From Armatimonadota bacterium (lineage in GTDB: Bacteria > Armatimonadota > Fimbriimonadia > Fimbriimonadales > Fimbriimonadaceae): a DNA stretch of 64,000 nt. Of this stretch, positions 1 through 64,000 are shown piece after piece (position 1 is the first letter of the stretch; each line of letters begins with the position of its first letter). The translations under genes were made by a program, and so were the position numbers. The notes beneath the pieces are model-generated. The model had not been told where the DNA came from and ran no database searches. It saw nothing but the letters and a program-made list of their open reading frames with translations. The stretch covers positions 89,178 to 153,177 of the forward strand of contig JAFDWX010000007.1 of the NCBI GenBank assembly GCA_018268255.1, read 5' to 3'.

Positions 1-1240
1 TGATGACGCGCCTGAGCGACGTCGTGTCGTGTGGATTAAGGACCAGCCGCAGATAGGCGACCATATCCTTGATCTCTTTGCGTTCGTAGAACCTCTGGCC
101 GCCAACCAACACGTGAGGAACTCTCATCGTGAGAAAGGCTTCTTCCATTACGCGGCTTTGAGCGTTGGTGCGATACAGGACAGCGAAGTCTCCATACGTT
201 CGCCTCCCGCCCCGGACTTCGCGCTGAATGTGATCGGCTACCAGCATGGCTTCATCCGTTTCGGTGCCAGCCTCGCGGAGCATGATCTGAGTCCCAGTCT
301 GATTCTCCGTCCAGAGCCGCTTGTCCGCACGTCCGCGGTTGTGGCGAATAACGTTGTAGGCTCCTTCCAGAATCGTCTTAGTCGACCGGTAATTTTGCAT
401 TAGCATGATGACCTTGGCGTCGGGATGATCCGAACTGAACCGCATCATGAGGGAAAGGTCGGCGCCGCGCCAAGCGTAAATGCTCTGGTCATCATCTCCA
501 ACGATCGTGATGTTTCGATGCTTGCCGCTGATCAGGTCGGCCAATTTGTACTGACTGTAGTTGACGTCTTGATACTCGTCGATCATGACGTGGAGAAAAC
601 GTTCCTGATATTTCTCGCGGACGTCGGCGCGCTGCTCCAACATCCGTACTGCCATGACCAAAATATCGTCGAAGTCCAGGGCGTTCGCCTTACGAAGCTG
701 CCGATCGTACTGAGGATAGATTTCGCCGACAATCCGCTCGAAAAAGCTGGCCGCTTGTTCCTTGTATTGATCTGGCGACCACAGTTGCTCCTTTGCACGG
801 GAAATCTCGCTGAGAACGGCTCTCGGCTGGATGGATTTCTCATCCAAGTTCTTTTGCTTGATGAGTTCCTTGACAAGGCTCATCTGATCGCCATCGTCGT
901 AAATCACGAAATTCTGGTCGATGCCGATGGACATCCCATCGATTCGAAGCATCTTCGCGCAAAGCGAGTGGAAAGTACCCAGCCACATCGCCCTGGCTGC
1001 CGCACCGCCAACCATCCCTTCGACGCGGTCGCGCATCTCTCGTGCGGCTTTGTTCGTGAACGTCACCGCGAGGATTCGGCTGGGCCAAACTCCTTCGGAA
1101 ATGAGCTTGGCGATTCGGCACGTGATCACCCGCGTTTTGCCAGATCCCGCGCCGGCAAAGATCATCATGGGGCCGCCCGGCCACTCCACGGCTTCGCGTT
1201 GTTCTGGATTTAATAGGGAGAGGTCAAACGGAAGCACCAT
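1..1240 (-). CDS. UvrD/PcrA/Rep-type superfamily 1 DNA helicase, 5' part only
   Basis: ATP-dependent 3'-5' DNA helicase of the UvrD/PcrA/Rep group, acting in nucleotide-excision repair and in clearing stalled replication or transcription. The leftward frame runs off the left edge, so only about the first 413 residues are seen. Visible motifs: Q-motif-like LNPEQREAV near residue 10, Walker A GAGSGKT (30-36), motif Ia FTNKAAREM (61-69), GTFHS (88-92), Walker B DEYQD (221-225) and motif III GDDDQSIYAWRGA (248-260). The ATG at 1240 gives the usual short lead before the Q-motif; no convincing ribosome-binding site precedes it. It diverges from the secreted protein at 1373. UvrD and PcrA cannot be told apart without the C-terminus. 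Confidence 0.95.
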   Translation of the reverse strand, partial: MVLPFDLSLLNPEQREAVEWPGGPMMIFAGAGSGKTRVITCRIAKLISEGVWPSRILAVTFTNKAAREMRDRVEGMVGGAAARAMWLGTFHSLCAKMLRIDGMSIGIDQNFVIYDDGDQMSLVKELIKQKNLDEKSIQPRAVLSEISRAKEQLWSPDQYKEQAASFFERIVGEIYPQYDRQLRKANALDFDDILVMAVRMLEQRADVREKYQERFLHVMIDEYQDVNYSQYKLADLISGKHRNITIVGDDDQSIYAWRGADLSLMMRFSSDHPDAKVIMLMQNYRSTKTILEGAYNVIRHNRGRADKRLWTENQTGTQIMLREAGTETDEAMLVADHIQREVRGGRRTYGDFAVLYRTNAQSRVMEEAFLTMRVPHVLVGGQRFYERKEIKDMVAYLRLVLNPHDTTSLRRVI

Positions 1241-1372
1241 GAGTTCATGTATTATGACGAGCGTAGGCGGGATAGCGCGGCTGTAACATAATCGTGCCAA
1301 AATCCGTCGTACATAGTGAACCTACAGGCATTTTCTGCCGAACGATCACGTTAGAGGGAATCAATTACTAGC

Positions 1373-2803
1373 ATGAAGCGTTTGCTTATAGCCGCACTAG
1401 TCACTGGAATCAGCGTCTCGGCGCTGGCCCAAGTATTCACGATCCGTACTCCGGTCTCGGGGTCCACGGTTCGCGAAACTGTTAAGGTCCGAATTCCTAA
1501 AAACAGCATTCCCGACAACGGGTACATCGCCATTTTGATCAATGATCAATTTTTGGAGGCAGTCAGTCCGAAAGCTCTGGGTACGTTCGATGGCAAGGAC
1601 TTCGTCTACAGCCTCAACACCAAAGAGCGCGGATTCTCCGACGGGAACCTCAAGATCGATGCCGTCTTGTACGGAATGTTCAACGACACGCCCAAGCCGC
1701 TCAACAAAACTTCGGTAAGGCTGAGATTGGACAATCACACAAGTATCAAGGCACCGGATGCAGGCTTTAAGCTGCGTTACCGCTTTAATACGGGATCCAG
1801 CTACACCTACAAACTCGAGTATCGACAGACGAGCCAAATCGCCAGTGAGGCCCAGGTCAAGCTTGGCGTTCGTCCTCCCGAGTTGCGAGGTCCCAGTTTC
1901 CATGCGCGGTACGAGTACGAATTTATGAACTCGTATGCGGGCCAAAACGGCCGAAGAGAAGGTCTGGTGCGGTTGCAGGTCTTGCCCGATAAAGGGAAGG
2001 ACTACGCTCTTTTGCCAACCACCGCCGATCCACAGCCCAAGAGATACACCTTAAGCGAGATGTATCCCATCTACATGCGGATTACGGACACCGGTCGCGA
2101 AGTGTTTGGCCGATCTCCCATCTACCTCGCGCCTGAGGGAATCTCGAGCGAGAATCGCGATCTCTATCTTTGGGGACTTTTCCCACTGCCGGTATTGCCA
2201 ACTCAAGGCGTGTCGGCCGGATCGGTGTGGCAAGGCAGCATCATTGCTCCAAGCCTCAAGGACTTCTCCGAAATTTGGGGCACTGAGAAACTCACGGATC
2301 TAACCGTCGCACGAGGAACCTTGGAAGCCATCGAGTATGAGCGCGGCGAGCGTTGCGCAAAGATTCGATACAACATCGCCTCTGGCAAGACCAATCCGAC
2401 AGGTGCCCAAGTCGCTGAAGATGAGTACTACTGGTTCTCACTCGACCGAGGCATGATTGTCAAGCTTGAGAGAACCACAACGGCAACTCTTAAAGTTCAG
2501 CGAGCTGCAAGCGGCGGTGGCGGCGGTGGAACCGGTGGTGGCCGCAGTGGTCGACCCGGAATTGCTGGACAAGGTACAGGCGGTGGCGGTGCAGGATCGA
2601 GCTCCGGTGCAAAGCTAGATAACGCTCCCGATTCGTTCCGACAAAACGATGAGGATCGCGAGGGTCGAGGGCGTCCCGGTGGGCCTGGTGCAGGATTCAG
2701 CCCGGGTGGAAACCCGATGGGCGGTGGCACAGGTCGAACTGGCGGCGGTGGCGGCACGCAGTACATCATTAGCAAGTCGCACTTCGTGCTGACGCTTGAG
2801 TAG
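1373..2803 (+). CDS. secreted protein with Gly-rich C-terminal tail, function unknown
   Basis: I do not recognise the family. Residues 1-20 form a signal peptide (MKRLLIAALVTG..., likely cut after ALAQ). Residues about 20-125 look like a beta-rich domain; about 140-370 form a second domain rich in Tyr and Arg. From about residue 380 (base 2510) the protein turns into a low-complexity tail of Gly-Gly-Gly runs with Arg, Pro and Ser, ending in a short hydrophobic-aromatic stretch (YIISKSHFVLTLE). The tail is encoded by imperfect ggcggtggc-type repeats. It is followed 8 bases later by tatC, so Tat or Sec export may be relevant, but there is no twin-arginine motif in its signal peptide. Confidence 0.8.
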   Translation: MKRLLIAALVTGISVSALAQVFTIRTPVSGSTVRETVKVRIPKNSIPDNGYIAILINDQFLEAVSPKALGTFDGKDFVYSLNTKERGFSDGNLKIDAVLYGMFNDTPKPLNKTSVRLRLDNHTSIKAPDAGFKLRYRFNTGSSYTYKLEYRQTSQIASEAQVKLGVRPPELRGPSFHARYEYEFMNSYAGQNGRREGLVRLQVLPDKGKDYALLPTTADPQPKRYTLSEMYPIYMRITDTGREVFGRSPIYLAPEGISSENRDLYLWGLFPLPVLPTQGVSAGSVWQGSIIAPSLKDFSEIWGTEKLTDLTVARGTLEAIEYERGERCAKIRYNIASGKTNPTGAQVAEDEYYWFSLDRGMIVKLERTTTATLKVQRAASGGGGGGTGGGRSGRPGIAGQGTGGGGAGSSSGAKLDNAPDSFRQNDEDREGRGRPGGPGAGFSPGGNPMGGGTGRTGGGGGTQYIISKSHFVLTLE

Positions 2804-2811
2804 TTGGAACC

Positions 2812-3621
2812 TTGCTTCCTCGCTTACTGAACTCGGCAACAAGAAACTCCTCGGTGGATGATCCCGAGGAGTTTCGACTTACGCTGGTTCAGCACCTTGA
2901 CGAACTCCGCAATAGGATCATCAAAGCAGTTCTCCTCATTGCAGTTGGTTGGATTGTGGGATGGGTGATTTTCCCGAACGTGTACGAAACGCTTTCTGGG
3001 TGGGCAAGATCCCAAATTCCCAAGTCGGTGGACTATCGTGAGGTTTTCAAATCCGTCACCGAACCGTTCATCCTGAAATTCAAGCTTTCCTTCTACTTGG
3101 GTTTGCTGATGGTCTTTCCCTTTGTGGTCCTTCAAGGATGGGGTTTCGTCAAACCGGGACTGAAGGCTGCCGAACGGAAAGCGCTTGCGCGAGTGATTCC
3201 CTTTAGCGTGGTGCTGTTCTTTGGCGGGGCGGCTCTGTGCTGGCTCATTCTGCCTGTGGCCTTGCACTGGTTTATCAGCTACCTCGGCGAATTTCCTGGC
3301 ACAGGCGTGTATCAAGAGCCCGGGACTCTTGTCTTCTTCATCGCGAAGATGCTCTTGGCGTTCGGAATTGGCTTCCAACTACCGGTCATCGTTTTCTTCT
3401 TGGCAAAGATCGGGATTCTTACGCCTGAGATGCTTCGACAATACTGGCGCCATGCTACCGTTGGGATTTTCACCCTGGCGATGCTCCTCACGCCCAGTAA
3501 CGACCTGCCCAGCATGCTTACCATGGCGATTCCGTTGACGTTGCTGTTCTTCGGTTCGATGATGGCAGTCCAGTGGACCAACCGTGGCAAACGAGATCCT
3601 GCACTCGACGAGCTGGACTGA
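2812..3621 (+). CDS. tatC: Sec-independent (Tat) protein translocase subunit TatC
   Basis: Core receptor of the twin-arginine translocation pathway in the inner membrane, exporting folded proteins. About 255-269 residues with six hydrophobic segments. It has the N-terminal family signature LVQHLDELRNRI, the loop after helix 1 with VTEPFILKFKLSFYLG, the GFQLPV motif in the fourth helix, and the C-terminal LLTPSNDLPSMLTMAIPL block. The acidic residue often found in the FxxP motif (FEVP in E. coli) is Gln here, a common variant. The open frame starts at a TTG at 2812; a GTG at 2854 (MDDPEEFRL...) would give a more typical N-terminus. No tatA is adjacent. The stop overlaps the start of the next gene (tgATG), so the two are probably translationally coupled. 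Confidence 0.95.
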   Translation: MLPRLLNSATRNSSVDDPEEFRLTLVQHLDELRNRIIKAVLLIAVGWIVGWVIFPNVYETLSGWARSQIPKSVDYREVFKSVTEPFILKFKLSFYLGLLMVFPFVVLQGWGFVKPGLKAAERKALARVIPFSVVLFFGGAALCWLILPVALHWFISYLGEFPGTGVYQEPGTLVFFIAKMLLAFGIGFQLPVIVFFLAKIGILTPEMLRQYWRHATVGIFTLAMLLTPSNDLPSMLTMAIPLTLLFFGSMMAVQWTNRGKRDPALDELD

Positions 3622-5849
3622 TGGCCGCCGAGCCCAACCGTCCATTTTCCGTACCTGACCTGGAAGACATCCTTCTCTCCACATTTGTGGAACCCGCGCA
3701 GGATCCAAAATCCGCCGACACTCTGCCCGACCTCCACCCAACCGTAAGCCAAGCTCTCGTGGATCGGGGCTTTGCTAGGCTCTACCAGCACCAATTCGAA
3801 GCCATTCAGGCGGGCCTGCGAGGGGATGATGTGCTTCTTTCCACAGCCACCAGCAGCGGAAAATCCCTTTGTTTCAACTCGCTGGTTCTTCATCGGCTGG
3901 CGGAAGAACCCATGGCCCGAGCACTCTACCTCTACCCAACCAAAGCCCTCGCACAAGACCAGTTGGGGAAGCTCCTGGATCTGGCGGTGGATTTGGACCT
4001 GCACGCCGCGATCTACGACGGCGACACGCCGCAAAGACAGCGAGGCGCGATCCGTACCAATGCGCAAGCGATTTTGTCGAACCCCGACATGCTCCACATT
4101 GGCATCCTTCCCCAACACGAGTTGTGGGGAAAGTTCCTGCGCGCGCTGCGGGTCATCGTCCTGGATGAACTCCACGTCTACAGGGGAGTTTTTGGCTCGC
4201 ACGTGGCTTGGGTCCTGCGCCGGCTGCTCAGATTGTGCAAGTGGTATGGCTCGTCTCCTCAGATCATCGCTTGCAGTGCGACGATTGCCAACCCGAGGGA
4301 ACTCTTCACCAGTTTGACGGGACGGTCAGCTCATTTGGTGAGCAAAGATACTGCTCCAAAGCCAGGCAGAACGCACTTCTTCACCGCGCCTGCTGAGGAG
4401 TCTCCCCTAACGCCCAACCAGTGGACAGCTCGGGTTATGGTCCAAGCCGCAGAAGCGGGCGACAAGACGCTTGCCTTCTGCCGCTCTCGAGCGGGTTGCG
4501 AACTGGTGGTCCGGTCGGCCAGAGCCTATCTCGTTGACCAAGACTCCAAGTTAGTCGAGAGCTATCGAGGCGGATACACGCCGGCCGAACGCCGAGAGTT
4601 GGAACAGGCATTTTTTCGAGGAAAATTGCGCGCCCTTGCCGCAACCAACGCCATGGAGCTTGGTGTCGACGTGGGAGATCTGGACGTGGTGGTTGTGAAT
4701 GGCCTGCCGAGCAGCATCGCGAGTTTTCGGCAGCAAGTCGGTCGTTGCGGTCGAGGAGCGAAACCTGGCGTTGCCTTCACTATCGCCCATCTCGACCCCC
4801 TGGAGCACTTCCTAGCGGCGAATCCTGCGGTCCTTTTCGACAACTCGGTCGAACCAGCGACGATCAACCCCCAAAATGCCTACATCTCCGCGAGCCAGCT
4901 TCTCTGCGCGGCTCACGAGCGACCAATTGACGAGACCGAGTTTGCCGAATTCCCTCCCAAGGCTCGACAGGCTGCCGAAGATCTGGTTGCTGATGGGCGA
5001 CTGCACCAACAACGGGATCGCTTTTTCTTCGCCGGTTTCCAGTCACCCGCACCATTTGTCAATATCCGCGGAGCTTCCAGCGACACTGTGGACCTAGTGG
5101 TGGGTGATGAGCTCTTGGGCACGGTGGAGCTCTGGCGAGCCTATCAGGAGACGCATACAGGAGCGATCTACTTGCACCGAGGTGAGAGCTATAGAGTCGA
5201 CAAACTCGATCTGCCTGCACTCCGTGCACATCTCCGTAGACTCGACGTCGACTATTTCACGATACCCGAGGTGCAGTCGTTGGTCGAGGAAACCGTCCAA
5301 ATCGAGAAGGAATCGCGCGGTCAGAGTGCCGTAAAGCTCTGCGGCCTCAAAGTCACCACACTTGTTACCGGCTACAACATTTTGCGGTGGGAGAATCGTC
5401 ACGAACCGGAGTTTCATCCTTTGACCTTGCCGCCGGAAACGATCTCCACTGTGGGTGTCGCCTTGGAGATTGACTTGCCCAACATCGAGGAGTCCCCGGA
5501 ATTTGCCGCAACCGTCCACGCTCTGGAACACGCTCTTTTGGCCGTAGCACCTCCCCTTGCCGGTTGCGACCGGAATGACCTTGGCTCAGCTTGGTATTCC
5601 CTCTTCCCCACCACGATGAGCCCTGCCATTTATCTTTACGACTTCACCGAAGGCGGCATCGGACTCTGCGAAACGCTCTACGCAAAACGTGATGAGTGGT
5701 TTACACACGCGGCCCGCCTCCTGCGTTCCTGCACATGTTTCGAAGGGTGCCCAAAGTGCCTATACCGCCACGGATGCGAGGTGAAAAATGAGCACCTCAA
5801 CAAGCAGGGCGCTTTACACATTCTGGATCGCTGGGCACTACGAACCTAG
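3621..5849 (+). CDS. DEAD/DEAH-box helicase with C-terminal DUF1998 zinc-cysteine module (MrfA/YprA-like)
   Basis: Superfamily 2 helicase of 742 residues. The best family match is the MrfA/Hrq1 group, in which B. subtilis MrfA repairs mitomycin-type DNA damage; that role is inferred here. Visible parts: helicase motif I TATSSGKS around residue 76, DELH at about 182, SAT (motif III) in IACSATIANP, motif VI QQVGRCGRG, and a C-terminal cysteine cluster C704-x-C706-x3-C710-x2-C713-x5-C719 typical of the DUF1998 region. The frame is open upstream to 3573, but the ATG at 3621, overlapping the tatC stop, begins a sensible N-terminus (MAAEPNRPF). It lies between tatC and aroF on the same strand. Confidence 0.92.
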   Translation: MAAEPNRPFSVPDLEDILLSTFVEPAQDPKSADTLPDLHPTVSQALVDRGFARLYQHQFEAIQAGLRGDDVLLSTATSSGKSLCFNSLVLHRLAEEPMARALYLYPTKALAQDQLGKLLDLAVDLDLHAAIYDGDTPQRQRGAIRTNAQAILSNPDMLHIGILPQHELWGKFLRALRVIVLDELHVYRGVFGSHVAWVLRRLLRLCKWYGSSPQIIACSATIANPRELFTSLTGRSAHLVSKDTAPKPGRTHFFTAPAEESPLTPNQWTARVMVQAAEAGDKTLAFCRSRAGCELVVRSARAYLVDQDSKLVESYRGGYTPAERRELEQAFFRGKLRALAATNAMELGVDVGDLDVVVVNGLPSSIASFRQQVGRCGRGAKPGVAFTIAHLDPLEHFLAANPAVLFDNSVEPATINPQNAYISASQLLCAAHERPIDETEFAEFPPKARQAAEDLVADGRLHQQRDRFFFAGFQSPAPFVNIRGASSDTVDLVVGDELLGTVELWRAYQETHTGAIYLHRGESYRVDKLDLPALRAHLRRLDVDYFTIPEVQSLVEETVQIEKESRGQSAVKLCGLKVTTLVTGYNILRWENRHEPEFHPLTLPPETISTVGVALEIDLPNIEESPEFAATVHALEHALLAVAPPLAGCDRNDLGSAWYSLFPTTMSPAIYLYDFTEGGIGLCETLYAKRDEWFTHAARLLRSCTCFEGCPKCLYRHGCEVKNEHLNKQGALHILDRWALRT

Positions 5850-5882
5850 CCGGCAAGCCGCACAAGGTACATTTCAACGCAA

Positions 5883-6914
5883 ATGATCATTGTGATGCAA
5901 CTGGAAGCGACGCAGGCTCAAGTGGATGCGGTCGCAGGAGCGATCAAGGAAATTGGCCTTGATCCCCTAATTTTGCCGGGAGAGGACCGAGTCGCAATCG
6001 GAATTCCGGCATCCTTATCTCCAGACCAGCGAGAATCGCTCGAGTCGGTGCTGGGCGGTATGGAGGGGATCAACAAGATCACCAACACGTCGCGTCCGTA
6101 CAAGTTGGCGTCGTTGGAATTTCGCCGTCAACGGACTAGCATCAAGGTAAAAGACATCGAAATCGGTCCGGGCCACTTCCATGTCATCGGCGGTCCTTGC
6201 TCCATCGAATCGGAAGAGCAGTTTATGGGCGCTGCGCAGATGGTGAAGGAGTCCGGAGCACGGATACTGCGAGGAGGCGCATTTAAGCCGCGGACATCGC
6301 CCTATTCCTTCCAAGGATTGGCGGTGGAGGGACTCAAGATCATGAAGTCCGTCGGTGATGCTACGGGGCTGGTCACTATCACCGAGGTGATGTCCAGCGA
6401 CATGGTTTCCACAGTTGCGGAATACACAGATATCCTCCAAATCGGAGCTCGGTCCATGCAGAATTTTCCGCTTCTGATTGAGGCAGGTAAGAGCCAAAGG
6501 CCCGTGTTCCTGAAGCGAGGTCCGAGCGCCACGGTCGACGAGTTCTTGCTTGCGGCAGAGTACGTCCTTAATCAAGGCAACAACAACGTGATCTTGTGTG
6601 AACGAGGGGTGCTTCCCATCGATCGCGCTTACACACGCAATACGCTGGATTTGGGTGTGGTCCCAGTCCTCAAGGAGTATTCGCACCTGCCGGTCTTCGT
6701 CGATCCTTCTCACGGGACTGGTGTTGCCAAATATGTTGCGCCCATGGCTAAGGCGTCGATGGTGGTTGGCGCAGACGGCTTGATGATCGAGATGCATCCG
6801 AATCCCAAAGTAGCGCTCAGCGACGGATCGCAGGCCCTTGTTCCTGACCAGTTCACCAAGCTGATGTCGGAGCTCACGGCGCTGGCGAACGCGACGGGCA
6901 TCCAAATGGGCTGA
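5883..6914 (+). CDS. aroF: 3-deoxy-7-phosphoheptulonate synthase (DAHP synthase), type I-beta
   Basis: Condenses phosphoenolpyruvate and erythrose 4-phosphate into DAHP, the first step of the shikimate pathway to aromatic amino acids; cytosolic. The 343 residues begin with a ferredoxin-like regulatory domain of about 70 residues (MIIVMQLEATQ...), as in the Thermotoga-type enzymes. The barrel follows with IGGPCSIES, LRGGAFKPRTSPYSFQG, IGARSMQNF, FLKRGPSAT and the metal and phosphate-binding DPSHGTG near the C-terminus. This matches full length. It begins 33 bases after the helicase gene, and its stop overlaps the ATG of the DUF554 gene. Confidence 0.97.
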   Translation: MIIVMQLEATQAQVDAVAGAIKEIGLDPLILPGEDRVAIGIPASLSPDQRESLESVLGGMEGINKITNTSRPYKLASLEFRRQRTSIKVKDIEIGPGHFHVIGGPCSIESEEQFMGAAQMVKESGARILRGGAFKPRTSPYSFQGLAVEGLKIMKSVGDATGLVTITEVMSSDMVSTVAEYTDILQIGARSMQNFPLLIEAGKSQRPVFLKRGPSATVDEFLLAAEYVLNQGNNNVILCERGVLPIDRAYTRNTLDLGVVPVLKEYSHLPVFVDPSHGTGVAKYVAPMAKASMVVGADGLMIEMHPNPKVALSDGSQALVPDQFTKLMSELTALANATGIQMG

Positions 6915-7645
6915 TGGCGAGGCTGCCGTTCCCCGGTACCCTGCTCAACACAGGAACTGTTGTTCTTGGCTCAGCGTTGGGGATTGCGTTGGGGCAGGCG
7001 CTTCCCCAGAGCCTCCAGTCCGCCGCTCTCGTCGGCATCGGTTTGGTCAATTCGGCCCTCGGCGTCAAGATGTTCCTTGGCGTCAAGAATTTGCTGTTGG
7101 TGGCGTTTGCAATAGCACTTGGAGGCGTTCTGGGTACCGCGATCGGAATTCAGAACGCACTCGTTACCGTGGGGAATCGCCTTCAAAGCGTGTTGAACGC
7201 TCACGGTCCCTTCACCGCGGGATTTGTGGGGGCAAGTGTGCTCTTTTGTATTGGCCCCATGACCTTGCTCGGATGTATCCAGGATAGCGTCGAAGGCAAG
7301 AGCGACTTGCTCCGCCTGAAATCTCTGCTGGATGGGATCGCGAGCATTTTTCTAGCTGCTACGTTGGGAGTGGGCGTCATGGCGAGCGCTATCGTGGTCT
7401 TGATCTTTCAGGGCGGGCTCACCCTTGCCGCTAAGCCACTTCAACCCTTAGCGCAAGACGAAGCTTTGCTGGGGGACACAACTGCAGTGGGCGGGTTGCT
7501 CATCCTCGCCATTGGATTCTCTCTCACGGACATCAAGCTGATTCCCACAGCGAACTATTTGCCCGCCATCTTTCTCGCTCCTTTGGGAGAACTGGTCCTT
7601 AGAAAAGTCCTCCCAAAGCAAAAGATTGCACCGCTCAGTCCGTGA
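6914..7645 (+). CDS. DUF554 family inner-membrane protein
   Basis: Integral membrane protein of 243 residues related to YqgA/YdfK (DUF554), a family without an established function, sometimes described as a possible transporter. Several hydrophobic segments are clear, with the family-typical start (G-T-L-L-N-T-G-T-V-V-L-G-S-A-L-G) and the block CIGPMTLLGCIQDS followed by KSLLDGIASIFLA. The ATG overlaps the aroF stop (tgATG), suggesting coupled translation. Its last 11 bases overlap the end of the leftward lipoprotein gene, with no terminator between the convergent genes. Confidence 0.9.
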   Translation: MARLPFPGTLLNTGTVVLGSALGIALGQALPQSLQSAALVGIGLVNSALGVKMFLGVKNLLLVAFAIALGGVLGTAIGIQNALVTVGNRLQSVLNAHGPFTAGFVGASVLFCIGPMTLLGCIQDSVEGKSDLLRLKSLLDGIASIFLAATLGVGVMASAIVVLIFQGGLTLAAKPLQPLAQDEALLGDTTAVGGLLILAIGFSLTDIKLIPTANYLPAIFLAPLGELVLRKVLPKQKIAPLSP

Positions 7646-9401
7646 TTTTCAGCCAGTCGTCCCACCGGGTGTCTTTGCCAAGTTTGGTGCGATTGTAGTC
7701 GGTCGCTTGGAGACCAAAGCGACTGCCCGGGCTGGATTCAATCGAAAGCCCCGTACTTCTGGCCGAGTTTGAGTTGTGCCCTTCCCAAACCAACGCATTG
7801 TCCGCGGCATCGATCACCGCTTGGCTGGCTGATTTCACCTCGGAGTCATTGGATCCATCGCGAACCAAGCCCATCAGATCCTGCAGATCTCGGTAATACC
7901 GGAACGTGCTGGGTGAATAGGATTGGGCATTGGTGCGGGCTGTAGCAAAGATGGGCCGAACGGTCGCCTCTTTGGACAGGAACACCGCTGCGGCGTTATC
8001 CAATGCGGTCGCGATTGCTGGCAGAGCAGAGGATTTCAACACGCTCTGGGTGATCTTGCGCGTTTTGTAGGCATCCACTGCCAATGGCCCATCGACGAAC
8101 CCCTTCACGAGAGTCTCGGTCGGAGCCGAGGGATTGTCCCTGAACCCAGCAAAAACCAGATCGTAAGGATAACCCTCTCCTGGAGGACTCTCCTCGCTCC
8201 CCACGATGTACGTAGCGTGATCGCGGATCTCATAGGCGACTTCCAGCATTTGCATCAGTGAGCAGTCCCAAGCGAAGATGTCGAACTTGCGGCCCGCAAG
8301 AGCCTCATCCATTTGCCACGTTTGGATCGAATTGCCTGTTTGATCATCGTAGCTTGCCGCTCGGGTAAGACTCGCGTCTCGGGTCCAACCGGATCCGTGA
8401 TTCCAAACGATAAGTGCGTACCTTCGCGCCGGGTAGTGGTCCATGCCCCAGGTGATGAAGTCTTTGAGCGTCGAGGCCAGTCCCATGTCCACCGAGGTTC
8501 CCATATCCTGTACCACTGGGCTGGTGATGCCGTTGGTGACGTCATATTGCATTAAGTACCGGCGTGTTCCGTCGAAACTCGACTTGGAGTAGAGCGCTTT
8601 GGACTGTTTCCACTGGACCACGAACCTTAGGTTCGAATTGGATGCCACCTGCTCCATCTGGTTCACATTCAAATCGCTGTAGCTGTAAAGATCGTTTGCC
8701 GCATTGAGATAAACCAGTACAGTCCATTCGGAAATGGTGGCGTCCGGTTGTGCCACTACCACGGATGCGGAACCGCTAATTGAACTGCCTGAGTCGCGTG
8801 CCACAACAGTGCCAGTCCCCACGCTTGTCGCCGTAAACAAGCCCGAGCTTGTCACGGAACCGATTCCGCCTCCCACACTCCAAGTCAGATTGCCGGAGGG
8901 AAGAAACACAGCCGCTCCGGCACCGGTATACGCGGTCGCGGTGAAAGATTTCGTTGTGCCACTTGGCACAGTTGCACTGGAGGGATCGATCCGCACTTGG
9001 GATACTGGGCCATCGACTGAGGTTGCAACACTCACATCTCCGTTGATGCTCACCGGAATCGTGGTGGTACCGATAACGTTTCCACCACCATCGGCAGCGT
9101 CCTTCAACTGAACGGACAACAGATAGCTACCCCCAGACACACCGGAGAGGGAAATGGTCGTGCCTGCGCTCCGGTTTAAAATAGCGTCAGGCAACGCTCG
9201 ATCACCCCCTGCGGTAAGGAGGGTCAAAATTTGCGATACAGGCGCGACTTGCCGGGATCCCCAGTTGGTCGAATAGAGCACTGAGCCGGACGCGCTCGAC
9301 ACATCGCCACCGCCTCCGCCGCAACCTCCTAGCAACATCAAAACCCCGCTCAGCAAAATCACCAAGAACGAGCGGCTAATAGGAATGGGGGATTTCTTCA
9401 T
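7635..9401 (-). CDS. clostripain-like (peptidase family C11) lipoprotein with Ig-like domain
   Basis: Predicted secreted, lipid-anchored cysteine protease of 588 residues. The signal peptide ends in a lipobox LLGGC (Cys27) followed by a Gly run. A bacterial Ig-like (Big-2 style) repeat covers roughly residues 135-210 (SFTATAYTGAG...GTGTVVARD). The C11 domain begins at WTVLVYLNAANDL. The catalytic His lies in WNHGSGW (about 334) and the Cys in FAWDCSLMQMLEV (about 379), the clostripain arrangement. Clostripain-like enzymes usually cut after Arg and self-process; substrates here are unknown. Its ATG is immediately back to back with the open frame of the diguanylate cyclase gene. Confidence 0.9.
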   Translation of the reverse strand: MKKSPIPISRSFLVILLSGVLMLLGGCGGGGGDVSSASGSVLYSTNWGSRQVAPVSQILTLLTAGGDRALPDAILNRSAGTTISLSGVSGGSYLLSVQLKDAADGGGNVIGTTTIPVSINGDVSVATSVDGPVSQVRIDPSSATVPSGTTKSFTATAYTGAGAAVFLPSGNLTWSVGGGIGSVTSSGLFTATSVGTGTVVARDSGSSISGSASVVVAQPDATISEWTVLVYLNAANDLYSYSDLNVNQMEQVASNSNLRFVVQWKQSKALYSKSSFDGTRRYLMQYDVTNGITSPVVQDMGTSVDMGLASTLKDFITWGMDHYPARRYALIVWNHGSGWTRDASLTRAASYDDQTGNSIQTWQMDEALAGRKFDIFAWDCSLMQMLEVAYEIRDHATYIVGSEESPPGEGYPYDLVFAGFRDNPSAPTETLVKGFVDGPLAVDAYKTRKITQSVLKSSALPAIATALDNAAAVFLSKEATVRPIFATARTNAQSYSPSTFRYYRDLQDLMGLVRDGSNDSEVKSASQAVIDAADNALVWEGHNSNSARSTGLSIESSPGSRFGLQATDYNRTKLGKDTRWDDWLKITD

Positions 9402-11417
9402 GTGAGTCTCATTAAAATGTGCTGTTATCGGTACGGAACGACACCGTTGAACCCGATTATTTTATTCAGCGTGAGCGAATCGCAGTCACTGCAAGCCTTG
9501 GCGGCTATTTTAGCCGAACTTGGGGTCCCTGCTTGTCTGGGCGACCTTGAGTCGTGTGGACCCGGATATCCGGTGGTCCTCACCACGAACACAGGTGACC
9601 ACATCACGCTTCCCCTGCCCGAGCCGCCGATCCTCGCCGCGCTGGATTCGGAACACATTGGATTGACGCTCGTTGACTCCGCAGGATTCATCCAGAGTGT
9701 GTGGGGATTAGCGAAAAATGCCGGATTCTGGACCGATGGCGGCAACATCTTCGATACCGATCTCGCTCTGTTGGTCGAGAGCGGATTTCGAGGAACACCT
9801 GGCTCAGTCTTCTTGGACGGCTATCGGTATTACGTGTCCAGTTTTGATCCATCCAATGGCGGATTTCTTGCGATCCTCGTCATCGATGCACACGAGGAAC
9901 TCGAAGCACGAGAGGACGCTACGCGGTTTAGCCGATCAGCCTCCATGCTTCGGAGAATCGGAACTGCTCTTACGATGCACCAGAACCTTCAACCTTTGTG
10001 CATCGCAGCAGTGCACGAAATTGCCTCCTCAGCCGAGTTGGCAGCGGTCCTGCTTTGGATTTCTGAACCGGAAACTCCCAAGCTGAATCTGGTTGCATCG
10101 GTTGGCGCGAGCCGTCAAGGAACGACGGTTGTTGAAGAACTCCGGATCGACGGTACGCCGAGTTGCATCGCTGAACTCGTCGGAAGCACCCGACGCGAGT
10201 TCCATACCTCGGCCGCAAGCGACCATATGATGACGGCCAACCTGGAAGCGAAATATTGTTACCTTAAGCCCGGCGGCGTCATGGTACTTCCACTTCTTAT
10301 CGGAGATCGACTTCTCGGCGTGCTCGAGTTGATCGCTCGGGAAAACGATGACCGCCTGGTTGAAGATCGAGAGCTTTTTGCGGCGGTCGGAGAGCATCTT
10401 GCCCTAGCACTCAATTCCGCGATGATGTTCGAGAGTTTTGAGAAACTCGCGACACGCGACTCGCTTACCGGGATTGCCAATCACCGGGCCATGCAAGACT
10501 TTCTGCATCGCCGGGTTGCTGAATCTGCCCGAACGAATAGCCAGCTTGGCGTTATCATGCTGGACATTGATCACTTCCGAGCGTTTAACGAGGAAGAAGG
10601 CCACGACGTCGGTGATCTCGCCATTAAAAAAGTAGCAGAAGCTATCTTGGCGTGCGTGCGCCCGTACGATCTGGCTGGACGTTACGGCGGAGAGGAATTT
10701 GCGATCATTCTTCCTGGATCGGGGCTTGAGACCACCATGATCGTGGCTGAGCGAATCCGAAAGCGCATCGAGCAGATCGCGATCATCGGAAGTTCCGGAA
10801 TCATCCGGCAGATTACGGCAAGTTTGGGCTGCGCTGAATTCCCGGAAACCGCGCGAGACGCCAACTCACTGCTCAAGGCTGCGGACCAAGCCATGTACCG
10901 TGCAAAGCGAGATGGTAGGAACAAATCGATGGCTTTCGAAGGCGAATTCAAGGCTGTGGAGATGCCTGTGGCGCTTGATTTGGATCTCTTGGATCGGTGG
11001 CTTACTCCCACCGAAAAGCGTGAATCGGATCGGCTGCGCGATCTTTGCGCCCCGTACATCTCCCATCTTGCTCAGAACATTCCGCTGAGCAGCAGCCAAG
11101 AACTTATCTTGACTGGGCTTATCAAAGTCATTGGGCCGTACCGAAAAATCAAAGAAGACCATGACGCAGCTCGGGCGAAGACTTTGGAAGCGGCGAGCGA
11201 ATTCCGCATTCTCATGCCAGCTCTCTCCACGTTCAAAGAGCGCTTTGACGGCTTAGGACCCCTCGAACTAGAGGGAACACGAATTCCCTTGCTCACTCGC
11301 GTCCTCCATGTCGTTTTGGCTCAGGCTGAGCAGAATGGCGAGTCCTTCGCTCGCGACCCCGGAGCCTTTGATCCCACCTTGGTAGATCTGCTCATGGACG
11401 CTCGCGATGCTGCCTAA
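9402..11417 (+). CDS. GAF-GGDEF diguanylate cyclase with degenerate HD-GYP tail
   Basis: Makes cyclic di-GMP from two GTP. Of the 671 residues, about 30-160 look like a PAS-type sensory region, about 175-335 form a GAF domain, and 345-510 form a GGDEF domain. The active-site loop GGEEF is at 429-433 and is preceded by the RxxD inhibitory site (RPYD), so catalysis and product feedback both look intact. The last 150 residues retain HD-GYP landmarks (ERFDGLG...LEGTRIPLLTRVLHVV and AFDPTLVDLL), but the HD pair is replaced by K-V and the HH and GYP motifs are lost, so this part should not hydrolyse c-di-GMP. The true start is unsure: GTG 9402, ATG 9417 or GTG 9471. A start at 9402 would leave no promoter space, so a later one is plausible. 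Confidence 0.92.
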   Translation: MSLIKMCCYRYGTTPLNPIILFSVSESQSLQALAAILAELGVPACLGDLESCGPGYPVVLTTNTGDHITLPLPEPPILAALDSEHIGLTLVDSAGFIQSVWGLAKNAGFWTDGGNIFDTDLALLVESGFRGTPGSVFLDGYRYYVSSFDPSNGGFLAILVIDAHEELEAREDATRFSRSASMLRRIGTALTMHQNLQPLCIAAVHEIASSAELAAVLLWISEPETPKLNLVASVGASRQGTTVVEELRIDGTPSCIAELVGSTRREFHTSAASDHMMTANLEAKYCYLKPGGVMVLPLLIGDRLLGVLELIARENDDRLVEDRELFAAVGEHLALALNSAMMFESFEKLATRDSLTGIANHRAMQDFLHRRVAESARTNSQLGVIMLDIDHFRAFNEEEGHDVGDLAIKKVAEAILACVRPYDLAGRYGGEEFAIILPGSGLETTMIVAERIRKRIEQIAIIGSSGIIRQITASLGCAEFPETARDANSLLKAADQAMYRAKRDGRNKSMAFEGEFKAVEMPVALDLDLLDRWLTPTEKRESDRLRDLCAPYISHLAQNIPLSSSQELILTGLIKVIGPYRKIKEDHDAARAKTLEAASEFRILMPALSTFKERFDGLGPLELEGTRIPLLTRVLHVVLAQAEQNGESFARDPGAFDPTLVDLLMDARDAA

Positions 11418-11495
11418 CCTCACCTAAAACTACCGGAGTTTCGCGCTGTGGAGTGAATTGGCATTCCCATTGCATACCGTTGTGTTCGGATTCTC

Positions 11496-11509
11496 GTGGC
11501 CGAGGCCAC
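11496..11509. repeat. perfect inverted repeat just upstream of the choice-of-anchor gene
   Basis: GTGGCC-GA-GGCCAC, a six-base-pair perfect inverted repeat nine bases before the ATG at 11518. No Shine-Dalgarno sequence is visible in this leader. It may be an operator or a small hairpin at the ribosome entry site; no function can be assigned. Confidence 0.4.
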
Positions 11510-11517
11510 CTACGATC

Positions 11518-12177
11518 ATGAACACTATTAGAACCATTGCTCTCATTTCGTGTGTCGGACTCAGTGCTTTCGTCCTTGCGGACACCAAAACGTATTCGGC
11601 CAAGATTGACCCGAAAGCCACCAACTGGTCCGGCACCATCAACCTTCCCCAATTTGATCCGTCTCTCGGCGAACTTCGCAGCGCAGTCTTGTGCTTTAGC
11701 GGAAACGTCTCCGGCACTGCTCAGGTCGAAAACAAGCAGTGCCAACCCGTGTGTGTTACGACGAAGCTCTCTGCCAAAGTCACTGCCAAGGACATCACGG
11801 GTGCGACTGTGTTCAGCCTGGTGCCCAGTGTCACCAAAAGCGACAAACTCTACGGATACGACGGAAAGACCGACTACAAGGGCACATCAGGCAAGACCTA
11901 CTCGAACCTAAGTGCCTCGACCAGCGGGCAAAAGTCCATTGCTTCCAAGGAGCTTGGAAACTACGTGGGCAAAGGCAACGTGGTCTTCAACATCAACGCG
12001 GTAAATCAATCTGCCGCGAGTGGCTCGTGCAATTTGGCATCCAACTTCCAGTCGCTCGCCGGTGCCAATATTTGCGTCACCTATTGCTACAATCCGGTGC
12101 CGGAACCGACCAGCATGGCTGGGTTGGCATTTGGCGCAATTGGGCTCATGCGACGCCGAAAGCGAGCACGAGGCTAG
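11518..12177 (+). CDS. secreted choice-of-anchor E-like protein with PEP-CTERM-type anchor
   Basis: Surface or matrix protein of 219 residues. N-terminal signal peptide (MNTIRTIALISCVGLSAFVLA). A beta-rich body starts WSGTINLPQFDPSLG and contains SGNVSGTAQVEN, matching the choice-of-anchor E pattern as I know it. The C-terminus is a sorting-type tail: VPEP at the start, a short hydrophobic segment (MAGLAFGAIGLM) and a basic end (RRRKRARG). Cysteines occur in pairs, suggesting disulfides. The frame is open to 11458, but the ATG at 11518 directly begins the signal peptide. Function unknown. It converges with another VPEP protein across a shared terminator. Confidence 0.82.
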   Translation: MNTIRTIALISCVGLSAFVLADTKTYSAKIDPKATNWSGTINLPQFDPSLGELRSAVLCFSGNVSGTAQVENKQCQPVCVTTKLSAKVTAKDITGATVFSLVPSVTKSDKLYGYDGKTDYKGTSGKTYSNLSASTSGQKSIASKELGNYVGKGNVVFNINAVNQSAASGSCNLASNFQSLAGANICVTYCYNPVPEPTSMAGLAFGAIGLMRRRKRARG

Positions 12178-12200
12178 AGCGTCGCGAGGTCTTCCAAAAC

Positions 12201-12237
12201 AAATCGACCCCCAACCACATCGGTCGGGGGTCGATTT
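12201..12237. terminator. bidirectional terminator hairpin between convergent VPEP genes
   Basis: Twelve-base-pair perfect stem (AAATCGACCCCC / GGGGGTCGATTT) around a 13-base loop. It is A-rich on one flank and T-rich on the other, so it can work for the rightward gene ending at 12177 and the leftward gene ending at 12244. Confidence 0.85.
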
Positions 12238-12243
12238 CTAGCT

Positions 12244-12987
12244 TCAGCGAGAGCGCTTTCTGAGAACTGCGGCCAATCCGAGTCCTAGCACACCCAGCGA
12301 GAGCGGCTCTGGCACCGCTGAAATCACCAGGTTGTCGATTCCTACCGCATCCGCATTCGCGCCTGATCCAACGCCATCTTTTGGATACACGATGGAAACT
12401 TCGGTGAAAGCCACGCTCGATGTCACGCCCAAGAACATTGCCGACCCCGTGCGAATCTGGGTGGTATCGAGGTCGCCCGCAAGAGCATAGGATTCGCCAT
12501 TGTTCAACACCATTTGGTGACCTGGATGAACGCCGGAATATCCAAACCAATCGCTTTCGTCGCTGATGCTCATTCCAAAAGCTTTGATCGGCGAGGCAAA
12601 CGTAATGGTGAGCGCGGTCATTCCAGAATCCATCAGAGCCATGAAGTACTTGGTTCCGGAAAAGGCAAAGGCCTCATATTCGACCGTATCGCGCACTTGT
12701 GCCTCCGTGATTCCGGCTCCTGATGCAGATGCAAACGTTGCAGTAGCTCCACCATCAAAGGTGCCCACACCATTCAGCGCGCCAACGGATGCACTCTCAA
12801 AGTCGTAAGTCTGCAATCCACCGACTGCGGCTGAGAACGATGCCTTCGCACCGTCGTGGTACGGCCGATCCAAAAGCGGAACCGAACCCGACATGTTTTG
12901 ATCAAATCCGAAGTAGACAGCCGATACAGCAGGGATCGACAAGGCAAGCGAAAAAGCAGCGACTAAGGTCGCACGTGATCTGTTCAT
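12244..12987 (-). CDS. secreted protein with PEP-CTERM-type anchor
   Basis: Protein of 247 residues with a signal peptide (MNRSRATLVAAFSLALSIPAVSA), a beta-rich body and a C-terminal VPEP segment followed by LSLGVLGLGLAAVLRKRSR. The body includes a TYDFESASVGAL segment and an FASPIKAFGMSISDES motif, resembling domains common in extracellular PEP-CTERM proteins. The longer frame to 13077 is unlikely because the ATG at 12987 has a perfect AGGAGGA ribosome-binding site at good spacing and begins the signal peptide. Function unknown; no exosortase gene is in the window. Confidence 0.83.
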   Translation of the reverse strand: MNRSRATLVAAFSLALSIPAVSAVYFGFDQNMSGSVPLLDRPYHDGAKASFSAAVGGLQTYDFESASVGALNGVGTFDGGATATFASASGAGITEAQVRDTVEYEAFAFSGTKYFMALMDSGMTALTITFASPIKAFGMSISDESDWFGYSGVHPGHQMVLNNGESYALAGDLDTTQIRTGSAMFLGVTSSVAFTEVSIVYPKDGVGSGANADAVGIDNLVISAVPEPLSLGVLGLGLAAVLRKRSR

Positions 12988-13092
12988 ATTCCTCCTCCCA
13001 CGCGGCCACGCCAAGCGCATGGCACCGTGATGAGTGTACAACAAATCACACGAAAGCCCACAAATAAACGGGGACATTGTGAGCTGGGCGGC

Positions 13093-13124
13093 AAAAAAAC
13101 CCCTCGAGACATGAGTCCCGAGGG
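13093..13124 (-). terminator. rho-independent terminator after secA
   Basis: On the minus strand, CCCTCGGGAC-TCAT-GTCTCGAGGG (one G-T pair) followed by seven T residues. It lies 20 bases past the secA stop. Confidence 0.85.
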
Positions 13125-13143
13125 CTTTCTTCAGGCGGTCAGA

Positions 13144-16100
13144 TCAGATGACCCCTTGAGCACGTAGGATAGGATAGTGGCAAGATTTGAACTTCTTGCC
13201 TGATCCGCATGGACACGTGTCATTGCGGCTAACGCGCTTTGCATCCACGTTAGCTGGCCATTCGCGCGGTGCACCATCGGCAGGCTGCGGAGTTTCTTCG
13301 ATGAGCTGCATCATGCGCTCCACGCCGTCAGGCCTCGCTGCTTCCTCTTGTTCCACTCGGATATTCGCTCGGAAGGTAAGCCTGACCATCTGGTCGCGAA
13401 TCTGCCTGAGTGTCGATTGGAAGAGGTCATAGGTCTCGCGCTTGTAAGCGATGAGCGGATCGATTTGGCCGTAACCTCTCAGTCCGATGCCCTCCCGAAT
13501 GTAGTCGATCATCTGGAGATGCTCCATCCAACGATCATTGACGGCTTGCAGCATGACCTTCTGCTGGAGTGCGATCATGACCTCGTCTCCAACTTTTTCG
13601 CGCTTGGTTTCATAAGCCTCGTGAGCTTGGTCAGTGACGTACTCGATGAGCGCCTGGCCCTGACGCTGCCTCAAATCGTCGGGAGTTGCGTAGTCCACCA
13701 GCGGGAAGATCTGGTTGAGATTCTCGTAAAGATGATCGTAGTCTAGAACTTGGTTGCCGCTCTCGTCGAAAGTGAACGCGCCGCTGACCTCCTCTGCCAC
13801 AACCTCTTCCATACCCTTGAGAATCTCCTCAGTGACGTCTGCACCAAGAAGCGCTTCGCGGCGCATGCCGTAGATGTGCTCACGTTGGCTGTTAAGAACG
13901 TCGTCGTACTCCAGAACGTGCTTTCTGGCCTCGAAGAAGTGGTTCTCGATTCGTTCTTGAGTCTTCAAGATCATGTTGGTGAGGAATCCAGCTTTGACCT
14001 CGTCCAGGTCGGGCCAGCCCTTGAGCATGGGGTTCTCCAACATCTTCGCGTTGAAGATCTTCCACAACTGGTCCTCTAGGCTGACGAAGAACCGAGACTC
14101 ACCGGGATCACCTTGGCGACCGGCACGACCGCGAAGCTGGTTATCAATGCGTCGGCTCTCATGGCGTTCCGTACCTAGGATGTAGAGTCCACCTAGTGCT
14201 CGGACCTCTTCGGCCAAGCCTTTGCGCTCTTGGTCGTCTAACGGAAGTGGTGGAGCGGCACGTTCTTTACCTCCTCGGCGGAAGCTGGCATAGGTCTCTG
14301 CATAGAGTGCCGCAACCGACTCCGGATCCTCTTGCTCCTCTTCAGCTCGGGCTCGTTCCAGGACCGCGTCGCTCACGCGTCCGCCCAACAGAATGTCAAC
14401 ACCTCGACCAGCCATGTTGGTGGCGATGGTGATGGCACCTTTTCGACCCGCCTCGCTGATGATCAGAGCTTCTCGCTCGTGATACTTCGCGTTCAGGACG
14501 TTGTGCGGGATGCCGTGCTGAATGGAGTCATCAAAGTGCTCGATGCACTCCGGTCCGAGATTGTATTCCTTGAAGAACCACTCTCGCTGTTCGGCGGCCA
14601 GCGGATCGCTGGAGATTCCAGCTTCTCGGCAGAGTTGCTTCAGAGTTTCCATCTGAATCTCCATGAGGTTGCCCTCAATAACATCAAGGATGGACTTCTT
14701 GAGCGACTTCGATGCAGATTTGCTTTCGGTAACGATCCAGTGAAGTCGTTCGGTCAGAAGCAGCCGCTGGAGACCGTCTGCGGTCAACCGTTCGGATACC
14801 GCTTCCGACATTTCGATGGACCGGGTACCCACCAGCATGGGTTGCTGTCGGGAGTGCACGCGAAGAATCTCCCTTGCGATCCCTCGCCACTTGCCTTCCG
14901 CGGTCTTGTAGACCACGTCATCCTGGTCCACGCGAATCATGTCGCGGTGGGTAGGGATAGTCACAACATCGAGACCGTAGATCTTTCGAAACTCGTCTTC
15001 TTCAGTTTTGGCAGTACCGGTCATGCCCGCGAGCTTCTCGTACAGGCGGAAGAGGTTCTGGAAGGTGATCACCGCGACCGTTTGGCTCTCGCGCTGCACC
15101 GGGACACCCTCTTTCGCCTCCAGTGCCTGGTGGAGACCATCGCTGAAGCGGCGGCCGAACATCATGCGGCCGGTGTTCTCGTCGACGATGACAACCTCAT
15201 TCGCTCGGACAACATAGTCCACATCGCGATCGAACAAGGCGTAGGCTTTGACGCTCGCGTTGACATAGTGGAACAGCTTCGGATCCGACGCGATATTATC
15301 GATGCCCCAGAGCTCTTCCACCTTGTCCATGCCCTCTTCGGTCAGGCTGGCGCTGTGATTTTTCTTGTCGCAGGTCCAGTGGATTTCCGGCTGAAGCTGT
15401 CGGACTAGTTGGTCAACCTGCTTGTAGAGCGAGACATCTTCGCCCGATGGACCGCTGATGATGTGCGGCGTGCGTGCTTCATCGACTAGGATCGAGTCGA
15501 CTTCGTCGATGATCGCGTAGTTCAACTCAGCCATCACCAAGTCGTCTTTATCGAACGCCATGTTATCGCGCAGGTAGTCAAAGCCGAATTCGTGGTTCGT
15601 GCCGTACGTGATATCGCACAAATAGGCTTCGCGGCGAGTTGCCGGTCTGAGATTGGCGTAACGGGGGTCTTCGTTGGGATATCCGGGCTCGTAAACGTAA
15701 GAACCGCCCAGCTCATCGGAATCCACGCTCTGTCCTTGAATGACACCAAGTGAAAGTCCGAAGAAATGGTAGATCGGCCCCATCCAAACGGCGTCGCGTC
15801 GAGCGAGGTAGTCGTTGACGGTGACAAGGTGGGTTCCTCGACCTGAAAGTGCGTTGAGCACCAGTGGCGCGACGGCGACAAGGGTCTTACCCTCACCGGT
15901 TTTCATCTCTGAGATTCGGCCTTGGTGCAGCACGACGCCACCAACCAACTGAACGTCGAATTGGCGCATGCCGAGAATACGTTTGGATGCCTCTCGGACG
16001 CAGGCGAAGACTTCAGGAAGCAACGCGTCCAGGGCCTCACCGTTCTTGACTCGCTCCCGGAAATAGGGGCCCTTTGCCCGGAGATCGTCGTCGGAGAGCT

Positions 16101-16203
16101 CGGAGATAACCGGCTCCAATGCGTTGATTTTCTCAACTATTGGCATGATTGCCTTCACGTCCTTATCGCTAGTGTCGAAGAATTTTCGAATAAGTTGCAG
16201 CAT
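13144..16203 (-). CDS. secA: preprotein translocase ATPase SecA
   Basis: Motor of the Sec pathway, driving unfolded preproteins through SecYEG. 1019 residues, longer than the 901 of E. coli. Walker A MKTGEGKT, Walker B DEVDSILVDEARTPHIISG, the preprotein cross-linking and helicase motor regions (TNMAGRGVDILLGG, GTERHESRRIDNQLRGRAGRQGDPG), the helical scaffold, and a C-terminal zinc-binding SEC-C motif CPCGSGKKFKSCH are all present. There is extra sequence around GQSVDSDELGG...EDPRYANLRPATR and in the second nucleotide-binding fold. The frame opens at 16230, but MLQLIRKFFDTSDKDV at 16203 resembles known SecA starts. A terminator follows directly, so it is the last or only gene of its unit. Confidence 0.97.
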   Translation of the reverse strand: MLQLIRKFFDTSDKDVKAIMPIVEKINALEPVISELSDDDLRAKGPYFRERVKNGEALDALLPEVFACVREASKRILGMRQFDVQLVGGVVLHQGRISEMKTGEGKTLVAVAPLVLNALSGRGTHLVTVNDYLARRDAVWMGPIYHFFGLSLGVIQGQSVDSDELGGSYVYEPGYPNEDPRYANLRPATRREAYLCDITYGTNHEFGFDYLRDNMAFDKDDLVMAELNYAIIDEVDSILVDEARTPHIISGPSGEDVSLYKQVDQLVRQLQPEIHWTCDKKNHSASLTEEGMDKVEELWGIDNIASDPKLFHYVNASVKAYALFDRDVDYVVRANEVVIVDENTGRMMFGRRFSDGLHQALEAKEGVPVQRESQTVAVITFQNLFRLYEKLAGMTGTAKTEEDEFRKIYGLDVVTIPTHRDMIRVDQDDVVYKTAEGKWRGIAREILRVHSRQQPMLVGTRSIEMSEAVSERLTADGLQRLLLTERLHWIVTESKSASKSLKKSILDVIEGNLMEIQMETLKQLCREAGISSDPLAAEQREWFFKEYNLGPECIEHFDDSIQHGIPHNVLNAKYHEREALIISEAGRKGAITIATNMAGRGVDILLGGRVSDAVLERARAEEEQEDPESVAALYAETYASFRRGGKERAAPPLPLDDQERKGLAEEVRALGGLYILGTERHESRRIDNQLRGRAGRQGDPGESRFFVSLEDQLWKIFNAKMLENPMLKGWPDLDEVKAGFLTNMILKTQERIENHFFEARKHVLEYDDVLNSQREHIYGMRREALLGADVTEEILKGMEEVVAEEVSGAFTFDESGNQVLDYDHLYENLNQIFPLVDYATPDDLRQRQGQALIEYVTDQAHEAYETKREKVGDEVMIALQQKVMLQAVNDRWMEHLQMIDYIREGIGLRGYGQIDPLIAYKRETYDLFQSTLRQIRDQMVRLTFRANIRVEQEEAARPDGVERMMQLIEETPQPADGAPREWPANVDAKRVSRNDTCPCGSGKKFKSCHYPILRAQGVI

Positions 16204-16279
16204 GTGATGTTGTTTCAGATTGCGGGACACAGGGACACAAGATTGCCCCTTGGGTAACGGCGAACAGATTCAGACGCAG

Positions 16280-16588
16280 TTAATTGCGAGGACCGTCGCG
16301 AGGGCAATCAGAGTCAACTTCCGGAGCGGAAGGCGTGTGGCACCGAGGTTCAGAAAACTCGTGCGTTCGAGTTGGCGCGGTGAACTCGGATTTTCGAAGG
16401 TCCGCTGGTATCGGATTGGAGGCTGGAGCCTGCTCCTCATCCTCAAAGAAGATCGGAAGGGCGGCCATTGCCCGGTGATGGACTTGCAGTGCTCTGCTGA
16501 CCTGAAGCAGCAGAGAAGGATGGTCTCCCGGACTGAGGGAGGCCACTCTGCATACCAAAACCAGCAGTGTTAATCCGAATTGGACCAT
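16280..16588 (-). CDS. hypothetical small protein upstream of secA
   Basis: A 102-residue frame starting ATG at 16588, with a hydrophobic N-terminus (MVQFGLTLLVLVCRVASLS) followed by a Pro- and Glu-rich stretch. No family is recognised. Codon third positions look coding-like, but support is weak. A second frame near its 3' end encodes a membrane-like stretch (LRKLTLIALATVLAINCV), so a frameshift or a different true frame is possible. If not coding, 16204-16852 would be a 650-base gap holding only the signals near 16815-16852. Confidence 0.4.
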   Translation of the reverse strand: MVQFGLTLLVLVCRVASLSPGDHPSLLLQVSRALQVHHRAMAALPIFFEDEEQAPASNPIPADLRKSEFTAPTRTHEFSEPRCHTPSAPEVDSDCPRDGPRN

Positions 16589-16814
16589 CGTGATCCTGTC
16601 CTACAAACGTAGATTATGGCAGATCGGTTCCTTGGGCTTATCACCGAATGGCCTCCTTTCCCTTTTCGATCATCGAAATCGATCTAGTCCGAAAAACGGC
16701 GAAGGCACGCCATCCGGGTTCCCTGCTATTTGGCGAAATCGCTCAGACAGACCCTAGGGCTGATGTTTTTTCGCGTATTTTTCGGAAATTCGGCGCAGTT
16801 TCGACGACTTGTTG

Positions 16815-16820
16815 TATAGT
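16815..16820 (+). promoter_or_regulatory. likely -10 element of the lipoprotein-lacI-pilin unit
   Basis: TATAGT placed directly before a tandem repeat and 32 bases before the ATG at 16853. No clean -35 hexamer is seen at the standard distance, so an activator or an extended contact may be needed. Confidence 0.4.
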
Positions 16821-16852
16821 GATTAAACCGATAATCGATTAAACGAACAATC
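16821..16852 (+). repeat. tandem 16-bp repeat with embedded palindrome, candidate operator
   Basis: Two head-to-tail copies, GATTAAACCGATAATC and GATTAAACGAACAATC (13 of 16 matching, sharing GATTAAAC and AATC), abut each other and end exactly at the ATG of the lipoprotein gene. The junction creates a perfect palindrome TAATCGATTA (16832-16841) with the central CG typical of LacI-family operators. A LacI-type gene lies 250 bases downstream, so autoregulation is the simplest reading. Confidence 0.55.
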
Positions 16853-17089
16853 ATGAAGAACTCGATGTTGAGAACACTCCTTTTCGGAATTGCAGCCCTT
16901 GCCTTGTTACCGACTTTGGTCGGCTGCAGCAGCAATCCCACCAACGAGCCCTCAGACAACGACATCAAAACCGCTGTCGACAAGAAGATGAAGGCTATCG
17001 ACGAGGATCCGAGTATGACGCCGGAACAGAAGGAAGAGATGAAGAAGCACATCAGCGGCTATCCCAAGTCTTCCAACGGAAGCCGATAA
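16853..17089 (+). CDS. small lipoprotein, function unknown
   Basis: 78 residues with a signal peptide ending in lipobox LVGC (Cys24), then a highly charged, probably helical segment (DIKTAVDKKMKAIDEDPSMT...EQKEEMKKH). No family is recognised. It sits 13 bases before the LacI-type gene and behind the tandem 16-mer, so it is probably the first gene of that unit. Confidence 0.75.
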   Translation: MKNSMLRTLLFGIAALALLPTLVGCSSNPTNEPSDNDIKTAVDKKMKAIDEDPSMTPEQKEEMKKHISGYPKSSNGSR

Positions 17090-17102
17090 GCGAGGTACGA
17101 CG

Positions 17103-18140
17103 ATGGGCGCCACGATCAAGGATATTGCAAAGGCCGCGGGAGTTTCATCTGCCACGGTAAGCAAGGTCCTGCATGATTCGGGCGCAAACATTCGCGTCAG
17201 CAAGGAACGAGCCGAGCACATTCGAGAAGTTGCGCACAAGCTCAACTACGTACCGAATGTGCTCGCTCGGAATCTTCGCAAGGGAGCGACCCGCAACATA
17301 GGTCTTGTGTTTGAAAACTTCGGTTCAATCGCAGCGGGGCCGCTCTACTATGCGGAGATGTTCGACGGTATCACATCCGTCCTTTTTGCCGAGCACTACC
17401 GCCTCACAATCCTCCCCGAAATCGACCCTGACACCGGCCACAAGGAGCTTGCGAACGGGCAGTTGGACGGCGTGATTTGGTGCAAATTCGTCGAAAACCA
17501 GGCAACGAATCAAATGTTGCGCAAAGCGGCGCTACCCTGCGTCGCGCTCAACACCTTGGAGACGAATGTGCCACCCAACGCAGTATCGGTAATGTGCGAC
17601 AACCTTGGTGGAGCTGAACTCGTTGTGGATCATCTGACCCAACTGGGCCATACACAAATCGCGTTTGTGAACGAAATCCGAGAGGAAGAAACGCCGGATT
17701 CCATTGGGCGTCTCTCTGGGTTCATTCGAAGCATGAACGAAAGAGGTCTCGCAGTCCACCAAGACGACATCCTTACATGGAGCTTTGAGGCGACCGAGTT
17801 TGTCAGTTGGTGGGCGAAGAAACCACCCCACACGGCTCTGTTCATTTGGAACGAAGGCCAGGCTTCAAGAGTCCTGCGCCGAGCCTTGGATGCAGGCGTC
17901 GAGATTCCGCGGGAGCTGAGCGTCGTCGGATTTGACAGCACGGCCTTTTCCGAAACAACCCATCCACCCCTCACGGCTGTCAACCAACCCATTCGCGAAA
18001 TGGCGCGTTACGCCGCAAACGTTTTATTGAACTTGATCTCGGGACAAGTGCCCGAATCACACTCTGTCACCTTCCCCGTCACGCTCGACGTCCGGGGCTC
18101 AACCCAAGCGCTCACTCAGAGCCGAGTCAGCAATCCATGA
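17103..18140 (+). CDS. LacI/GalR-family transcription regulator
   Basis: 345 residues: an N-terminal helix-turn-helix with hinge helix (TIKDIAKAAGVSSATVSKVLHD...LNYVPNVLARNLRKG, residues 4-60) followed by a periplasmic-binding-like sensor domain (NIGLVFENFGSIAAGPLYYAEMFDGI, VVGFDSTAFSETTHPPLTAVNQP). Usual role: repression relieved by a sugar or related ligand. Its stop overlaps the next start (ATGA), coupling it to a pilin-like gene, and a GH5 glucanase follows, which points to carbohydrate-responsive control. The ligand is unknown. Confidence 0.93.
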   Translation: MGATIKDIAKAAGVSSATVSKVLHDSGANIRVSKERAEHIREVAHKLNYVPNVLARNLRKGATRNIGLVFENFGSIAAGPLYYAEMFDGITSVLFAEHYRLTILPEIDPDTGHKELANGQLDGVIWCKFVENQATNQMLRKAALPCVALNTLETNVPPNAVSVMCDNLGGAELVVDHLTQLGHTQIAFVNEIREEETPDSIGRLSGFIRSMNERGLAVHQDDILTWSFEATEFVSWWAKKPPHTALFIWNEGQASRVLRRALDAGVEIPRELSVVGFDSTAFSETTHPPLTAVNQPIREMARYAANVLLNLISGQVPESHSVTFPVTLDVRGSTQALTQSRVSNP

Positions 18141-19063
18141 AACGATCCAATGCATTTACGCTCATAGAGCTGCTCGTCGTTATCGCGATCATAGCCATCC
18201 TTGCAGCGATTCTCTTCCCTGTCTTTGCACAAGCCAAAGAAGCAGCCAAGAAGACAACGTCGCTCAGCAATATCAAGCAGTTGGCTACAGGGGTCGCCAT
18301 GTACCAAAACGATTCCGATGACTACATGCCACAAAGCGAATATGGACGGGGCACCGTCCAGTTCCCGCACGTGACATGGGCTACGGCAATCTTCCCATAT
18401 GTCAAGAACGGAGACTATAACGCCAACGAAGGTCCCACGGGTAACACCATGGCCCTCTCGTTTGCCGATGATGGCCTCTATCGAAGCCCAGGCAATCCGC
18501 GACCTCGACAGGTCGGAGAAAGCGCGGGAGACTTTGGCTACGGTGTTCACCACTCGATGTTTGCCGACAACTACTGGCATGCAGGTCAAACCGGCGACCC
18601 AGTTGCGAATACATCCATTTCTCCTGCCCAGTTGGATTCTCCCTCTGACAAGGTCATGATGATGGAAAAGGGTTCCAACAACACCGGCAACAACTGGAAC
18701 TATCCTTGGTTCCACGACTGGCAGCAGATGTGGGTCGGCGCGATTCTCGGAACGGCTGGAGACCCCAGCACGATCAAGCGCGACGGCGTGGACGTTTACA
18801 ATCCATCCTCACCGATGTACGATCCCCGCTTCGACAGTGACTGCGGTGCCTCTTCGGCAGGTAACTGGGAGTGCGCTGCGCACGCTCGCTATCGCTATGC
18901 GAAGAGCGACCCAATGGCATTTGCCGACACCCACGCCAAGGCAATTGGCAAGGGTCAACTTAAGTGGTTTGCGAACATCTGGATTGATCGACGCAATCAA
19001 CTCAATAACGATCACTACGGCTACCTGAACGGCTCCGGCTGGGGCTTCCCAGGTATTCACTAA
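18137..19063 (+). CDS. type II secretion/type IV pilin-like protein with N-methylation motif
   Basis: 308 residues. It starts with a prepilin cleavage and methylation region: AFTLIELLVVIAIIAILAAI after a short basic leader, with Glu at mature position 5. FPVFAQAKEAAKKTTSLSNIKQL follows, as in the large prepilin-like families of Armatimonadota and Planctomycetota (DUF1559-like). The body contains a YQNDSDDYMP segment and ends in an FADTHAKAIGKGQLKWF block, a typical C-terminal signature of this group. Probably a minor pseudopilin or surface protein processed by PilD; exact role unknown. The ATGA overlap with lacI suggests translational coupling. Confidence 0.88.
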   Translation: MKRSNAFTLIELLVVIAIIAILAAILFPVFAQAKEAAKKTTSLSNIKQLATGVAMYQNDSDDYMPQSEYGRGTVQFPHVTWATAIFPYVKNGDYNANEGPTGNTMALSFADDGLYRSPGNPRPRQVGESAGDFGYGVHHSMFADNYWHAGQTGDPVANTSISPAQLDSPSDKVMMMEKGSNNTGNNWNYPWFHDWQQMWVGAILGTAGDPSTIKRDGVDVYNPSSPMYDPRFDSDCGASSAGNWECAAHARYRYAKSDPMAFADTHAKAIGKGQLKWFANIWIDRRNQLNNDHYGYLNGSGWGFPGIH

Positions 19064-19077
19064 CCTAGATCGTACGG

Positions 19078-19109
19078 CCCCCGCACTCTTTGCAAGGGAG
19101 AGTCGGGGG
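19078..19109 (+). terminator. terminator-like hairpin after the pilin-like gene
   Basis: CCCCCGcACTCT pairs with AGAGTCGGGGG (one unpaired C) around a short loop. There is no long T-run after it, only a pyrimidine-rich stretch, so it may be weak or allow read-through into the GH5 gene. Confidence 0.5.
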
Positions 19110-19134
19110 CTCTCCTTCCCTGCACAATCAAATC

Positions 19135-20301
19135 ATGATCGGATTCTCACTTGCACTTGCCATGACGGCTGCTCCTCTTCCTATCATTTCAACCGACGGG
19201 CTGACCCTCGTCGATTCCAACCACAAAAAAGTCGTCCTCCGCGGAGTCAACCTTGGCGGTTGGCTGGTCGAGGAGATCTGGATGACCCCCTGGGTCAACA
19301 AAGCCTCCGAAACCGCTCCCGAAACGGTTAAGGACCACGTCTCCCTCTGGAAGACCGTCGCTGAGCACACCAGCGATGCCGATTCCCTCCGCGTTCGTGA
19401 AGCCTGGCGTGATAACTGGATCACCCCGTACGACTTCAAGAAGATCAAGGAAGCTGGCCTCAACCACATCCGGCTGCCGTTTTTGGAGAGTCTTCTGGAT
19501 GAAAAGGGCGGCATGGACCGGCTTAAATGGGCGGTCAATCAGGCTCGCGAAAACGGCTTGTATGTCGTGCTGGACATGCATGGTGCTCCTGGCAGTCAGA
19601 ATAATGAGCACCACAGCGGGCAAGAAGGTCGCAACCGCCTGTGGTTTGACGTCGAGAACATCGCCACAATGGAAAAGAAGTGGAAACTCCTGGCAAAGGA
19701 GTTCAAGGACGATTCCACCGTTGCCGTTTACGACATCATGAATGAGCCGATGGGTGCTCCGAACCCGGCCATGCTCCACATCGTTTATGACCGTGTCATC
19801 CGGGCGATCAGGACGGTGGATGCCAAGAAAGTCGTTCTGGTCGACGATGGATACAAAGGTTTTGAGACCACCCCGCATCCCAATCTGGCAGGTTGGACCA
19901 ACGTTGGCTTCTCTCTTCACTTCTACAATTTCGATGCAAAACAGACTGGGGACCACGTCAAGGGACTTCAAGATCGAATTCCAAAGGTGAAGGAACTCCA
20001 GGGCTACCGTAATGCTCCGATGTACATTGGAGAATTTCAGTTGGAGCCGCAGTGGTCAGCGGCAGGTCTCCACGAGTTTACGACCCTGATGACCAAGCAA
20101 GACTGGTCTTGGGCCTTGTGGTCATGGAAGGCCTGTGGAGCCGGCGGTACCGTCGGCAATTGGGGGGTCTACCGACCCAAATCATTCGAGCCGGTGAATC
20201 CGTTTAAGGATTCGGCAGACACCATGATCACGAAGATCAAGGCGTTTCGGTCCGAAAATTGGTTTGCGCCGAACGATCTCCTAGACGCTCTCAAGCCTTG
20301 A
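19135..20301 (+). CDS. secreted glycoside hydrolase family 5 (endo/exo-glucanase-like)
   Basis: 388 residues. A signal peptide (MIGFSLALAMTAAPL) precedes a GH5 barrel with the early signature VLRGVNLGGWLVEEIWMTPW seen in exo-beta-1,3-glucanase-type members. The acid/base Glu is in DIMNEPMG (E204) and the nucleophile Glu in MYIGEFQLEP (E300); HIRLPF and DMHGAPGSQN are also conserved. It should cleave beta-glucans outside the cytoplasm; the exact linkage is unknown. The frame is open to 19090, but the ATG at 19135 begins the signal peptide. It follows the lacI-pilin unit after a weak terminator-like hairpin. Confidence 0.92.
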   Translation: MIGFSLALAMTAAPLPIISTDGLTLVDSNHKKVVLRGVNLGGWLVEEIWMTPWVNKASETAPETVKDHVSLWKTVAEHTSDADSLRVREAWRDNWITPYDFKKIKEAGLNHIRLPFLESLLDEKGGMDRLKWAVNQARENGLYVVLDMHGAPGSQNNEHHSGQEGRNRLWFDVENIATMEKKWKLLAKEFKDDSTVAVYDIMNEPMGAPNPAMLHIVYDRVIRAIRTVDAKKVVLVDDGYKGFETTPHPNLAGWTNVGFSLHFYNFDAKQTGDHVKGLQDRIPKVKELQGYRNAPMYIGEFQLEPQWSAAGLHEFTTLMTKQDWSWALWSWKACGAGGTVGNWGVYRPKSFEPVNPFKDSADTMITKIKAFRSENWFAPNDLLDALKP

Positions 20302-20305
20302 TAGC

Positions 20306-21115
20306 CTAATCCAGTATCAAAGTCTTCCCATCGTATCCAACCTGGATACGATGGGGATTGAGTGCCGCTTCCAATTCTGCGTGTGTCATATCTCCTGCGG
20401 CGGAATGGTGTGTGGTTACCACTGGAGCGGTCGGAGCGAGAATCCCTATCGACCGAAGCCTATTGACCGTGGCGATGCACTCGTTCACGTCTAGGTGTCC
20501 ATAGTAAGCAGTCGGAACTCGGCCCTCGGTGCACTCGATGACCATCGCGTCGATCCTTTGTCCCACCAGGAACTCCCACGTTTCATCCAGTGGGATGCCC
20601 GTATCCGTGGCATAGAAAAATGTCTTACCCTCGGATTGGATCAGCAGATTCTGGCTGTCCTCATCTAGCTTGTGGTTTGCCTTGACCGGGGTGATTGTAT
20701 AACCCATGTGCTCAAACGGACAAAAGCTCTTTGTGAGGACGAGTTCAATGGGCCATTCGGGATAGCGCTCCCAAATCTTGTCCGCCACTGCTTGGTTGCA
20801 GAAAATCGTGAATGGTAGATACTCCTCCTTGGTGAAGGGGTAGAGGGCGTATTGAAGTTCGTTTCGGGCCAAGTGATCGTCATGCGAGTGCGTGAAGATC
20901 ACAGCAGACCAGTCGCGTGGATTGAGTCCTTGATCGGTCACTTGGAACCAAGTGTCGGGGCCAAAATCGAGCTTGAGGTGTCCGTCAACAAGGGCCGATG
21001 TGCGAGTGCGCCTATCCTTACCCCCCAGCTCGCGTGCCAAGACATCCACTCGGGTTTCGCCAAAAAGAGATGGCACGCCATCAGCCCCTCCGGTACCCAA
21101 TAGATGCACTTTCAT
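20306..21115 (-). CDS. MBL-fold metal-dependent hydrolase (PhnP-like)
   Basis: 269 residues. Metallo-beta-lactamase fold with the metal ligands in THSHDDH, a downstream His in ANHKLDE, Asp in YATDTG, and His in THHSAAG. The N-terminus MKVHLLGTGGADGVPS is typical of PhnP/RNase Z-like phosphodiesterases. The substrate is unknown; cyclic phosphate or phosphodiester cleavage is a reasonable guess. It follows the DUF1015 gene by 23 bases on the same strand, so they are probably cotranscribed. Confidence 0.88.
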   Translation of the reverse strand: MKVHLLGTGGADGVPSLFGETRVDVLARELGGKDRRTRTSALVDGHLKLDFGPDTWFQVTDQGLNPRDWSAVIFTHSHDDHLARNELQYALYPFTKEEYLPFTIFCNQAVADKIWERYPEWPIELVLTKSFCPFEHMGYTITPVKANHKLDEDSQNLLIQSEGKTFFYATDTGIPLDETWEFLVGQRIDAMVIECTEGRVPTAYYGHLDVNECIATVNRLRSIGILAPTAPVVTTHHSAAGDMTHAELEAALNPHRIQVGYDGKTLILD

Positions 21116-21138
21116 GGTAATTCCCTACCTTACGACGA

Positions 21139-22416
21139 CTAAAAATCGTTCAGAGACCAAAGGACTAGGCCGCTTAGGATCTTCGGGTAATAAAACGTGC
21201 TCTTCTGAGGCATTTTCTCCCCGCCGAGGGCTATCTGGCGCATGTCCTCCACCGTTGGTGGGTTCATCAGAATCGCAAGAGGGGCGCCGTTCTCAACGGC
21301 TTCAACCGCTTCCTGTTCATCGCGAGTGTAGCCAAAGAAATCCAATCCCGTAAGACCCAGAAATTCGCCAAAGATCACATCGTGAAGTATCGTAACATCC
21401 AGTTGCTGCAAGCGGTCAGATCCGTCGCTGTCCACTAGCTTGCCAAGCGCGGCTAAGTCGTTCACCGTCGCGGTAAACCCGGTCCCGCCCGGGATAGCTA
21501 CGCCGAAACTTCTTGCTCCGCCTTCTGCCTTCGCTTCGATCGACTTCATGAGTTCTGAATTCGGACATTCTTGGAGACTGAAGTGCGGTGTGAGTTTGGC
21601 CTTTAGTTCCTCATCAGAGACCGGCATCGTCTTGAGGATGCGATGTGTGGGCAGAAGCACCAGACCAGGGTCGCTCATGCTGCTAAAAGCCATCATCATG
21701 AAGTCCTCTGGAATCAAGTCGTTCGCTTGACCCTTCATCTCTCTGAAGGTGCAAGCCGTTTCGTAGCGGTGATGGCCGTCCGCGATCCAAACTTTCTGCG
21801 ACGCCATCGCCTCGACGATCTGCTTGTTCGCTGCCGCATCTGTGATCACTTCCACCACATGCTGGACACCGTCGTCGGTGGTGACATCGGCGACTTTCTC
21901 GCTCGGAGCGGTTCGTACGAGATCGAGGACTTCCCGATCGTCGTCCTCGTAAAGGCCAAAAATGCACTCCAGGTGCGCTCGAGTAGCCTCCAATATCCTG
22001 AGCCGATCTTCCTTATGTTTGGGGAAGGTCTGCTCGTGTGGCAACACCACTCCTTTGTCGTAGGGCTCAACCTTGATTAGAGCAATGAGTGCGAGACGCT
22101 CCAAACGTTCTGGATGCCCGGGAATATTGAAAAACTGTCGGTACCGATAGAATGCGGGCTTCTCTTCGACCGCGAGTGCACCTTCTTTGCGCCAACTTTC
22201 CAATCGAGATGCGCTGCGCGCGTATTTCACAAACTTGCTGCGGTCATCTGCATTTTGTTCCGGCAGCGTGAGATGCACGATATTACACGGGCTTTTCGCG
22301 GCGAACGCGTCTCGCTCCTCTTGGGAAAGAACATCGTATGGAGGAGCAACGTTAGTGGAAAGTTCTCCAGCGGTGCCGGAAAATCGAAGTCCATGAAACG
22401 GACGGATGGTCGCCAT
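21139..22416 (-). CDS. DUF1015 family protein (SerK-like kinase family)
   Basis: 425 residues from MATIRPFHGLRF, the usual start of DUF1015 proteins; other hallmarks are NVAPPYDVLS, the HEQTFPKHKEDRL region and IADGHHRYETA. The family includes the archaeal free-serine kinase SerK, so an ATP- or ADP-dependent serine kinase is possible but unproven here. The open frame extends to 22668, but that part would overlap the divergent prenyltransferase gene and has no homology-like features. An alternative ATG lies 12 bases upstream at 22428. Confidence 0.88.
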   Translation of the reverse strand: MATIRPFHGLRFSGTAGELSTNVAPPYDVLSQEERDAFAAKSPCNIVHLTLPEQNADDRSKFVKYARSASRLESWRKEGALAVEEKPAFYRYRQFFNIPGHPERLERLALIALIKVEPYDKGVVLPHEQTFPKHKEDRLRILEATRAHLECIFGLYEDDDREVLDLVRTAPSEKVADVTTDDGVQHVVEVITDAAANKQIVEAMASQKVWIADGHHRYETACTFREMKGQANDLIPEDFMMMAFSSMSDPGLVLLPTHRILKTMPVSDEELKAKLTPHFSLQECPNSELMKSIEAKAEGGARSFGVAIPGGTGFTATVNDLAALGKLVDSDGSDRLQQLDVTILHDVIFGEFLGLTGLDFFGYTRDEQEAVEAVENGAPLAILMNPPTVEDMRQIALGGEKMPQKSTFYYPKILSGLVLWSLNDF

Positions 22417-22469
22417 GTCTGAGATCATTTTACCAATCGGGTCCAAAGGCCCACCGGTAAACTGGATGC

Positions 22470-23336
22470 ATGAGCATACAATCGGGACTCTTGGCCCATA
22501 GAAACCGGATCGAGTCTCGTTTGGACGAGTTATTACCCCGAACAGAGCGGGAGCCAAAGCCGTTGTTCGAGGCGATGCGTTACGCCACGCTCGGTGGAGG
22601 CAAACGTCTGAGACCTGCGCTCGCAATGGAATGCTCTCGCGCAGTCGGTGGAGATCCGGAACTCGCACTGGATGCTGGATGCGCCGTAGAGATCGTCCAC
22701 TGCTTCTCGCTCATCCACGATGATCTTCCGGCATTGGATGACGACGATTTGCGTCGAGGAAAGCCAACTTGCCACAAGGTTTTTGGCGAGGCAGTTGCTC
22801 TGCTGGCCGGCGATGCCCTCTTTGCGCTTGCGTTCGAAATACTTGCGCAAGCACCTTCAGGTATCGCCGGAGTGCTGGAGCTGGCGAAGGGCGTTGGCTC
22901 CGCTGGCGTGGTCGGCGGAGAAACGCTGGACATCCTGAGCGAAGGCGGCCCGATGAATGGCGAAGTCCTCAAGCGCATCCATCAAGAGAAGACGGGTGCG
23001 CTCTTTGCATGCACGTGTGCCCTTGGCGCCCTTTGTGCGGGTGCCGATCCGGGCCAAGTTGACGCGTTGAGAGACTACGGGGCGTCGCTTGGGCTGGCTT
23101 TCCAAATTGCCGACGACATCTTGAACGAAACTTCGTCACCCGAAGCTCTTGGAAAGGCCGCAGGGTCAGATAAAGCTCGGGGGAAGCTCACTTGGCCCGC
23201 TACGTTCGGCATTGAACAGGCGAATGCAGATGCACAGAAATGGGCCGCCTACGCTAGGCAATGTCTGGAAAACTTGCCCGGCGAGACTTTCGCACTCGCC
23301 GAGCTTGCGGAGTTCGCGGTTCGCCGCGATAGCTGA
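22470..23336 (+). CDS. ispA: polyprenyl (farnesyl/geranylgeranyl) diphosphate synthase
   Basis: Condenses isopentenyl diphosphate with allylic diphosphates to make C15-C20 prenyl chains for quinones, undecaprenyl and carotenoids; cytosolic. 288 residues. KRLRPAL substrate-binding block, first aspartate-rich motif DDLPALDDDDLRRG, second motif FQIADDILN. The residues before the first motif (HCFSLIHDD) include aromatic and small side chains that set chain length, so C15 or C20 cannot be chosen by eye. It ends exactly where the convergent E1 gene ends; no terminator is seen. Confidence 0.93.
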   Translation: MSIQSGLLAHRNRIESRLDELLPRTEREPKPLFEAMRYATLGGGKRLRPALAMECSRAVGGDPELALDAGCAVEIVHCFSLIHDDLPALDDDDLRRGKPTCHKVFGEAVALLAGDALFALAFEILAQAPSGIAGVLELAKGVGSAGVVGGETLDILSEGGPMNGEVLKRIHQEKTGALFACTCALGALCAGADPGQVDALRDYGASLGLAFQIADDILNETSSPEALGKAAGSDKARGKLTWPATFGIEQANADAQKWAAYARQCLENLPGETFALAELAEFAVRRDS

Positions 23337-25301
23337 CTACGCCAAGGTTTCCCGAATCGCGGCAACCACCCGAGCAGTGTCAGGGAGCGCAGCATACTCG
23401 TAGATCGGGTTGTAGCCGATATGGACATCGTATCTGCTCACGACCTGGGGCGAGGCCAACAGGAGATTGAACATCTCAGGCGTAGAAACGACCTTCGCGA
23501 CGATCGATTGAGCCATACCGCATGTCTCGGTGTCTTCTTGGATCACCACCAAACGTCCGGTCTTCTCAAGTGATTCCTTGACGATTTCGTAGTCGAAGGG
23601 CACGATGGACCGCGGATCGATGATCTCGAGCGAAGCCTCGCCCGCAAGCTGCTGGGCCGCCTCTTCGGCGAGTTCCAACGTGTTGCCCCAGGTCACAACC
23701 GTGACGTCAGTCCCAGACTGCACGATCCGGCCCTTGCCAAACGGCACGGGTTCGACGTTCTTCACTTCGGCTCGCTTTCGGAAGATGTGCTTCGGCACAA
23801 AAACAAAGGTCGGGTCATCTCCGTGGATGGCTGTCCAGAGGAGCCCAGCTGCATCCTCAGGGGTCGAAGGAATCGCGATCCGCAAGCCCGGAGTGTGGGC
23901 AAAATAGGCTTCATTCGCCTGGCTGTGCCAAAGCGAACCGCCCGGCAAGTAGGCTCCATAAGGTGCGTAGATTACACAGGGACACTTCAGGTCGCCGTTG
24001 GTGCGCCATCGCAAGGTCGACATGTTCGAGATGATCTGGTTCCATCCCGGCGGGAAGAAATCTACGAACTGAAGTTCGAAGACCGGCCGCATACCGTATG
24101 CAGCCATTCCGACCGCGATGCCCATGATCGTGGCTTCTGCCAGCGGTGAGTTGTAGACCTGTTTGGGAAACTTCTCGCTGGCGCCCGCAGTGATCTTGAA
24201 CACCCCACCTTTCGGGTCCTGAATATCCTCCCCAAAGAAAATCACCTCTGGATCCTCTTCCAGGGCCTTGTGAAGTGTCTTGTTGATGGAGTCCACCATC
24301 GTCATCGGGCCAGGCTCAATCGGTGGGCGAGTGACGGGTGTCGGTTCTCCCCAGAGCTTATCGAGCACATCCTTTGCTTCCGGTTCGGGTGCCTTTTCGG
24401 CTTTCAGGTAGTCCTCATCGACTTCCTTTTGGATTTCGGCAAGCATCTTTTCGTAGAGCTCTTCGGTGAGTTCACCGCTCGTGAGGAGCTCATTCTTGAG
24501 GAGCATGATCGGGTCGCGCTTGAGCATGGCGTCGATGTCCGCTTGCTCGCGATACACTCGATGATCGTCTGAGCTCGTGTGCGAAGAAAGCCTGTCGAGA
24601 TCGATCCAGAGAATCGTCGGGCCGCCACCGGTTCGGGCTTTGGTCGCAGCCGCTTCAAATTTCTCGTGAACTTCATCGACCACTCTGCCATCGACTTTGA
24701 CCATTCGCTCTTCGCTGAGGATGCCACCTAAGTTGTAAGGCATGAAATGAGCGGTCGGAGTCGAAATGCCGTACTTGTTGTCTTCAATCATGAAGACGAG
24801 GGGAAGCTCTTCCTGAACGGCAAAAGCGATCGCCTCGTAAAACTCACCTTGTCGGCTAGCTGCGTCGCCAACGCTCGCCAGACAAATGGAGTCCTTGCCT
24901 CGGAGCTTCATGCCCCAAGCTGTACCGCAAGCGGGGAGCAATGATCCACCAGTAGGTGTACAGACACTAAAGACGTTGTTTCGGCCGCAGCTGTAGTGTG
25001 CCGGCATCTGGCGGCCAGCACTGCTACTCTCTTTCTTTGCGAGGTAGGCCAGGGCCAACTCATAGTTGGTTAATCCGCGAGCGAGCATCAGAGCGCGGCT
25101 TCGATAGTATGGGAAAAGCCAGTCGTCAGGCCTGAGTGATTCGGCGATCACCGCCAAGGCCTCGTGGCCCATACCGGAGACTTGGAACCATCCTTTGCTT
25201 TGGCGGAGCAAGATGCCTTCTCGGCGATCCCCTTCGCGGCTGAGCATCATAAGGCGGAGGAGTTCAAGCTTATTCACGTTCTTTAGACTGGCTACAGACA
25301 T
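23337..25301 (-). CDS. 2-oxoacid (pyruvate/branched-chain type) dehydrogenase E1, fused alpha and beta
   Basis: Thiamine diphosphate-dependent decarboxylase component of a 2-oxoacid dehydrogenase complex, 654 residues in one chain. Residues 1-300 are the alpha part with the ThDP motif in GDAASRQGEFYEAI...EDNKYGIST. After a linker of about 45 residues comes the beta (transketolase-like) part, starting MTMVDSINKTLHKALEEDPEV, with FGEDIQDPKGGVF and NSPLAEATIMGIAVGMA. No E2 or E3 gene is nearby. The start has a good ribosome-binding site (AAAGGAG, 7 bases before the ATG) and a TATAAT box about 40 bases upstream. Pyruvate versus branched-chain substrate cannot be decided. Confidence 0.92.
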   Translation of the reverse strand: MSVASLKNVNKLELLRLMMLSREGDRREGILLRQSKGWFQVSGMGHEALAVIAESLRPDDWLFPYYRSRALMLARGLTNYELALAYLAKKESSSAGRQMPAHYSCGRNNVFSVCTPTGGSLLPACGTAWGMKLRGKDSICLASVGDAASRQGEFYEAIAFAVQEELPLVFMIEDNKYGISTPTAHFMPYNLGGILSEERMVKVDGRVVDEVHEKFEAAATKARTGGGPTILWIDLDRLSSHTSSDDHRVYREQADIDAMLKRDPIMLLKNELLTSGELTEELYEKMLAEIQKEVDEDYLKAEKAPEPEAKDVLDKLWGEPTPVTRPPIEPGPMTMVDSINKTLHKALEEDPEVIFFGEDIQDPKGGVFKITAGASEKFPKQVYNSPLAEATIMGIAVGMAAYGMRPVFELQFVDFFPPGWNQIISNMSTLRWRTNGDLKCPCVIYAPYGAYLPGGSLWHSQANEAYFAHTPGLRIAIPSTPEDAAGLLWTAIHGDDPTFVFVPKHIFRKRAEVKNVEPVPFGKGRIVQSGTDVTVVTWGNTLELAEEAAQQLAGEASLEIIDPRSIVPFDYEIVKESLEKTGRLVVIQEDTETCGMAQSIVAKVVSTPEMFNLLLASPQVVSRYDVHIGYNPIYEYAALPDTARVVAAIRETLA

Positions 25302-25339
25302 TCAATTTCTCCTTTGAAATGTTCGTCCTTCTACGTCGA

Positions 25340-25345
25340 ATTATA
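25340..25345 (-). promoter_or_regulatory. -10 box of the E1 dehydrogenase promoter
   Basis: Perfect TATAAT on the minus strand preceded by CCGG, 38 bases before the E1 start. The same CCGGTATAAT context precedes the ribosomal operon at 61070. No good -35 match at 17 bases. Confidence 0.55.
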
Positions 25346-25433
25346 CCGGGGAGTGGACAAAGCGAAGCCCAGCGGGTTGGTCCGAGGGCTCGCGCAATAC
25401 TTGGACCCCAACGTTCCGCAGACACCCAGCATC

Positions 25434-25462
25434 TCGCCCCAACCCTCTAGAAACTGGGGCGA
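25434..25462. other. perfect hairpin in the sufB/E1 divergent region
   Basis: TCGCCCCA / TGGGGCGA, eight perfect pairs around a 13-base loop, followed by a small GAGCT/AGCTC hairpin (25467-25482). It lies upstream of the likely promoters of both flanking genes, so it is not a leader of either; it might be an operator or a terminator of something small. No function assigned. Confidence 0.45.
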
Positions 25463-25502
25463 TTCCGAGCTCTCTCAAGCTCGAACCAAGGTGCGAGCAT
25501 GT

Positions 25503-25508
25503 TATACT
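25503..25508 (+). promoter_or_regulatory. probable -10 box of the sufB promoter
   Basis: TATACT on the plus strand, 27 bases before the ATG pair at 25535 and 69 bases before the preferred ATG. The -35 region (TCGAAC at 16 bases) is a poor match. Confidence 0.45.
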
Positions 25509-25576
25509 TTCCAACGTAGTAAGGATTGCTTCGCATGATGCCGGGTTACCCGGGTGGATGCGGGCGAGACACCACA

Positions 25577-27043
25577 ATGAACCCAGAAACAACCGATAAG
25601 TCCGAACACGATCTACTGCTTGAACAATGGGCCGACCGCGAGTACAAAGAGGGATTCGTCACCGACATTGAATCCGACACTTTTGAGCCCGGCCTTAATG
25701 AAGATGTCGTCCGTCGACTGAGTGCCCTCAAAAATGAGCCCTCTTGGATGCTCGAATTCCGACTTAAGGCTCTTCGTCATCTGGCGACCATGACGCCTCC
25801 CAAGTGGGTCAACGCCGATTACGTCACACCAGACCTCCAGGCGATCAGCTACTACTCAGCTCCCAAGAAGTTGCCCAAGCTGAATAGTCTGGATGAGGCA
25901 GACCCTGAACTGATTCGGACATTCGAGAAACTTGGCATCCCTCTGCATGAGCAGATGATTCTCGCCGGAGTGGCCGTGGATGCCGTTTTTGATAGCGTCA
26001 GCGTCGCCACGACTTTCAAGGAAAAGCTTAAGGAAGCCGGAGTCATCTTCTGTCCGATCAGTGAGGCCATCATCGAGCACCCTGAACTCGTGCAGAAGTA
26101 TCTAGGGTCTGTGGTCCCCTACAGCGACAACTATTTTGCGACTCTGAACTCGGCGGTCTTTAGCGACGGAAGCTTTGTGTACATTCCCAAGGGCACCCGA
26201 TGTCCGATGGAACTCAGCACTTACTTCCGTATCAACGCTGCCAATACAGGCCAGTTCGAGCGGACACTGATCATCGCGGACGAAGGCGCGTTCGTCAGCT
26301 ACCTCGAGGGCTGCACAGCACCGATGCGGGATGAAAACCAGCTGCATGCTGCCGTTGTCGAACTGTACGCAGAAAGAGATGCGACTATCAAGTACAGCAC
26401 GGTGCAGAACTGGTACCCGGGCGATCCCAAGACGGGCCAAGGTGGCATCTACAACTTCGTTACCAAGCGAGGTATTGCTCACGAGCGAGCCAAAATCACC
26501 TGGACTCAAGTCGAAACTGGATCCAGCATCACTTGGAAGTACCCCAGCGTGATTCTCAAGGGCGACGACTCTATTGGCGAGTTTTACAGCGTTGCGCTTA
26601 CGGCCGGCAAACAGCAGGCAGATACGGGGACCAAGATGATCCACATCGGCAAGCGCACCCGATCCACGATCGTGAGCAAGGGCATTTCAGCCGGGAATGG
26701 ACAAAACACTTACCGAGGGCTTGTTAAGATGAATGCCGGAGCCGACAACGCCCGCAACTACTCCCAGTGCGATTCGATGCTGATGGGTGATCGCTGCGGC
26801 GCGCACACGTTCCCGTACATCGAGGTGAAGAACGCCACCGCAAAGATGGAGCACGAAGCTTCGACTTCAAAAATCGGTGAAGACCAGATTTTCTATATGA
26901 ATCAGCGAGGCATCCCGACTGAGGACGCAGTCAACATGATCGTCAGCGGATTCTGCAAGGAGGTCTTCCGCGAACTCCCAATGGAATTTGCCGTTGAAGC
27001 CCAGAAACTTCTCGGCGTCAGCCTCGAAGGCAGCGTCGGTTAG
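25577..27043 (+). CDS. sufB: Fe-S cluster assembly protein SufB
   Basis: Scaffold subunit of the SUF iron-sulfur cluster assembly machinery (SufBCD). 488 residues from [12 protein letters not shown]. Family blocks: [34 protein letters not shown], with the conserved EGC cysteine, [28 protein letters not shown], and the C-terminal [19 protein letters not shown]. Upstream in-frame starts at 25526 (TTG) and 25535 (ATG) would add up to 17 residues. It stands alone; sufC, sufD and sufS are not in the window. Confidence 0.96.
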
Positions 27044-27044
27044 C

Positions 27045-27091
27045 ATAATGTGACCCCCCGGAAGAATGCTCCTTCCGGGGTCAAATTATGG
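27045..27091. terminator. long bidirectional terminator hairpin between sufB and a lipoprotein gene
   Basis: CATAAT-g-TGACCCC-cc-GGAAG pairs with CTTCC-GGGGTCA-a-ATTATG, up to 18 base pairs with two small bulges. The left arm starts just past the sufB stop; the right arm includes the stop codon of the leftward lipoprotein gene. Confidence 0.8.
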
Positions 27092-28009
27092 GGCTGTATC
27101 GAATTTAGGCTTTCCGATCGTTGCAGGGTCGATCGGCTTGCTGAATGACCACCGCGCCACCCATTGCGCGTTCTCCTTTTTGCCCTTCTCGTTTACTCCA
27201 GCGACTTTGATGGTCACCGGTAGCTTCCTTGCGCCATCAAAACGGAACTCCCAAATCCTGTTCGGATCGCGTTTTGAGATGGCTACCACACGAATGAATG
27301 GAACTTCGTGGTCCCCGACATTCAGATTTTGGGTCTCCGTCGTCACAGTGAATCCGCTTTTGCTCGATTCGAGCACTTGAAACACCTTGGCGAACACCGG
27401 CTCATCCCGAGAGATGGCCATCGCGATGTACTTTGGAAATTGGCGCGGCCATTCCCGGAGGAGTGCTTCGCCCGTCGGCATCTCGCCGACCGAATGGGAC
27501 CATTTGCCATCCTCCATCGCTCCTTCCACGCCATCCCTACCGCCGATCACATGGGTGTTTGCCGGATCGGCCGGAACCTGATATTGGATCTCGTAGTTCT
27601 GGTTGTCGATTATCTTAGAAGAGGACTTGTTGCTTCCCACCAGTTCGGCTTCGATGAGCAAACTTGCTTCCAGGGAGGTGCCTTTCAAGTTGCTGATCGA
27701 TTGATCGAAGCTCTCCGCTAGGGCCGTAAGCTTTGACTCAGCCTTCTTCCATCCGCCGGAATTGGGCCTTTTCACTTCGAATGGCTTTTCTTGCTTGGCA
27801 TTGGATTTTGGAAGGTGGGGGTCTCGCGGTGCAGTGGACGGAACCAAAATTGGTTCGGGGATCATGTCTTCCACAGGCGGTTTTTTGACCAAGTCTTCCT
27901 TGGATGCAGCCGGTTTCGGTGCGGGGGACGGCATGCTGCTGGAACCGGAATGCGAGCAGCCAGAAGCAATCAGAGCTGCGATTGGGAACACCAAAATCCG
28001 GGATTTCAC
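27086..28009 (-). CDS. lipoprotein of unknown function
   Basis: 307 residues; signal peptide with lipobox IASGC (Cys18), then a Pro/Ser/Lys-rich linker to about residue 85. A folded region follows with alternating charged and hydrophobic residues and a C-terminal beta-rich part (GFTVTTETQNLNVGDHEVPF...WEFRFDGARKLPVTIKVAGVN). That last part is reminiscent of LolA-like or DUF1571-like lipid-binding sandwiches, but the match is not firm. It starts two bases after the stop of the GH57 gene, so the two are cotranscribed. Confidence 0.8.
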   Translation of the reverse strand: MKSRILVFPIAALIASGCSHSGSSSMPSPAPKPAASKEDLVKKPPVEDMIPEPILVPSTAPRDPHLPKSNAKQEKPFEVKRPNSGGWKKAESKLTALAESFDQSISNLKGTSLEASLLIEAELVGSNKSSSKIIDNQNYEIQYQVPADPANTHVIGGRDGVEGAMEDGKWSHSVGEMPTGEALLREWPRQFPKYIAMAISRDEPVFAKVFQVLESSKSGFTVTTETQNLNVGDHEVPFIRVVAISKRDPNRIWEFRFDGARKLPVTIKVAGVNEKGKKENAQWVARWSFSKPIDPATIGKPKFDTAP

Positions 28010-28011
28010 GA

Positions 28012-29721
28012 TCAGTTCGACGCTCCAGCGGCGACAAGGGGACGATCAAGTTTTGCCCAGTAACTCAAATCGATTTGCGGGAACGGTACATCTTTGCTCT
28101 GACACTCCTCAAAAAACGCCGTGTCTTCTGCAGTAGGCGCTGCGCCGCTGTGGCACCGTTCGGCAATTTCGGACAATCTGTTGAACCGCGTAATGTGATC
28201 TTCAAACCGGACTTCGGCATAGTCACGCGCTGCCCAAGTCGAGATCAGGAACTGCCAGTCGCTCGCTTCGGCCAGAAGGAGCTCTCGCGCCGCCTGAATG
28301 ACGAACTCATGCGCTGGCCCGTCCGCTAAGTTCTGTGCCATCCACCTCATGCGCTTTTGGCACGGATAGAGTTGGTCCCAAGTCCAATAGTTGTCGTTGT
28401 TGATCCAAATGTAGTGATAACCGCCCTCACCCCAAGATCCTTCGGGTAGGTGAATCGTGTGGCGAGCGGGCTCTTGGTCCAGCACCTCGCTGCCTGTTAC
28501 GGGACGGAGTTCAGGCACATTGGCCATAGCTCGTGCCACCTCGTAGAGGAACTCCGGGCCTTCCCACCACCAGTGGCCAAAAAGCTCCGTGTCGTACATG
28601 GCTACAAGCGTGCCTTCGCGATCCGCAACGCCTTTGTACTGAGCTAAAGTCGATTTGAGCAGATTCACGAAATCCTGCGCATGGCTTGGGATGTTTTCGT
28701 ACGCCTTCCAAGGATCGTACGGCTGCTTTGCCCCAAGGTCATCTTTGTTTTCGCTGATTCGCCAATATCGCAATCGACCGGGATAGAGCTGCTTGTGAAA
28801 CTCCAAGTAGTTTGGGTCTCCCGGATATCCCACGTCTCCGGACCACACTCGCACCGTGGTATGAGGATCTCGCGCGAATACGACCGTGCCATTTGGCAGT
28901 GCGTAATGCTCGTACTCGCTGCGAAATTCGGCTGGCGGGGTGAACATTTTTTTGCTACGGGCAAATAGTTCGGCAAGCTGGGGGAAGTTTGCCGCATAGG
29001 TGCCCAGCGGTTCCCCGCCGCGAATCATGTGCGAATCGACGAAGAAATACTCCAGGCCATTCTCCTCGAGTAACTGCTCGACACCTTTGCGAGGAAATGA
29101 CGGATCACTCCCAACGGGAGCCTTCCATTCGTACGTCGGCCGATAGGCGCATTCCGGAAGCCAGATTCCACGAGGTTGCCGTCCGAAGTGCCGTTTATAG
29201 CTGTCGACACCAATTTTGATTTGAGCCTGAACAGATTCATCCGTAGCCGCGAGCGGCAGGTATCCGTGGGTTGCGGCGCACGTGATGATCTCGATACAAC
29301 CCTCGTCCTGGAAGAATTTGAACGCCTCCACGATGCTCCGGCCCCACTTGTGCTTAAACTGCACGAGCCCACGCGTGTAGAACCGCTGCCACATCGCCGC
29401 AACGCCTTCCATCCACAAAGGACCCTCTCTCCGGAACTGATTCTGATCGTGAAGTGCCCAGTCGATCTTCTCCTGGCAATAGTCCACAAATCCGGCTTTG
29501 AAACTCGGATCCTCAAGCTGTTCGGCGAGGATCGGGCTGATGTTGATGGTCCAACGTGGCTTGATGCCTTGGTTCCGCAGGCGGTCGAGTGCATCAAGAA
29601 TCGGCAGATAGCATTCCACCGCTGATTCATTGAGCCAGTCGGTTCCGTGCGGGGATTTGCCGTGGGAAAGCACATAAGGCATGTGCGAGTGGAGGCACAA
29701 CAGAAACCGACCAACAGCCAT
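28012..29721 (-). CDS. glycoside hydrolase family 57, 1,4-alpha-glucan branching enzyme type
   Basis: 569 residues. GH57 barrel beginning FLLCLHSHMPYVLSHG, with the nucleophile Glu in GIWLPECAYRP (E190), the acid Asp in AMYDTELFGHWWWEGP (D377) and a C-terminal helical domain (WTWDQLYPCQKRMRWMAQN). Length and motifs match the Thermus-type branching enzyme, which makes alpha-1,6 branches in glycogen. The frame opens at 29775, overlapping the divergent crp-like region, but MAVGRFLLCLHSH at 29721 is the natural start. With the GH13 gene at 54.7 kb it suggests active alpha-glucan metabolism. Confidence 0.92.
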   Translation of the reverse strand: MAVGRFLLCLHSHMPYVLSHGKSPHGTDWLNESAVECYLPILDALDRLRNQGIKPRWTINISPILAEQLEDPSFKAGFVDYCQEKIDWALHDQNQFRREGPLWMEGVAAMWQRFYTRGLVQFKHKWGRSIVEAFKFFQDEGCIEIITCAATHGYLPLAATDESVQAQIKIGVDSYKRHFGRQPRGIWLPECAYRPTYEWKAPVGSDPSFPRKGVEQLLEENGLEYFFVDSHMIRGGEPLGTYAANFPQLAELFARSKKMFTPPAEFRSEYEHYALPNGTVVFARDPHTTVRVWSGDVGYPGDPNYLEFHKQLYPGRLRYWRISENKDDLGAKQPYDPWKAYENIPSHAQDFVNLLKSTLAQYKGVADREGTLVAMYDTELFGHWWWEGPEFLYEVARAMANVPELRPVTGSEVLDQEPARHTIHLPEGSWGEGGYHYIWINNDNYWTWDQLYPCQKRMRWMAQNLADGPAHEFVIQAARELLLAEASDWQFLISTWAARDYAEVRFEDHITRFNRLSEIAERCHSGAAPTAEDTAFFEECQSKDVPFPQIDLSYWAKLDRPLVAAGASN

Positions 29722-29770
29722 CGTTCCTATTGTATTCGTATTGGAGCCAGTGGGATTTGGGAGGATTCTG

Positions 29771-29776
29771 TACAAT
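29771..29776 (+). promoter_or_regulatory. probable -10 box of the CRP/FNR-type gene
   Basis: TACAAT 34 bases before the ATG at 29811; a TTGGAG upstream is 24 bases away, too far for a standard -35. Confidence 0.35.
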
Positions 29777-29810
29777 AGCCTTGAATTTCAGCCTAACTAG
29801 ATTCACTACC

Positions 29811-30554
29811 ATGGCAACAGCTTCAACGAAACGGAACGTCTGCGTTGCCGGGCCGATCGGGTCAGATCGACCCTCCGTCCGTAGCGTGGTAGCTTCGTGC
29901 CCTGTTCTTCGCCTCATGAGTGATGCCGATATCAATGCGATCACAGCGGCATCTCACTTAGCCCGGGCGGAGCGCGGCGAGTCGATTTGGCTCAGTCTGG
30001 AATCGGCAGGCTATTTCTGTGCCGTGGGAAGTGGTTTCGTGAAAATGGTGAAGACCACCGCTGCGGGTCAAGAGGTCGCGCACGAAATCATGGGTCCGGG
30101 ACAGGTCTTCGGGCTGTTGGGAGCTTTGGAAGGGTCTGGATGTCCCCTGAGTGCCCGAGCTGTTACGGATGTTTGGTATCTGAAAATCCCGATCCAGGTG
30201 TTCCGCCCCATCTACGAACGCACCGAGGCCCTGAGCGCGCACGTGATGCGAAGGACAACGATCCGCCTGAGGCAGGCCCACCTCCTGGTTGCGCAACTCT
30301 CGGCAGGAACGGTAGCAAGCCGTATCGCCGCGATACTCCTGATGCTTGCGGAATCGTATGGCCAAGCGACCGAGATGGGAATGGTCCTGACGGTTCCCCT
30401 GACCCGCCAGGATATCTCCGAAATGGCTGGCACAACGGTCGAATCCACCATTCGCGTCATGAGTGAATGGCAAAAGACCGGTGTTATCGCCACTCACAAG
30501 AAAACGATCACGTTGCTACAGGAAAAGCGGTTGAACCACTTGGTTCAACTCTAG
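29811..30554 (+). CDS. CRP/FNR-family transcription regulator
   Basis: 247 residues: cyclic-nucleotide-binding-like beta-roll (about 30-140; GSGFVKMVKTTAAGQEVAHEIMGPGQVFGLLG), a dimer helix, and a C-terminal winged helix (LTRQDISEMAGTTVESTIRVMSEWQKTGVI), the standard FNR/CRP recognition region. The four cysteines of FNR are absent, and the Arg-Ser pair that binds cAMP in CRP is not evident, so the effector is unknown. The ATG at 29811 is chosen over the open frame from 29730 because the latter overlaps the divergent GH57 start. It may control that neighbour. Confidence 0.9.
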   Translation: MATASTKRNVCVAGPIGSDRPSVRSVVASCPVLRLMSDADINAITAASHLARAERGESIWLSLESAGYFCAVGSGFVKMVKTTAAGQEVAHEIMGPGQVFGLLGALEGSGCPLSARAVTDVWYLKIPIQVFRPIYERTEALSAHVMRRTTIRLRQAHLLVAQLSAGTVASRIAAILLMLAESYGQATEMGMVLTVPLTRQDISEMAGTTVESTIRVMSEWQKTGVIATHKKTITLLQEKRLNHLVQL

Positions 30555-31708
30555 CTCACTTGCCAACTCTTCCAATATTCGGGATCTTCGATTTTGAGCG
30601 CATCTTCGGTTAGATACAGAGGATGGTAGGTGTCCAACATGACCGCCAGTTCCTCCGTCCTTGTTGCACCCAATGACGCCTCCACCGCTCCGGGCTGAGG
30701 GCCATGCGGGATGCCCAGGGGGTGAACCGTGATGGATCCTTCGACAATTCCTTTTCGAGAACCAAACTTGTCGTTGCAGTAGTAGAGCACCTCGTCGCTG
30801 TCAACATTGGAATGGTTGTAGGGTATCGGAACCGCCTGAGGATGGAAATCCAAAACGCGCGGACAGAAAGAACAGACGACGAAGTTGAAGCCTTGGAATG
30901 TCTGGTGGATGGGCGGCGGCATATGCAGTTTGCCGGTAATCGGCGCAAAATCATGGATGCTGAATGCCCAAGGATAGACAAAGCCGTCCCACCCGATGAT
31001 ATCAAACGGATGGAAATTATAGTGGTAGCGCGTATAACGCTTTCGTGCCTTGACTAAGACCACAAAATCGCCCTGTTCGTCGATGGTTCTTAGCTCAGTT
31101 GGCGGACGGATGTCGCGTTCGCAGTAGGGCGCATGCTCTTGAAGTTGGCCATAGTCGTTTCGATAGCGCTTCGGAATCGTAACTTCTCCGTGGCTCTCGA
31201 AGACAAGGCCCCGCACGGGCAAGCTGTCAAATCTAACTCTCCAAATTGTCCCTCTCGGTATGACCAAATAGTCTCCGGGTTGAAATGGAACATCGCCAAA
31301 CATCGTCTCCAGCACCCCAGAACCGTCATGGATGAAGTGAATTTCGTCTGCTTCAGCGTTTTTGAAGAAGTCCACCATTTGGTTAGCCAAATAAAGCTGG
31401 TTCCAGATGACGTCGTTGTTACCCATCAGAGGGATGCGGCCGGAAATGGCGTCTCCGTTCGGCTGCATTCTATCTGTGCGTAAATGGCGGTGCCGGAGCG
31501 CTTCCGCATCAAGGAACTTGACTTTGCATTCGCCTGCGTCTTCCCAACTCGCGACCGAAGTAGGCAGATTAATATGGTAGAGCTGTGCCATCGGGCCGCT
31601 GAAGCCATGGGTTGAAAAGAGCTGCTCTGCGTAGAGCCCGCCATCGGGCTTTCGAAACTGGATATGTCTTGTTTTGGGTAGCTGTCCCAATCGGTGGTAG
31701 CGCGGCAT
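30551..31708 (-). CDS. hmgA: homogentisate 1,2-dioxygenase-like protein
   Basis: 385 residues of the HgmA cupin family, which cleaves the ring of homogentisate with Fe(II) in Tyr/Phe breakdown. Visible: FLHEIHF-like EIHFIHDGSGVLETMFGDVPFQPGDYLVIPRGT cupin segment (about 120-150), YHYNFHPFDIIGWDGFVYPWAFSI, and candidate metal ligands HMPPPIHQTF and HPLGIPHGP near the C-terminus. It is shorter than the classical enzyme (about 440) and no other homogentisate-pathway gene is adjacent, so substrate is not certain. It is the last gene of the leftward operon, 52 bases after endonuclease IV. Confidence 0.85.
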   Translation of the reverse strand: MPRYHRLGQLPKTRHIQFRKPDGGLYAEQLFSTHGFSGPMAQLYHINLPTSVASWEDAGECKVKFLDAEALRHRHLRTDRMQPNGDAISGRIPLMGNNDVIWNQLYLANQMVDFFKNAEADEIHFIHDGSGVLETMFGDVPFQPGDYLVIPRGTIWRVRFDSLPVRGLVFESHGEVTIPKRYRNDYGQLQEHAPYCERDIRPPTELRTIDEQGDFVVLVKARKRYTRYHYNFHPFDIIGWDGFVYPWAFSIHDFAPITGKLHMPPPIHQTFQGFNFVVCSFCPRVLDFHPQAVPIPYNHSNVDSDEVLYYCNDKFGSRKGIVEGSITVHPLGIPHGPQPGAVEASLGATRTEELAVMLDTYHPLYLTEDALKIEDPEYWKSWQVS

Positions 31709-31760
31709 CGTTGCCTCCTTCGGCGAGTGAGAATTTAAGGAATTCTACTAGGTCCTTGGC

Positions 31761-32603
31761 CTATTCGTTGACGAAGGAGAGCAGCTTCGAGACATTCTTC
31801 GAATGCATGGTCTCGGCTTCGGGTGTTTCCACAACAATGGGCAAGTCCTTCCAACGAGGGTCATTCACCAAGCACCGAAAGCAATCTTGGCCAATGGATC
31901 CCTCTCCGATATGCTCATGGCGATCTACGCGCGAACCTAACGCTTTCTTGCTGTCATTCGCGTGAATGGCCCTCACTTTTTCACATCCAACCATATGGTT
32001 AAGTTGGTCCATCACGCTTTCGTAGCCTTCATTTGTTGAGAGGTCGTACCCCGCGGCGAACATATGGCATGTGTCGAGGCAAATTCCGAGGCGGTCCGGA
32101 ATCCCCATCATCTCGAAAATCGTAGCGAGATGTTCGAAACGGTAGTTGAGGGACGAACCTTGGCCTGCAGTGGTCTCCATCAGCAAAGTGACCGAATCGT
32201 CGGATTCTTCCAGCACTCGCCTGGCGTTCTCAGCGACCAGCCTGAGCCCTTCAGGTTCGCCCTGACCCATGTGGGCACCCATATGCGAGACGACCAAGGG
32301 GATCCCCAGTAGTGCACATCGGTTCAGTTCTCCGGTCAGGGCCGCGACGCTCTTTTCGCGAAGTTCTGGATCAGGAGCAGCAAGGTTTACAAGATAAGAA
32401 TCGTGGCTAACCAAATGGTTGATGCAAGCCTCTGAGCACGCCAATCGAACTGACTCGACGATTTGATCTGTGACATCTTTCGACTTCCACTGTTGCGGGC
32501 TCGAAGTGAAAACCTGTACCGCATTGCAGCCGATGGAATGTCCCCGGCGAATCGCATCGCCGAGACCTTTCCCTGTGGGCATGTGCGCGCCGATGAGAGG
32601 CAT
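31761..32603 (-). CDS. nfo: endonuclease IV (deoxyribonuclease IV)
   Basis: AP endonuclease of base-excision repair, using three zinc ions in a TIM barrel. 280 residues: starts IGAHMPTGKGLGDAIRRG and carries the signature blocks VSHMGAHMGQG, LLMETTAGQGSSLNY, GICLDTCHMFAAGYD, HANDSKKALGSRVDRHEHIGEG and IVVETPE. Full length. It begins 2 bases after the stop of the Gfo/Idh/MocA gene, hence the same transcript. Confidence 0.96.
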   Translation of the reverse strand: MPLIGAHMPTGKGLGDAIRRGHSIGCNAVQVFTSSPQQWKSKDVTDQIVESVRLACSEACINHLVSHDSYLVNLAAPDPELREKSVAALTGELNRCALLGIPLVVSHMGAHMGQGEPEGLRLVAENARRVLEESDDSVTLLMETTAGQGSSLNYRFEHLATIFEMMGIPDRLGICLDTCHMFAAGYDLSTNEGYESVMDQLNHMVGCEKVRAIHANDSKKALGSRVDRHEHIGEGSIGQDCFRCLVNDPRWKDLPIVVETPEAETMHSKNVSKLLSFVNE

Positions 32604-32605
32604 GG

Positions 32606-33589
32606 TCAGCTTGCGATCTGGCAGGTCGCGCCGCTGCGGGCCGACTCGTAGCCTGCCTCGGCCACTCTAACCGCAGCGAGGCCATCCTCGCCGGTTACGT
32701 GTGGATCGCGCTGAGCTTCAATGGCAGCAATGAATTCGTCCACCATCATCTGGTCCAGGTTGGAGCCAAATCCAACCATATGGTGGGTTTTTGCACCGGG
32801 GGTGTAGAAGTCCATGCACTGGTTGAACATATCGAGTTCGATAACGCCCTTTTCGCCAATCACAGACATGGTTACGTCTCCCCAGGTCTTGTATGCTCCG
32901 TGGCGTGACCAACTCGAATCGAGCGTCGCGAAGAGACCGTCCCCATAGTCCAGCGTCAACATTGCCGTGTCGTCCCATTCTTGCTGGTACATTTGGTGCC
33001 CGATAGATGCAGTTACCGAAATCGGGCTCTTTCCGAGAAGTCTCCGTAACAGATCTGAAACGTGAACGGTATGGTCGATCATTGCTCCGCCACCACTCAG
33101 GTCTGGCTCGACAAACCATCCAAACGGGCAACTGCCGCGGTTGGTTGTGTTAACGGCAAGGATTTTCCCGATTTCGCCGGAGTTCACCCGTTCCACGAGT
33201 CTTGCGAACGCCGGCGAGTATGGACAGGGAAAGGCAGTACCCAGAATGACTCCCGCATCTTTGGCAGCCTTAACCATTTGGTTAGCATCGGCAACGGTCG
33301 TCGCGAGAGGCTTTTCGCAAAGCACGTGCTTACCCTTTCCGATGGCCGCCAAGGCAAGCTCTTTGTGGAAGATATTTTCAGAAACGATGACAATTGCATC
33401 GACGGAATCGAGCAGCTCTTGTTGGTTCCCCACGACCTTTGAACCATGAGCAGCTACAAACTCCTCGGCGCGGACAGGATCTTTATCCCAGACGCCGACG
33501 AGCTGTGCACCTTTTGCCTGCGCGCAGCAATAGACATAGCTGGGAGCATGAACGTGAGCAACTCCCAAGATCCCGAGACGAACCGCCAT
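32606..33589 (-). CDS. Gfo/Idh/MocA-family NAD(P)-dependent oxidoreductase
   Basis: 327 residues. Rossmann fold start VRLGILGVAHVHAPSYVYCC, the family motif EKPLA in VLCEKPLATTVADANQM (catalytic Lys), then an alpha/beta C-domain with GGGAMIDHTVHVSDLLRRL containing the usual Asp and His. It acts on a sugar, inositol or related polyol; substrate unknown. It sits between tsaE and nfo in a compact operon, spaced by 9 and 2 bases. Confidence 0.92.
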   Translation of the reverse strand: MAVRLGILGVAHVHAPSYVYCCAQAKGAQLVGVWDKDPVRAEEFVAAHGSKVVGNQQELLDSVDAIVIVSENIFHKELALAAIGKGKHVLCEKPLATTVADANQMVKAAKDAGVILGTAFPCPYSPAFARLVERVNSGEIGKILAVNTTNRGSCPFGWFVEPDLSGGGAMIDHTVHVSDLLRRLLGKSPISVTASIGHQMYQQEWDDTAMLTLDYGDGLFATLDSSWSRHGAYKTWGDVTMSVIGEKGVIELDMFNQCMDFYTPGAKTHHMVGFGSNLDQMMVDEFIAAIEAQRDPHVTGEDGLAAVRVAEAGYESARSGATCQIAS

Positions 33590-33598
33590 AAGTTCAGT

Positions 33599-34006
33599 TT
33601 ATCTGTTCTGTGGTGGGATGATTTGTACGGTTCGACCGTGGCCGGCAAACTCAATTCGAACCTGAATTGCTTGATCGAGAGCGACCAGTCCCTTTGCACG
33701 GTCGGGCCACTCGATCAAACACAAGTGGGTCTCAAGGTAGTCCTCCAGTCCCAATCCCTCCCATCCGCGAACACGGTAAAGGTCGGCATGGACCACCGGA
33801 GGCGTTGTGTCAAAAACTTGAATGATGTTGAAAGTTGGAGACCGGACAGGGTCGCACAGTCCGAGTCCAGCCAAAATTCCACGGACAATGGTTGTCTTCC
33901 CTGCACCAAGATCACCCCAGAGCATCACCACGTCGCCGGCCGAGAGGCTTTTAGCGAACCGCCTTCCAAACTCAACCATCTCCTCCGCGGTGGCGACGAT
34001 CTCCAT
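33599..34006 (-). CDS. tsaE: tRNA t6A biosynthesis ATPase TsaE
   Basis: 135 residues. P-loop WGDLGAGKTTIVRGIL (about 31-46), SPTFNIIQVF, the HADLYRV motif and LIEWPDRA. TsaE works with TsaB and TsaD to add threonylcarbamoyl to A37 of tRNAs reading ANN codons. tsaB and tsaD are not in the window. Its ATG is one base past the stop of the DUF5107-like gene, so translation is likely coupled. Confidence 0.95.
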   Translation of the reverse strand: MEIVATAEEMVEFGRRFAKSLSAGDVVMLWGDLGAGKTTIVRGILAGLGLCDPVRSPTFNIIQVFDTTPPVVHADLYRVRGWEGLGLEDYLETHLCLIEWPDRAKGLVALDQAIQVRIEFAGHGRTVQIIPPQNR

Positions 34007-34007
34007 G

Positions 34008-35720
34008 CTACGGATTCACTCGAGCGAAATTCGCCAGCTCGCCTAACCTCTGGTCTTGCGGATATCTCTTCTGAAGATCGGCAATCGCTTGGCGCTCAAT
34101 TCGTCGCCACGGAACTGCCAATTCGACCGGGGATTCCGACGCCTTCTTCACGTGATTCGCAGCCTCAAATTCCATCTGAGTCGTCGAGTGGTGAAGCCAC
34201 GCCAAAAGGTAATGAAGCATGGGGTGCGTTCGATGGCGGAGGCACTCATCCATCCACCGGACGGCGTCCTCAACTAATCCCGCGCAGATGAGATTGTCTG
34301 CGACCTCGCGGGCCAATTCCGGGTCATTTGCGACTGGTGCCACGAACTCCACAGGGTCTGCGCTCATTTCCGGCGACTGCGCCAAAAATGCCTCTGCACG
34401 CAACAGGGGATCCAACGGCGCGAGATAGTGGGCATTGGTGAGAAAATCCGCGTTGTCGATGCCCTCGTGACGCGCAATCGCTGCCAGATGCCACCACAAA
34501 AGAGGATCTTCAGCGTTGGTCTCCGCCGCAAGGTGAAGTGCACTTCGGGCGGATTCCCAATCACGCCTGGAACAGGCTTCGGACGCCCTCCGCACGAGGG
34601 CAGCGGCCCTGAGTCCCAACTCCTTGCCTGCGAATGCCCAGTCCAGAGGGAATTCAGATCGAAGGAGGTGCTCCCGCGCGGACTGCATTGGCCCGAGAGG
34701 GGTCGGATGAGCGGGAATCTCCGCTGCTTCTTGCACGATCCAGTCGCCTTCCGATCCTCGAAGTCCAGATTGGATGATCTTTCCCGCCTGAGCAGGTATT
34801 TCAGAAGACCAAAGGGCTCCTTTCGCGGCTGACACAGCTGCCTTGAGGGTCCCCATTTTTTCCGTTTCGATGAACAGTTCCGCATCTGCGATCGGGGATA
34901 GTGCCCAGACGCGGGCGTGTCCATCACCAACTTCTAGTAGCGCAGAGGAGGATCCACCGGTGGGAGCGATTTTGACGGTAGGTACGAGCCGAACTGTCCA
35001 GTTCTGAGAGTGTCGAGGGAACAGGTTCGGACTGCCCGAAATGTAATCGGCAACACATGCTGCAGGAATTGGACAGACGTCTTCGAAACTATCGGAATCC
35101 GAGACCACCGCAATGCCGGTTTCCTCACCCGTACCAATCCACCACACGTTTCCACACAATTGCCTCGCGCCGAGCCCGTGCCCAAAGCCGATCCCTGAAC
35201 GACCCGATTGGCTCACCATTCCGCGATTCACGATGGCACAAGAGATCTCAAGCCAAGGTGAATTATCGGGAAGATGAATCGAGAAATGAGCCGCCAGTTG
35301 GGAACCGGGAGCGAGTTGGAAGATCAGCACAGTCGGACCTTCCGCTTCTTCGCGAACGGAGACCTCTGCCGGTGCCATCGAGACCATGCCAGGGAAAGTG
35401 TCAAAGAAAGGCTGAATTCCCGATGGAGTCCAGAGCCCACGAGTGCCGCCTTGCGCAATCGCAAGCTGTTTTGGCGGTGCAACTACGAATTGTCCGGTCG
35501 GAACGTGCTGGATCGAGAGAATCCGGCCGCCTAGCTCTGGAACTACATCCACTTGCCAAAAGGCATTGGACATCCTTAGGGTGTCCAAATGGAGCATCTG
35601 GTTCTGACCAGTCGTCTCAAGACGTGGGAGCGGATAACAATCAGTAGGCTGCTCCGGATCAAGAGGAAGTGCTTGGAGAACTGGAACTTCCAGCAGTATC
35701 TGAGATTCTTCTATTGGCAT
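34008..35720 (-). CDS. DUF5107-like protein: aldose-epimerase-type domain plus TPR-like helices
   Basis: 570 residues. The N-terminal 330 residues resemble the galactose mutarotase-like fold of DUF5107 proteins (VDVVPELGGRILSIQHVPTGQ, SGIGFGHGLGARQL). The C-terminal 240 form alpha-helical repeats like TPRs (AALVRRASEACSRRDWESARSALHLAAETNAEDPLLWWHLAAIARHEG...). The assignment is by pattern only. It is the first gene of a leftward operon with tsaE, a Gfo/Idh/MocA oxidoreductase, nfo and an hmgA-like gene. A carbohydrate-binding or processing role is possible, not shown. Confidence 0.7.
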   Translation of the reverse strand: MPIEESQILLEVPVLQALPLDPEQPTDCYPLPRLETTGQNQMLHLDTLRMSNAFWQVDVVPELGGRILSIQHVPTGQFVVAPPKQLAIAQGGTRGLWTPSGIQPFFDTFPGMVSMAPAEVSVREEAEGPTVLIFQLAPGSQLAAHFSIHLPDNSPWLEISCAIVNRGMVSQSGRSGIGFGHGLGARQLCGNVWWIGTGEETGIAVVSDSDSFEDVCPIPAACVADYISGSPNLFPRHSQNWTVRLVPTVKIAPTGGSSSALLEVGDGHARVWALSPIADAELFIETEKMGTLKAAVSAAKGALWSSEIPAQAGKIIQSGLRGSEGDWIVQEAAEIPAHPTPLGPMQSAREHLLRSEFPLDWAFAGKELGLRAAALVRRASEACSRRDWESARSALHLAAETNAEDPLLWWHLAAIARHEGIDNADFLTNAHYLAPLDPLLRAEAFLAQSPEMSADPVEFVAPVANDPELAREVADNLICAGLVEDAVRWMDECLRHRTHPMLHYLLAWLHHSTTQMEFEAANHVKKASESPVELAVPWRRIERQAIADLQKRYPQDQRLGELANFARVNP

Positions 35721-35754
35721 GGATCAGAACGTCGGCTAAACTGTTAATTCGATT

Positions 35755-36261
35755 ATGAGCACTGCGGGCAAAATCGCTAAGTTCTTGGGAGTATGGATCG
35801 TGATCCCTGCGGGGATCGGGATGGCAGGTTACTATTTCCTGGCCCCGGTTCTCTTGAAGGGCAATCCCGAAATCAAGGAGCGGCTCGCTGCAACGTCCAC
35901 CGCCGATGCTCCTATGGCAGCCAATACGGCTCAGGAATCACCGTCTCGCAAGTTCTCCAAGCCCCAAGTTCGCATCTCGATTTCAAAGGCGCCGCCTGTA
36001 GAAAGACGTGCACCTCGACCTGCCGCGATTGAGGAGGATACAACTCCAACCGATCTCACAAATGATCCCGTGAGTCCAGATGCCAAACCCGACAGAGATC
36101 GAAGGCGGCGACGGTCCGAACCCCAGGGCGACAAACCGCCTGAGCCCGAACCAGCAAACCCCACTGAGGAAGATGGCGGATCGGGTGGCAGCACAGGCGA
36201 CGAGGGTGGCAGCGGAGGTGCTGCTGACGGAGGAAATGAAGGCACTCTCCAGACTCCCTAG
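35755..36261 (+). CDS. hypothetical membrane-anchored protein with disordered tail
   Basis: 168 residues. A single transmembrane segment near the N-terminus (VWIVIPAGIGMAGYYFLAPVLL), then a low-complexity region rich in Pro, Arg and acidic residues, ending in Gly/Glu/Ser repeats. No domain is recognised. It diverges from the DUF5107-like gene with only 34 bases between starts, which must contain both promoters. Confidence 0.65.
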   Translation: MSTAGKIAKFLGVWIVIPAGIGMAGYYFLAPVLLKGNPEIKERLAATSTADAPMAANTAQESPSRKFSKPQVRISISKAPPVERRAPRPAAIEEDTTPTDLTNDPVSPDAKPDRDRRRRRSEPQGDKPPEPEPANPTEEDGGSGGSTGDEGGSGGAADGGNEGTLQTP

Positions 36262-36356
36262 GCATTTTTGAGAGAATTTTGAAAATTTTCTTCCCGAGCC
36301 CTAAGGAACCACAATTTGGTGCCGACAACCAATATTGGGAGAAGTGTTACCGACAG

Positions 36357-36450
36357 AAAAAGGCAATCTTTGGGGCGACCCTCTGAGCGCAAAGCCTAGG
36401 ATCTCATCAGGGAAAATCAACCGAAGTGAGACAGCCGGGATGCCTGTCTG
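36357..36450 (+). ncRNA. GEMM-I cyclic di-GMP riboswitch
   Basis: The leader of flgM shows the main GEMM-I features. P1: AGGCA-a-TC (36361) pairs with GATGCCT (36439-36445), with a possible CAGA/TCTG extension. First hairpin: GGG-GCGA-CCC, with a GNRA tetraloop that in this class docks into the second helix. Conserved joint GCGCAAAGCC (36388-36397). Second helix: TCTCAT / GTGAGA (36402-36407 and 36426-36431). Closing block ACAGCCGGGATGCC (36431-36444) near the family's AGCCGGGTTGCC. GEMM-I senses cyclic di-GMP, and a variant senses cGAMP; which one applies cannot be settled by eye. No terminator follows; the GCCT of P1 could pair with AGGC in the ribosome-binding site AGGAGGC, suggesting translational control. 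Confidence 0.8.
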
Positions 36451-36492
36451 CGAAACGAAGAGTGGCTGCTGCTACACAAACTAGGAGGCCCT

Positions 36493-36759
36493 ATGCGAAT
36501 CTCAGACGAACAAGTACAAAAAATACTCCAACAGGGAGGAGTTTCCCTATTTGAAAACGAGAACGGTTTTGTCGCGTCCCCCCGCGATGATGACCAAGAA
36601 ATGATTAAGAAATTGACTCAAGAAGTTCTGGACATGCCTGACCGGGAGGCGATGATCGCTGACCTGAAGGCCAAGATCGAGGCCGGAGAGTACAAACCGT
36701 CATCGGACGATATTGCCGATGCCATGGTACGCCGCGCGATCGCAGATCGAATTCGCTGA
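36493..36759 (+). CDS. flgM: FlgM-like anti-sigma-28 factor
   Basis: 88 residues. The C-terminal half (MPDREAMIADLKAKIEAGEYKPSSDDIADAMVRRAI) matches the sigma-28-binding part of FlgM, which holds back FliA until the flagellar hook is complete. The N-terminus (MRISDEQVQKILQ) is short and specific to this lineage. Strong AGGAGG ribosome-binding site 7 bases before the ATG. A predicted GEMM-I riboswitch occupies the leader, which would tie flagellar gene timing to cyclic di-GMP. A terminator follows at once, so it is monocistronic. No fliA or flagellar genes are in the window. Confidence 0.85.
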   Translation: MRISDEQVQKILQQGGVSLFENENGFVASPRDDDQEMIKKLTQEVLDMPDREAMIADLKAKIEAGEYKPSSDDIADAMVRRAIADRIR

Positions 36760-36783
36760 GTTCCTCTGACGGTATCTCAGCCG

Positions 36784-36816
36784 GGCCCTCGTCCCTTTTT
36801 TGGACGAGGGCCTTTT
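36784..36816 (+). terminator. rho-independent terminator after flgM
   Basis: GGCCCTCGTCC / GGACGAGGGCC, eleven perfect base pairs, followed by TTTT and a T-rich stretch. Confidence 0.9.
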
Positions 36817-36939
36817 CTTGTGCGAGACCTTTTTTTGCACTAACTGAAAATTGTCCTTGTCCAGAATGACTTTTGTTGTTATACTGAACTTGTTTTCTCT
36901 CGCAAGTTTGCGAGGATTTTCTTGGTCTGGAGCTTAATA

Positions 36940-38244
36940 ATGAAACCAAAGTCGTCTCAAGCCGACTCGTCGTCTTCTCGTATCCGCACTGCGATCACCC
37001 GCACCGTTTGCTTGATGGGTGGACTCACCCTGGCATTCATGGCACTCAGTTCAAAGGATTCCTTCGATCATGAAGTGGTGGCAAGTGCCGCTGTCAAACA
37101 AGCGCAAAGCAATCTCGTGGTTGTCGGTTTCAACGAACTTGGAATGCATTGTATGAACGAGGATTTTTCCGAACTCTGCATTCTTCCTCCCTTCAACACC
37201 TTCCGCGCTCAGTTGATCCGCCGGGGCGACAATCCCGATGTTGTCCGAACCGGTGCTGTAGTCAACTTCAGCATTCTGGGCAACACAGTCAGCCACACGA
37301 AAACCAATTTCTGGGATTACGAGGATAAATTGTTCGGTGTCAATCTGGCTCCCGATACAGGACTTACCGGCACTGGACTTTCGGGGCGCATGTTCTACCA
37401 AACGGCTGGATGGTACGAGGCGACAGGTATCCCAGTAACACCGGTTATGGATGATGGGACTCCCAACGCCTACAACGTGGGCCAGATTACGGCAACCTAT
37501 GATGGGCTCACCGGATCCACTCAGGCTGTTATTCCGGTGTCATGGGAAATCAGCTGTAACCTCTGTCACGGAATCAAAAAAGCGTCTCCGGTCAATGGGA
37601 CTCGAGGCCCTAAGGACGGTGCACCTCCGAAAGCGGGTGGAGCGGAATCGGTGGGTGTGGCGACTGACATTCTTGCGGACCATGACCGGCTTCACGGAAC
37701 CCACCTTATGAACCAAAGGCCAGTGTTGTGCGCTAGCTGCCACGCGGACCCGGCACTCGGCACAACGGGTGTGGCAGGGGTGAAGACAATGTCTGCTGCC
37801 ATGCACGGTGCACACGCTTCGAGGATGGGTCAGGCAAATCTGACTAATGCATGCTACGCCTGCCACCCTGGTGTCAAGACCAATTGTCAACGAGACGTCC
37901 ACTACACGCAGGGGATCTACTGCACGAACTGCCACGGTTCCATGACGGCGATGGGAAGTACCACGCGTACTCCTTGGAAGGATGAACCCAAGTGTTCCAA
38001 CTGTCACAACGTATCTGGCCACCAGTATGAGGAAACCGGCAAGCTGTTCAAAGACTCAAAAGGTCATGGCGGAGTGTTCTGTGTCACCTGTCACAACGCA
38101 CCCCATGCCATCACACCGGCTGCCACAGCCTTGGACAATGCTCAGACTTTGAGGCTTCAGGACCACATCGGAACGTTGGACAAATGCTTGATCTGCCATA
38201 CACGGCAGCCCAATGAGTCGTTCCCGCACCGACGAGACGACTAA
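36940..38244 (+). CDS. secreted/membrane-anchored heptaheme c-type cytochrome
   Basis: 434 residues. A hydrophobic N-terminal segment (residues 22-35) serves as signal or anchor. An N-terminal domain (NLVVVGFNELGMHCMNEDF...FNTFRAQLIRRG) has no heme site and looks beta-rich. Then come seven CXXCH heme motifs at residues 206 (CNLCH), 264 (CASCH), 305 (CYACH), 328 (CTNCH), 352 (CSNCH), 381 (CVTCH) and 416 (CLICH). Several extra His residues could be distal ligands. It probably moves electrons across the periplasm. Redox partner unknown; no cytochrome maturation genes are nearby. The ATG at 36940 is preferred over the TTG at 36922. Its terminator lies inside the end of kdtA. Confidence 0.9.
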   Translation: MKPKSSQADSSSSRIRTAITRTVCLMGGLTLAFMALSSKDSFDHEVVASAAVKQAQSNLVVVGFNELGMHCMNEDFSELCILPPFNTFRAQLIRRGDNPDVVRTGAVVNFSILGNTVSHTKTNFWDYEDKLFGVNLAPDTGLTGTGLSGRMFYQTAGWYEATGIPVTPVMDDGTPNAYNVGQITATYDGLTGSTQAVIPVSWEISCNLCHGIKKASPVNGTRGPKDGAPPKAGGAESVGVATDILADHDRLHGTHLMNQRPVLCASCHADPALGTTGVAGVKTMSAAMHGAHASRMGQANLTNACYACHPGVKTNCQRDVHYTQGIYCTNCHGSMTAMGSTTRTPWKDEPKCSNCHNVSGHQYEETGKLFKDSKGHGGVFCVTCHNAPHAITPAATALDNAQTLRLQDHIGTLDKCLICHTRQPNESFPHRRDD

Positions 38245-38268
38245 GCGCCACGCGCGCTGTTCGAGAGA

Positions 38269-38297
38269 GGCTCAGGCTATTTGCCTGAGCCTTTTTT
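38269..38297 (+). terminator. rho-independent terminator of the cytochrome gene
   Basis: GGCTCAGGC / GCCTGAGCC, nine perfect pairs, followed by TTTTTT. The hairpin overlaps the final codons and stop of the convergent kdtA gene. Confidence 0.88.
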
Positions 38298-39566
38298 GCG
38301 TACTGGGAAGGGCACCTGCGCGGCTCTGCAAATCTCGTCTGCGTACACTTTGCTGGCACCCATGCTGGCCCTGACCATCTCCTTGCCCGCTTCGGCCATC
38401 TTGTTCCGCGTGGCTGGGTCCTTGAGCAGCAGTTGAAGGGTGTGCCGCAACTCATCCACGGTCGCGCAGATCCGCGAGGCTCCAACTCGAGTGGCTTGTT
38501 CGCCAGCATCCCGAAAATTCTGCATATGCGGGCCATGAATGACAGGCACGCCCACGGCTAACGGCTGAATCAGATTTTGCCCCCCATAGTTGCCGAAACC
38601 GCCTCCAATGATTGCCAGATCCGCAACCTGATATACCTCTGAAAGTTCTCCGAAGGTATCCAAAACCATCCACGGGCCCGTTTCGGCTTTGGAACGCAAA
38701 GCCGGCTCGGGGAGCCCGTGCTTCCGGCCGATTTCGATGACCTCTGGAGCTCGTTCCAAATGGCGTGGCGCGTAGACGACGCGAACACCCCCTTGGACAA
38801 AGGAAGCAAGTGCCGCCAGCACCAGTTCATCCTCGTCGATGCCGCGTGTGCTCCCAACCACCACAACTTTCTCGCTCTCCTGAATACCAAGTTCTGTGCG
38901 CCATTCTTCAGCAGATTTCTTCGGAGCGACCACCCCTTGGTCGTATTTGCAGTTTCCCGTTACCTCTGAGTTCACAGCACCAAGCGCTCGGATTCTGCGG
39001 GCGTCTTCCTCCGTCTGCATCATCGCTCGATCCAGCATGGCCAGCATGGATCGGTAGAAAAATCGGAGTTTCATGGACCGAGGGAACGATCGGTCGCTGA
39101 TCCGCCCATTGATCAGCATGGTAGTCGCCTCCAAGGATTTGCTGGCCCACAAAAAGTTGAACCACAACTCGGTCTCCATGATCGCGACCACGCGAGGTCG
39201 AACGCTTGCGACAGCGGTGAGTTGGAACAAGGCGAGGTCGATGGGGAAGTAGACGAGTCGGTCCACCCACTCACTTGCCTTTTCGCGAGCAGTGGCGTGT
39301 CCGCTGCTGGTCGTCACACTCAGAACGATTTCCGGTGGATCGTGCCGGCTTTTGATCGCCTCCAAAATCGGCAGCGCTGCCATCACCTCGCCGACTGAAA
39401 CGGCATGAATCCACACGCGAGGTGTTTTGGGTGAGAGTTGGAAGAAATAGTGCCCACGACGCTCCTTCCAATTGGGAGCTTCCTTGCGAGCCCGGCTCCG
39501 GATCCACATCCAGGGGAGCCAAATCGGCGCCGCAAAGAATAGAAGCGTGTTATAGAGGATGTACAT
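38277..39566 (-). CDS. waaA: 3-deoxy-D-manno-octulosonic acid (Kdo) transferase
   Basis: Transfers Kdo from CMP-Kdo onto lipid A precursors at the inner face of the inner membrane, evidence for a lipopolysaccharide outer membrane. 429 residues. A membrane anchor at the N-terminus (MYILYNTLLFFAAPIWLPW), then the family blocks VWIHAVSVGEVMAALPI (catalytic Glu in VGE), METELWFNFL, TGNCKYD, VVVGSTRG, PRHLERAPEV and GGFGNYGGQNLIQPLAVGVPVIHGPHMQNF. The frame opens at 39698, but the ATG at 39566 begins the anchor. It overlaps the purC end by 17 bases. Confidence 0.95.
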   Translation of the reverse strand: MYILYNTLLFFAAPIWLPWMWIRSRARKEAPNWKERRGHYFFQLSPKTPRVWIHAVSVGEVMAALPILEAIKSRHDPPEIVLSVTTSSGHATAREKASEWVDRLVYFPIDLALFQLTAVASVRPRVVAIMETELWFNFLWASKSLEATTMLINGRISDRSFPRSMKLRFFYRSMLAMLDRAMMQTEEDARRIRALGAVNSEVTGNCKYDQGVVAPKKSAEEWRTELGIQESEKVVVVGSTRGIDEDELVLAALASFVQGGVRVVYAPRHLERAPEVIEIGRKHGLPEPALRSKAETGPWMVLDTFGELSEVYQVADLAIIGGGFGNYGGQNLIQPLAVGVPVIHGPHMQNFRDAGEQATRVGASRICATVDELRHTLQLLLKDPATRNKMAEAGKEMVRASMGASKVYADEICRAAQVPFPVRKKGSGK

Positions 39567-40449
39567 CAAGGGACTTGCCCACAATCCTCCGGTAGGCGTC
39601 CAGGTATTTCTCCCGGGTCTTGGCGATGATGTCCTCCGGAAGAGTGGGTCCTGGCGGCTGCTTATTCCATTGGATCGATTCCAAATAGTCACGGACAAAC
39701 TGCTTATCGAAGCTTGGCTGTGCTTGGCCGGGATTCCATCCGGTCGATTCCCAGTACCGACTGGAATCGGGTGTCAGAGCTTCATCGATCCAGAGGAGTC
39801 CGTCGTCCGTTAGCCCGAACTCGAACTTAGTGTCCGCCAGGATGAGTCCACACTGGGCGGCGTGCGCTGCCGCCTCTTTGTAGAGCTTAAGTGTCCAATC
39901 TCGTGCGAGCTCGGCGATTTCACGGCCCACGAGATCGACGGCAGTATCCCAGCTGATGTTCTGGTCGTGACCTTCTTCTGCTTTCGTTGCTGGAGTAAAT
40001 ATGGGTTCGTCCAGCTTGGATCCTTCGACGAACCCTGCAGGCAAGGAGATGCCCGACACAGAACCTGTGGCTGCATACTCTTTGGTCCCTCCTCCGGATA
40101 AATAGCCTCTAGCGACACACTCGATTGGCAACGGCTTCGCTTTCTTCGCGAGGATGCTCCTGCCAGAAAGAGTTTCCCAGCCGGATGGAACTCTATCTTT
40201 CAGAGCCTCATCGGAACTTGCGATCACGTGGTGAGGAGCGATGTGTCGGAGCTTCTCAAACCAAAACAGGCTCATCTGGTTGAGGATGCGGCCCTTATCC
40301 GGCACGCCGTTCGCCATCACGACATCGAATGCCGAGATTCGATCCGAAGCGACGATGAGCAAAACGTCCCCCAAGTCAAAGACTTCGCGAACCTTGCCGA
40401 TCCGCCCCGCGGGGAGCCCAGCAATTCCGCCACAGTTCATTAGAACCAT
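39550..40449 (-). CDS. purC: phosphoribosylaminoimidazole-succinocarboxamide (SAICAR) synthase
   Basis: Purine biosynthesis: joins aspartate to CAIR using ATP. 299 residues. GKVREVFDLGDVLLIVASDRISAFDVV near the start, then PIECVARGYLSGGG, ELARDWTLKLYKEAAAHAAQCGLILADTKFEFG and DEALTPDSSRYW, all typical. The long form (about 300 residues, Saccharomyces-like) is the type seen in many bacteria. The ATG at 40449 is used; another in-frame ATG is 9 bases downstream and the frame remains open to 40593. No other pur gene is adjacent. Confidence 0.95.
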   Translation of the reverse strand: MVLMNCGGIAGLPAGRIGKVREVFDLGDVLLIVASDRISAFDVVMANGVPDKGRILNQMSLFWFEKLRHIAPHHVIASSDEALKDRVPSGWETLSGRSILAKKAKPLPIECVARGYLSGGGTKEYAATGSVSGISLPAGFVEGSKLDEPIFTPATKAEEGHDQNISWDTAVDLVGREIAELARDWTLKLYKEAAAHAAQCGLILADTKFEFGLTDDGLLWIDEALTPDSSRYWESTGWNPGQAQPSFDKQFVRDYLESIQWNKQPPGPTLPEDIIAKTREKYLDAYRRIVGKSLDVHPL

Positions 40450-40474
40450 AAGGTCATTATGATGGGCCGTCCGG

Positions 40475-40984
40475 TTACTTGAGTGAGGGGTATTGAGACC
40501 GGATGCGATCTTGCAACGATTCGAAGTTCTCGATCTGGCGTTCGACCTCGCCTTCGTTTTGGCTTGCATACTGCAACGCCGCCAAGAGTTCACCTCGCTT
40601 GATCAGGGGAAATGCTTTGGCGAGTTCGTCAATGGACTCCGTCCGGCGATATTCACGGAGGATCTCCCAAATCGCCACTCGAGACTTTGACAGCCGAGCG
40701 ACGTTTCCAAAATTCGAATCGAGGTCAATGATCCGTTCTAGGTAACTATCAGAATTCCGCAGTTCGCGGATGCGGTTTTCCATGTGTTCCGGCGAGAGGT
40801 GGAGTTCAGCAGCACCTTCTGCAACCGATATCTGATCTTGCATAACCGCGTTCAGGACAAGTTCTTCGTAAAGCGAAGCATCCTGTTCCCAGAGATTATT
40901 CAGCGCATGTTCAACGCGTTCTGGCGACCATCTGGCCAGGTTTGAAAGCTGGTCCAACTGCCAAGGCTGTAGAGATTTATTCAT
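40475..40984 (-). CDS. DUF433-like protein with UPF0175-like N-terminal part (antitoxin-like)
   Basis: 169 residues. The C-terminal block SKSRVAIWEILREYRRTESIDELAKAFPLIKRGELLAALQYA (about 99-140) resembles DUF433, found in VapB45-type antitoxins and stand-alone proteins. The middle EELVLNAVMQDQISVAEGAAELHLSPEHMENRI resembles the helix-turn-helix-like UPF0175. The relation is inferred by eye. No PIN-domain toxin or other partner is next to it; it precedes purC by 25 bases on the same strand. A regulatory DNA-binding role is possible. Confidence 0.65.
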   Translation of the reverse strand: MNKSLQPWQLDQLSNLARWSPERVEHALNNLWEQDASLYEELVLNAVMQDQISVAEGAAELHLSPEHMENRIRELRNSDSYLERIIDLDSNFGNVARLSKSRVAIWEILREYRRTESIDELAKAFPLIKRGELLAALQYASQNEGEVERQIENFESLQDRIRSQYPSLK

Positions 40985-41033
40985 GACGGGTTGCTTTGCG
41001 TCCCGCGTCGTCGAGGGGGGCGTTCTTGCGAAG

Positions 41034-41933
41034 CTACTTAGTTACTGACGGACTTTGTCCCCGTGCTTGTTCGCGCAGTTTTTCGATCACCATTAGGTAA
41101 CGGGCCAGAATGGTGCGATATTTCTCCGGGTGAAGCCATCGAGCCTCGGAATGATTGCATCCAGCGAACCATTCGAGCGACGATTCCGTGTTTGTCATGC
41201 AACCCTGATTGCGTCGAGCCTGATCCGGAACGGCAAGCGTGTCCGATTCGCCATGAATCAGGAGCACCGGCACATGAATCTTGGCTAACGCTTCGCCCAC
41301 ATCGGCAACGCTGGGGGAGTATCCCAGAATCCATCGGGAAAACAGCCTGAGCGGCTTGAGGAGAACTGCGAGCCACCTCCCCCCGATAAAGTGCCACCAG
41401 CCGTCCGTTGCATCCAAGAGACGCGAAAACGCCGAATCCAGGATGAGCCCCACGATATTCCTGGAATCTTCAGCCGCTGCAAAGGAGCATGCTGCTGCGC
41501 CCATACTGGATCCCCACAAGATGACCCGTGCTTCTGGGGATCGGCTTCGAACCCACTCAACCGCAGCGAGAACATCCTTGCGCTCCGGATATCCCAAGCC
41601 GCTGCGCTTTCCGGGGCTCCGGCCATGAGCCGGAAAGTCAAAATTCAGCGTGCTGCAGCCTTGCTTCCAGAACCAATAAGCCACACTCGCAGGCTCACTG
41701 CGGTTCATCATGTAGCCGTGGCACAGGATCACAACGGGTCGGTCTGGCTCTCCTTCACACCACCATCCGGGAAGCAATGCGCCGCCCCGCGATGGAATCG
41801 ACACCGACTCTTGAGGTGCGCCAAGCGAGCCGGGAGATTCGAAATACGGAATTCTGTACGGATGCACGCTAATATAAGCGGCACCACACAAGATTGCCAG
41901 ATACAGACCAAGTAAAATAGCTAGCCAGAGCAT
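41034..41933 (-). CDS. alpha/beta hydrolase with N-terminal membrane anchor
   Basis: 299 residues. N-terminal hydrophobic segment (MLWLAILLGLYLAILCGAAYI). The hydrolase fold has oxyanion and nucleophile regions VVILCHGYMMNRSE and WGSSMGAA (GxSxG with Ser), a catalytic Asp in LLIHGESDTLAVP and a His in CNHSEA. It resembles BAAT/dienelactone-type or YqkD-like serine hydrolases; substrate unknown. The open frame extends upstream to 42332, but that would cover the opposite-strand ASCH gene, so the ATG at 41933 is chosen. Confidence 0.82.
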   Translation of the reverse strand: MLWLAILLGLYLAILCGAAYISVHPYRIPYFESPGSLGAPQESVSIPSRGGALLPGWWCEGEPDRPVVILCHGYMMNRSEPASVAYWFWKQGCSTLNFDFPAHGRSPGKRSGLGYPERKDVLAAVEWVRSRSPEARVILWGSSMGAAACSFAAAEDSRNIVGLILDSAFSRLLDATDGWWHFIGGRWLAVLLKPLRLFSRWILGYSPSVADVGEALAKIHVPVLLIHGESDTLAVPDQARRNQGCMTNTESSLEWFAGCNHSEARWLHPEKYRTILARYLMVIEKLREQARGQSPSVTK

Positions 41934-42005
41934 AACTGGAAGGGTGAACCCATTATGCTCCCTGATCCTGGGTCCAAAGTTCGCCAAAATCAATATTAAC
42001 CAAAT

Positions 42006-42362
42006 ATGTACGCCCTCAACTTTTACTCCGAGCTCTACGAAGACATCCTGCGAAAGGACCGAAAGACCGTGACGATTCGCCTCGGAGATAAAGAGGACAA
42101 ATATCGAACTGGGATGCTCGTGTGGATCACTGTGGGGCCGCGGTACGGGCGACGCCAGAAGCTCTATTCGGCAATTCTGGATAAGGTGGAAGTCAAACCA
42201 ATTTCGGATCTGACTCCCCGGGAAATTGAAAAGGAAAACCCTGAATTCAGAAGCCAAGATGACGTCATCGCGTTCCTGTCTCGAATCTACTCCGACTTTT
42301 TGACGCCCGCACACTTGGTTACGGTGATCCACTTTTCCCGAGTTGACGAATCGCCGTTCTGA
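42006..42362 (+). CDS. ASCH-domain-like small protein
   Basis: 118 residues. The pattern LNFYSELYEDILRKDRKTVTIRLGDKEDKYRTGMLVWITVGPRYG...AILDKVEVKPISDLTPREI fits the ASCH (PUA-like) beta-barrel, often an RNA-binding or nucleotide-processing module. No catalytic Lys-Lys-Asp arrangement, as in the EcASCH hydrolase, can be confirmed. Divergent from the alpha/beta hydrolase with 72 bases between starts. Confidence 0.7.
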   Translation: MYALNFYSELYEDILRKDRKTVTIRLGDKEDKYRTGMLVWITVGPRYGRRQKLYSAILDKVEVKPISDLTPREIEKENPEFRSQDDVIAFLSRIYSDFLTPAHLVTVIHFSRVDESPF

Positions 42363-42415
42363 TCACTTGAAGCACCCCGGCTATCGCCGAGGTATCGTCT
42401 CAGGGGATCGTCGCC

Positions 42416-43483
42416 TTGGACGTTCTTTCCGGCAACGGTGCCGGAACTGATTGGCTTGTGGACCCGTTACCATCTTCGAAACCGACCTTGAAACGAGACT
42501 TTTTTGGGATTCCTGGGACTCTTGCACGGGCAATGATGATTGCTCTGGCAACCGCGCCAATGCATGCCCCTGCTTGCAGCACCGGAAACACGATTTCATT
42601 CGTAGAGAAATTGGTCCTGACCGGATTGGAAGCTCAGACCCATTCCGAAGGCTCAGTAGAAGCCAAATCCAACACCACCGACTTGGCTCCGGCTCCGATG
42701 CCGGACATGTCCGGGGTCCCGAAGGGTGTTCGCCCTGGGCTCGCATGGCTTTACAAGAACGACCACAAGCCAGAAAAAGATGATCCATATTGGGCTATGG
42801 CCCGCAAGCAGATCGCGCCCATCTACGACAGCGGATCCTGGAAGAACGGATCACCCCTAAGGCTTTTCGGGGGAGATCCCAAGGTGAAGAAAATCGCGCT
42901 GACTTTCGACGACGGCCCTGCGGCCGGCTACACCAAGCGACTTTTGGAGGCTCTTAGCTCCCTGAACGTCAAGGCCACGTTTTTTGTTGTGGGCAAGATG
43001 GTCCGCAAAAACCCCGATTCTTTGAAGGCGATCGTCGCGGCGGGCCACGAAATTGCGAATCACAGCTTCAGCCACCCAACGCTTTCTAAACTCACCCCAG
43101 ACGAGGTGCTGGCGGAATATCAGGCATGCACCTTGATCATCAAGGATACAACCGGAAAAACGCCGAGATTCTGCCGCCCTCCCGGTGGCCGGCACACTCG
43201 CGATACGTACAGAATGGCCTCCTCACTAGGCCTTGAGACCGCTCTCTGGACTTGCGATCCGCTTGACTACGCGATGATCGGACAGGAACTGCTTCTTCAC
43301 AGGCTCACGGTGGGGCTTAAACCCGGCGCGGTGATGCTGCTCCACAACGGCGCAAAGGACACGCTCCTCGTGCTTCGTCGATTTGTCGAGTACGCCAGAA
43401 GCAAGGGATATCAGTTCGTCACCATGAGCGAAATGTTTCCGCCGATGGCGACGAAGGTCGCCGTCAAGACCAACCACAAGTAA
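42416..43483 (+). CDS. polysaccharide deacetylase (NodB homology domain, CE4)
   Basis: 355 residues. The catalytic NodB domain spans about 155-340: motif 1 TFDDGP (Asp base and first metal ligand), motif 2 HSFSHP (two His ligands), motif 3 RPPGG, motif 4 DPLDYAM and motif 5 LHNG. Removes N- or O-acetyl groups from chitin, peptidoglycan or exopolysaccharide. The N-terminal 145 residues contain a Pro- and Ala-rich region and possibly a hydrophobic segment (ARAMMIALATAPMHAP), so surface location is likely. The frame starts with TTG at 42416; the true start could be one of the internal ATG codons near 42530. Confidence 0.9.
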   Translation: MDVLSGNGAGTDWLVDPLPSSKPTLKRDFFGIPGTLARAMMIALATAPMHAPACSTGNTISFVEKLVLTGLEAQTHSEGSVEAKSNTTDLAPAPMPDMSGVPKGVRPGLAWLYKNDHKPEKDDPYWAMARKQIAPIYDSGSWKNGSPLRLFGGDPKVKKIALTFDDGPAAGYTKRLLEALSSLNVKATFFVVGKMVRKNPDSLKAIVAAGHEIANHSFSHPTLSKLTPDEVLAEYQACTLIIKDTTGKTPRFCRPPGGRHTRDTYRMASSLGLETALWTCDPLDYAMIGQELLLHRLTVGLKPGAVMLLHNGAKDTLLVLRRFVEYARSKGYQFVTMSEMFPPMATKVAVKTNHK

Positions 43484-43512
43484 AAAATTGCCCCGCCGGG
43501 TGGCGACGGGGC
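43482..43512 (-). terminator. rho-independent terminator after ftsZ
   Basis: On the minus strand GCCCC-GtC-GCC-ACCC-GGC-GGGGC, with a small bulge, followed by AATTTTTT. It lies 38 bases past the ftsZ stop and overlaps the stop of the convergent deacetylase gene. Confidence 0.65.
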
Positions 43513-43549
43513 TAGTGTTGGACCAGTACGTTGCGTTCAAAAGTCGTTT

Positions 43550-44671
43550 TCAGTCACCCAGTTTCTGCCGCCGCAGGAATGTTGGGATGTCCAGATCGAT
43601 TTCGCTCATCTGGATTGGCGGAGGCGATCCAGCAGCAGCCGCAGCTAACGGTTCGGACTGAGTGGGCGCTACGGCTGGCTTGCTGGCAAAGATTTGGGGT
43701 TCGACACGGGCAACAGCACCCTCTACCATTCCCGCGGCGATGAGCGTGATCAGGACTTCGCCCTCCCCAAGTTCTTTGGTGACGTGTCCCAGGAAAATCT
43801 CGGCTTCTTCAGGATCAGTGAATTGCTGCAGATACTCCATCGCCTCATGAGCTTCACCGATGCTGAAATCTCTGCCTGCGGTGATGTTCACGAGGAGCTT
43901 CTTCGCGCCGACGATGGAAGTTTCTAGCAACGGGCTATTGGCTGCGGCTTGAGCAGCACTTCTCGCTCGATGCTCACCTACGCCTCGGCCCATTCCCATC
44001 AACGCGATCCCCGCGTCTTTCATGACCGATCGGACATCCGCAAAGTCAACGTTGATCAGACCTGGGAGAAGGATGATGTCGCTGATGCCCTGCACTCCTT
44101 GGCGAAGGACGTCGTCTGCGGTTGCAAACGCCTGCTGCATGGTCGTCCGCTTGTCAACAACTCCGAGAAGGCGGTCGTTCGGGACCACAATCATCGTGTC
44201 GACCTGTTCGCGCAACTGGGCGCTCCCCTGTTCAGCGAGTTTTTTCCGCTTGGGGCCTTCGAACAGAAATGGCTTGGTTACCACTCCGACGGTGAGGATC
44301 CCCATCCGACGAGCCATTTCGGCAACCACTGGGGCACCTCCCGTACCGGTTCCACCACCCATTCCAGCGGTGATGAACACCATATCGGTGCCTTCCAAAA
44401 TCTCTTGAATCGCTTTTTCCGATTCCTTGGCGGCGGATGCTCCAACTTCAGGATCACCCCCTGCCCCAAGACCGCGAGTCGTCACCTCACCCAGCTGGAC
44501 ACGGATTTTCGCTTTGCTGTGGTCCAGTGCTTGGGCGTCCGTGTTCATAGTAACGAACTGCACGCCACTGACGCCAACATCCACCATCCGGTTTACCGCG
44601 TTTCCACCGGCTCCACCGAGACCGATCACTTTGATCGTCGCCTGGGTATCGAAGAGATTGTTTGGTTGCAT
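43550..44671 (-). CDS. ftsZ: cell-division GTPase FtsZ
   Basis: Tubulin homologue that forms the Z-ring at mid-cell. 373 residues. [20 protein letters not shown]-binding [10 protein letters not shown], synergy region, [15 protein letters not shown] (T7 loop), and a C-terminal peptide [13 protein letters not shown] resembling the FtsA/ZipA-binding tail. The linker is short and Pro/Ala-rich. ftsA and ftsQ are not in the window; the gene is preceded by a WecG-type glycosyltransferase with an 87-base gap. The ATG at 44671 (MQPNNLFD) fits better than the frame start at 44701. Confidence 0.97.
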
Positions 44672-44758
44672 GCGTCGAAAATTCCTGGAACACCTGGGCA
44701 TTCGCCTAGGGAGGTTCGCATCAACAGACGCGAGCGCAGTCCAAAAAGCATCAGAAAA

Positions 44759-45616
44759 TTACGGGAGTTCCGAGGTCTTGGACCGTGTCGCGCCCGGTTG
44801 AGGGGCTTTGCCACCTCGCAGGACATCGGTGAGAAGGTTGAGAACACCGACCCAGTAGAGAACCAGGTACCGACGCCAAAGCCTACGCGGCTCGATGGAC
44901 AGCCGCCAAAGCCACTCAAGTCCAGATTTCTGCATCCATTGAGGAGCACGCGGCTTGAGTCCGGCGATCAATTCAAATGTTCCGCCAACTCCCAAAATGA
45001 GAGCTTCCGGAAAACGCTTTCTGAGTTTGATGGCAACGAGATCCTGCTTCGGCACCCCCAGTGCAATGAAGATGAGGGATGCACCATGAGCTGCAATTTG
45101 GTTCGCGAGATCATCAATTGAGGCGTCATCCAGCTTCACTTTTCCATCGAAGACAAAAACGTCGTCGTGCCGTTCGATTTGGAGATTCTTGAGTGCGCGG
45201 GGAGGATTAACTCCTCCAATAATGGCGACATCTGAGGCAGGGACCCGCTTGATGAGATCCGCCGAAAGGTCGCTTCCGGCAGTTCGTCCGGGCACTTTTG
45301 CTACGCCCCGCTTGATTTTGCTCGCCCAAACCAGCGGCATACCGTCGGCGACGATATATTCGGCACTTCCGATCCAGTTGCGGTATTCAGTATCGAGGCA
45401 GGCATTGGAGAGAATCTCCAGATTGAGAGTTACCACCCACCCTCCGTTCTTCGCGGCCAATTGCCGCAAGAAGAACTCAACGCTCTCCTCATAGGAGAGC
45501 GCCAGCAGATCAAACCCGCAGAGTTCGCAACGGGTTGCAGGAATGGTTAGCGCCTTTGCCAATCGTACTATCCAACTTATGGGTTCATTGCCCGCCGCCT
45601 TGGAGGGTTGAACCAA
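44759..45616 (-). CDS. WecG/TagA/CpsF-family glycosyltransferase (copy 1)
   Basis: 285 residues. Family pattern of GT26: LNLEILSNACLDTEYRNWIGSAEYIVADGMPLVWASKI, with the catalytic-type Asp in ADGMP, VAIIGG, then LIFIALGVPKQD and GVGGTFELIAGLKPRAPQWMQKSGLEWLWRL. Transfers ManNAc or a related sugar to a lipid-linked acceptor in exopolysaccharide or cell-wall polymers. It lacks a clear anchor. A second member lies 2 kb away on the same strand with a GT2 gene between. Confidence 0.92.
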   Translation of the reverse strand: MVQPSKAAGNEPISWIVRLAKALTIPATRCELCGFDLLALSYEESVEFFLRQLAAKNGGWVVTLNLEILSNACLDTEYRNWIGSAEYIVADGMPLVWASKIKRGVAKVPGRTAGSDLSADLIKRVPASDVAIIGGVNPPRALKNLQIERHDDVFVFDGKVKLDDASIDDLANQIAAHGASLIFIALGVPKQDLVAIKLRKRFPEALILGVGGTFELIAGLKPRAPQWMQKSGLEWLWRLSIEPRRLWRRYLVLYWVGVLNLLTDVLRGGKAPQPGATRSKTSELP

Positions 45617-45692
45617 AAACCATTTTAGTGTACATGAACATTGACCAAAGCCAGAAGATCGGCGTTCGGATATGCTTCTTCATCATTTATTC

Positions 45693-46535
45693 ATGCCCCT
45701 GATCGTCGCCATCATTCCCACGTACAACGAACCCGAATACCTCCAGCGATGCTTGGAGTCTCTGGAAAGCCAAGGTTTGCCGATTCACTTGGTCATCGTC
45801 AACGCCGGGGACCCACTCCCCTTTTCGGTCGGCGCGAATGCTCAGGTGGTCGAGGTCGGATCTGAGTGCTACTGGACGGCCTGTGTGCAAAAGGGGCTTG
45901 ATCTCGCTCGATCTCTCCACGCGGATCTGGTGCTTCTGAGTAATGCCGACACAGTGTTTTTACCTGGTACCGTACAAGCACTTCTCAGTACGGTGAGTCT
46001 GGAATCCCGCAAAATCGCATGCTCCCCCGCCTATTGCCGGAACACAATGGGCGACCTTGGGCTCCAGTACCACGGCCAGTCTTCATGGGGATTCCTTCTC
46101 TATGGAAAGCTGTTACGGGGATGGAATCGGACGGAGGAATCTCCACCCGAGGAGATTCGAGTCGACCTAACCGGAGGACAAGGCGTGCTCATCCCGATTC
46201 AGGCTTTCGATGGTATCGAAATGGACACCAAACGGTTTCCGCAATACGCAAGCGATCACGATTTATGGCTGATGATGGCGAAGCGAGGCTGGTCGCTCTG
46301 GGTCGCGCCAGCGGCTGGAATCGTCAATGAACGCACCTTCAACAGAAATCGCCGCGGTTCCCTTCTGGGGACCCTTTTTTGGAGAATGCGATCGGAATTT
46401 GCGCCGGAAAGCATTCCTATCATGTGGCGCCTGCGCAGCAAGCACCTTACTATTCCTATCGCGGTCTTTTCGTTCTTGATCAGTTTCGCCCTTAGGTGGA
46501 CCTTGGGCCTTCCTAACATCATCAAACGAAGCTAG
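45693..46535 (+). CDS. glycosyltransferase family 2
   Basis: 280 residues. Nucleotide-sugar binding fold start MPLIVAIIPTYNEPEYLQRCLESL, the DxD-like region LLSNADTVFLPG, an acceptor-side ASDHDLWLMMAKRG and a C-terminal hydrophobic stretch (IPIAVFSFLISFALRW). Acts at the inner membrane on surface polysaccharide. It overlaps the ends of the convergent WecG copy 2 by 4 bases. The ATG at 45693 is preferred to the one at 45672. Confidence 0.88.
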   Translation: MPLIVAIIPTYNEPEYLQRCLESLESQGLPIHLVIVNAGDPLPFSVGANAQVVEVGSECYWTACVQKGLDLARSLHADLVLLSNADTVFLPGTVQALLSTVSLESRKIACSPAYCRNTMGDLGLQYHGQSSWGFLLYGKLLRGWNRTEESPPEEIRVDLTGGQGVLIPIQAFDGIEMDTKRFPQYASDHDLWLMMAKRGWSLWVAPAAGIVNERTFNRNRRGSLLGTLFWRMRSEFAPESIPIMWRLRSKHLTIPIAVFSFLISFALRWTLGLPNIIKRS

Positions 46536-47326
46536 TTTTTTCGCAGCAAGAGTTCACGCGCGGCAAGAAATACGAATTGCGTATTGGTAAAAAGATATCG
46601 CTTCCAGAGCCTCCCGGGTTCGGATACCAAGCGGAACAGCCACTCAAGACCAGCCTTTTGCATCCACTTCGGTGCTCGCGAGACTTTTCCGGCGTAGATG
46701 TCCAAAGCAGCGCCAACACCTACTTGAATGCAGTGGATCTGGTCCGTTGTTTCTGCCATCCAGAATTCTTGGCGCGGGCATCCCAAGCCCACGAATAGGA
46801 TCCCGATTCCGCTCGCATTGACCTGCCGAATCGTTTGGTCCACTTCCTCTTGGGTGAAGCTTCTGTGAGGCGGCGCCACCGCATAATGGACCTTGAGTTT
46901 CGGGAATGCACAGGCCAAGCGCGAAAGAAGAGCATCCATGGCCTCTGGAGAGGTGCCGAAAAAGCCAACCGGAATCCCAGATTGTTGCGCAGATTGGCAC
47001 AGGGTCCACATGAGATCGGGACCTGGAATCCTCTCTTGATCCTCGACACCGAGCTTACGCATGAGCCAGGCCACCGGCCACCCGTCGGGCAGAACCAAAT
47101 CGGCTTTGCTGAGAGCTTGACGGAAATCCAGGCGATTGTGGCCTGTGATGATGCTGTGCACGTTGGACAAACAGACGTATCCAGATTCGCGATTGGCTGC
47201 CCATTCGAGAAGCTGTTCAACGGCTTCCGATTCACAAACCGTATCAACATGAACTCCCAGGACATCGATCGTCTTTCGTGTAGTCTCCTGTTGGACCACC
47301 GCCGATTCGTGCACTCTAACTGCCAT
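46532..47326 (-). CDS. WecG/TagA/CpsF-family glycosyltransferase (copy 2)
   Basis: 264 residues from MAVRVHESAVVQQE. GT26 blocks: LSNVHSIITGHNRLDFRQALSKADLVLPDGWPVAWLMRKLG, GPDLMW, GFFGTSPEAM, ILFVGLGCPRQEFWMAE and GVGAALDIYAGKVSRAPKWMQKAGLEWLFRL. It is the more canonical of the two copies (Asn-containing NVHSI and the PDG motif). The upstream extension to 47398 contains no features. Divergent from the M3 peptidase gene. Confidence 0.92.
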   Translation of the reverse strand: MAVRVHESAVVQQETTRKTIDVLGVHVDTVCESEAVEQLLEWAANRESGYVCLSNVHSIITGHNRLDFRQALSKADLVLPDGWPVAWLMRKLGVEDQERIPGPDLMWTLCQSAQQSGIPVGFFGTSPEAMDALLSRLACAFPKLKVHYAVAPPHRSFTQEEVDQTIRQVNASGIGILFVGLGCPRQEFWMAETTDQIHCIQVGVGAALDIYAGKVSRAPKWMQKAGLEWLFRLVSEPGRLWKRYLFTNTQFVFLAARELLLRKN

Positions 47327-47398
47327 CAGTTTTAGGATTGGCAATTTGGCTGGGTTTCCCCAGTTTTGAGTTCGCACGATCTCGGCTAAACTCAGCAC

Positions 47399-49102
47399 AT
47401 GAGTTGGTTACCCAAAGATTTTTCGCCCGAGACAAATCTCTCCTGGCAGCACTACGAATCGAGAGCAGAAGCCCTGGCAGCTGCGAACCTCACCGCGGCG
47501 TCCGTAGAGGCTTGGCTAAAGCAATGGAGTGAGCTGAACGAAGAGATCGAGGATCTTGGTAGCAGGCTGTGGGTCGCAAAAACTGTGGATACGACGGATG
47601 AGAAAGCAGACGAGTATCTCAAGCGATTTTTGGAGGTGATCGAGCCTGAGTCCAAAGCGATGAACCAGACCTTGAAGAGCAAGTTCCTCGACTTTGGCAC
47701 GGCTCCATCCGGCTTTGAAATCCCTCTGCGCAACATGAAGAGCGAGGCAGCTCTCTATCGAGACGAAAACGTGAGCCTCCAGTCAGAGGAGGCCATGCTT
47801 TCGACTCGGTACGGGGATGTCGTCGGTGCCCAGACCGTGACCTGGAACGGCGAGGAGGTCACGTTGCTCAGACTCGACCAGAACCTCCAGAACTCAGACC
47901 GGTCCATCCGAGAAAAGGCTTGGAAGGTCGGAATGGCCCGAAGACTGGAAGATCGTTCCACCCTCAACGAGTTGTTCGTTCAGTTGCTGGAGCTCCGACT
48001 CCCTCAGGCACAAAATGCTGGATACGCCAACTATGTTGACTTCCGCTGGGAGCAGATGCAGCGATTCGATTACACGCCCGAAGATTGTGAGCAATTCCAT
48101 GACTCAATCGAGAAAGTCGTTATTCCTGCCTGCCAGAAAATCGCCGACCGCCGTAAGAAGTCGCTCGGATACGAGACGCTGAGACCCTGGGACTTCAGCG
48201 TTGATCCAGATCAGCGAGAGCCTTTGCGACCGTTTTCGAGCAACGATGAGTTTTCTTCAAAAGCAGCGTCCATGCTCAATCACGTTGATCCCGAGCTCGG
48301 AAATTACTATCGAGTCATGGAGCAGGAAGGGTTGCTGGACCTCGATAATCGAAAGGGGAAGGCTCCAGGGGGATACTGCACTGCGTTTCCGATTTCCCGT
48401 CGCCCGTTCATCTTCATGAATGCCGTCGGTCTGCACAGAGACGTCCAAACTCTTCTCCACGAGGCTGGTCATGCATTCCACGTCTTTGAATCTGCGCATT
48501 GGCCCTACACGCAGCAATTGAATGTGAACACTGAGTTCGCCGAGGTCGCGTCGATGTCGATGGAGCTTCTTGCCGGAGACTTCTTGGAGGAGCAGTACGG
48601 AGGCTATTATTCCAAGGCAGATGTGGCGCGTGCACGAACTGAACACTTGGAGAAGATCCTGATGTTCTGGCCGTACATGGCCGTTGTGGACGCCTTCCAG
48701 CACTGGGTCTATCGGAATCCGGAGGAGGCCCGCGACCACGCCAAGTGCGACGCCAAGTGGGTCGACCTTTGGGATCGATTTATGCCATGGGAGGATTGGT
48801 CAGGTCTTGAAAATGAGAAGGCGACCGGCTGGCACCGAAAGCTGCACATCTTTGAGATTCCGTTCTATTACGTAGAGTATGGAATGGCTCAACTCGGTGC
48901 GCTTCAGGTTTGGCGAAACTCGCTTACCGACCGCGCGGGCGCAGTCAAGAAGTACCGAGAAGGCTTGTCGGCGGGAGGCACCATCACGCTGCCGGAGATG
49001 TTCCGAACCGCTGGTGCATCATTCGCATTTGACACTCAAACGATCCAGGACGCCGTTGATCTGATCGAAACCAAACTAGAAGAGTATGGGGCTGAGGCCT
49101 AA
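47399..49102 (+). CDS. M3-family oligoendopeptidase (PepF-like)
   Basis: 567 residues. Zinc peptidase motif HEAGH (H354, E355, H358) and the third ligand Glu in NTEFAEVASMSMELL (E382), with the C-terminal helical bowl (FEIPFYYVEYGMAQLGALQVW) typical of oligoendopeptidase F. Degrades short peptides, probably in the cytosol because no signal peptide is present. Followed 12 bases later by an ABC exporter gene on the same strand. Confidence 0.94.
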   Translation: MSWLPKDFSPETNLSWQHYESRAEALAAANLTAASVEAWLKQWSELNEEIEDLGSRLWVAKTVDTTDEKADEYLKRFLEVIEPESKAMNQTLKSKFLDFGTAPSGFEIPLRNMKSEAALYRDENVSLQSEEAMLSTRYGDVVGAQTVTWNGEEVTLLRLDQNLQNSDRSIREKAWKVGMARRLEDRSTLNELFVQLLELRLPQAQNAGYANYVDFRWEQMQRFDYTPEDCEQFHDSIEKVVIPACQKIADRRKKSLGYETLRPWDFSVDPDQREPLRPFSSNDEFSSKAASMLNHVDPELGNYYRVMEQEGLLDLDNRKGKAPGGYCTAFPISRRPFIFMNAVGLHRDVQTLLHEAGHAFHVFESAHWPYTQQLNVNTEFAEVASMSMELLAGDFLEEQYGGYYSKADVARARTEHLEKILMFWPYMAVVDAFQHWVYRNPEEARDHAKCDAKWVDLWDRFMPWEDWSGLENEKATGWHRKLHIFEIPFYYVEYGMAQLGALQVWRNSLTDRAGAVKKYREGLSAGGTITLPEMFRTAGASFAFDTQTIQDAVDLIETKLEEYGAEA

Positions 49103-49114
49103 TCAACGCAACTA

Positions 49115-50932
49115 ATGACTTCTGAAGGCAAACAATCGCGTCGCTCATTTGACAAGGCCCTGATGCGACGTATTTTGGGCCTGTTTCGTGCCCATCGCGC
49201 TGCCGTGACCGTGATGCTTGCCACGGTCGCGGTGGGTGTGGTTCTGGGTCTGATCCCACCATTCCTTCTGCAAGTCATCATCGACCACGGTCTGCAACAA
49301 AATGACCTGCAGGTGACCGGATGGTACTCGTTGTACACGATTCTGGCGACTCTCGCGGGAGCAGGCGTGACCTTGTTGTATGGGTATCAAAGCGTGCTCA
49401 TCGGCCAGCGGATTATGTGCGACCTCCGCTACAAGCTCTTCACTCACCTACAGGGAATGTCTCTCCGGTTCTTTACAACGACCCGGACGGGTGATATCCA
49501 GACTCGGTTGATCAGTGATGTTGCGGGGGTCCAGAACGTCGTCAGCAACACCCTCGTCGATGCGCTCAGCAACGCTGGAATCGTCATTTCTGCTCTCATC
49601 GCCATGGTCATCTTGGACTGGCGGTTGACCCTGCTGGCAGTTGCATTGGTTCCCTTCTTCGGATTCGTTGGGAAGTGGGTCGGCGACTTTGCCCGCAACG
49701 TCCGCAAAGGCACCCAAGAACAGACCTCCGAGCTGAACTCCATGATGCAGGAGCAGCTTTCGGTCTCTGGAGCTTTGCTCGCTAAGACAATCGGGCGCGC
49801 CGATACACTTGCGGAAAAGTTCAACGTGGAAAACCACAAACTGGCGGACTGGCAGATCAAGTCTTCAGTAATCCAGTATCTGTTTTTCGGCCTGATCAGG
49901 ATGATTACGCAGTTGGTTCCCGCGCTGATCTACTGGCTTGCCGCTTACCTCATGTCGCGTGGCGATAAGTCGATCAGCGTCGGCACGATTGTCGCTTTCA
50001 CGAGCCTCCAAGCGCGCATGTTCTTCCCCTTGACCGGCCTTATGGGACTTCAAGTCGAAATCCTGAGTTCATTTGCGTTGTTCGAGCGAATTTTTGAGTA
50101 TCTGGATATGCCCCACGATGTCCAGGAAAAGACCAATGCGACTCCGCTTCCCGTGGCTTCCACGAAGGGACAGGTTGAGTTTAATCAGGTCGGATTTCGC
50201 TACGACCAAACCAGCGAAGACTGGACGCTGGAGAATATTTCGTTCCGCGCTGAGCCCGGCGAGCTCATCGCCCTGGTTGGGCCATCCGGAGCCGGCAAGA
50301 CCACCCTCTGCAACCTCATCCCGCGACTCTATGACGTGGATGCGGGGACCGTCCGGATCGACGGCATCGATGTGCGCGATATGGTCATGGCTGATTTGTC
50401 GGCGGCAGTAGGAGCCGTAACCCAGGAAACCTATCTCGTGCACACGACCATCGCGGAGAACCTTCGCCTGGCCAAGCCTAATGCGCCTTTGGAGGAATTG
50501 ATTGATGCGTGCAAAGCAGCTGCGATCCACGGACACATCGACAGCTTGCCGGAAGGTTACGACACGGTGGTGGGTGAACGCGGATATAAGCTCTCCGGCG
50601 GCGAGAAGCAGAGAATCGCGATCGCTCGGGCAATCCTTAAAAATCCCCGGATTTTGATCTTGGACGAGGCAACATCGGCACTGGACACCGCATCAGAGCG
50701 GCTGATCCAGAATTCACTGAACAGCCTGATGCAGGGCCGCACGACGTTTGCTATTGCTCACCGATTATCGACGATCTTAACGGCCAATCAAATTCTTGTC
50801 ATGCAGGATGGGCGGATAGTCGAGCGAGGAAGGCACCAAGAACTCCAAGCCCAGGGGGGACTGTACGCAAAGCTCTATCAAGAGCAATTCGTTACCAGCC
50901 ACCAACTGGACCAGGCCGATTCGACCTCGTAA
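49115..50932 (+). CDS. ABC exporter half-transporter, fused membrane and ATPase domains
   Basis: 605 residues. Six membrane helices in the first 320 residues, then the ATPase: Walker A VGPSGAGKTT, Q-loop VTQETYL, signature LSGGEKQRIAIARAI, Walker B ILILDEATSALD and H-loop IAHRLST. MsbA/BmrA-like homodimer; lipids, drugs or peptides are possible substrates. It begins 12 bases after the oligopeptidase gene. Confidence 0.93.
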   Translation: MTSEGKQSRRSFDKALMRRILGLFRAHRAAVTVMLATVAVGVVLGLIPPFLLQVIIDHGLQQNDLQVTGWYSLYTILATLAGAGVTLLYGYQSVLIGQRIMCDLRYKLFTHLQGMSLRFFTTTRTGDIQTRLISDVAGVQNVVSNTLVDALSNAGIVISALIAMVILDWRLTLLAVALVPFFGFVGKWVGDFARNVRKGTQEQTSELNSMMQEQLSVSGALLAKTIGRADTLAEKFNVENHKLADWQIKSSVIQYLFFGLIRMITQLVPALIYWLAAYLMSRGDKSISVGTIVAFTSLQARMFFPLTGLMGLQVEILSSFALFERIFEYLDMPHDVQEKTNATPLPVASTKGQVEFNQVGFRYDQTSEDWTLENISFRAEPGELIALVGPSGAGKTTLCNLIPRLYDVDAGTVRIDGIDVRDMVMADLSAAVGAVTQETYLVHTTIAENLRLAKPNAPLEELIDACKAAAIHGHIDSLPEGYDTVVGERGYKLSGGEKQRIAIARAILKNPRILILDEATSALDTASERLIQNSLNSLMQGRTTFAIAHRLSTILTANQILVMQDGRIVERGRHQELQAQGGLYAKLYQEQFVTSHQLDQADSTS

Positions 50933-51080
50933 ATTCACTGTGTTTCAGTGATTTTCCCAAAGCCACTGAACACCGCTCGCCGGAGTTCGTTTTGACCTAA
51001 TGGCAAACAACGGCAGATCGAGGCGCCTCCGCGAGAGGCTAATGATGCTTCGATCAAACCGAGAAGACAATGAGTGGTTA

Positions 51081-51110
51081 GGGTCACCTGGAAAGGTGGC
51101 CCTTTTTTTT
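51081..51110 (+). terminator. rho-independent terminator after the ABC exporter
   Basis: GGGTCACC / GGTGGCCC (one G-T pair) with eight T residues. It lies 149 bases past the ABC gene; the interval 50933-51080 shows nothing else. Confidence 0.85.
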
Positions 51111-51124
51111 GCGCCCCAAAAAAG

Positions 51125-51150
51125 AAAGGCCGTCCCGAAGGACGGCCTTT
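51125..51150 (-). terminator. rho-independent terminator after the VPEP gene, UUCG loop
   Basis: On the minus strand AAAGGCCGTCC-TTCG-GGACGGCCTTT, eleven perfect pairs with a C(UUCG)G tetraloop, followed by a CTTTTTT tract. Confidence 0.88.
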
Positions 51151-51178
51151 CTCATGTTAAGAGAGTAGTCCAGTGGAC

Positions 51179-51904
51179 TTACTTCTTGCGGCGTCGGATA
51201 ACGGCTGCGAGACCGAGTCCGAGAGCTGCCATCGAAGCGGGCTCTGGAACGGCTTCGAAGCGCCAGCCAAAGTTGGCCTTCGGGTTGCCGCTGAAGTTGA
51301 AGTAGGTGCCTGCGATACCGCTGGCCAAACCGCCAGTTGCTGCAGTCGATTGGAACGCAACATCGTTGCTGGAACCGACGCGCACGGGGTCAGCCATGAT
51401 CAGCTGGCCGAGACCATTGAGCTGCGTGGTGGTCGTCGTGGTGCCCGAGCCATCGAATGTGAGACCTGCCCACATGGTTGATTCGAGGTTCATAACGTTG
51501 GCGCCCAAGTCGAAATACCAAACGTTGGCTGCACCAGCTGCGAAGGAGGTGGCGGCGAAGGTGAAACCGGTTACGTAGGTGCCCATGGTCGTCGCCGTGC
51601 CATCGTTCTTATAGAATCGAATTCGCATGCGAGCGCTAACAGCTGTGGTGTTGCTGTTGTACGTGGTCCAGTAAATTCGGGTGACTTTCTTGCCGACAAA
51701 TGCGACCGGGAAGGTCAAGTCATCCGCCACGAGCCGGGTCGTGTTGATTCCGCTAACCGCAGCAGCGCCACCGTTGTTGAACGATGCAACGATCGAGTTG
51801 TTGAGGCTTGCGGCATCGTTCAGGTAGAGGTTGTCATATGCAACATACGCCTGGGAAGCTCCAGCAACAGCCACGAGGCCCAAAGCTAAAAGTGTTTTCA
51901 TCAA
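51179..51904 (-). CDS. secreted protein with PEP-CTERM-type anchor
   Basis: 241 residues. Signal peptide MMKTLLALGLVAVAGASQA, a Ser/Thr/Asn-rich beta body, and the tail VPEP-ASMAALGLGLAAVIRRRKK. Strong AAGGAG ribosome-binding site 6 bases before ATG 51904. The body has no recognised domain. It is the third such protein here and the only one ending in RRRKK. Confidence 0.83.
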   Translation of the reverse strand: MMKTLLALGLVAVAGASQAYVAYDNLYLNDAASLNNSIVASFNNGGAAAVSGINTTRLVADDLTFPVAFVGKKVTRIYWTTYNSNTTAVSARMRIRFYKNDGTATTMGTYVTGFTFAATSFAAGAANVWYFDLGANVMNLESTMWAGLTFDGSGTTTTTTQLNGLGQLIMADPVRVGSSNDVAFQSTAATGGLASGIAGTYFNFSGNPKANFGWRFEAVPEPASMAALGLGLAAVIRRRKK

Positions 51905-52052
51905 GATCTCCTTTCGATAATAAGAAACACCGCCGAACCGACGAGGCCCAGATGCGGCTACTTACAATCGGTATCTTAAGGGAGACTTGTGACACCCTGA
52001 CTGGCAAATCTAGGAGAACTATAAGAAAACCTGGTAATCCACCAAGTGAATC

Positions 52053-54179
52053 TCAATAGTGCCAGTCCACATCTAACGCTTCCTTCGCGTGGCGCTCGAT
52101 ATATTCGCGTCTCGGCTCGACTTTTTCACCCATTAAGCGACTGAACATCATTTCCACGTCAGCCTCAAGTTCCTTGTCCAATTTGACTTGAACGAGATGC
52201 CTCGATTCGGGTGCCATCGTCGTCTCGCCGAGCTGCTCCGGGTTCATTTCACCCAAGCCCTTAAAGCGGGTGATTTGATAGTTCTTCCGCTTGAGGTTCT
52301 TAAGAATCTGATCACGTTCCGCCTCGTCTTGAGCGTAAAAGCGCTCGCTCGCACCGGATTTGATGACGAAAAGCGGCGGCTGAGCGAGATACAGGTGCCC
52401 AGCTTCCACCAAAGGCCTCATATAGCGGTAGAAGAAGGTAAGCAGAAGTGTCCGGATGTGCTCTCCATCAACGTCCGCGTCGGTCATGATGATGATCTTG
52501 TGGTAGCGAAGCTTGGAAATGTCGAACATGCTGGAGTCCTTCCCATTTCCGTTGCCGTTGTTGATGGCCGCCGGATCCTCTTCCTTGCCCCTGGAGACAT
52601 CAATATCGATGCCTACTCCCAATGCAGCGATCAGCGATTTGATTTCCTCGTTATCGAGAGCTTTATCAAGCCTGGCGCGCTCCACGTTGAGGATCTTTCC
52701 TCTCAGCGGCAGAATGGCCTGGGTCACCCTATCCCGTGCATCTTTGGCTGATCCGCCGGCAGAGTCGCCTTCCACCAAAAAGATCTCGCATTTCTCGCTC
52801 TCTTTGCTGACGCAGTCTTGGAGCTTGCCCGGAAGTCCGAAAGAATCCATCGCGTTGGATCGCTTGACGCTCTCCATGGCCTTTCGAGCCGCTTCGCGAG
52901 CCATCTGCGCCACGCGAGCCTTTTCCACGATCCGCTTGGCGATGTTGGGGTTTTCATCCAAGAAGGTAGCAAGACCGTCTCCGACCAGTGAGTTGGCAAT
53001 ACCCTGAACTTCAGGGTTAACCAGCTTGACCTTATCTTGCGAGTTATAGCTTGGCTTTTCTAACTTGAGCGAAATGACAGCTGTTAATCCATCCGCGACG
53101 TCTTCGCTCGCAAAATTCTTCTCCTTTTCCTTGAGAAGGTTCATCTTCCGGGCATAGGCATTGATGACGCGGGTCAAGCCAGCGCTGAAGCCGCTGACGT
53201 GCGTTCCTCCATCCGGTTGGTTGATGTTATTGGAGAACGCCAGCATGGTGAGGTTGTATGCCGTGTGGTACTGCAGGGCAACCTCCATCTCGTAATTTTC
53301 CTTGGCTCGGCGGAAGTAGATGACCTTGTGCAAGGGCTCCTTGGCTGCGTTGATGTCTTCGACAAGCTGCTGGATACCGCGCGTGAAGTAGTAAGTATCG
53401 TTTTGCTCTTCGTCAGCCTCATCCACGAACTCGAACTTCACAGCTGGGTTAAGGTAGGCCAACTCTCGCATTCGGTTCTTGATGATATGAGGGTCGTGCT
53501 TGGTCTCGGTAAGGACGGTTGCATCCGGCATCCAGTGCTGGGTCGTGCCCGATTCCCCCGGAGGGCACTTGCCGATTTCCTCGACTTCAGTAACCGGAAT
53601 CCCAGCCTCAAATCTCTGGCGGTAGATCTTTCCATCTCGTCGGACGGTCGATTCCATCCATTCGGACAGCGCGTTGGTACAGCTCACACCCACGCCGTGG
53701 AGACCACCTGATACCTTGTAGCCGGTTCCTTCGCCCCCAAACTTTCCTCCGGCGTGAAGGACGGTCATAACCACGGTCAGCGTGGAAATTCCCATCTTCT
53801 CGTGGAGACCGACGGGAATCCCACGGCCGTTGTCCGACAAGCTCAGCGACCCATCTTCGTGCAGCGTCACAACAATGGTGTCGCAGTACCCAGCGAGAGC
53901 CTCGTCCACAGCATTGTCGATGACCTCGCGGAACATCTGGTGTAGGCCACGCTTTCCGTTATCGCCGACATACATTCCCGGGCGATGACGAACGGCTTCC
54001 AATCCCTCCAGGACTTGAATCGAGCTCTCGTCGTACGTGTTCTCGACCCGTTTGGCCAGATGCTCATCGGTATCGGTGAGGTCGGTGCTTTGGCCTTGTT
54101 CGATTTCGGGCTGCTGAATCTCAGCAGCGGAATCTTCGGGCCGATTTTCCGGCTCGTCAGGAGTGTGGGATTTTGCCAT
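52053..54179 (-). CDS. gyrB: DNA gyrase subunit B
   Basis: 708 residues. GHKL ATPase with EVIDNAVDEALAG, DNGRGIPV, GLHGVG; toprim domain with EGDSAGGSAK and DADVDGEHI; C-terminal FKGLGEMNPEQL. Introduces negative supercoils with GyrA. Notable are an acidic N-terminal extension of about 45 residues before YDESSIQVLEGLEAVR, and an Asn/Gly-rich linker (NNGNGNGKDS) before the second toprim part. The region before it contains TACAAT at 54213-54218 on the minus strand, a plausible -10 box. No gyrA or dnaA is nearby, so it is not evidence for oriC. Confidence 0.97.
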   Translation of the reverse strand: MAKSHTPDEPENRPEDSAAEIQQPEIEQGQSTDLTDTDEHLAKRVENTYDESSIQVLEGLEAVRHRPGMYVGDNGKRGLHQMFREVIDNAVDEALAGYCDTIVVTLHEDGSLSLSDNGRGIPVGLHEKMGISTLTVVMTVLHAGGKFGGEGTGYKVSGGLHGVGVSCTNALSEWMESTVRRDGKIYRQRFEAGIPVTEVEEIGKCPPGESGTTQHWMPDATVLTETKHDPHIIKNRMRELAYLNPAVKFEFVDEADEEQNDTYYFTRGIQQLVEDINAAKEPLHKVIYFRRAKENYEMEVALQYHTAYNLTMLAFSNNINQPDGGTHVSGFSAGLTRVINAYARKMNLLKEKEKNFASEDVADGLTAVISLKLEKPSYNSQDKVKLVNPEVQGIANSLVGDGLATFLDENPNIAKRIVEKARVAQMAREAARKAMESVKRSNAMDSFGLPGKLQDCVSKESEKCEIFLVEGDSAGGSAKDARDRVTQAILPLRGKILNVERARLDKALDNEEIKSLIAALGVGIDIDVSRGKEEDPAAINNGNGNGKDSSMFDISKLRYHKIIIMTDADVDGEHIRTLLLTFFYRYMRPLVEAGHLYLAQPPLFVIKSGASERFYAQDEAERDQILKNLKRKNYQITRFKGLGEMNPEQLGETTMAPESRHLVQVKLDKELEADVEMMFSRLMGEKVEPRREYIERHAKEALDVDWHY

Positions 54180-54212
54180 GAATTTCTGCTCTCGGGAACC
54201 CGAGTTTGAACC

Positions 54213-54218
54213 TAGATT
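54213..54218 (-). promoter_or_regulatory. probable -10 box of gyrB
   Basis: TACAAT on the minus strand, 33 bases before the gyrB ATG; TTGAAA lies 13 bases further upstream, too close for a standard -35. Confidence 0.35.
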
Positions 54219-54268
54219 GTACCCTATAGACGGGTTTCAAGGCACTTTAGGCGCGTTTGTACAGAGGA

Positions 54269-54658
54269 TCAGGACGGGTCGCCGAGACGCTCTGCTAGTG
54301 ACCGCTTATCGGGGTTGATCTTGTAGGCGATGGTGACCTGAAGAGCAAGGACCAAGGCAATGATAAACCCGATCAGCGTGTGGTACCCAACGGTCCGGAT
54401 ACTGACCAGTCCCCGATAGACCTCGATGAAGTAGCCTCCCGTGAGAGCGACCAAAGTGATCAGGGGAACTGAGTACCACGCCAGCTTCATCTGCGGCTTT
54501 GAAGCGTGTGGTTTATGGTTTGCCTGGAGATAGCCAATGACGTACGCAGCCAGAATTGCGAACGCATTTCCGATTGGCAACTGACCGTAGCCGTGGAGTT
54601 CGTTATCGTATTTCGCCCACAGAATGACCGTTGCCAAAAACGCAGCATTGGCTAGCAC
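54269..54658 (-). CDS. small membrane protein of unknown function
   Basis: 129 residues with about four hydrophobic segments (LANAAFLATVILWAKY, AFAILAAYVIGYL, LITLVALTGGYFIEVY, LIGFIIALVLALQVTI). No family is recognised. The start shown is a GTG without a ribosome-binding site. Upstream in frame, an ATC at 54685 has GGGGGAG five bases before it and would give I-KFSFNHARVLANAAF, a more natural N-terminus. It lies 90 bases before gyrB. Confidence 0.7.
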   Translation of the reverse strand: MLANAAFLATVILWAKYDNELHGYGQLPIGNAFAILAAYVIGYLQANHKPHASKPQMKLAWYSVPLITLVALTGGYFIEVYRGLVSIRTVGYHTLIGFIIALVLALQVTIAYKINPDKRSLAERLGDPS

Positions 54659-54749
54659 TCGAGCGTGGTTGAATGAGAACTTGATAGTGACTCCCCCAAA
54701 ACTTTCTGCTATAGGGTACTCCGAATCGCGCCAGCGGTAACATCATCCT

Positions 54750-56747
54750 ATGCTCACAGCGCTTGCTTTGGCAACACTTGGCCTCGCCGATGGACGCATG
54801 ATCACCTTCCGGTTTGTACCAAAATCGGAGGCAAAACGAATCAGTGTCGTGGGCCAATTCAATCAATGGGACCAGTCGCGCCATCCCATGGCGTTGACCA
54901 AAGACGGCAAGACGTGGAGTGCGGAAATCCAGATCCAGCCCGGTGTTTACCAGTATCTGTTTTGCGTTGATGGGCGTCAATGGATTCCTGATCCATCAGC
55001 GCCGACTGTTGTGGACCCCAATGGGAATACGAATTCACAACTGTTGGTAACACCCCTTGCCTATGACGAGCAACCGGGCGTTCTGGGCGATGGGCTCATC
55101 ACGAAGTCGGCAGTGCAACACCATCCACCGGCAGACACCTTTCGATCTGAGGGCAACTCATTCTGCTTTAGGCTGCGCACCCGGGCTAACGACGTCGAGC
55201 GAGTTTTTCTTGTTGTGAACCCTGCCCAAGGCAAAGCGCGACGGGTCGTGGCCCGAAACGTGGATCGAGGACCAATTTTCGATACATGGTCGTTCTTCAC
55301 TCCGATCTCCGGAAAGATCTCATACTCCTTCCAGCTCATCGATGGCGAGACCGAATCGGTGTACCCAGAGGGCCGGTTAATTGACCAAGATTTTTCAAAA
55401 TGGCCCAAGCCAAAGGTGCCACAGTGGCTGGAAGGTCGAGTTTTCTATCAGATCTTTCCGGATCGATTTGCGAATGGAAGCAAAGAGAACGATCCGCCGA
55501 ACGCTCCTGAGTGGGGTGCCTCGACCCAAAACCGAACATTCTTCGGCGGAGATGTCCAAGGTGTTCTCAAACACCTAGACCATATCATAGAACTTGGAGC
55601 AAATGCTCTGTACTTCAACCCGATATTCAAGACCGAGAGCTACCACGGTTACGATATCTCCGATTACGAGCATCTCGATCCGCGATTTGGTACCAATGAG
55701 GCGTTCCGGGATCTTGTCAAGCAGGCGCACGCAGCGGATATGAAAGTCATCCTCGACGGTGTTTTCAACCATTCCAGCATTGAGTTTTTTGCCTTCAAAG
55801 ACCTGCGTGAGCGGGGTGAGGCGTCACCTTATCGCGACTGGTACACCATCTACAAGTTCCCTATCGAGATACTCGATGGCCAGAAAAGCTATCTCAGTTG
55901 GGCTGGAGTCAAGGCCATGCCCAAACTCAACCAGGAGAATCCCGCAACGCGCGAGTATTTCACCAAGGTTTCGGCTGAGTGGATCTCCAAATACGGCATC
56001 GATGGATGGCGCCTCGACGTCGCCAACGAAGTCAGCCAGGATTTCTGGCGTCAGTGGCGGCCGGCCATGCGCAAAGCTGATCCGGAAGCCTACATCGTCG
56101 GTGAGATATGGGATGACGCCCATGAGTGGATGCAGGGCGACATGTTCGACTCGTTGATGAATTATCAATGGCGCCAGGCGGTGCTTAGCTACTTCAATAG
56201 CCGGCTGCTCTCCACCAGAACATTCATCCGCGACCTCAATCGGGTTCGGTCGATCTATCCAGCCGAGACATTCAATGCCATGTTCAACATGCTCGGCTCC
56301 CACGACACCCCTCGTATCCGCACCATCTTTGGCGACAAGATGGATCGAGTCAAGCTTGCGCTAGCCTTCCAGATGGCCTATCCCGGCGTGCCATCCATCT
56401 ACTATGGCGACGAAGTGGGCATGCCCGGAAGTTATGATCCCGATTGTCGTAGGTGTATGGACTGGACCAAGAAGTCCTGGGATATGGACCATCTAAACCT
56501 GCATAAGCAGCTCATCAAGCTCCGAACTTCGGTACCTTCTCTTATGGAAGGAGATTGCTCGCTGAGCCAGCAGGGATCGGTGCTCCAACTGGTCAGGAAG
56601 AGCGGGAAATCGGAGTTCCTGGGTCTCTGGAACAACACCGAGAAGGCTGCTCAGGTGAAAGTCGGACCGGGTTACAGACTTGTGGCAGGGCGATCGGTGG
56701 AATCGGGTTCGATGGCTCCAACGAGCTTTGCGTGGTATCTCAAATAG
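54750..56747 (+). CDS. secreted GH13 alpha-amylase family enzyme (neopullulanase/cyclomaltodextrinase-like)
   Basis: 665 residues. Short signal-like N-terminus (MLTALALATLGLADG). An E-set or CBM48-type domain follows (ISVVGQFNQWDQSRHPM...YLFCVDGRQWIPDPSA), then a second N-domain, then the barrel. The barrel has DGVFNHSS, nucleophile Asp in GWRLDVANE (D423), acid Glu in VGEIW (E452) and the transition-state Asp in GSHDTPR (D519). WLEGRVFYQIFPDRFANG is typical of neopullulanase/cyclodextrinase-type enzymes. Hydrolyses alpha-glucans; whether it is secreted or periplasmic is not certain. Followed by a strong terminator. Confidence 0.92.
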   Translation: MLTALALATLGLADGRMITFRFVPKSEAKRISVVGQFNQWDQSRHPMALTKDGKTWSAEIQIQPGVYQYLFCVDGRQWIPDPSAPTVVDPNGNTNSQLLVTPLAYDEQPGVLGDGLITKSAVQHHPPADTFRSEGNSFCFRLRTRANDVERVFLVVNPAQGKARRVVARNVDRGPIFDTWSFFTPISGKISYSFQLIDGETESVYPEGRLIDQDFSKWPKPKVPQWLEGRVFYQIFPDRFANGSKENDPPNAPEWGASTQNRTFFGGDVQGVLKHLDHIIELGANALYFNPIFKTESYHGYDISDYEHLDPRFGTNEAFRDLVKQAHAADMKVILDGVFNHSSIEFFAFKDLRERGEASPYRDWYTIYKFPIEILDGQKSYLSWAGVKAMPKLNQENPATREYFTKVSAEWISKYGIDGWRLDVANEVSQDFWRQWRPAMRKADPEAYIVGEIWDDAHEWMQGDMFDSLMNYQWRQAVLSYFNSRLLSTRTFIRDLNRVRSIYPAETFNAMFNMLGSHDTPRIRTIFGDKMDRVKLALAFQMAYPGVPSIYYGDEVGMPGSYDPDCRRCMDWTKKSWDMDHLNLHKQLIKLRTSVPSLMEGDCSLSQQGSVLQLVRKSGKSEFLGLWNNTEKAAQVKVGPGYRLVAGRSVESGSMAPTSFAWYLK

Positions 56748-56749
56748 CA

Positions 56750-56784
56750 GAACGCCTCTCTCGCAGACTGCGAGAGAGGCGTTC
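56750..56784. terminator. long perfect inverted repeat, bidirectional terminator
   Basis: GAACGCCTCTCTCGCAG paired with CTGCGAGAGAGGCGTTC, 17 perfect base pairs with a single-base loop, so the loop probably opens. It separates the rightward amylase gene from the leftward rpsI. Confidence 0.85.
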
Positions 56785-56816
56785 CCATGAACAGTTTTTC
56801 GGGAGAGTAGTTCTTC

Positions 56817-57206
56817 TCAGCGCTTGACGAACTGGAAGCCGCGTCGGGCCTTTTTGCGACCGTACTTTTTGCGCTCCTTTTCTCGCGGGTCGCGAGTAAG
56901 GAATCCGCCGGATTTGAGTCCAGGTCGAAGGTTGGAATCCATCTCCAAAAGCGCTCGTGCAATGCCGAGTTTCACAGCACCAGCCTGACCGGACATGCCG
57001 CCGCCCCGAGCCGTTGCTCGGATAGAGACCTTGTCGTCCATGCTGAGAGCTGCCAGCGGAGAACGAACGAGGATTTCAAGGACGGGTCGTCCCAGATACT
57101 CAGCAAATTCTCGACCGTTGATGGTGATGCTGCCATCGCCCGGCTCGATCCAAACTCGAGCGATTGCTCGCTTGCGTCGGCCTGTTCCGTAATACTTATC
57201 TGCCAT
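56817..57206 (-). CDS. rpsI: 30S ribosomal protein S9
   Basis: 129 residues. [19 protein letters not shown] near the start, [21 protein letters not shown], and the C-terminal [17 protein letters not shown] whose final residues reach the P-site tRNA. Last gene of the leftward ribosomal unit, 18 bases after rplM. Confidence 0.97.
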
Positions 57207-57224
57207 GTCTTCTTCGATTCTCCC

Positions 57225-57662
57225 TTAGGCCTTGACCACCGTGAGCAACTCCGGCTGTTGAGCCTCGTGCGGGTGCTGGTCATTGGCATACACCTTCAGC
57301 TTCTTCACGATCTGATGGCCAAGTTTGGTCTTGGGAAGCATTCCCCAAATCACCTTTTCCACCAACTTCTCAGGAGTATTTTCCAACATGGTGCCTCGCG
57401 TCACGTTGCGCAAGCCGTTGGGCCATCCTGTGTGCCAGTAAATAAGTTCTCGCTCCTTGCGGCCGGTCAGAACGACCTTGCTTGCGTTGATTACAACGAC
57501 AAAGTCTCCGCAATCTTGGTTGTAGGTAAAGGTCGGCTTATGCTTGCCCCGAAGAATCTGGGCAACCTGGGCCGCCAACCGACCGATGGGTATTCCGGTC
57601 GCATCGACCACATACCACTTTCTTTCGATCGTGCTAGGTTTTGCTGTATAGGTTCTGTTCAT
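57225..57662 (-). CDS. rplM: 50S ribosomal protein L13
   Basis: 145 residues. WYVVDATGIPIGRLAAQVAQILRGKHKPTFTYNQDCGDFVVVINA is the family core, and GMLPKTKLG(H) follows. Early assembly protein of the large subunit. Its start overlaps the truA stop by 4 bases. Confidence 0.97.
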   Translation of the reverse strand: MNRTYTAKPSTIERKWYVVDATGIPIGRLAAQVAQILRGKHKPTFTYNQDCGDFVVVINASKVVLTGRKERELIYWHTGWPNGLRNVTRGTMLENTPEKLVEKVIWGMLPKTKLGHQIVKKLKVYANDQHPHEAQQPELLTVVKA

Positions 57663-58501
57663 GGTTTCGTATCTCCGAGGTTAACCCTCGTCAAACTGTC
57701 TTTCTCTTCTTCGCTGGGTTGTTCATCCCAGTCGATTCTGAAGTTGCCGTGAAATATTCGGAGCAATGTAAGGCCCTTTGCGGGTAGCACCTCTGGCCAT
57801 TGGACCTGTTCCCGCTGGCGTGGATCCAGCAAAAGGGTCACATGTTCCGGAGGGCGCTTGCCTCGACCGATGTCGAGCAAAAGTCCGCTGATCCTCCGCA
57901 TCATGCCTCGCACAAATGCGCTTCCCAGAACGTCGATGTGGATTTCCGCGTCTCGGCGGGTGGCCGTGATCTGGAATATCTCACGAACAGCGCTTTTTTC
58001 CGGCTCGAGTTCCTCGCTCAAGGCTCGGAAATCATGTTCACCCTTCAATATTTGGGCGGCCCTGTTCATCGCTTCAGCGTCCAGCGGCCTTCCGTAGGAG
58101 TGGTGGAATCGTGCACTTGTAACGTCTCTCGGTCCTATTTGAATCCGATAGCGATAGTGTCTTGCGAATGCACTGAACCTTGCGTGGAAGCGATCTTCCA
58201 CGCTTACCGCCTGCAGGATCGCAACGTCGCTGGGCAAAACCCGATTCAGTGCTGATGCCCACTTTTCAATCGGGATCGCCGCATTAACATCGACGTGGCA
58301 GACTTGGCCCATCGCGTGGGCTCCACCATCGGTTCGGCTTGCTCCTATGATCTCGCAATCTTCGCCCGAGACCTGGCGCACGGCAATTTTCAATGTGCTC
58401 TGGACTGTTCGGAGTCCAGTTTGAGCGGCCCAGCCGCTGAAGTCGGAGCCATCGTACGCGACGATGAGCTTAATACGATGAATCTTAGTCGACAAACTCA
58501 A
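57659..58501 (-). CDS. truA: tRNA pseudouridine synthase A
   Basis: 280 residues. Makes pseudouridine at positions 38-40 of tRNAs. KLIVAYDGSDFSGWAAQTGLRTVQSTL, the catalytic Asp in GASRTDGGAHAMGQVCHVD, and FVRGMMRRISGLLLDIGRG. It is embedded between rplQ and rplM, overlapping rplQ by 17 bases and rplM by 4, so the three are coupled. Confidence 0.95.
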   Translation of the reverse strand: MSLSTKIHRIKLIVAYDGSDFSGWAAQTGLRTVQSTLKIAVRQVSGEDCEIIGASRTDGGAHAMGQVCHVDVNAAIPIEKWASALNRVLPSDVAILQAVSVEDRFHARFSAFARHYRYRIQIGPRDVTSARFHHSYGRPLDAEAMNRAAQILKGEHDFRALSEELEPEKSAVREIFQITATRRDAEIHIDVLGSAFVRGMMRRISGLLLDIGRGKRPPEHVTLLLDPRQREQVQWPEVLPAKGLTLLRIFHGNFRIDWDEQPSEEEKDSLTRVNLGDTKP

Positions 58502-58934
58502 GAACCGCCGTTACGGCTGCGTCGCCGCGCCGTTGGCCAGTCTTTGTGAGTCGGGTGTATCCGCCTTGACGATCCTTAAATCGCGGGGCAACGTGATCAA
58601 ACAGGTGTGCAACCAGATCTTCACCGTTGATCAAGCTGCGCTGTCGGAGAATCTCCAACTTCTGGATATCGCTCTTTCCAGCAAGTGCTCGCTCGGGTCT
58701 CGGGCTGCTCTTGGAGTGTCCGACCAAGACCTTTCGAGCCTCGCGGCGGGCGGGAACCGTGTTCGCCTTGCCCAAAGTGATGAGCTTTTCCACAACGCGC
58801 TGCAGTTCTTTGCTGCGGCCCAACGTTGTGTGGACATAGCCGGTTCGGATCATTTGGCGAGCAAGGTTCGTCAGCAGCGCTCGCCGCTGATCGCTTGGCA
58901 GGCCAAGTTTTCTGTGGTCATTCTTGTGTCGCAT
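58485..58934 (-). CDS. rplQ: 50S ribosomal protein L17
   Basis: 149 residues. MRHKNDHRKLGLPSDQRRALLTNLARQMIRTGYVHTTLGRSKELQRVVEKLITLGK is diagnostic. The C-terminal extension (RFKDRQGGYTRLTKTGQRRGDAAVTAVLEFVD) is normal length. It starts 15 bases after rpoA ends. Confidence 0.97.
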   Translation of the reverse strand: MRHKNDHRKLGLPSDQRRALLTNLARQMIRTGYVHTTLGRSKELQRVVEKLITLGKANTVPARREARKVLVGHSKSSPRPERALAGKSDIQKLEILRQRSLINGEDLVAHLFDHVAPRFKDRQGGYTRLTKTGQRRGDAAVTAVLEFVD

Positions 58935-58949
58935 CAGCTTCTTCCTTGA

Positions 58950-59945
58950 TTAGTCGAAATCTTCGTCGTCGTCATCGTCCAACAGGTCGATGGGGCGATA
59001 GCCACCTTTCGGCGGTCGCAATTGCAGTCCGTGCTCCTGGAGTTTGTCTCGGACTTCGTTGAGTGACTTTTTGCCAAAACCGCGGATTCCTGTCAGGTCC
59101 GACTCCGTAGCTCCGGCCAAATGTCGCAAGGTCACGAGGCCAGCGCGTCGAAGGCAGTTGAACGTTCTCTGCGAGAACTCCAACTCTTCGATCTTGATTT
59201 CTGGCACGTGCGAAAAATCTGTTTCTTCGGCTTCCTCTTCCTCAGTCTCAAAGTCCAGAACAGCTTTGCCGAGCTCAAAGAACATTCGGAAGTATTTGTC
59301 GAGAATCTGAGCAGCCTGAGTGACCGCGTCGTTCGGCAAGACTGCTCCGCTGGTGGCAACGTCGAGGACGAGTCGCTCGTAGTCGGTTCGCATTCCGACA
59401 CGGGTCGCTTCGACGGTGTAGTTCACCTTTCGAACCGGTGTGAATTGGGAGCCTGTCGGAATAATCCCGATGATCCCTTTGTACTTCTCCTGCTTGTCCG
59501 GAAGAACATAGCCATATCCCCAAGCAGCATAAAGCTCCATTGCGAGCGTGGCATTGGCATCAGAGATGTGGCAGATGTAGCACTCCGGGTTGACGATCTT
59601 CACGCCCTCGGGGCAAACGATGTCAGCACCGGTTACTCGGCCAGGACCCTTAACCTCAAGTCTTAAAACGAGTTCCTCAGGCGGCGCACCCTCAAACTCG
59701 ACCTGAATCGCGACGTCCTTGAGATTCAGCAAGAGCTGAGTCGTATCTTCTTTGACTCCGGGGATAGGGGCGAACTCATGGAACACTTTGTCGATGCGGA
59801 CGGCAACGATGGCAGCGCCCTGGATAGAACTGAGCAAAACGCGGCGAAGTGCATTGCCGATCGTCTGCCCGTAGCCTTTCTCAAGTGGCTCCAGGATGAA
59901 CTTGCCGTATTCAGAATTGAGTTCCAGTGTTTGAATGTGGGGCAT
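58950..59945 (-). CDS. rpoA: RNA polymerase alpha subunit
   Basis: 331 residues from MPHIQTLELNSEYGKF. N-terminal dimer domain with GYGQTIGNALRRVLLSSIQGAA, the acidic linker (ETEEEEAEETDFSHV), and an alpha-CTD with RTFNCLRRAGLVTLRHLAGATESDLTGIRGFGKKSLNEV for UP elements and activators. A short acidic tail (DDDDDEDFD) ends the protein. The frame opens at 60011, but the ATG at 59945 is the family start. Confidence 0.97.
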   Translation of the reverse strand: MPHIQTLELNSEYGKFILEPLEKGYGQTIGNALRRVLLSSIQGAAIVAVRIDKVFHEFAPIPGVKEDTTQLLLNLKDVAIQVEFEGAPPEELVLRLEVKGPGRVTGADIVCPEGVKIVNPECYICHISDANATLAMELYAAWGYGYVLPDKQEKYKGIIGIIPTGSQFTPVRKVNYTVEATRVGMRTDYERLVLDVATSGAVLPNDAVTQAAQILDKYFRMFFELGKAVLDFETEEEEAEETDFSHVPEIKIEELEFSQRTFNCLRRAGLVTLRHLAGATESDLTGIRGFGKKSLNEVRDKLQEHGLQLRPPKGGYRPIDLLDDDDDEDFD

Positions 59946-60041
59946 ATGGTGTGCTTTCTCTCGGTCTGGATCCATCGCGAACGCTGGACCAGGGACAGGG
60001 CGATCCGGCATAAGCCCGAACGCCCTGGTTGTACATAGGTG

Positions 60042-60434
60042 TTACACGCGTCGCTTTTTCGGTGGGCGGCAACCGTTGTGGGGAATCGGCGTCACGTCGC
60101 GAATGGACACGACATCAAGCCCAGCCACCTGCAGAGACCGAATCGCAGTCTCGCGACCGCCTCCGGGTCCGGAAATAAAGACCTCCACGCGCTCCAGTCC
60201 ATAGTCCTTGGACTTCTTTGCCGCGCTTTCGCTGGCAAGCTGCGCAGCAAACGGAGTGCCCTTTCGACTCCCTTTGAAGTTGGCGTTGCCCGCGCTGCTC
60301 CAGCAAAGAGTATTGCCCTGCTGGTCGGTAATGGTGACGATCGTATTGTTGAAGGTCGACTGAATGTAGGCGCGTCCTTCTGCGACCTGTCTCTTTTCCT
60401 TTTGCTTTCCTCGTGAAACCTGTTTTCTGGCCAT
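60042..60434 (-). CDS. rpsK: 30S ribosomal protein S11
   Basis: 130 residues. [53 protein letters not shown] and the C-terminal [38 protein letters not shown]. Platform protein of the small subunit. No rpsD lies between this gene and rpoA, unlike most bacteria. Confidence 0.97.
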
Positions 60435-60444
60435 CCGTTAAATC

Positions 60445-60819
60445 CTACTTTCGTGCCTTCTTCTTGCCGGCAACAGTCTTGGCTTTACCCTTGCGCGTAC
60501 GGGCATTGCTGCGAGTCCGCTGCCCCTTGGTGGGAAGTCCCCGACGATGCCGGAGGCCACGATAGCATCCGATCTCCATCAGGCGACGAATGTTAGCGTA
60601 CACCTCGCGACGAAGGTCTCCCTCGATCGAAAACTCTTCGACTAATTCGCGGAGCTTTCCAATCTCAACCTCGCTCAGGTCCTTGATCTTGGTCCGAGGA
60701 TCAATTCCTGCTCGCTCAATAATTTCCGCTGCGTTCTTTCGACCGATTCCGTAAAGAATCGGCAAAGCATAGAGAACAGCTTTCTCTCTAGGTAAATCGA
60801 TACCCGCAATACGCGCCAC
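60445..60819 (-). CDS. rpsM: 30S ribosomal protein S13
   Basis: 124 residues. [40 protein letters not shown] near the start and [31 protein letters not shown] at the end. GTG start with GAGGAGG upstream. Contacts tRNA and the head of the 30S. Confidence 0.97.
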
Positions 60820-60841
60820 TTAGTTCGGTTCCTCCTCTAAC

Positions 60842-60955
60842 TCAACCCTGTCGCTGCTTGTGCTTGGGGTTTGCACAAATCACCCGCACGACTCCTTCGC
60901 GCTTGATAATTTTGCATTTGTCGCAAATCTTCTTTACACTGGCCCTGACTTTCAT
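60842..60955 (-). CDS. rpmJ: 50S ribosomal protein L36
   Basis: 37 residues, shorter than most gene finders list. [20 protein letters not shown] continuing [17 protein letters not shown], with the zinc-binding C-x2-C ... C ... H pattern (C11, C14, C27, H32). First gene of the leftward ribosomal unit, 22 bases before rpsM. No infA is found upstream. Confidence 0.95.
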
Positions 60956-61069
60956 CGCTTTTCGCTCGTCTCTTGATTTGGTAAAGCGTTCGCCTCAGCA
61001 ATTTGGTCCGGGTTTCGCCCGAGACCGACACGCAAGGCCAACCGCCACTCGCATGAGGGGCGATTTGGG

Positions 61070-61075
61070 ATTATA
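61070..61075 (-). promoter_or_regulatory. -10 box of the ribosomal-protein/rpoA operon
   Basis: Perfect TATAAT on the minus strand in the context CCGGTATAATCCC, about 115 bases before rpmJ. The 61 to 961 leader between it and rpmJ has no gene. No clear -35 hexamer. Confidence 0.55.
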
Positions 61076-61141
61076 CCGGCTGACTTCCCACTCTCGCTAG
61101 ACTTGTCGACGGCTTTTTCGCGATTCGTGCCGGAGCATCAC

Positions 61142-61885
61142 CTACCAGCACAATTGGCCCTCCGGATTGAACGCCACTCCGTAAGCTCGCTCCAAGGCAG
61201 CAGGAAGCTCTGGACTGTCGATACCACCATCGAATTCGACTGTGCCACCCGTAATGACGACCGCTCGTGCAGCAGCGTGGAGAGCCCAACTGACGTCGTG
61301 AACAGCAAAGAGGATCGCCACCCCTTCGGAAGCCAATTCCTGCACTAGTCGGGCGATTTCAATTTGGTGCTTTGGATCCTGATGGCTTGTCGGCTCGTCT
61401 AGAAGCAGAATTTGCGGCTGCTGAGCGAGTGCTTTGGCAATCATCACCCGCTGAAGCTCGCCTCCGCTCAACTCAGTTACGGGAGAATCTGCCAGAGACT
61501 CGATTCCCAGTCGAGCCAGGGCCGACTCGACGTGCGTTCCGGATTCGTCGACTGGTCCCCACCATGTGTCACCCTGCCACGGCAATCTCCCAAAAGCCAC
61601 CACGTTCCTCACCGAAAACTCAAACGCCGGTTCCACGGATTGGAACACCATTGCCACGTGCTGGGCGATCTGAATCGGCGAAAGCGCTTCCAGGGAGTGT
61701 CCGCTTATTTGGATAGAGCCAGACAGGGGTTGAAGCAGCCCTGCCATCGTGCGAAGCAAGGTTGACTTCCCTGAGCCGTTTGGGCCGAGGAGCGCAACCC
61801 GTTCCCCAGGTGAAAGGCTGAGCGTGACTTCCCGCAGCACCGGCTTGGTGCCGTAACCGCAGCAGAGGTCCTTGACGCCGATCAT
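61142..61885 (-). CDS. ABC transporter ATP-binding protein (FecE/BtuD-like)
   Basis: 247 residues. Walker A LGPNGSGKST, Q-loop VFQSVEPAFEFSVRNVVAFGR, signature ELSGGELQRVMIAKAL, Walker B ILLLDEPTSHQD, H-loop AVHDVSW. The FGR(L/x)P insertion after the Q-loop is typical of metal-siderophore and cobalamin importers. No permease or binding protein is next to it in the window. Its start overlaps the preceding ABC exporter stop by 4 bases. Confidence 0.88.
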   Translation of the reverse strand: MIGVKDLCCGYGTKPVLREVTLSLSPGERVALLGPNGSGKSTLLRTMAGLLQPLSGSIQISGHSLEALSPIQIAQHVAMVFQSVEPAFEFSVRNVVAFGRLPWQGDTWWGPVDESGTHVESALARLGIESLADSPVTELSGGELQRVMIAKALAQQPQILLLDEPTSHQDPKHQIEIARLVQELASEGVAILFAVHDVSWALHAAARAVVITGGTVEFDGGIDSPELPAALERAYGVAFNPEGQLCW

Positions 61886-63642
61886 TCCAGTGGCTCTTGC
61901 ATCAGGCCTTCCCGATAAGCCCGATACATCCCCGCAAAGACTCCCTGCTGAGCCAGAAGCTCGTCCACGGTTCCGTACTCCACCTGTTCGCCATGGCTGA
62001 TCACTAAGACTTTATTCGCTCGGGCCGCAGTTGACAATCGGTGGGCGATGGTTACGGTGGTTCGATCCACCATTAGTTCGTCGAGTGCCTGCTGAACTGC
62101 TTTTTCGCTCAGCGGGTCGAGGTTGCTTGTTGCTTCATCAAGAAGCAAAATATGCGGCTTGCGAATGAACGCTCGAGCGATAGAAATCCGCTGGGCCTCT
62201 CCTCCCGAAACCCTGACTCCCCGTTCTCCGAGGACTTCGCCAAGCTGTTCAGGCATGGTCCGAACGAATTCGGCATGAGCGGCCTTGATCGCCTCCCAGA
62301 TCTCATCCTCCGTCGCATCTGGCTTGCCGATTCGGATGTTCTCGCCAATCGTGCCTGCGAACAGGAACGTCTGCTGGGGAACAACGCCTATTTGGGACCG
62401 AAGCCAGCTCGTCTGCAACGTGCGGACGTCCTTCCCATCAAACAAGATCTGTCCGCTCGTGGGTTCGTAATATCGTAGAAGCAGGTCAGCCAAAGTGGAT
62501 TTTCCCGAACCGCTGGGACCCACTAAAGCAAGCGATTGTCCCGGCTCAAGCACGAAGGAGACTCCCTTCAGCGCTTCCGTTCCATCGGGATAGGTGAATT
62601 TCACGTCCCGAAATTCGATCTTGCCATGGAACGGCTCGATGATCTCCGATCCGGGTTCGTCCAACAACACGTCCGGCACGTCAAGAACTTCCTCGCAAAT
62701 ATGCTTGGATGCTGCTTGAACCTGACTGATGGTTTGTCGCATGGACGCCCAACTCCGGAAGCCCTGGTTCACCGTATCCAGCGCCAAGAGAAAGGCGGTG
62801 AGATCGGCCACTTCCAACTTGTCGTTCTTAACCAGATATGCGCACACGAGAACCACAAGGGCGATTCCGACTGCACCGATAAGCTCCACCAGCGGCTTGA
62901 GAGAGGCGATGCGCCGCACCGCCGCCATCTGGCTCCGAAAGGTGAAATCGACGAGTTCCGTGTAGCGATCCGTGACGCGGTCTTCTGCGCCGAATGCTTT
63001 CACAATCCGGGTTCCGTGCAGAGTGTCCTGAGTCATCGCGTTAAGGATTGCCAAGTCGGTTTGAACCTGGGCTTGAGCCGCACGCATCTTTCTGGCATTC
63101 CTTTGGATGACAAAGGAAAGCAGCGGCAAAACAGCCAGACTCACAACGAAGAGCTGGGGATGGATAATCGCTGCCGTCACGCTGCCGATGACGATCTTGA
63201 GAGGTCCATCTATCGAATCTTTCAGGGTGGTCGTCGCGCTTTGGTAGACGTTGACGTCGTTCGTCAGCACGCTCTGGAGTGCTCCACTTCGCTTTTCATT
63301 GAAGTAGCTGATCGGCAGTTGCTGAAGCTTACGAAAGAGCCGAACCCTTAAGGAAGCCGTCAATCTCTGGCCAGCTTTGCTTAGCAGATAGGACTGGCCC
63401 ATGGTGAACCAGTACTTCACTACAAAAAGGGCGATCACACTCAGGCTGAGGAAAACAAGCTTTCCGGAATCCTTCGCCTGGACTGCGGACACCACGTGTT
63501 TGACCAAGAAAATGAGCCCGCCCGCCAGAATCGATGCCAACGCCGAACAAATCAAGCCCGACGTGATCAAGCGACGCTGTTCGTACAGATCGGCTGTGAT
63601 CCGGGGATCAATTTTGTTCAGGACATAAAAGAGTGGGTTCAT
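61882..63642 (-). CDS. ABC exporter half-transporter (MsbA-like)
   Basis: 586 residues. Six membrane helices in the first 330 residues, then Walker A VGPSGSGKST, Q-loop VPQQTFLF, signature VSGGEAQRISIARAF, Walker B ILLLDEATSNLD and H-loop IAHRLSTAA. MsbA-type homodimeric exporters flip lipid A or drugs. Start abuts the stop of the upstream creatininase-like gene, so all three genes are cotranscribed. Confidence 0.93.
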   Translation of the reverse strand: MNPLFYVLNKIDPRITADLYEQRRLITSGLICSALASILAGGLIFLVKHVVSAVQAKDSGKLVFLSLSVIALFVVKYWFTMGQSYLLSKAGQRLTASLRVRLFRKLQQLPISYFNEKRSGALQSVLTNDVNVYQSATTTLKDSIDGPLKIVIGSVTAAIIHPQLFVVSLAVLPLLSFVIQRNARKMRAAQAQVQTDLAILNAMTQDTLHGTRIVKAFGAEDRVTDRYTELVDFTFRSQMAAVRRIASLKPLVELIGAVGIALVVLVCAYLVKNDKLEVADLTAFLLALDTVNQGFRSWASMRQTISQVQAASKHICEEVLDVPDVLLDEPGSEIIEPFHGKIEFRDVKFTYPDGTEALKGVSFVLEPGQSLALVGPSGSGKSTLADLLLRYYEPTSGQILFDGKDVRTLQTSWLRSQIGVVPQQTFLFAGTIGENIRIGKPDATEDEIWEAIKAAHAEFVRTMPEQLGEVLGERGVRVSGGEAQRISIARAFIRKPHILLLDEATSNLDPLSEKAVQQALDELMVDRTTVTIAHRLSTAARANKVLVISHGEQVEYGTVDELLAQQGVFAGMYRAYREGLMQEPLE

Positions 63643-64000
63643 CTAGAGTGGAGGGAGTGATTTGAGGACATATCCGGACGCCAGCGCGGACATTTCCTGT
63701 ACGGCGCTAACTATTGCAGCGTTGAGGATCTTCTCGCCTTTTTCCTTGGTTGCCAACGTTGCGTAGCCGTAGGAGCCCTCCTCGGTAATCTCGTCGAACA
63801 TCTGAATCATCCCCCGCAGGCTCGGCTCGAATTCCATCCCATCGCTGCGGAGTTTGTCCGCTCTAACTAGATCCGGCCGCACAGCCAACATCATGCTCGC
63901 CTCCGCTTCACAGGCGTGACGGATGCCCTTGAGCGGCCCTTCCATGATTTCGGCGACCGTGTCTTCGCAATAGGCGAAGTAACCCGAGTGTCCGACCATG
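63643..64000 (-). CDS. creatininase-family amidohydrolase, 3' part only
   Basis: The C-terminal 119 residues of a protein that continues past the right edge. VGHSGYFAYCEDTV...GIRHACEAEASMMLAVRPDLVR matches the HA-G/C-E-x-E-(T/A)-S metal-site block of the creatininase/ArfB family; EKGEKIL in ATKEKGEKILNAA is also typical. Members hydrolyse creatinine, formamidopyrimidines or similar amides. The Cys in place of Gly in HAGE is uncommon. Confidence 0.82.
   Translation of the reverse strand, partial: MVGHSGYFAYCEDTVAEIMEGPLKGIRHACEAEASMMLAVRPDLVRADKLRSDGMEFEPSLRGMIQMFDEITEEGSYGYATLATKEKGEKILNAAIVSAVQEMSALASGYVLKSLPPL

Follow-up and report, generated by a model that had tools for sequence, protein, structure and literature searches.

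A heptaheme cytochrome family with a heme-free beta domain in Armatimonadota and other bacteria, possibly serving porin-cytochrome conduits at the cell surface

Introduction

The decaheme cytochromes OmcA and MtrC carry their ten hemes in two pentaheme domains, and MtrC has two beta domains. To our knowledge, neither the Armatimonadota nor most Planctomycetota are among the textbook examples of electron-exporting bacteria. In porin-cytochrome complexes the gene of the periplasmic cytochrome always occurs with a porin gene and mostly also with the gene of an outer-membrane cytochrome (PMC4245776), and Armatimonadota have been reported to carry multiheme cytochromes of unknown function (PMC11788075). 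Here we describe a cytochrome gene from a window of 64,000 nucleotides of an Armatimonadota contig (“the window” denotes this whole stretch). The heptaheme family to which it belongs is widespread in bacteria and apparently unstudied; no account of it was found in the open-licence literature searched, and the available portions of PMC11788075, PMC6137239, PMC12307469, and PMC4245776 contain no description of it.

The Heptaheme Gene and Its Locus

The open reading frame starts with an ATG, an in-frame TTG at 36922 being an alternative start, and is flanked by signals of its own:

36857..36885, + strand: promoter-like site TTGTCC-17-TATACT (consensus scan only)
36940..38244, + strand: heptaheme cytochrome gene, 434 aa (translation, homologues)
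37006..37047, + strand: hydrophobic core of the N-terminal export-type signal, residues 23-36 (read by eye from the translation)
38262..38298, + strand: terminator-like hairpin with T run (folding energy)

The promoter-like site agrees with the consensus at 9 of 12 positions and has a TG ahead of its second hexamer; the consensus scan gave two such sites in 36400-38500, compared to 0.7 expected in shuffles. The region 38255-38300 folds with -27.6 kcal/mol (z -6.6), and the absence of its hairpin from the consensus terminator scan is probably due to the stem rule of that scan, which swallows the T run. Upstream, a small same-strand ORF (36493-36759, +), which by eye we take to resemble the anti-sigma factor FlgM, stops before a terminator-like hairpin at 36783-36813, and the downstream neighbor (38277-39698) is read in the opposite direction. 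The heptaheme gene is a single-gene unit with its own promoter-like and terminator-like signals. Neither a porin-like gene nor a gene for a periplasmic cytochrome occurs within 4 kb on either side. The earlier note on this DNA, which saw no hint of a dedicated respiratory cluster, was right for this locus, although the genome does have a porin-cytochrome-like cluster elsewhere (see below).

The seven CXXCH motifs that had been noticed in the C-terminal half of the protein all lie within residues 206-420:

37555..37569, + strand: heme motif 1, CNLCH, residues 206-210 (translation; 79/79 rows)
37729..37743, + strand: heme motif 2, CASCH, residues 264-268 (translation; family alignment)
37852..37866, + strand: heme motif 3, CYACH, residues 305-309 (translation; family alignment)
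37921..37935, + strand: heme motif 4, CTNCH, residues 328-332 (translation; family alignment)
37993..38007, + strand: heme motif 5, CSNCH, residues 352-356 (translation; family alignment)
38080..38094, + strand: heme motif 6, CVTCH, residues 381-385 (translation; family alignment)
38185..38199, + strand: heme motif 7, CLICH, residues 416-420 (translation; family alignment)

No CXXCH precedes residue 206 in the 434-aa translation, which bears out the heme-free front region. Exactly seven CXXCH are present in 77 of the 79 family loci read, and the seven motifs are, therefore, not a matter of chance; the two exceptions are a relative with nine (L087) and one with six plus one CX4CH (L088). The 79-row family alignment (A2) spans all seven heme sites and approximately 150 residues of the N-terminal domain. 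At E<=0.001 Pfam yields multiheme models only, all in the C-terminal part of the protein, and a CXXCK heme motif is absent from it. Residues 1-56 consist of the export-type signal and a variable linker; the translation contains no lipobox (by eye) and the protein carries no sorting tail. From the sequence we strongly infer that the protein is exported and that it binds heme.

A Beta Domain Without a Named Family

37108..37554, + strand: heme-free N-terminal beta domain, residues ~57-205 (alignment, AlphaFold2 model)

The first 190 residues had been described as conserved, which holds from about residue 57 onward, where conservation begins, but not for the poorly conserved residues 1-56. AlphaFold2 applied to the 79-row alignment gave a mean pLDDT of 89.5 and a pTM of 0.87 (with just 8 rows as input, pLDDT was 41.5). 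Ten-residue blocks within model residues 11-150 have pLDDT values of 87-98, and the sole long stretch of low confidence is a variable linker at protein residues 215-233. That residues ~57-205 are a disordered or common signal-like region, the outcome that would have spoken against a genuine domain, is ruled out by this high-confidence model and by the alignment in 79 rows. Of the checks that had been proposed for this part of the protein, structure prediction gave this confidently modeled domain, and the search for homologues gave 166 related stretches.

The model of the N-terminal domain is a beta-sandwich that weakly matches immunoglobulin-like folds. Foldseek against solved structures reached E 3e-3 at best and gave nothing at 1e-3. 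In the VIA structural alignment, the matches of which cover mainly model residues 5-266, the best row has a Z of 4.6 over 87 residues, which falls short of what the tool rates as meaningful. Immunoglobulin-like rows are numerous, those of antibodies and others lying at Z 3.6-4.0. Pfam at E<=10 returned nothing within residues 57-205 of the window protein; when the N-terminal domains of 36 members were searched alone, two gave one weak hit each, different from one another (E 0.0056 and 0.032), and the remaining members had no match at E<=0.1. A sequence relative of the domain was not found in the PDB (best E 0.36). The fold had been called unknown: the domain is indeed without a Pfam family, but as modeled it is a folded beta-sandwich, weakly similar to immunoglobulin folds.

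Invariant Histidines and Candidate Heme Ligands

The family alignment points to the following candidate ligands, all on the + strand:

37138..37152, + strand: LGMHC, residues 67-71; H70 as putative distal ligand of a heme, C71 as putative ligand or disulfide partner (conservation)
37681..37683, + strand: H248, candidate distal heme ligand (invariant in 79 rows)
37804..37815, + strand: H289 and H292, candidate distal ligands (invariant in 79 rows)
37885..37887, + strand: C316, possible disulfide partner of C71 (conservation; putative pairing)
38065..38067, + strand: H376, candidate distal ligand (invariant in 79 rows)
38104..38106, + strand: H389, candidate distal ligand (invariant in 79 rows)
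38227..38229, + strand: H430, candidate distal ligand (invariant in 79 rows)

New here are two observations: the only invariant histidine and the only invariant cysteine of the N-terminal domain stand next to each other in LGMHC, and the invariant histidines outside CXXCH (H70, H248, H289, H292, H376, H389, and H430; 79/79 rows) number seven, for seven hemes. This numerical match suggests that H70 probably caps one heme. M69, H70, and C71 are all kept in 79 of 79 rows. Besides C71, C316 is the only invariant cysteine outside CXXCH, and the two perhaps form a disulfide, which may join the domains.

The numerical argument is not strict. Two further histidines are nearly invariant (H252 in 71 and H321 in 75 of the 79 rows), and since most rows thus have nine, H70 is not strictly needed by count. 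That H252 and H321 are obligatory ligands is doubtful, as both are lost in four divergent rows (L084, L085, L087, and L088), which were themselves recruited via the H70-containing pattern, so that H70 and these two histidines are not compared on equal terms. L087 has nine CXXCH and, consequently, the match of histidines and hemes is not exact for every member.

The invariance of H70 is partly built in, because one of the two patterns used for the family scan contains LGMH, the other being VPVSWE-like. Among the 71 scanned rows of the alignment, 21 were retrieved via the LGMH pattern alone, including all four divergent ones; the VPVSWE-like pattern is matched by 50, of which 15 do not match the LGMH pattern, and all 50 keep GMHC. 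As a motif-free control, which covered Armatimonadota alone among the phyla, the heme domain by itself, with rows starting at heme 1, was searched against 291 genomes. At E<=1e-10 it produced 22 matches in 21 genomes, each (22/22) with GMHC upstream and seven CXXCH in frame. Profile matches of the N-terminal domain occur in 22 of the 291 genomes, and the 21 genomes are the same set minus one (G166), where the contig ends within the N-terminal match. In the Armatimonadota, therefore, the two domains are strictly linked, and all 22 matches retain H70.

Distribution of the Family

The heptaheme cytochrome is present in 8 of 61 genomes at E<=1e-5 (its own genome, counted, and 60 relatives), and both other genomes of the same genus among the 61 are without it. 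A pattern scan of the species collection yielded 210 candidate stretches, of which 166 encode relatives; 80 of these were kept and 79 loci were read for heme counts. According to their record titles, the relatives belong to Armatimonadota, Planctomycetota, Hydrogenedentota, Thermosulfurimonas, “Deltaproteobacteria,” and Bacteroidota. Cultivated carriers include Lacipirellula (L026) and Bythopirellula (L025). A maximum likelihood tree of the 79 rows places the window copy next to a protein from Chthonomonadaceae (L012; support 100/100), inside a group of 62 rows (99/98) that leaves out the seven copies taken from its own family in the 61-genome set; these fall in a group of 12 rows (89/89). This placement and the absence from sister species suggest that the window copy was gained laterally. 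For spread by plasmids, 72,556 plasmid records gave no match.

Two loci deserve separate mention. One Hydrogenedentes assembly (CAIJOU01) contains four heptaheme paralogues (L051, L053, L073, and L076), the N-terminal extensions of which differ. At the locus of the nine-heme relative (L087), the next same-strand gene after the cytochrome (9864-12353, +) encodes a protein that partly matches the multicopper oxidases PhsA and CueO, below cut-offs.

Surface Hallmarks and HAF-Repeat Partners in Relatives

Several relatives carry features of surface proteins. The relative from Bacteroidota (L088) has a C-terminal sorting domain for type IX secretion (E 5e-9, above cut-off), and a loosely set script rule flagged a lipobox-like site in 19 of 77 relatives, of which about a dozen are clear by eye. 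Eight cytochromes were scanned for domains, with gene starts set by script that may be too early; two of them have an additional module ahead of the cytochrome part, an fn3 domain in L060 and an InlB-type repeat in L068, each above its cut-off. PF22113, which represents domains II/IV of MtrC/MtrF, matches 34 of the 79 family rows at E<=1e-3 and exceeds its cut-off in L073, L084, L085, and L087; it does not match the window protein at E<=10. These signs of surface export are those of relatives; in the window copy, a lipobox, a sorting tail, and a PF22113 match are all absent.

Of 74 usable loci, 20 have a HAF-repeat gene immediately after the cytochrome gene, a secreted neighbor that we count among the surface hallmarks. 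All 20 belong to a single Phycisphaerae-centered group (20 of 26 loci labeled Phycisphaerae-like, or 16 of 22 by title alone, vs. 0 of 48 others), although these counts are not all independent since three loci (L016, L022, and L030) are near-copies. One more locus (L045) probably also has a HAF gene, the frame of which passes the script’s limit, and another (L078) has one at a distance of ~1.6 kb on the upstream side and, immediately downstream, a weak one (35 bits). Against NCBIfam, each of the four HAF-repeat genes examined exceeds the TIGR02913 cut-off, and weak dockerin-like ends, all below cut-off, occur on three (L014, L018, and L040) of seven HAF partners scanned. No HAF-repeat gene adjoins the window gene; the genome has HAF-repeat proteins elsewhere. 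A contig titled Leptolyngbya sp. PLA1 (L050) holds a Phycisphaerae-type cytochrome with a HAF partner, and its title is probably wrong or its bin contaminated.

A Porin-Cytochrome-Like Cluster Elsewhere in the Genome

Another contig of the same genome (C2) contains a row of three genes (L135 12335-16461, - strand) for a 9-heme DmsE/GSU2203-like cytochrome (189.5 bits vs. the DmsE cut-off of 192.2), a barrel-like protein, and an 8-heme lipoprotein, with a CcmF-type assembly protein further along. The barrel-like protein (575 aa, ending in F) was called by eye from its sequence, and no Pfam or NCBIfam family was found for it. The same 9-heme/barrel/8-heme order is repeated in three other genomes (G002, G018, and G033). 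Judged by its predicted products, the cluster has the make-up of a porin-cytochrome complex.

The barrel profile was found in 62 of the 291 Armatimonadota genomes. Among the 61 genomes it occurs in 7 of 8 with and in 10 of 53 without the heptaheme cytochrome (Fisher p 3e-4, kinship ignored), and in the phylum in 15 of 22 vs. 47 of 269 (Fisher p 1e-6, kinship ignored). Within the genome's own family (f1), where 33 genomes have the barrel, 15 of 17 heptaheme genomes are among them, and the completeness of the other two is 87 and 88 percent. Outside this family the barrel is present in none of the five heptaheme-positive Armatimonadota genomes at E<=1e-10, and the link between barrel and heptaheme is, therefore, shown for this family only. 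The genes chosen as controls for the co-occurrence, an octaheme (1 of 61) and an HAO-like gene (3 of 61), proved too rare for this purpose.

The check for cytochrome c maturation genes that the earlier note had proposed was positive: the genome encodes assembly proteins, one of them of the CcmF type. The genome further encodes a heme-copper oxidase and what is presumably an ActA-like pentaheme. Contig C6 (L136 3723-6013, - strand) carries an octaheme cytochrome of the tetrathionate reductase family (586.5 bits vs. a cut-off of 375), adjoined by a cytochrome b561; at E<=1e-60 this octaheme occurs in no other of the 61 genomes. Contig C4 (L137 3703-5043, + strand) encodes an eight-heme protein that is weakly related to hydrazine dehydrogenase, scores above the Pfam Multi-haem_cyto cut-off, and occurs in 3 of 61 genomes at E<=1e-30.

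Proposed Function and Alternative Explanations

With moderate confidence, we propose that the window gene encodes a c-type cytochrome with seven hemes that is exported, most likely to the outer surface of the outer membrane or out of the cell, and that is the partner of a separately encoded porin-cytochrome conduit; the gene and the conduit do not share an operon. The protein would be exported by Sec and receive its hemes from the Ccm system. The heptaheme domain would act as a short wire in which electrons hop from heme to heme, all seven of them presumably bis-histidine coordinated. The beta domain may pack on the heme domain and supply H70 as the sixth ligand of one heme, and it could either make the wire accessible to a partner or protect it. 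Outside the cell, the protein would exchange electrons with the porin-cytochrome complex, most likely across the outer membrane by the 9-heme/barrel/8-heme conduit, and with an external acceptor or donor, for which a metal oxide, humics, a secreted partner, or another cell are candidates. Of the electron-transfer enzyme that the earlier note had envisaged, the electron-transfer role and the domain pairing can be retained, but neither a catalytic heme nor a substrate site was identified.

The main rival is a catalytic or periplasmic cytochrome, i.e., an electron shuttle or multiheme reductase that works inside the outer membrane, where it would carry electrons or reduce some small molecule at one of its hemes, and in which the beta domain shapes a substrate site. 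We consider this unlikely, though well worth keeping in mind. The heme part does resemble NrfA-type nitrite reductases, with 6v0a as the best PDB profile match (hemes 1-5, E 5.7e-5), and, at an NCBIfam E of 1.9e-6, decahemes of the DmsE type; the single-gene unit has no surface partner adjoining, and the window copy has no lipobox. However, it is also without the CXXCK heme, some relatives bear surface-export features, and, because there are seven invariant candidate distal histidines, there is no obvious open heme site.

It is much less probable that the protein is an extracellular cytochrome that forms filaments, with the H70 of each subunit ligating a heme in its neighbor. Such cross-subunit ligation is known from the OmcS and OmcE nanowires (PMC12307469) and would fit an invariant histidine near the mature N-terminus, in a domain apart from the hemes, but no chain named OmcS or OmcE is among the 22 PDB sequence matches, and the lipoboxes of some relatives suggest anchoring in a membrane. 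The least probable alternative, a beta domain that binds a metal or small molecule through H70 and C71 with the hemes as sensor or detoxifier, could invoke the invariant M69-H70-C71 and the copper resistance protein CrdA as the top row of the structural aligner, but that is the row with the sub-meaningful Z of 4.6, unrelated folds follow at 3.6-4.6, and a typical copper or zinc site would need more than the one invariant histidine and one invariant cysteine of the domain.

Returning to the outer-surface partner of a conduit, a wider reading can be put forward tentatively, as an idea that we would not yet call probable. The family as a whole could consist of outer-surface heptahemes in which the Ig-like domain gives the sixth ligand (H70), in cis or across subunits, and thereby gates or assembles the site of electron exit. 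Spreading laterally among Armatimonadota and Planctomycetota, such proteins may plug into existing porin-cytochrome conduits and provide extracellular electron transfer in little-studied soil and water bacteria. The heptaheme family, the surface hallmarks of relatives, and the tie to the cluster in one genome family make extracellular electron transfer directly testable in Armatimonadota and Planctomycetota. If H70 is indeed a heme ligand, the protein would be an example of a separate beta domain that completes a heme site.

Comparison with Known Multiheme Cytochromes

With the OmcS and OmcE nanowires, the window protein would share, by analogy only, a distal histidine contributed to a multiheme protein by a separate part; the number of hemes differs. 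The likeness to NrfA is a weak profile match, and the window protein differs from it by the missing CXXCK and the N-terminal beta domain, and also by an extra heme motif, CYACHPG, which aligns with IRHPEF of 6v0a. Likewise, the profile match to DmsE/MtrA/GSU2203-type decahemes and NrfB is weak and extends over hemes 2-7; with respect to DmsE (TIGR03508) the window protein scores 27.5 bits against a cut-off of 192.2, has seven hemes, and possesses an additional N-terminal domain. Compared to the OmcA/MtrC family, the window copy is without a PF22113 match, a lipoprotein signal, and an mtr-type cluster, and MtrC and OmcA appear among the Foldseek rows at E 0.01-0.08 and TM 0.15-0.18, too weak for a fold match. 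Unlike MtrC, the window protein holds seven hemes in one stretch and has one beta domain. What it shares with MtrC, MtrF, and OmcA is the order of the parts: in both, a beta domain is followed by a multiheme domain.
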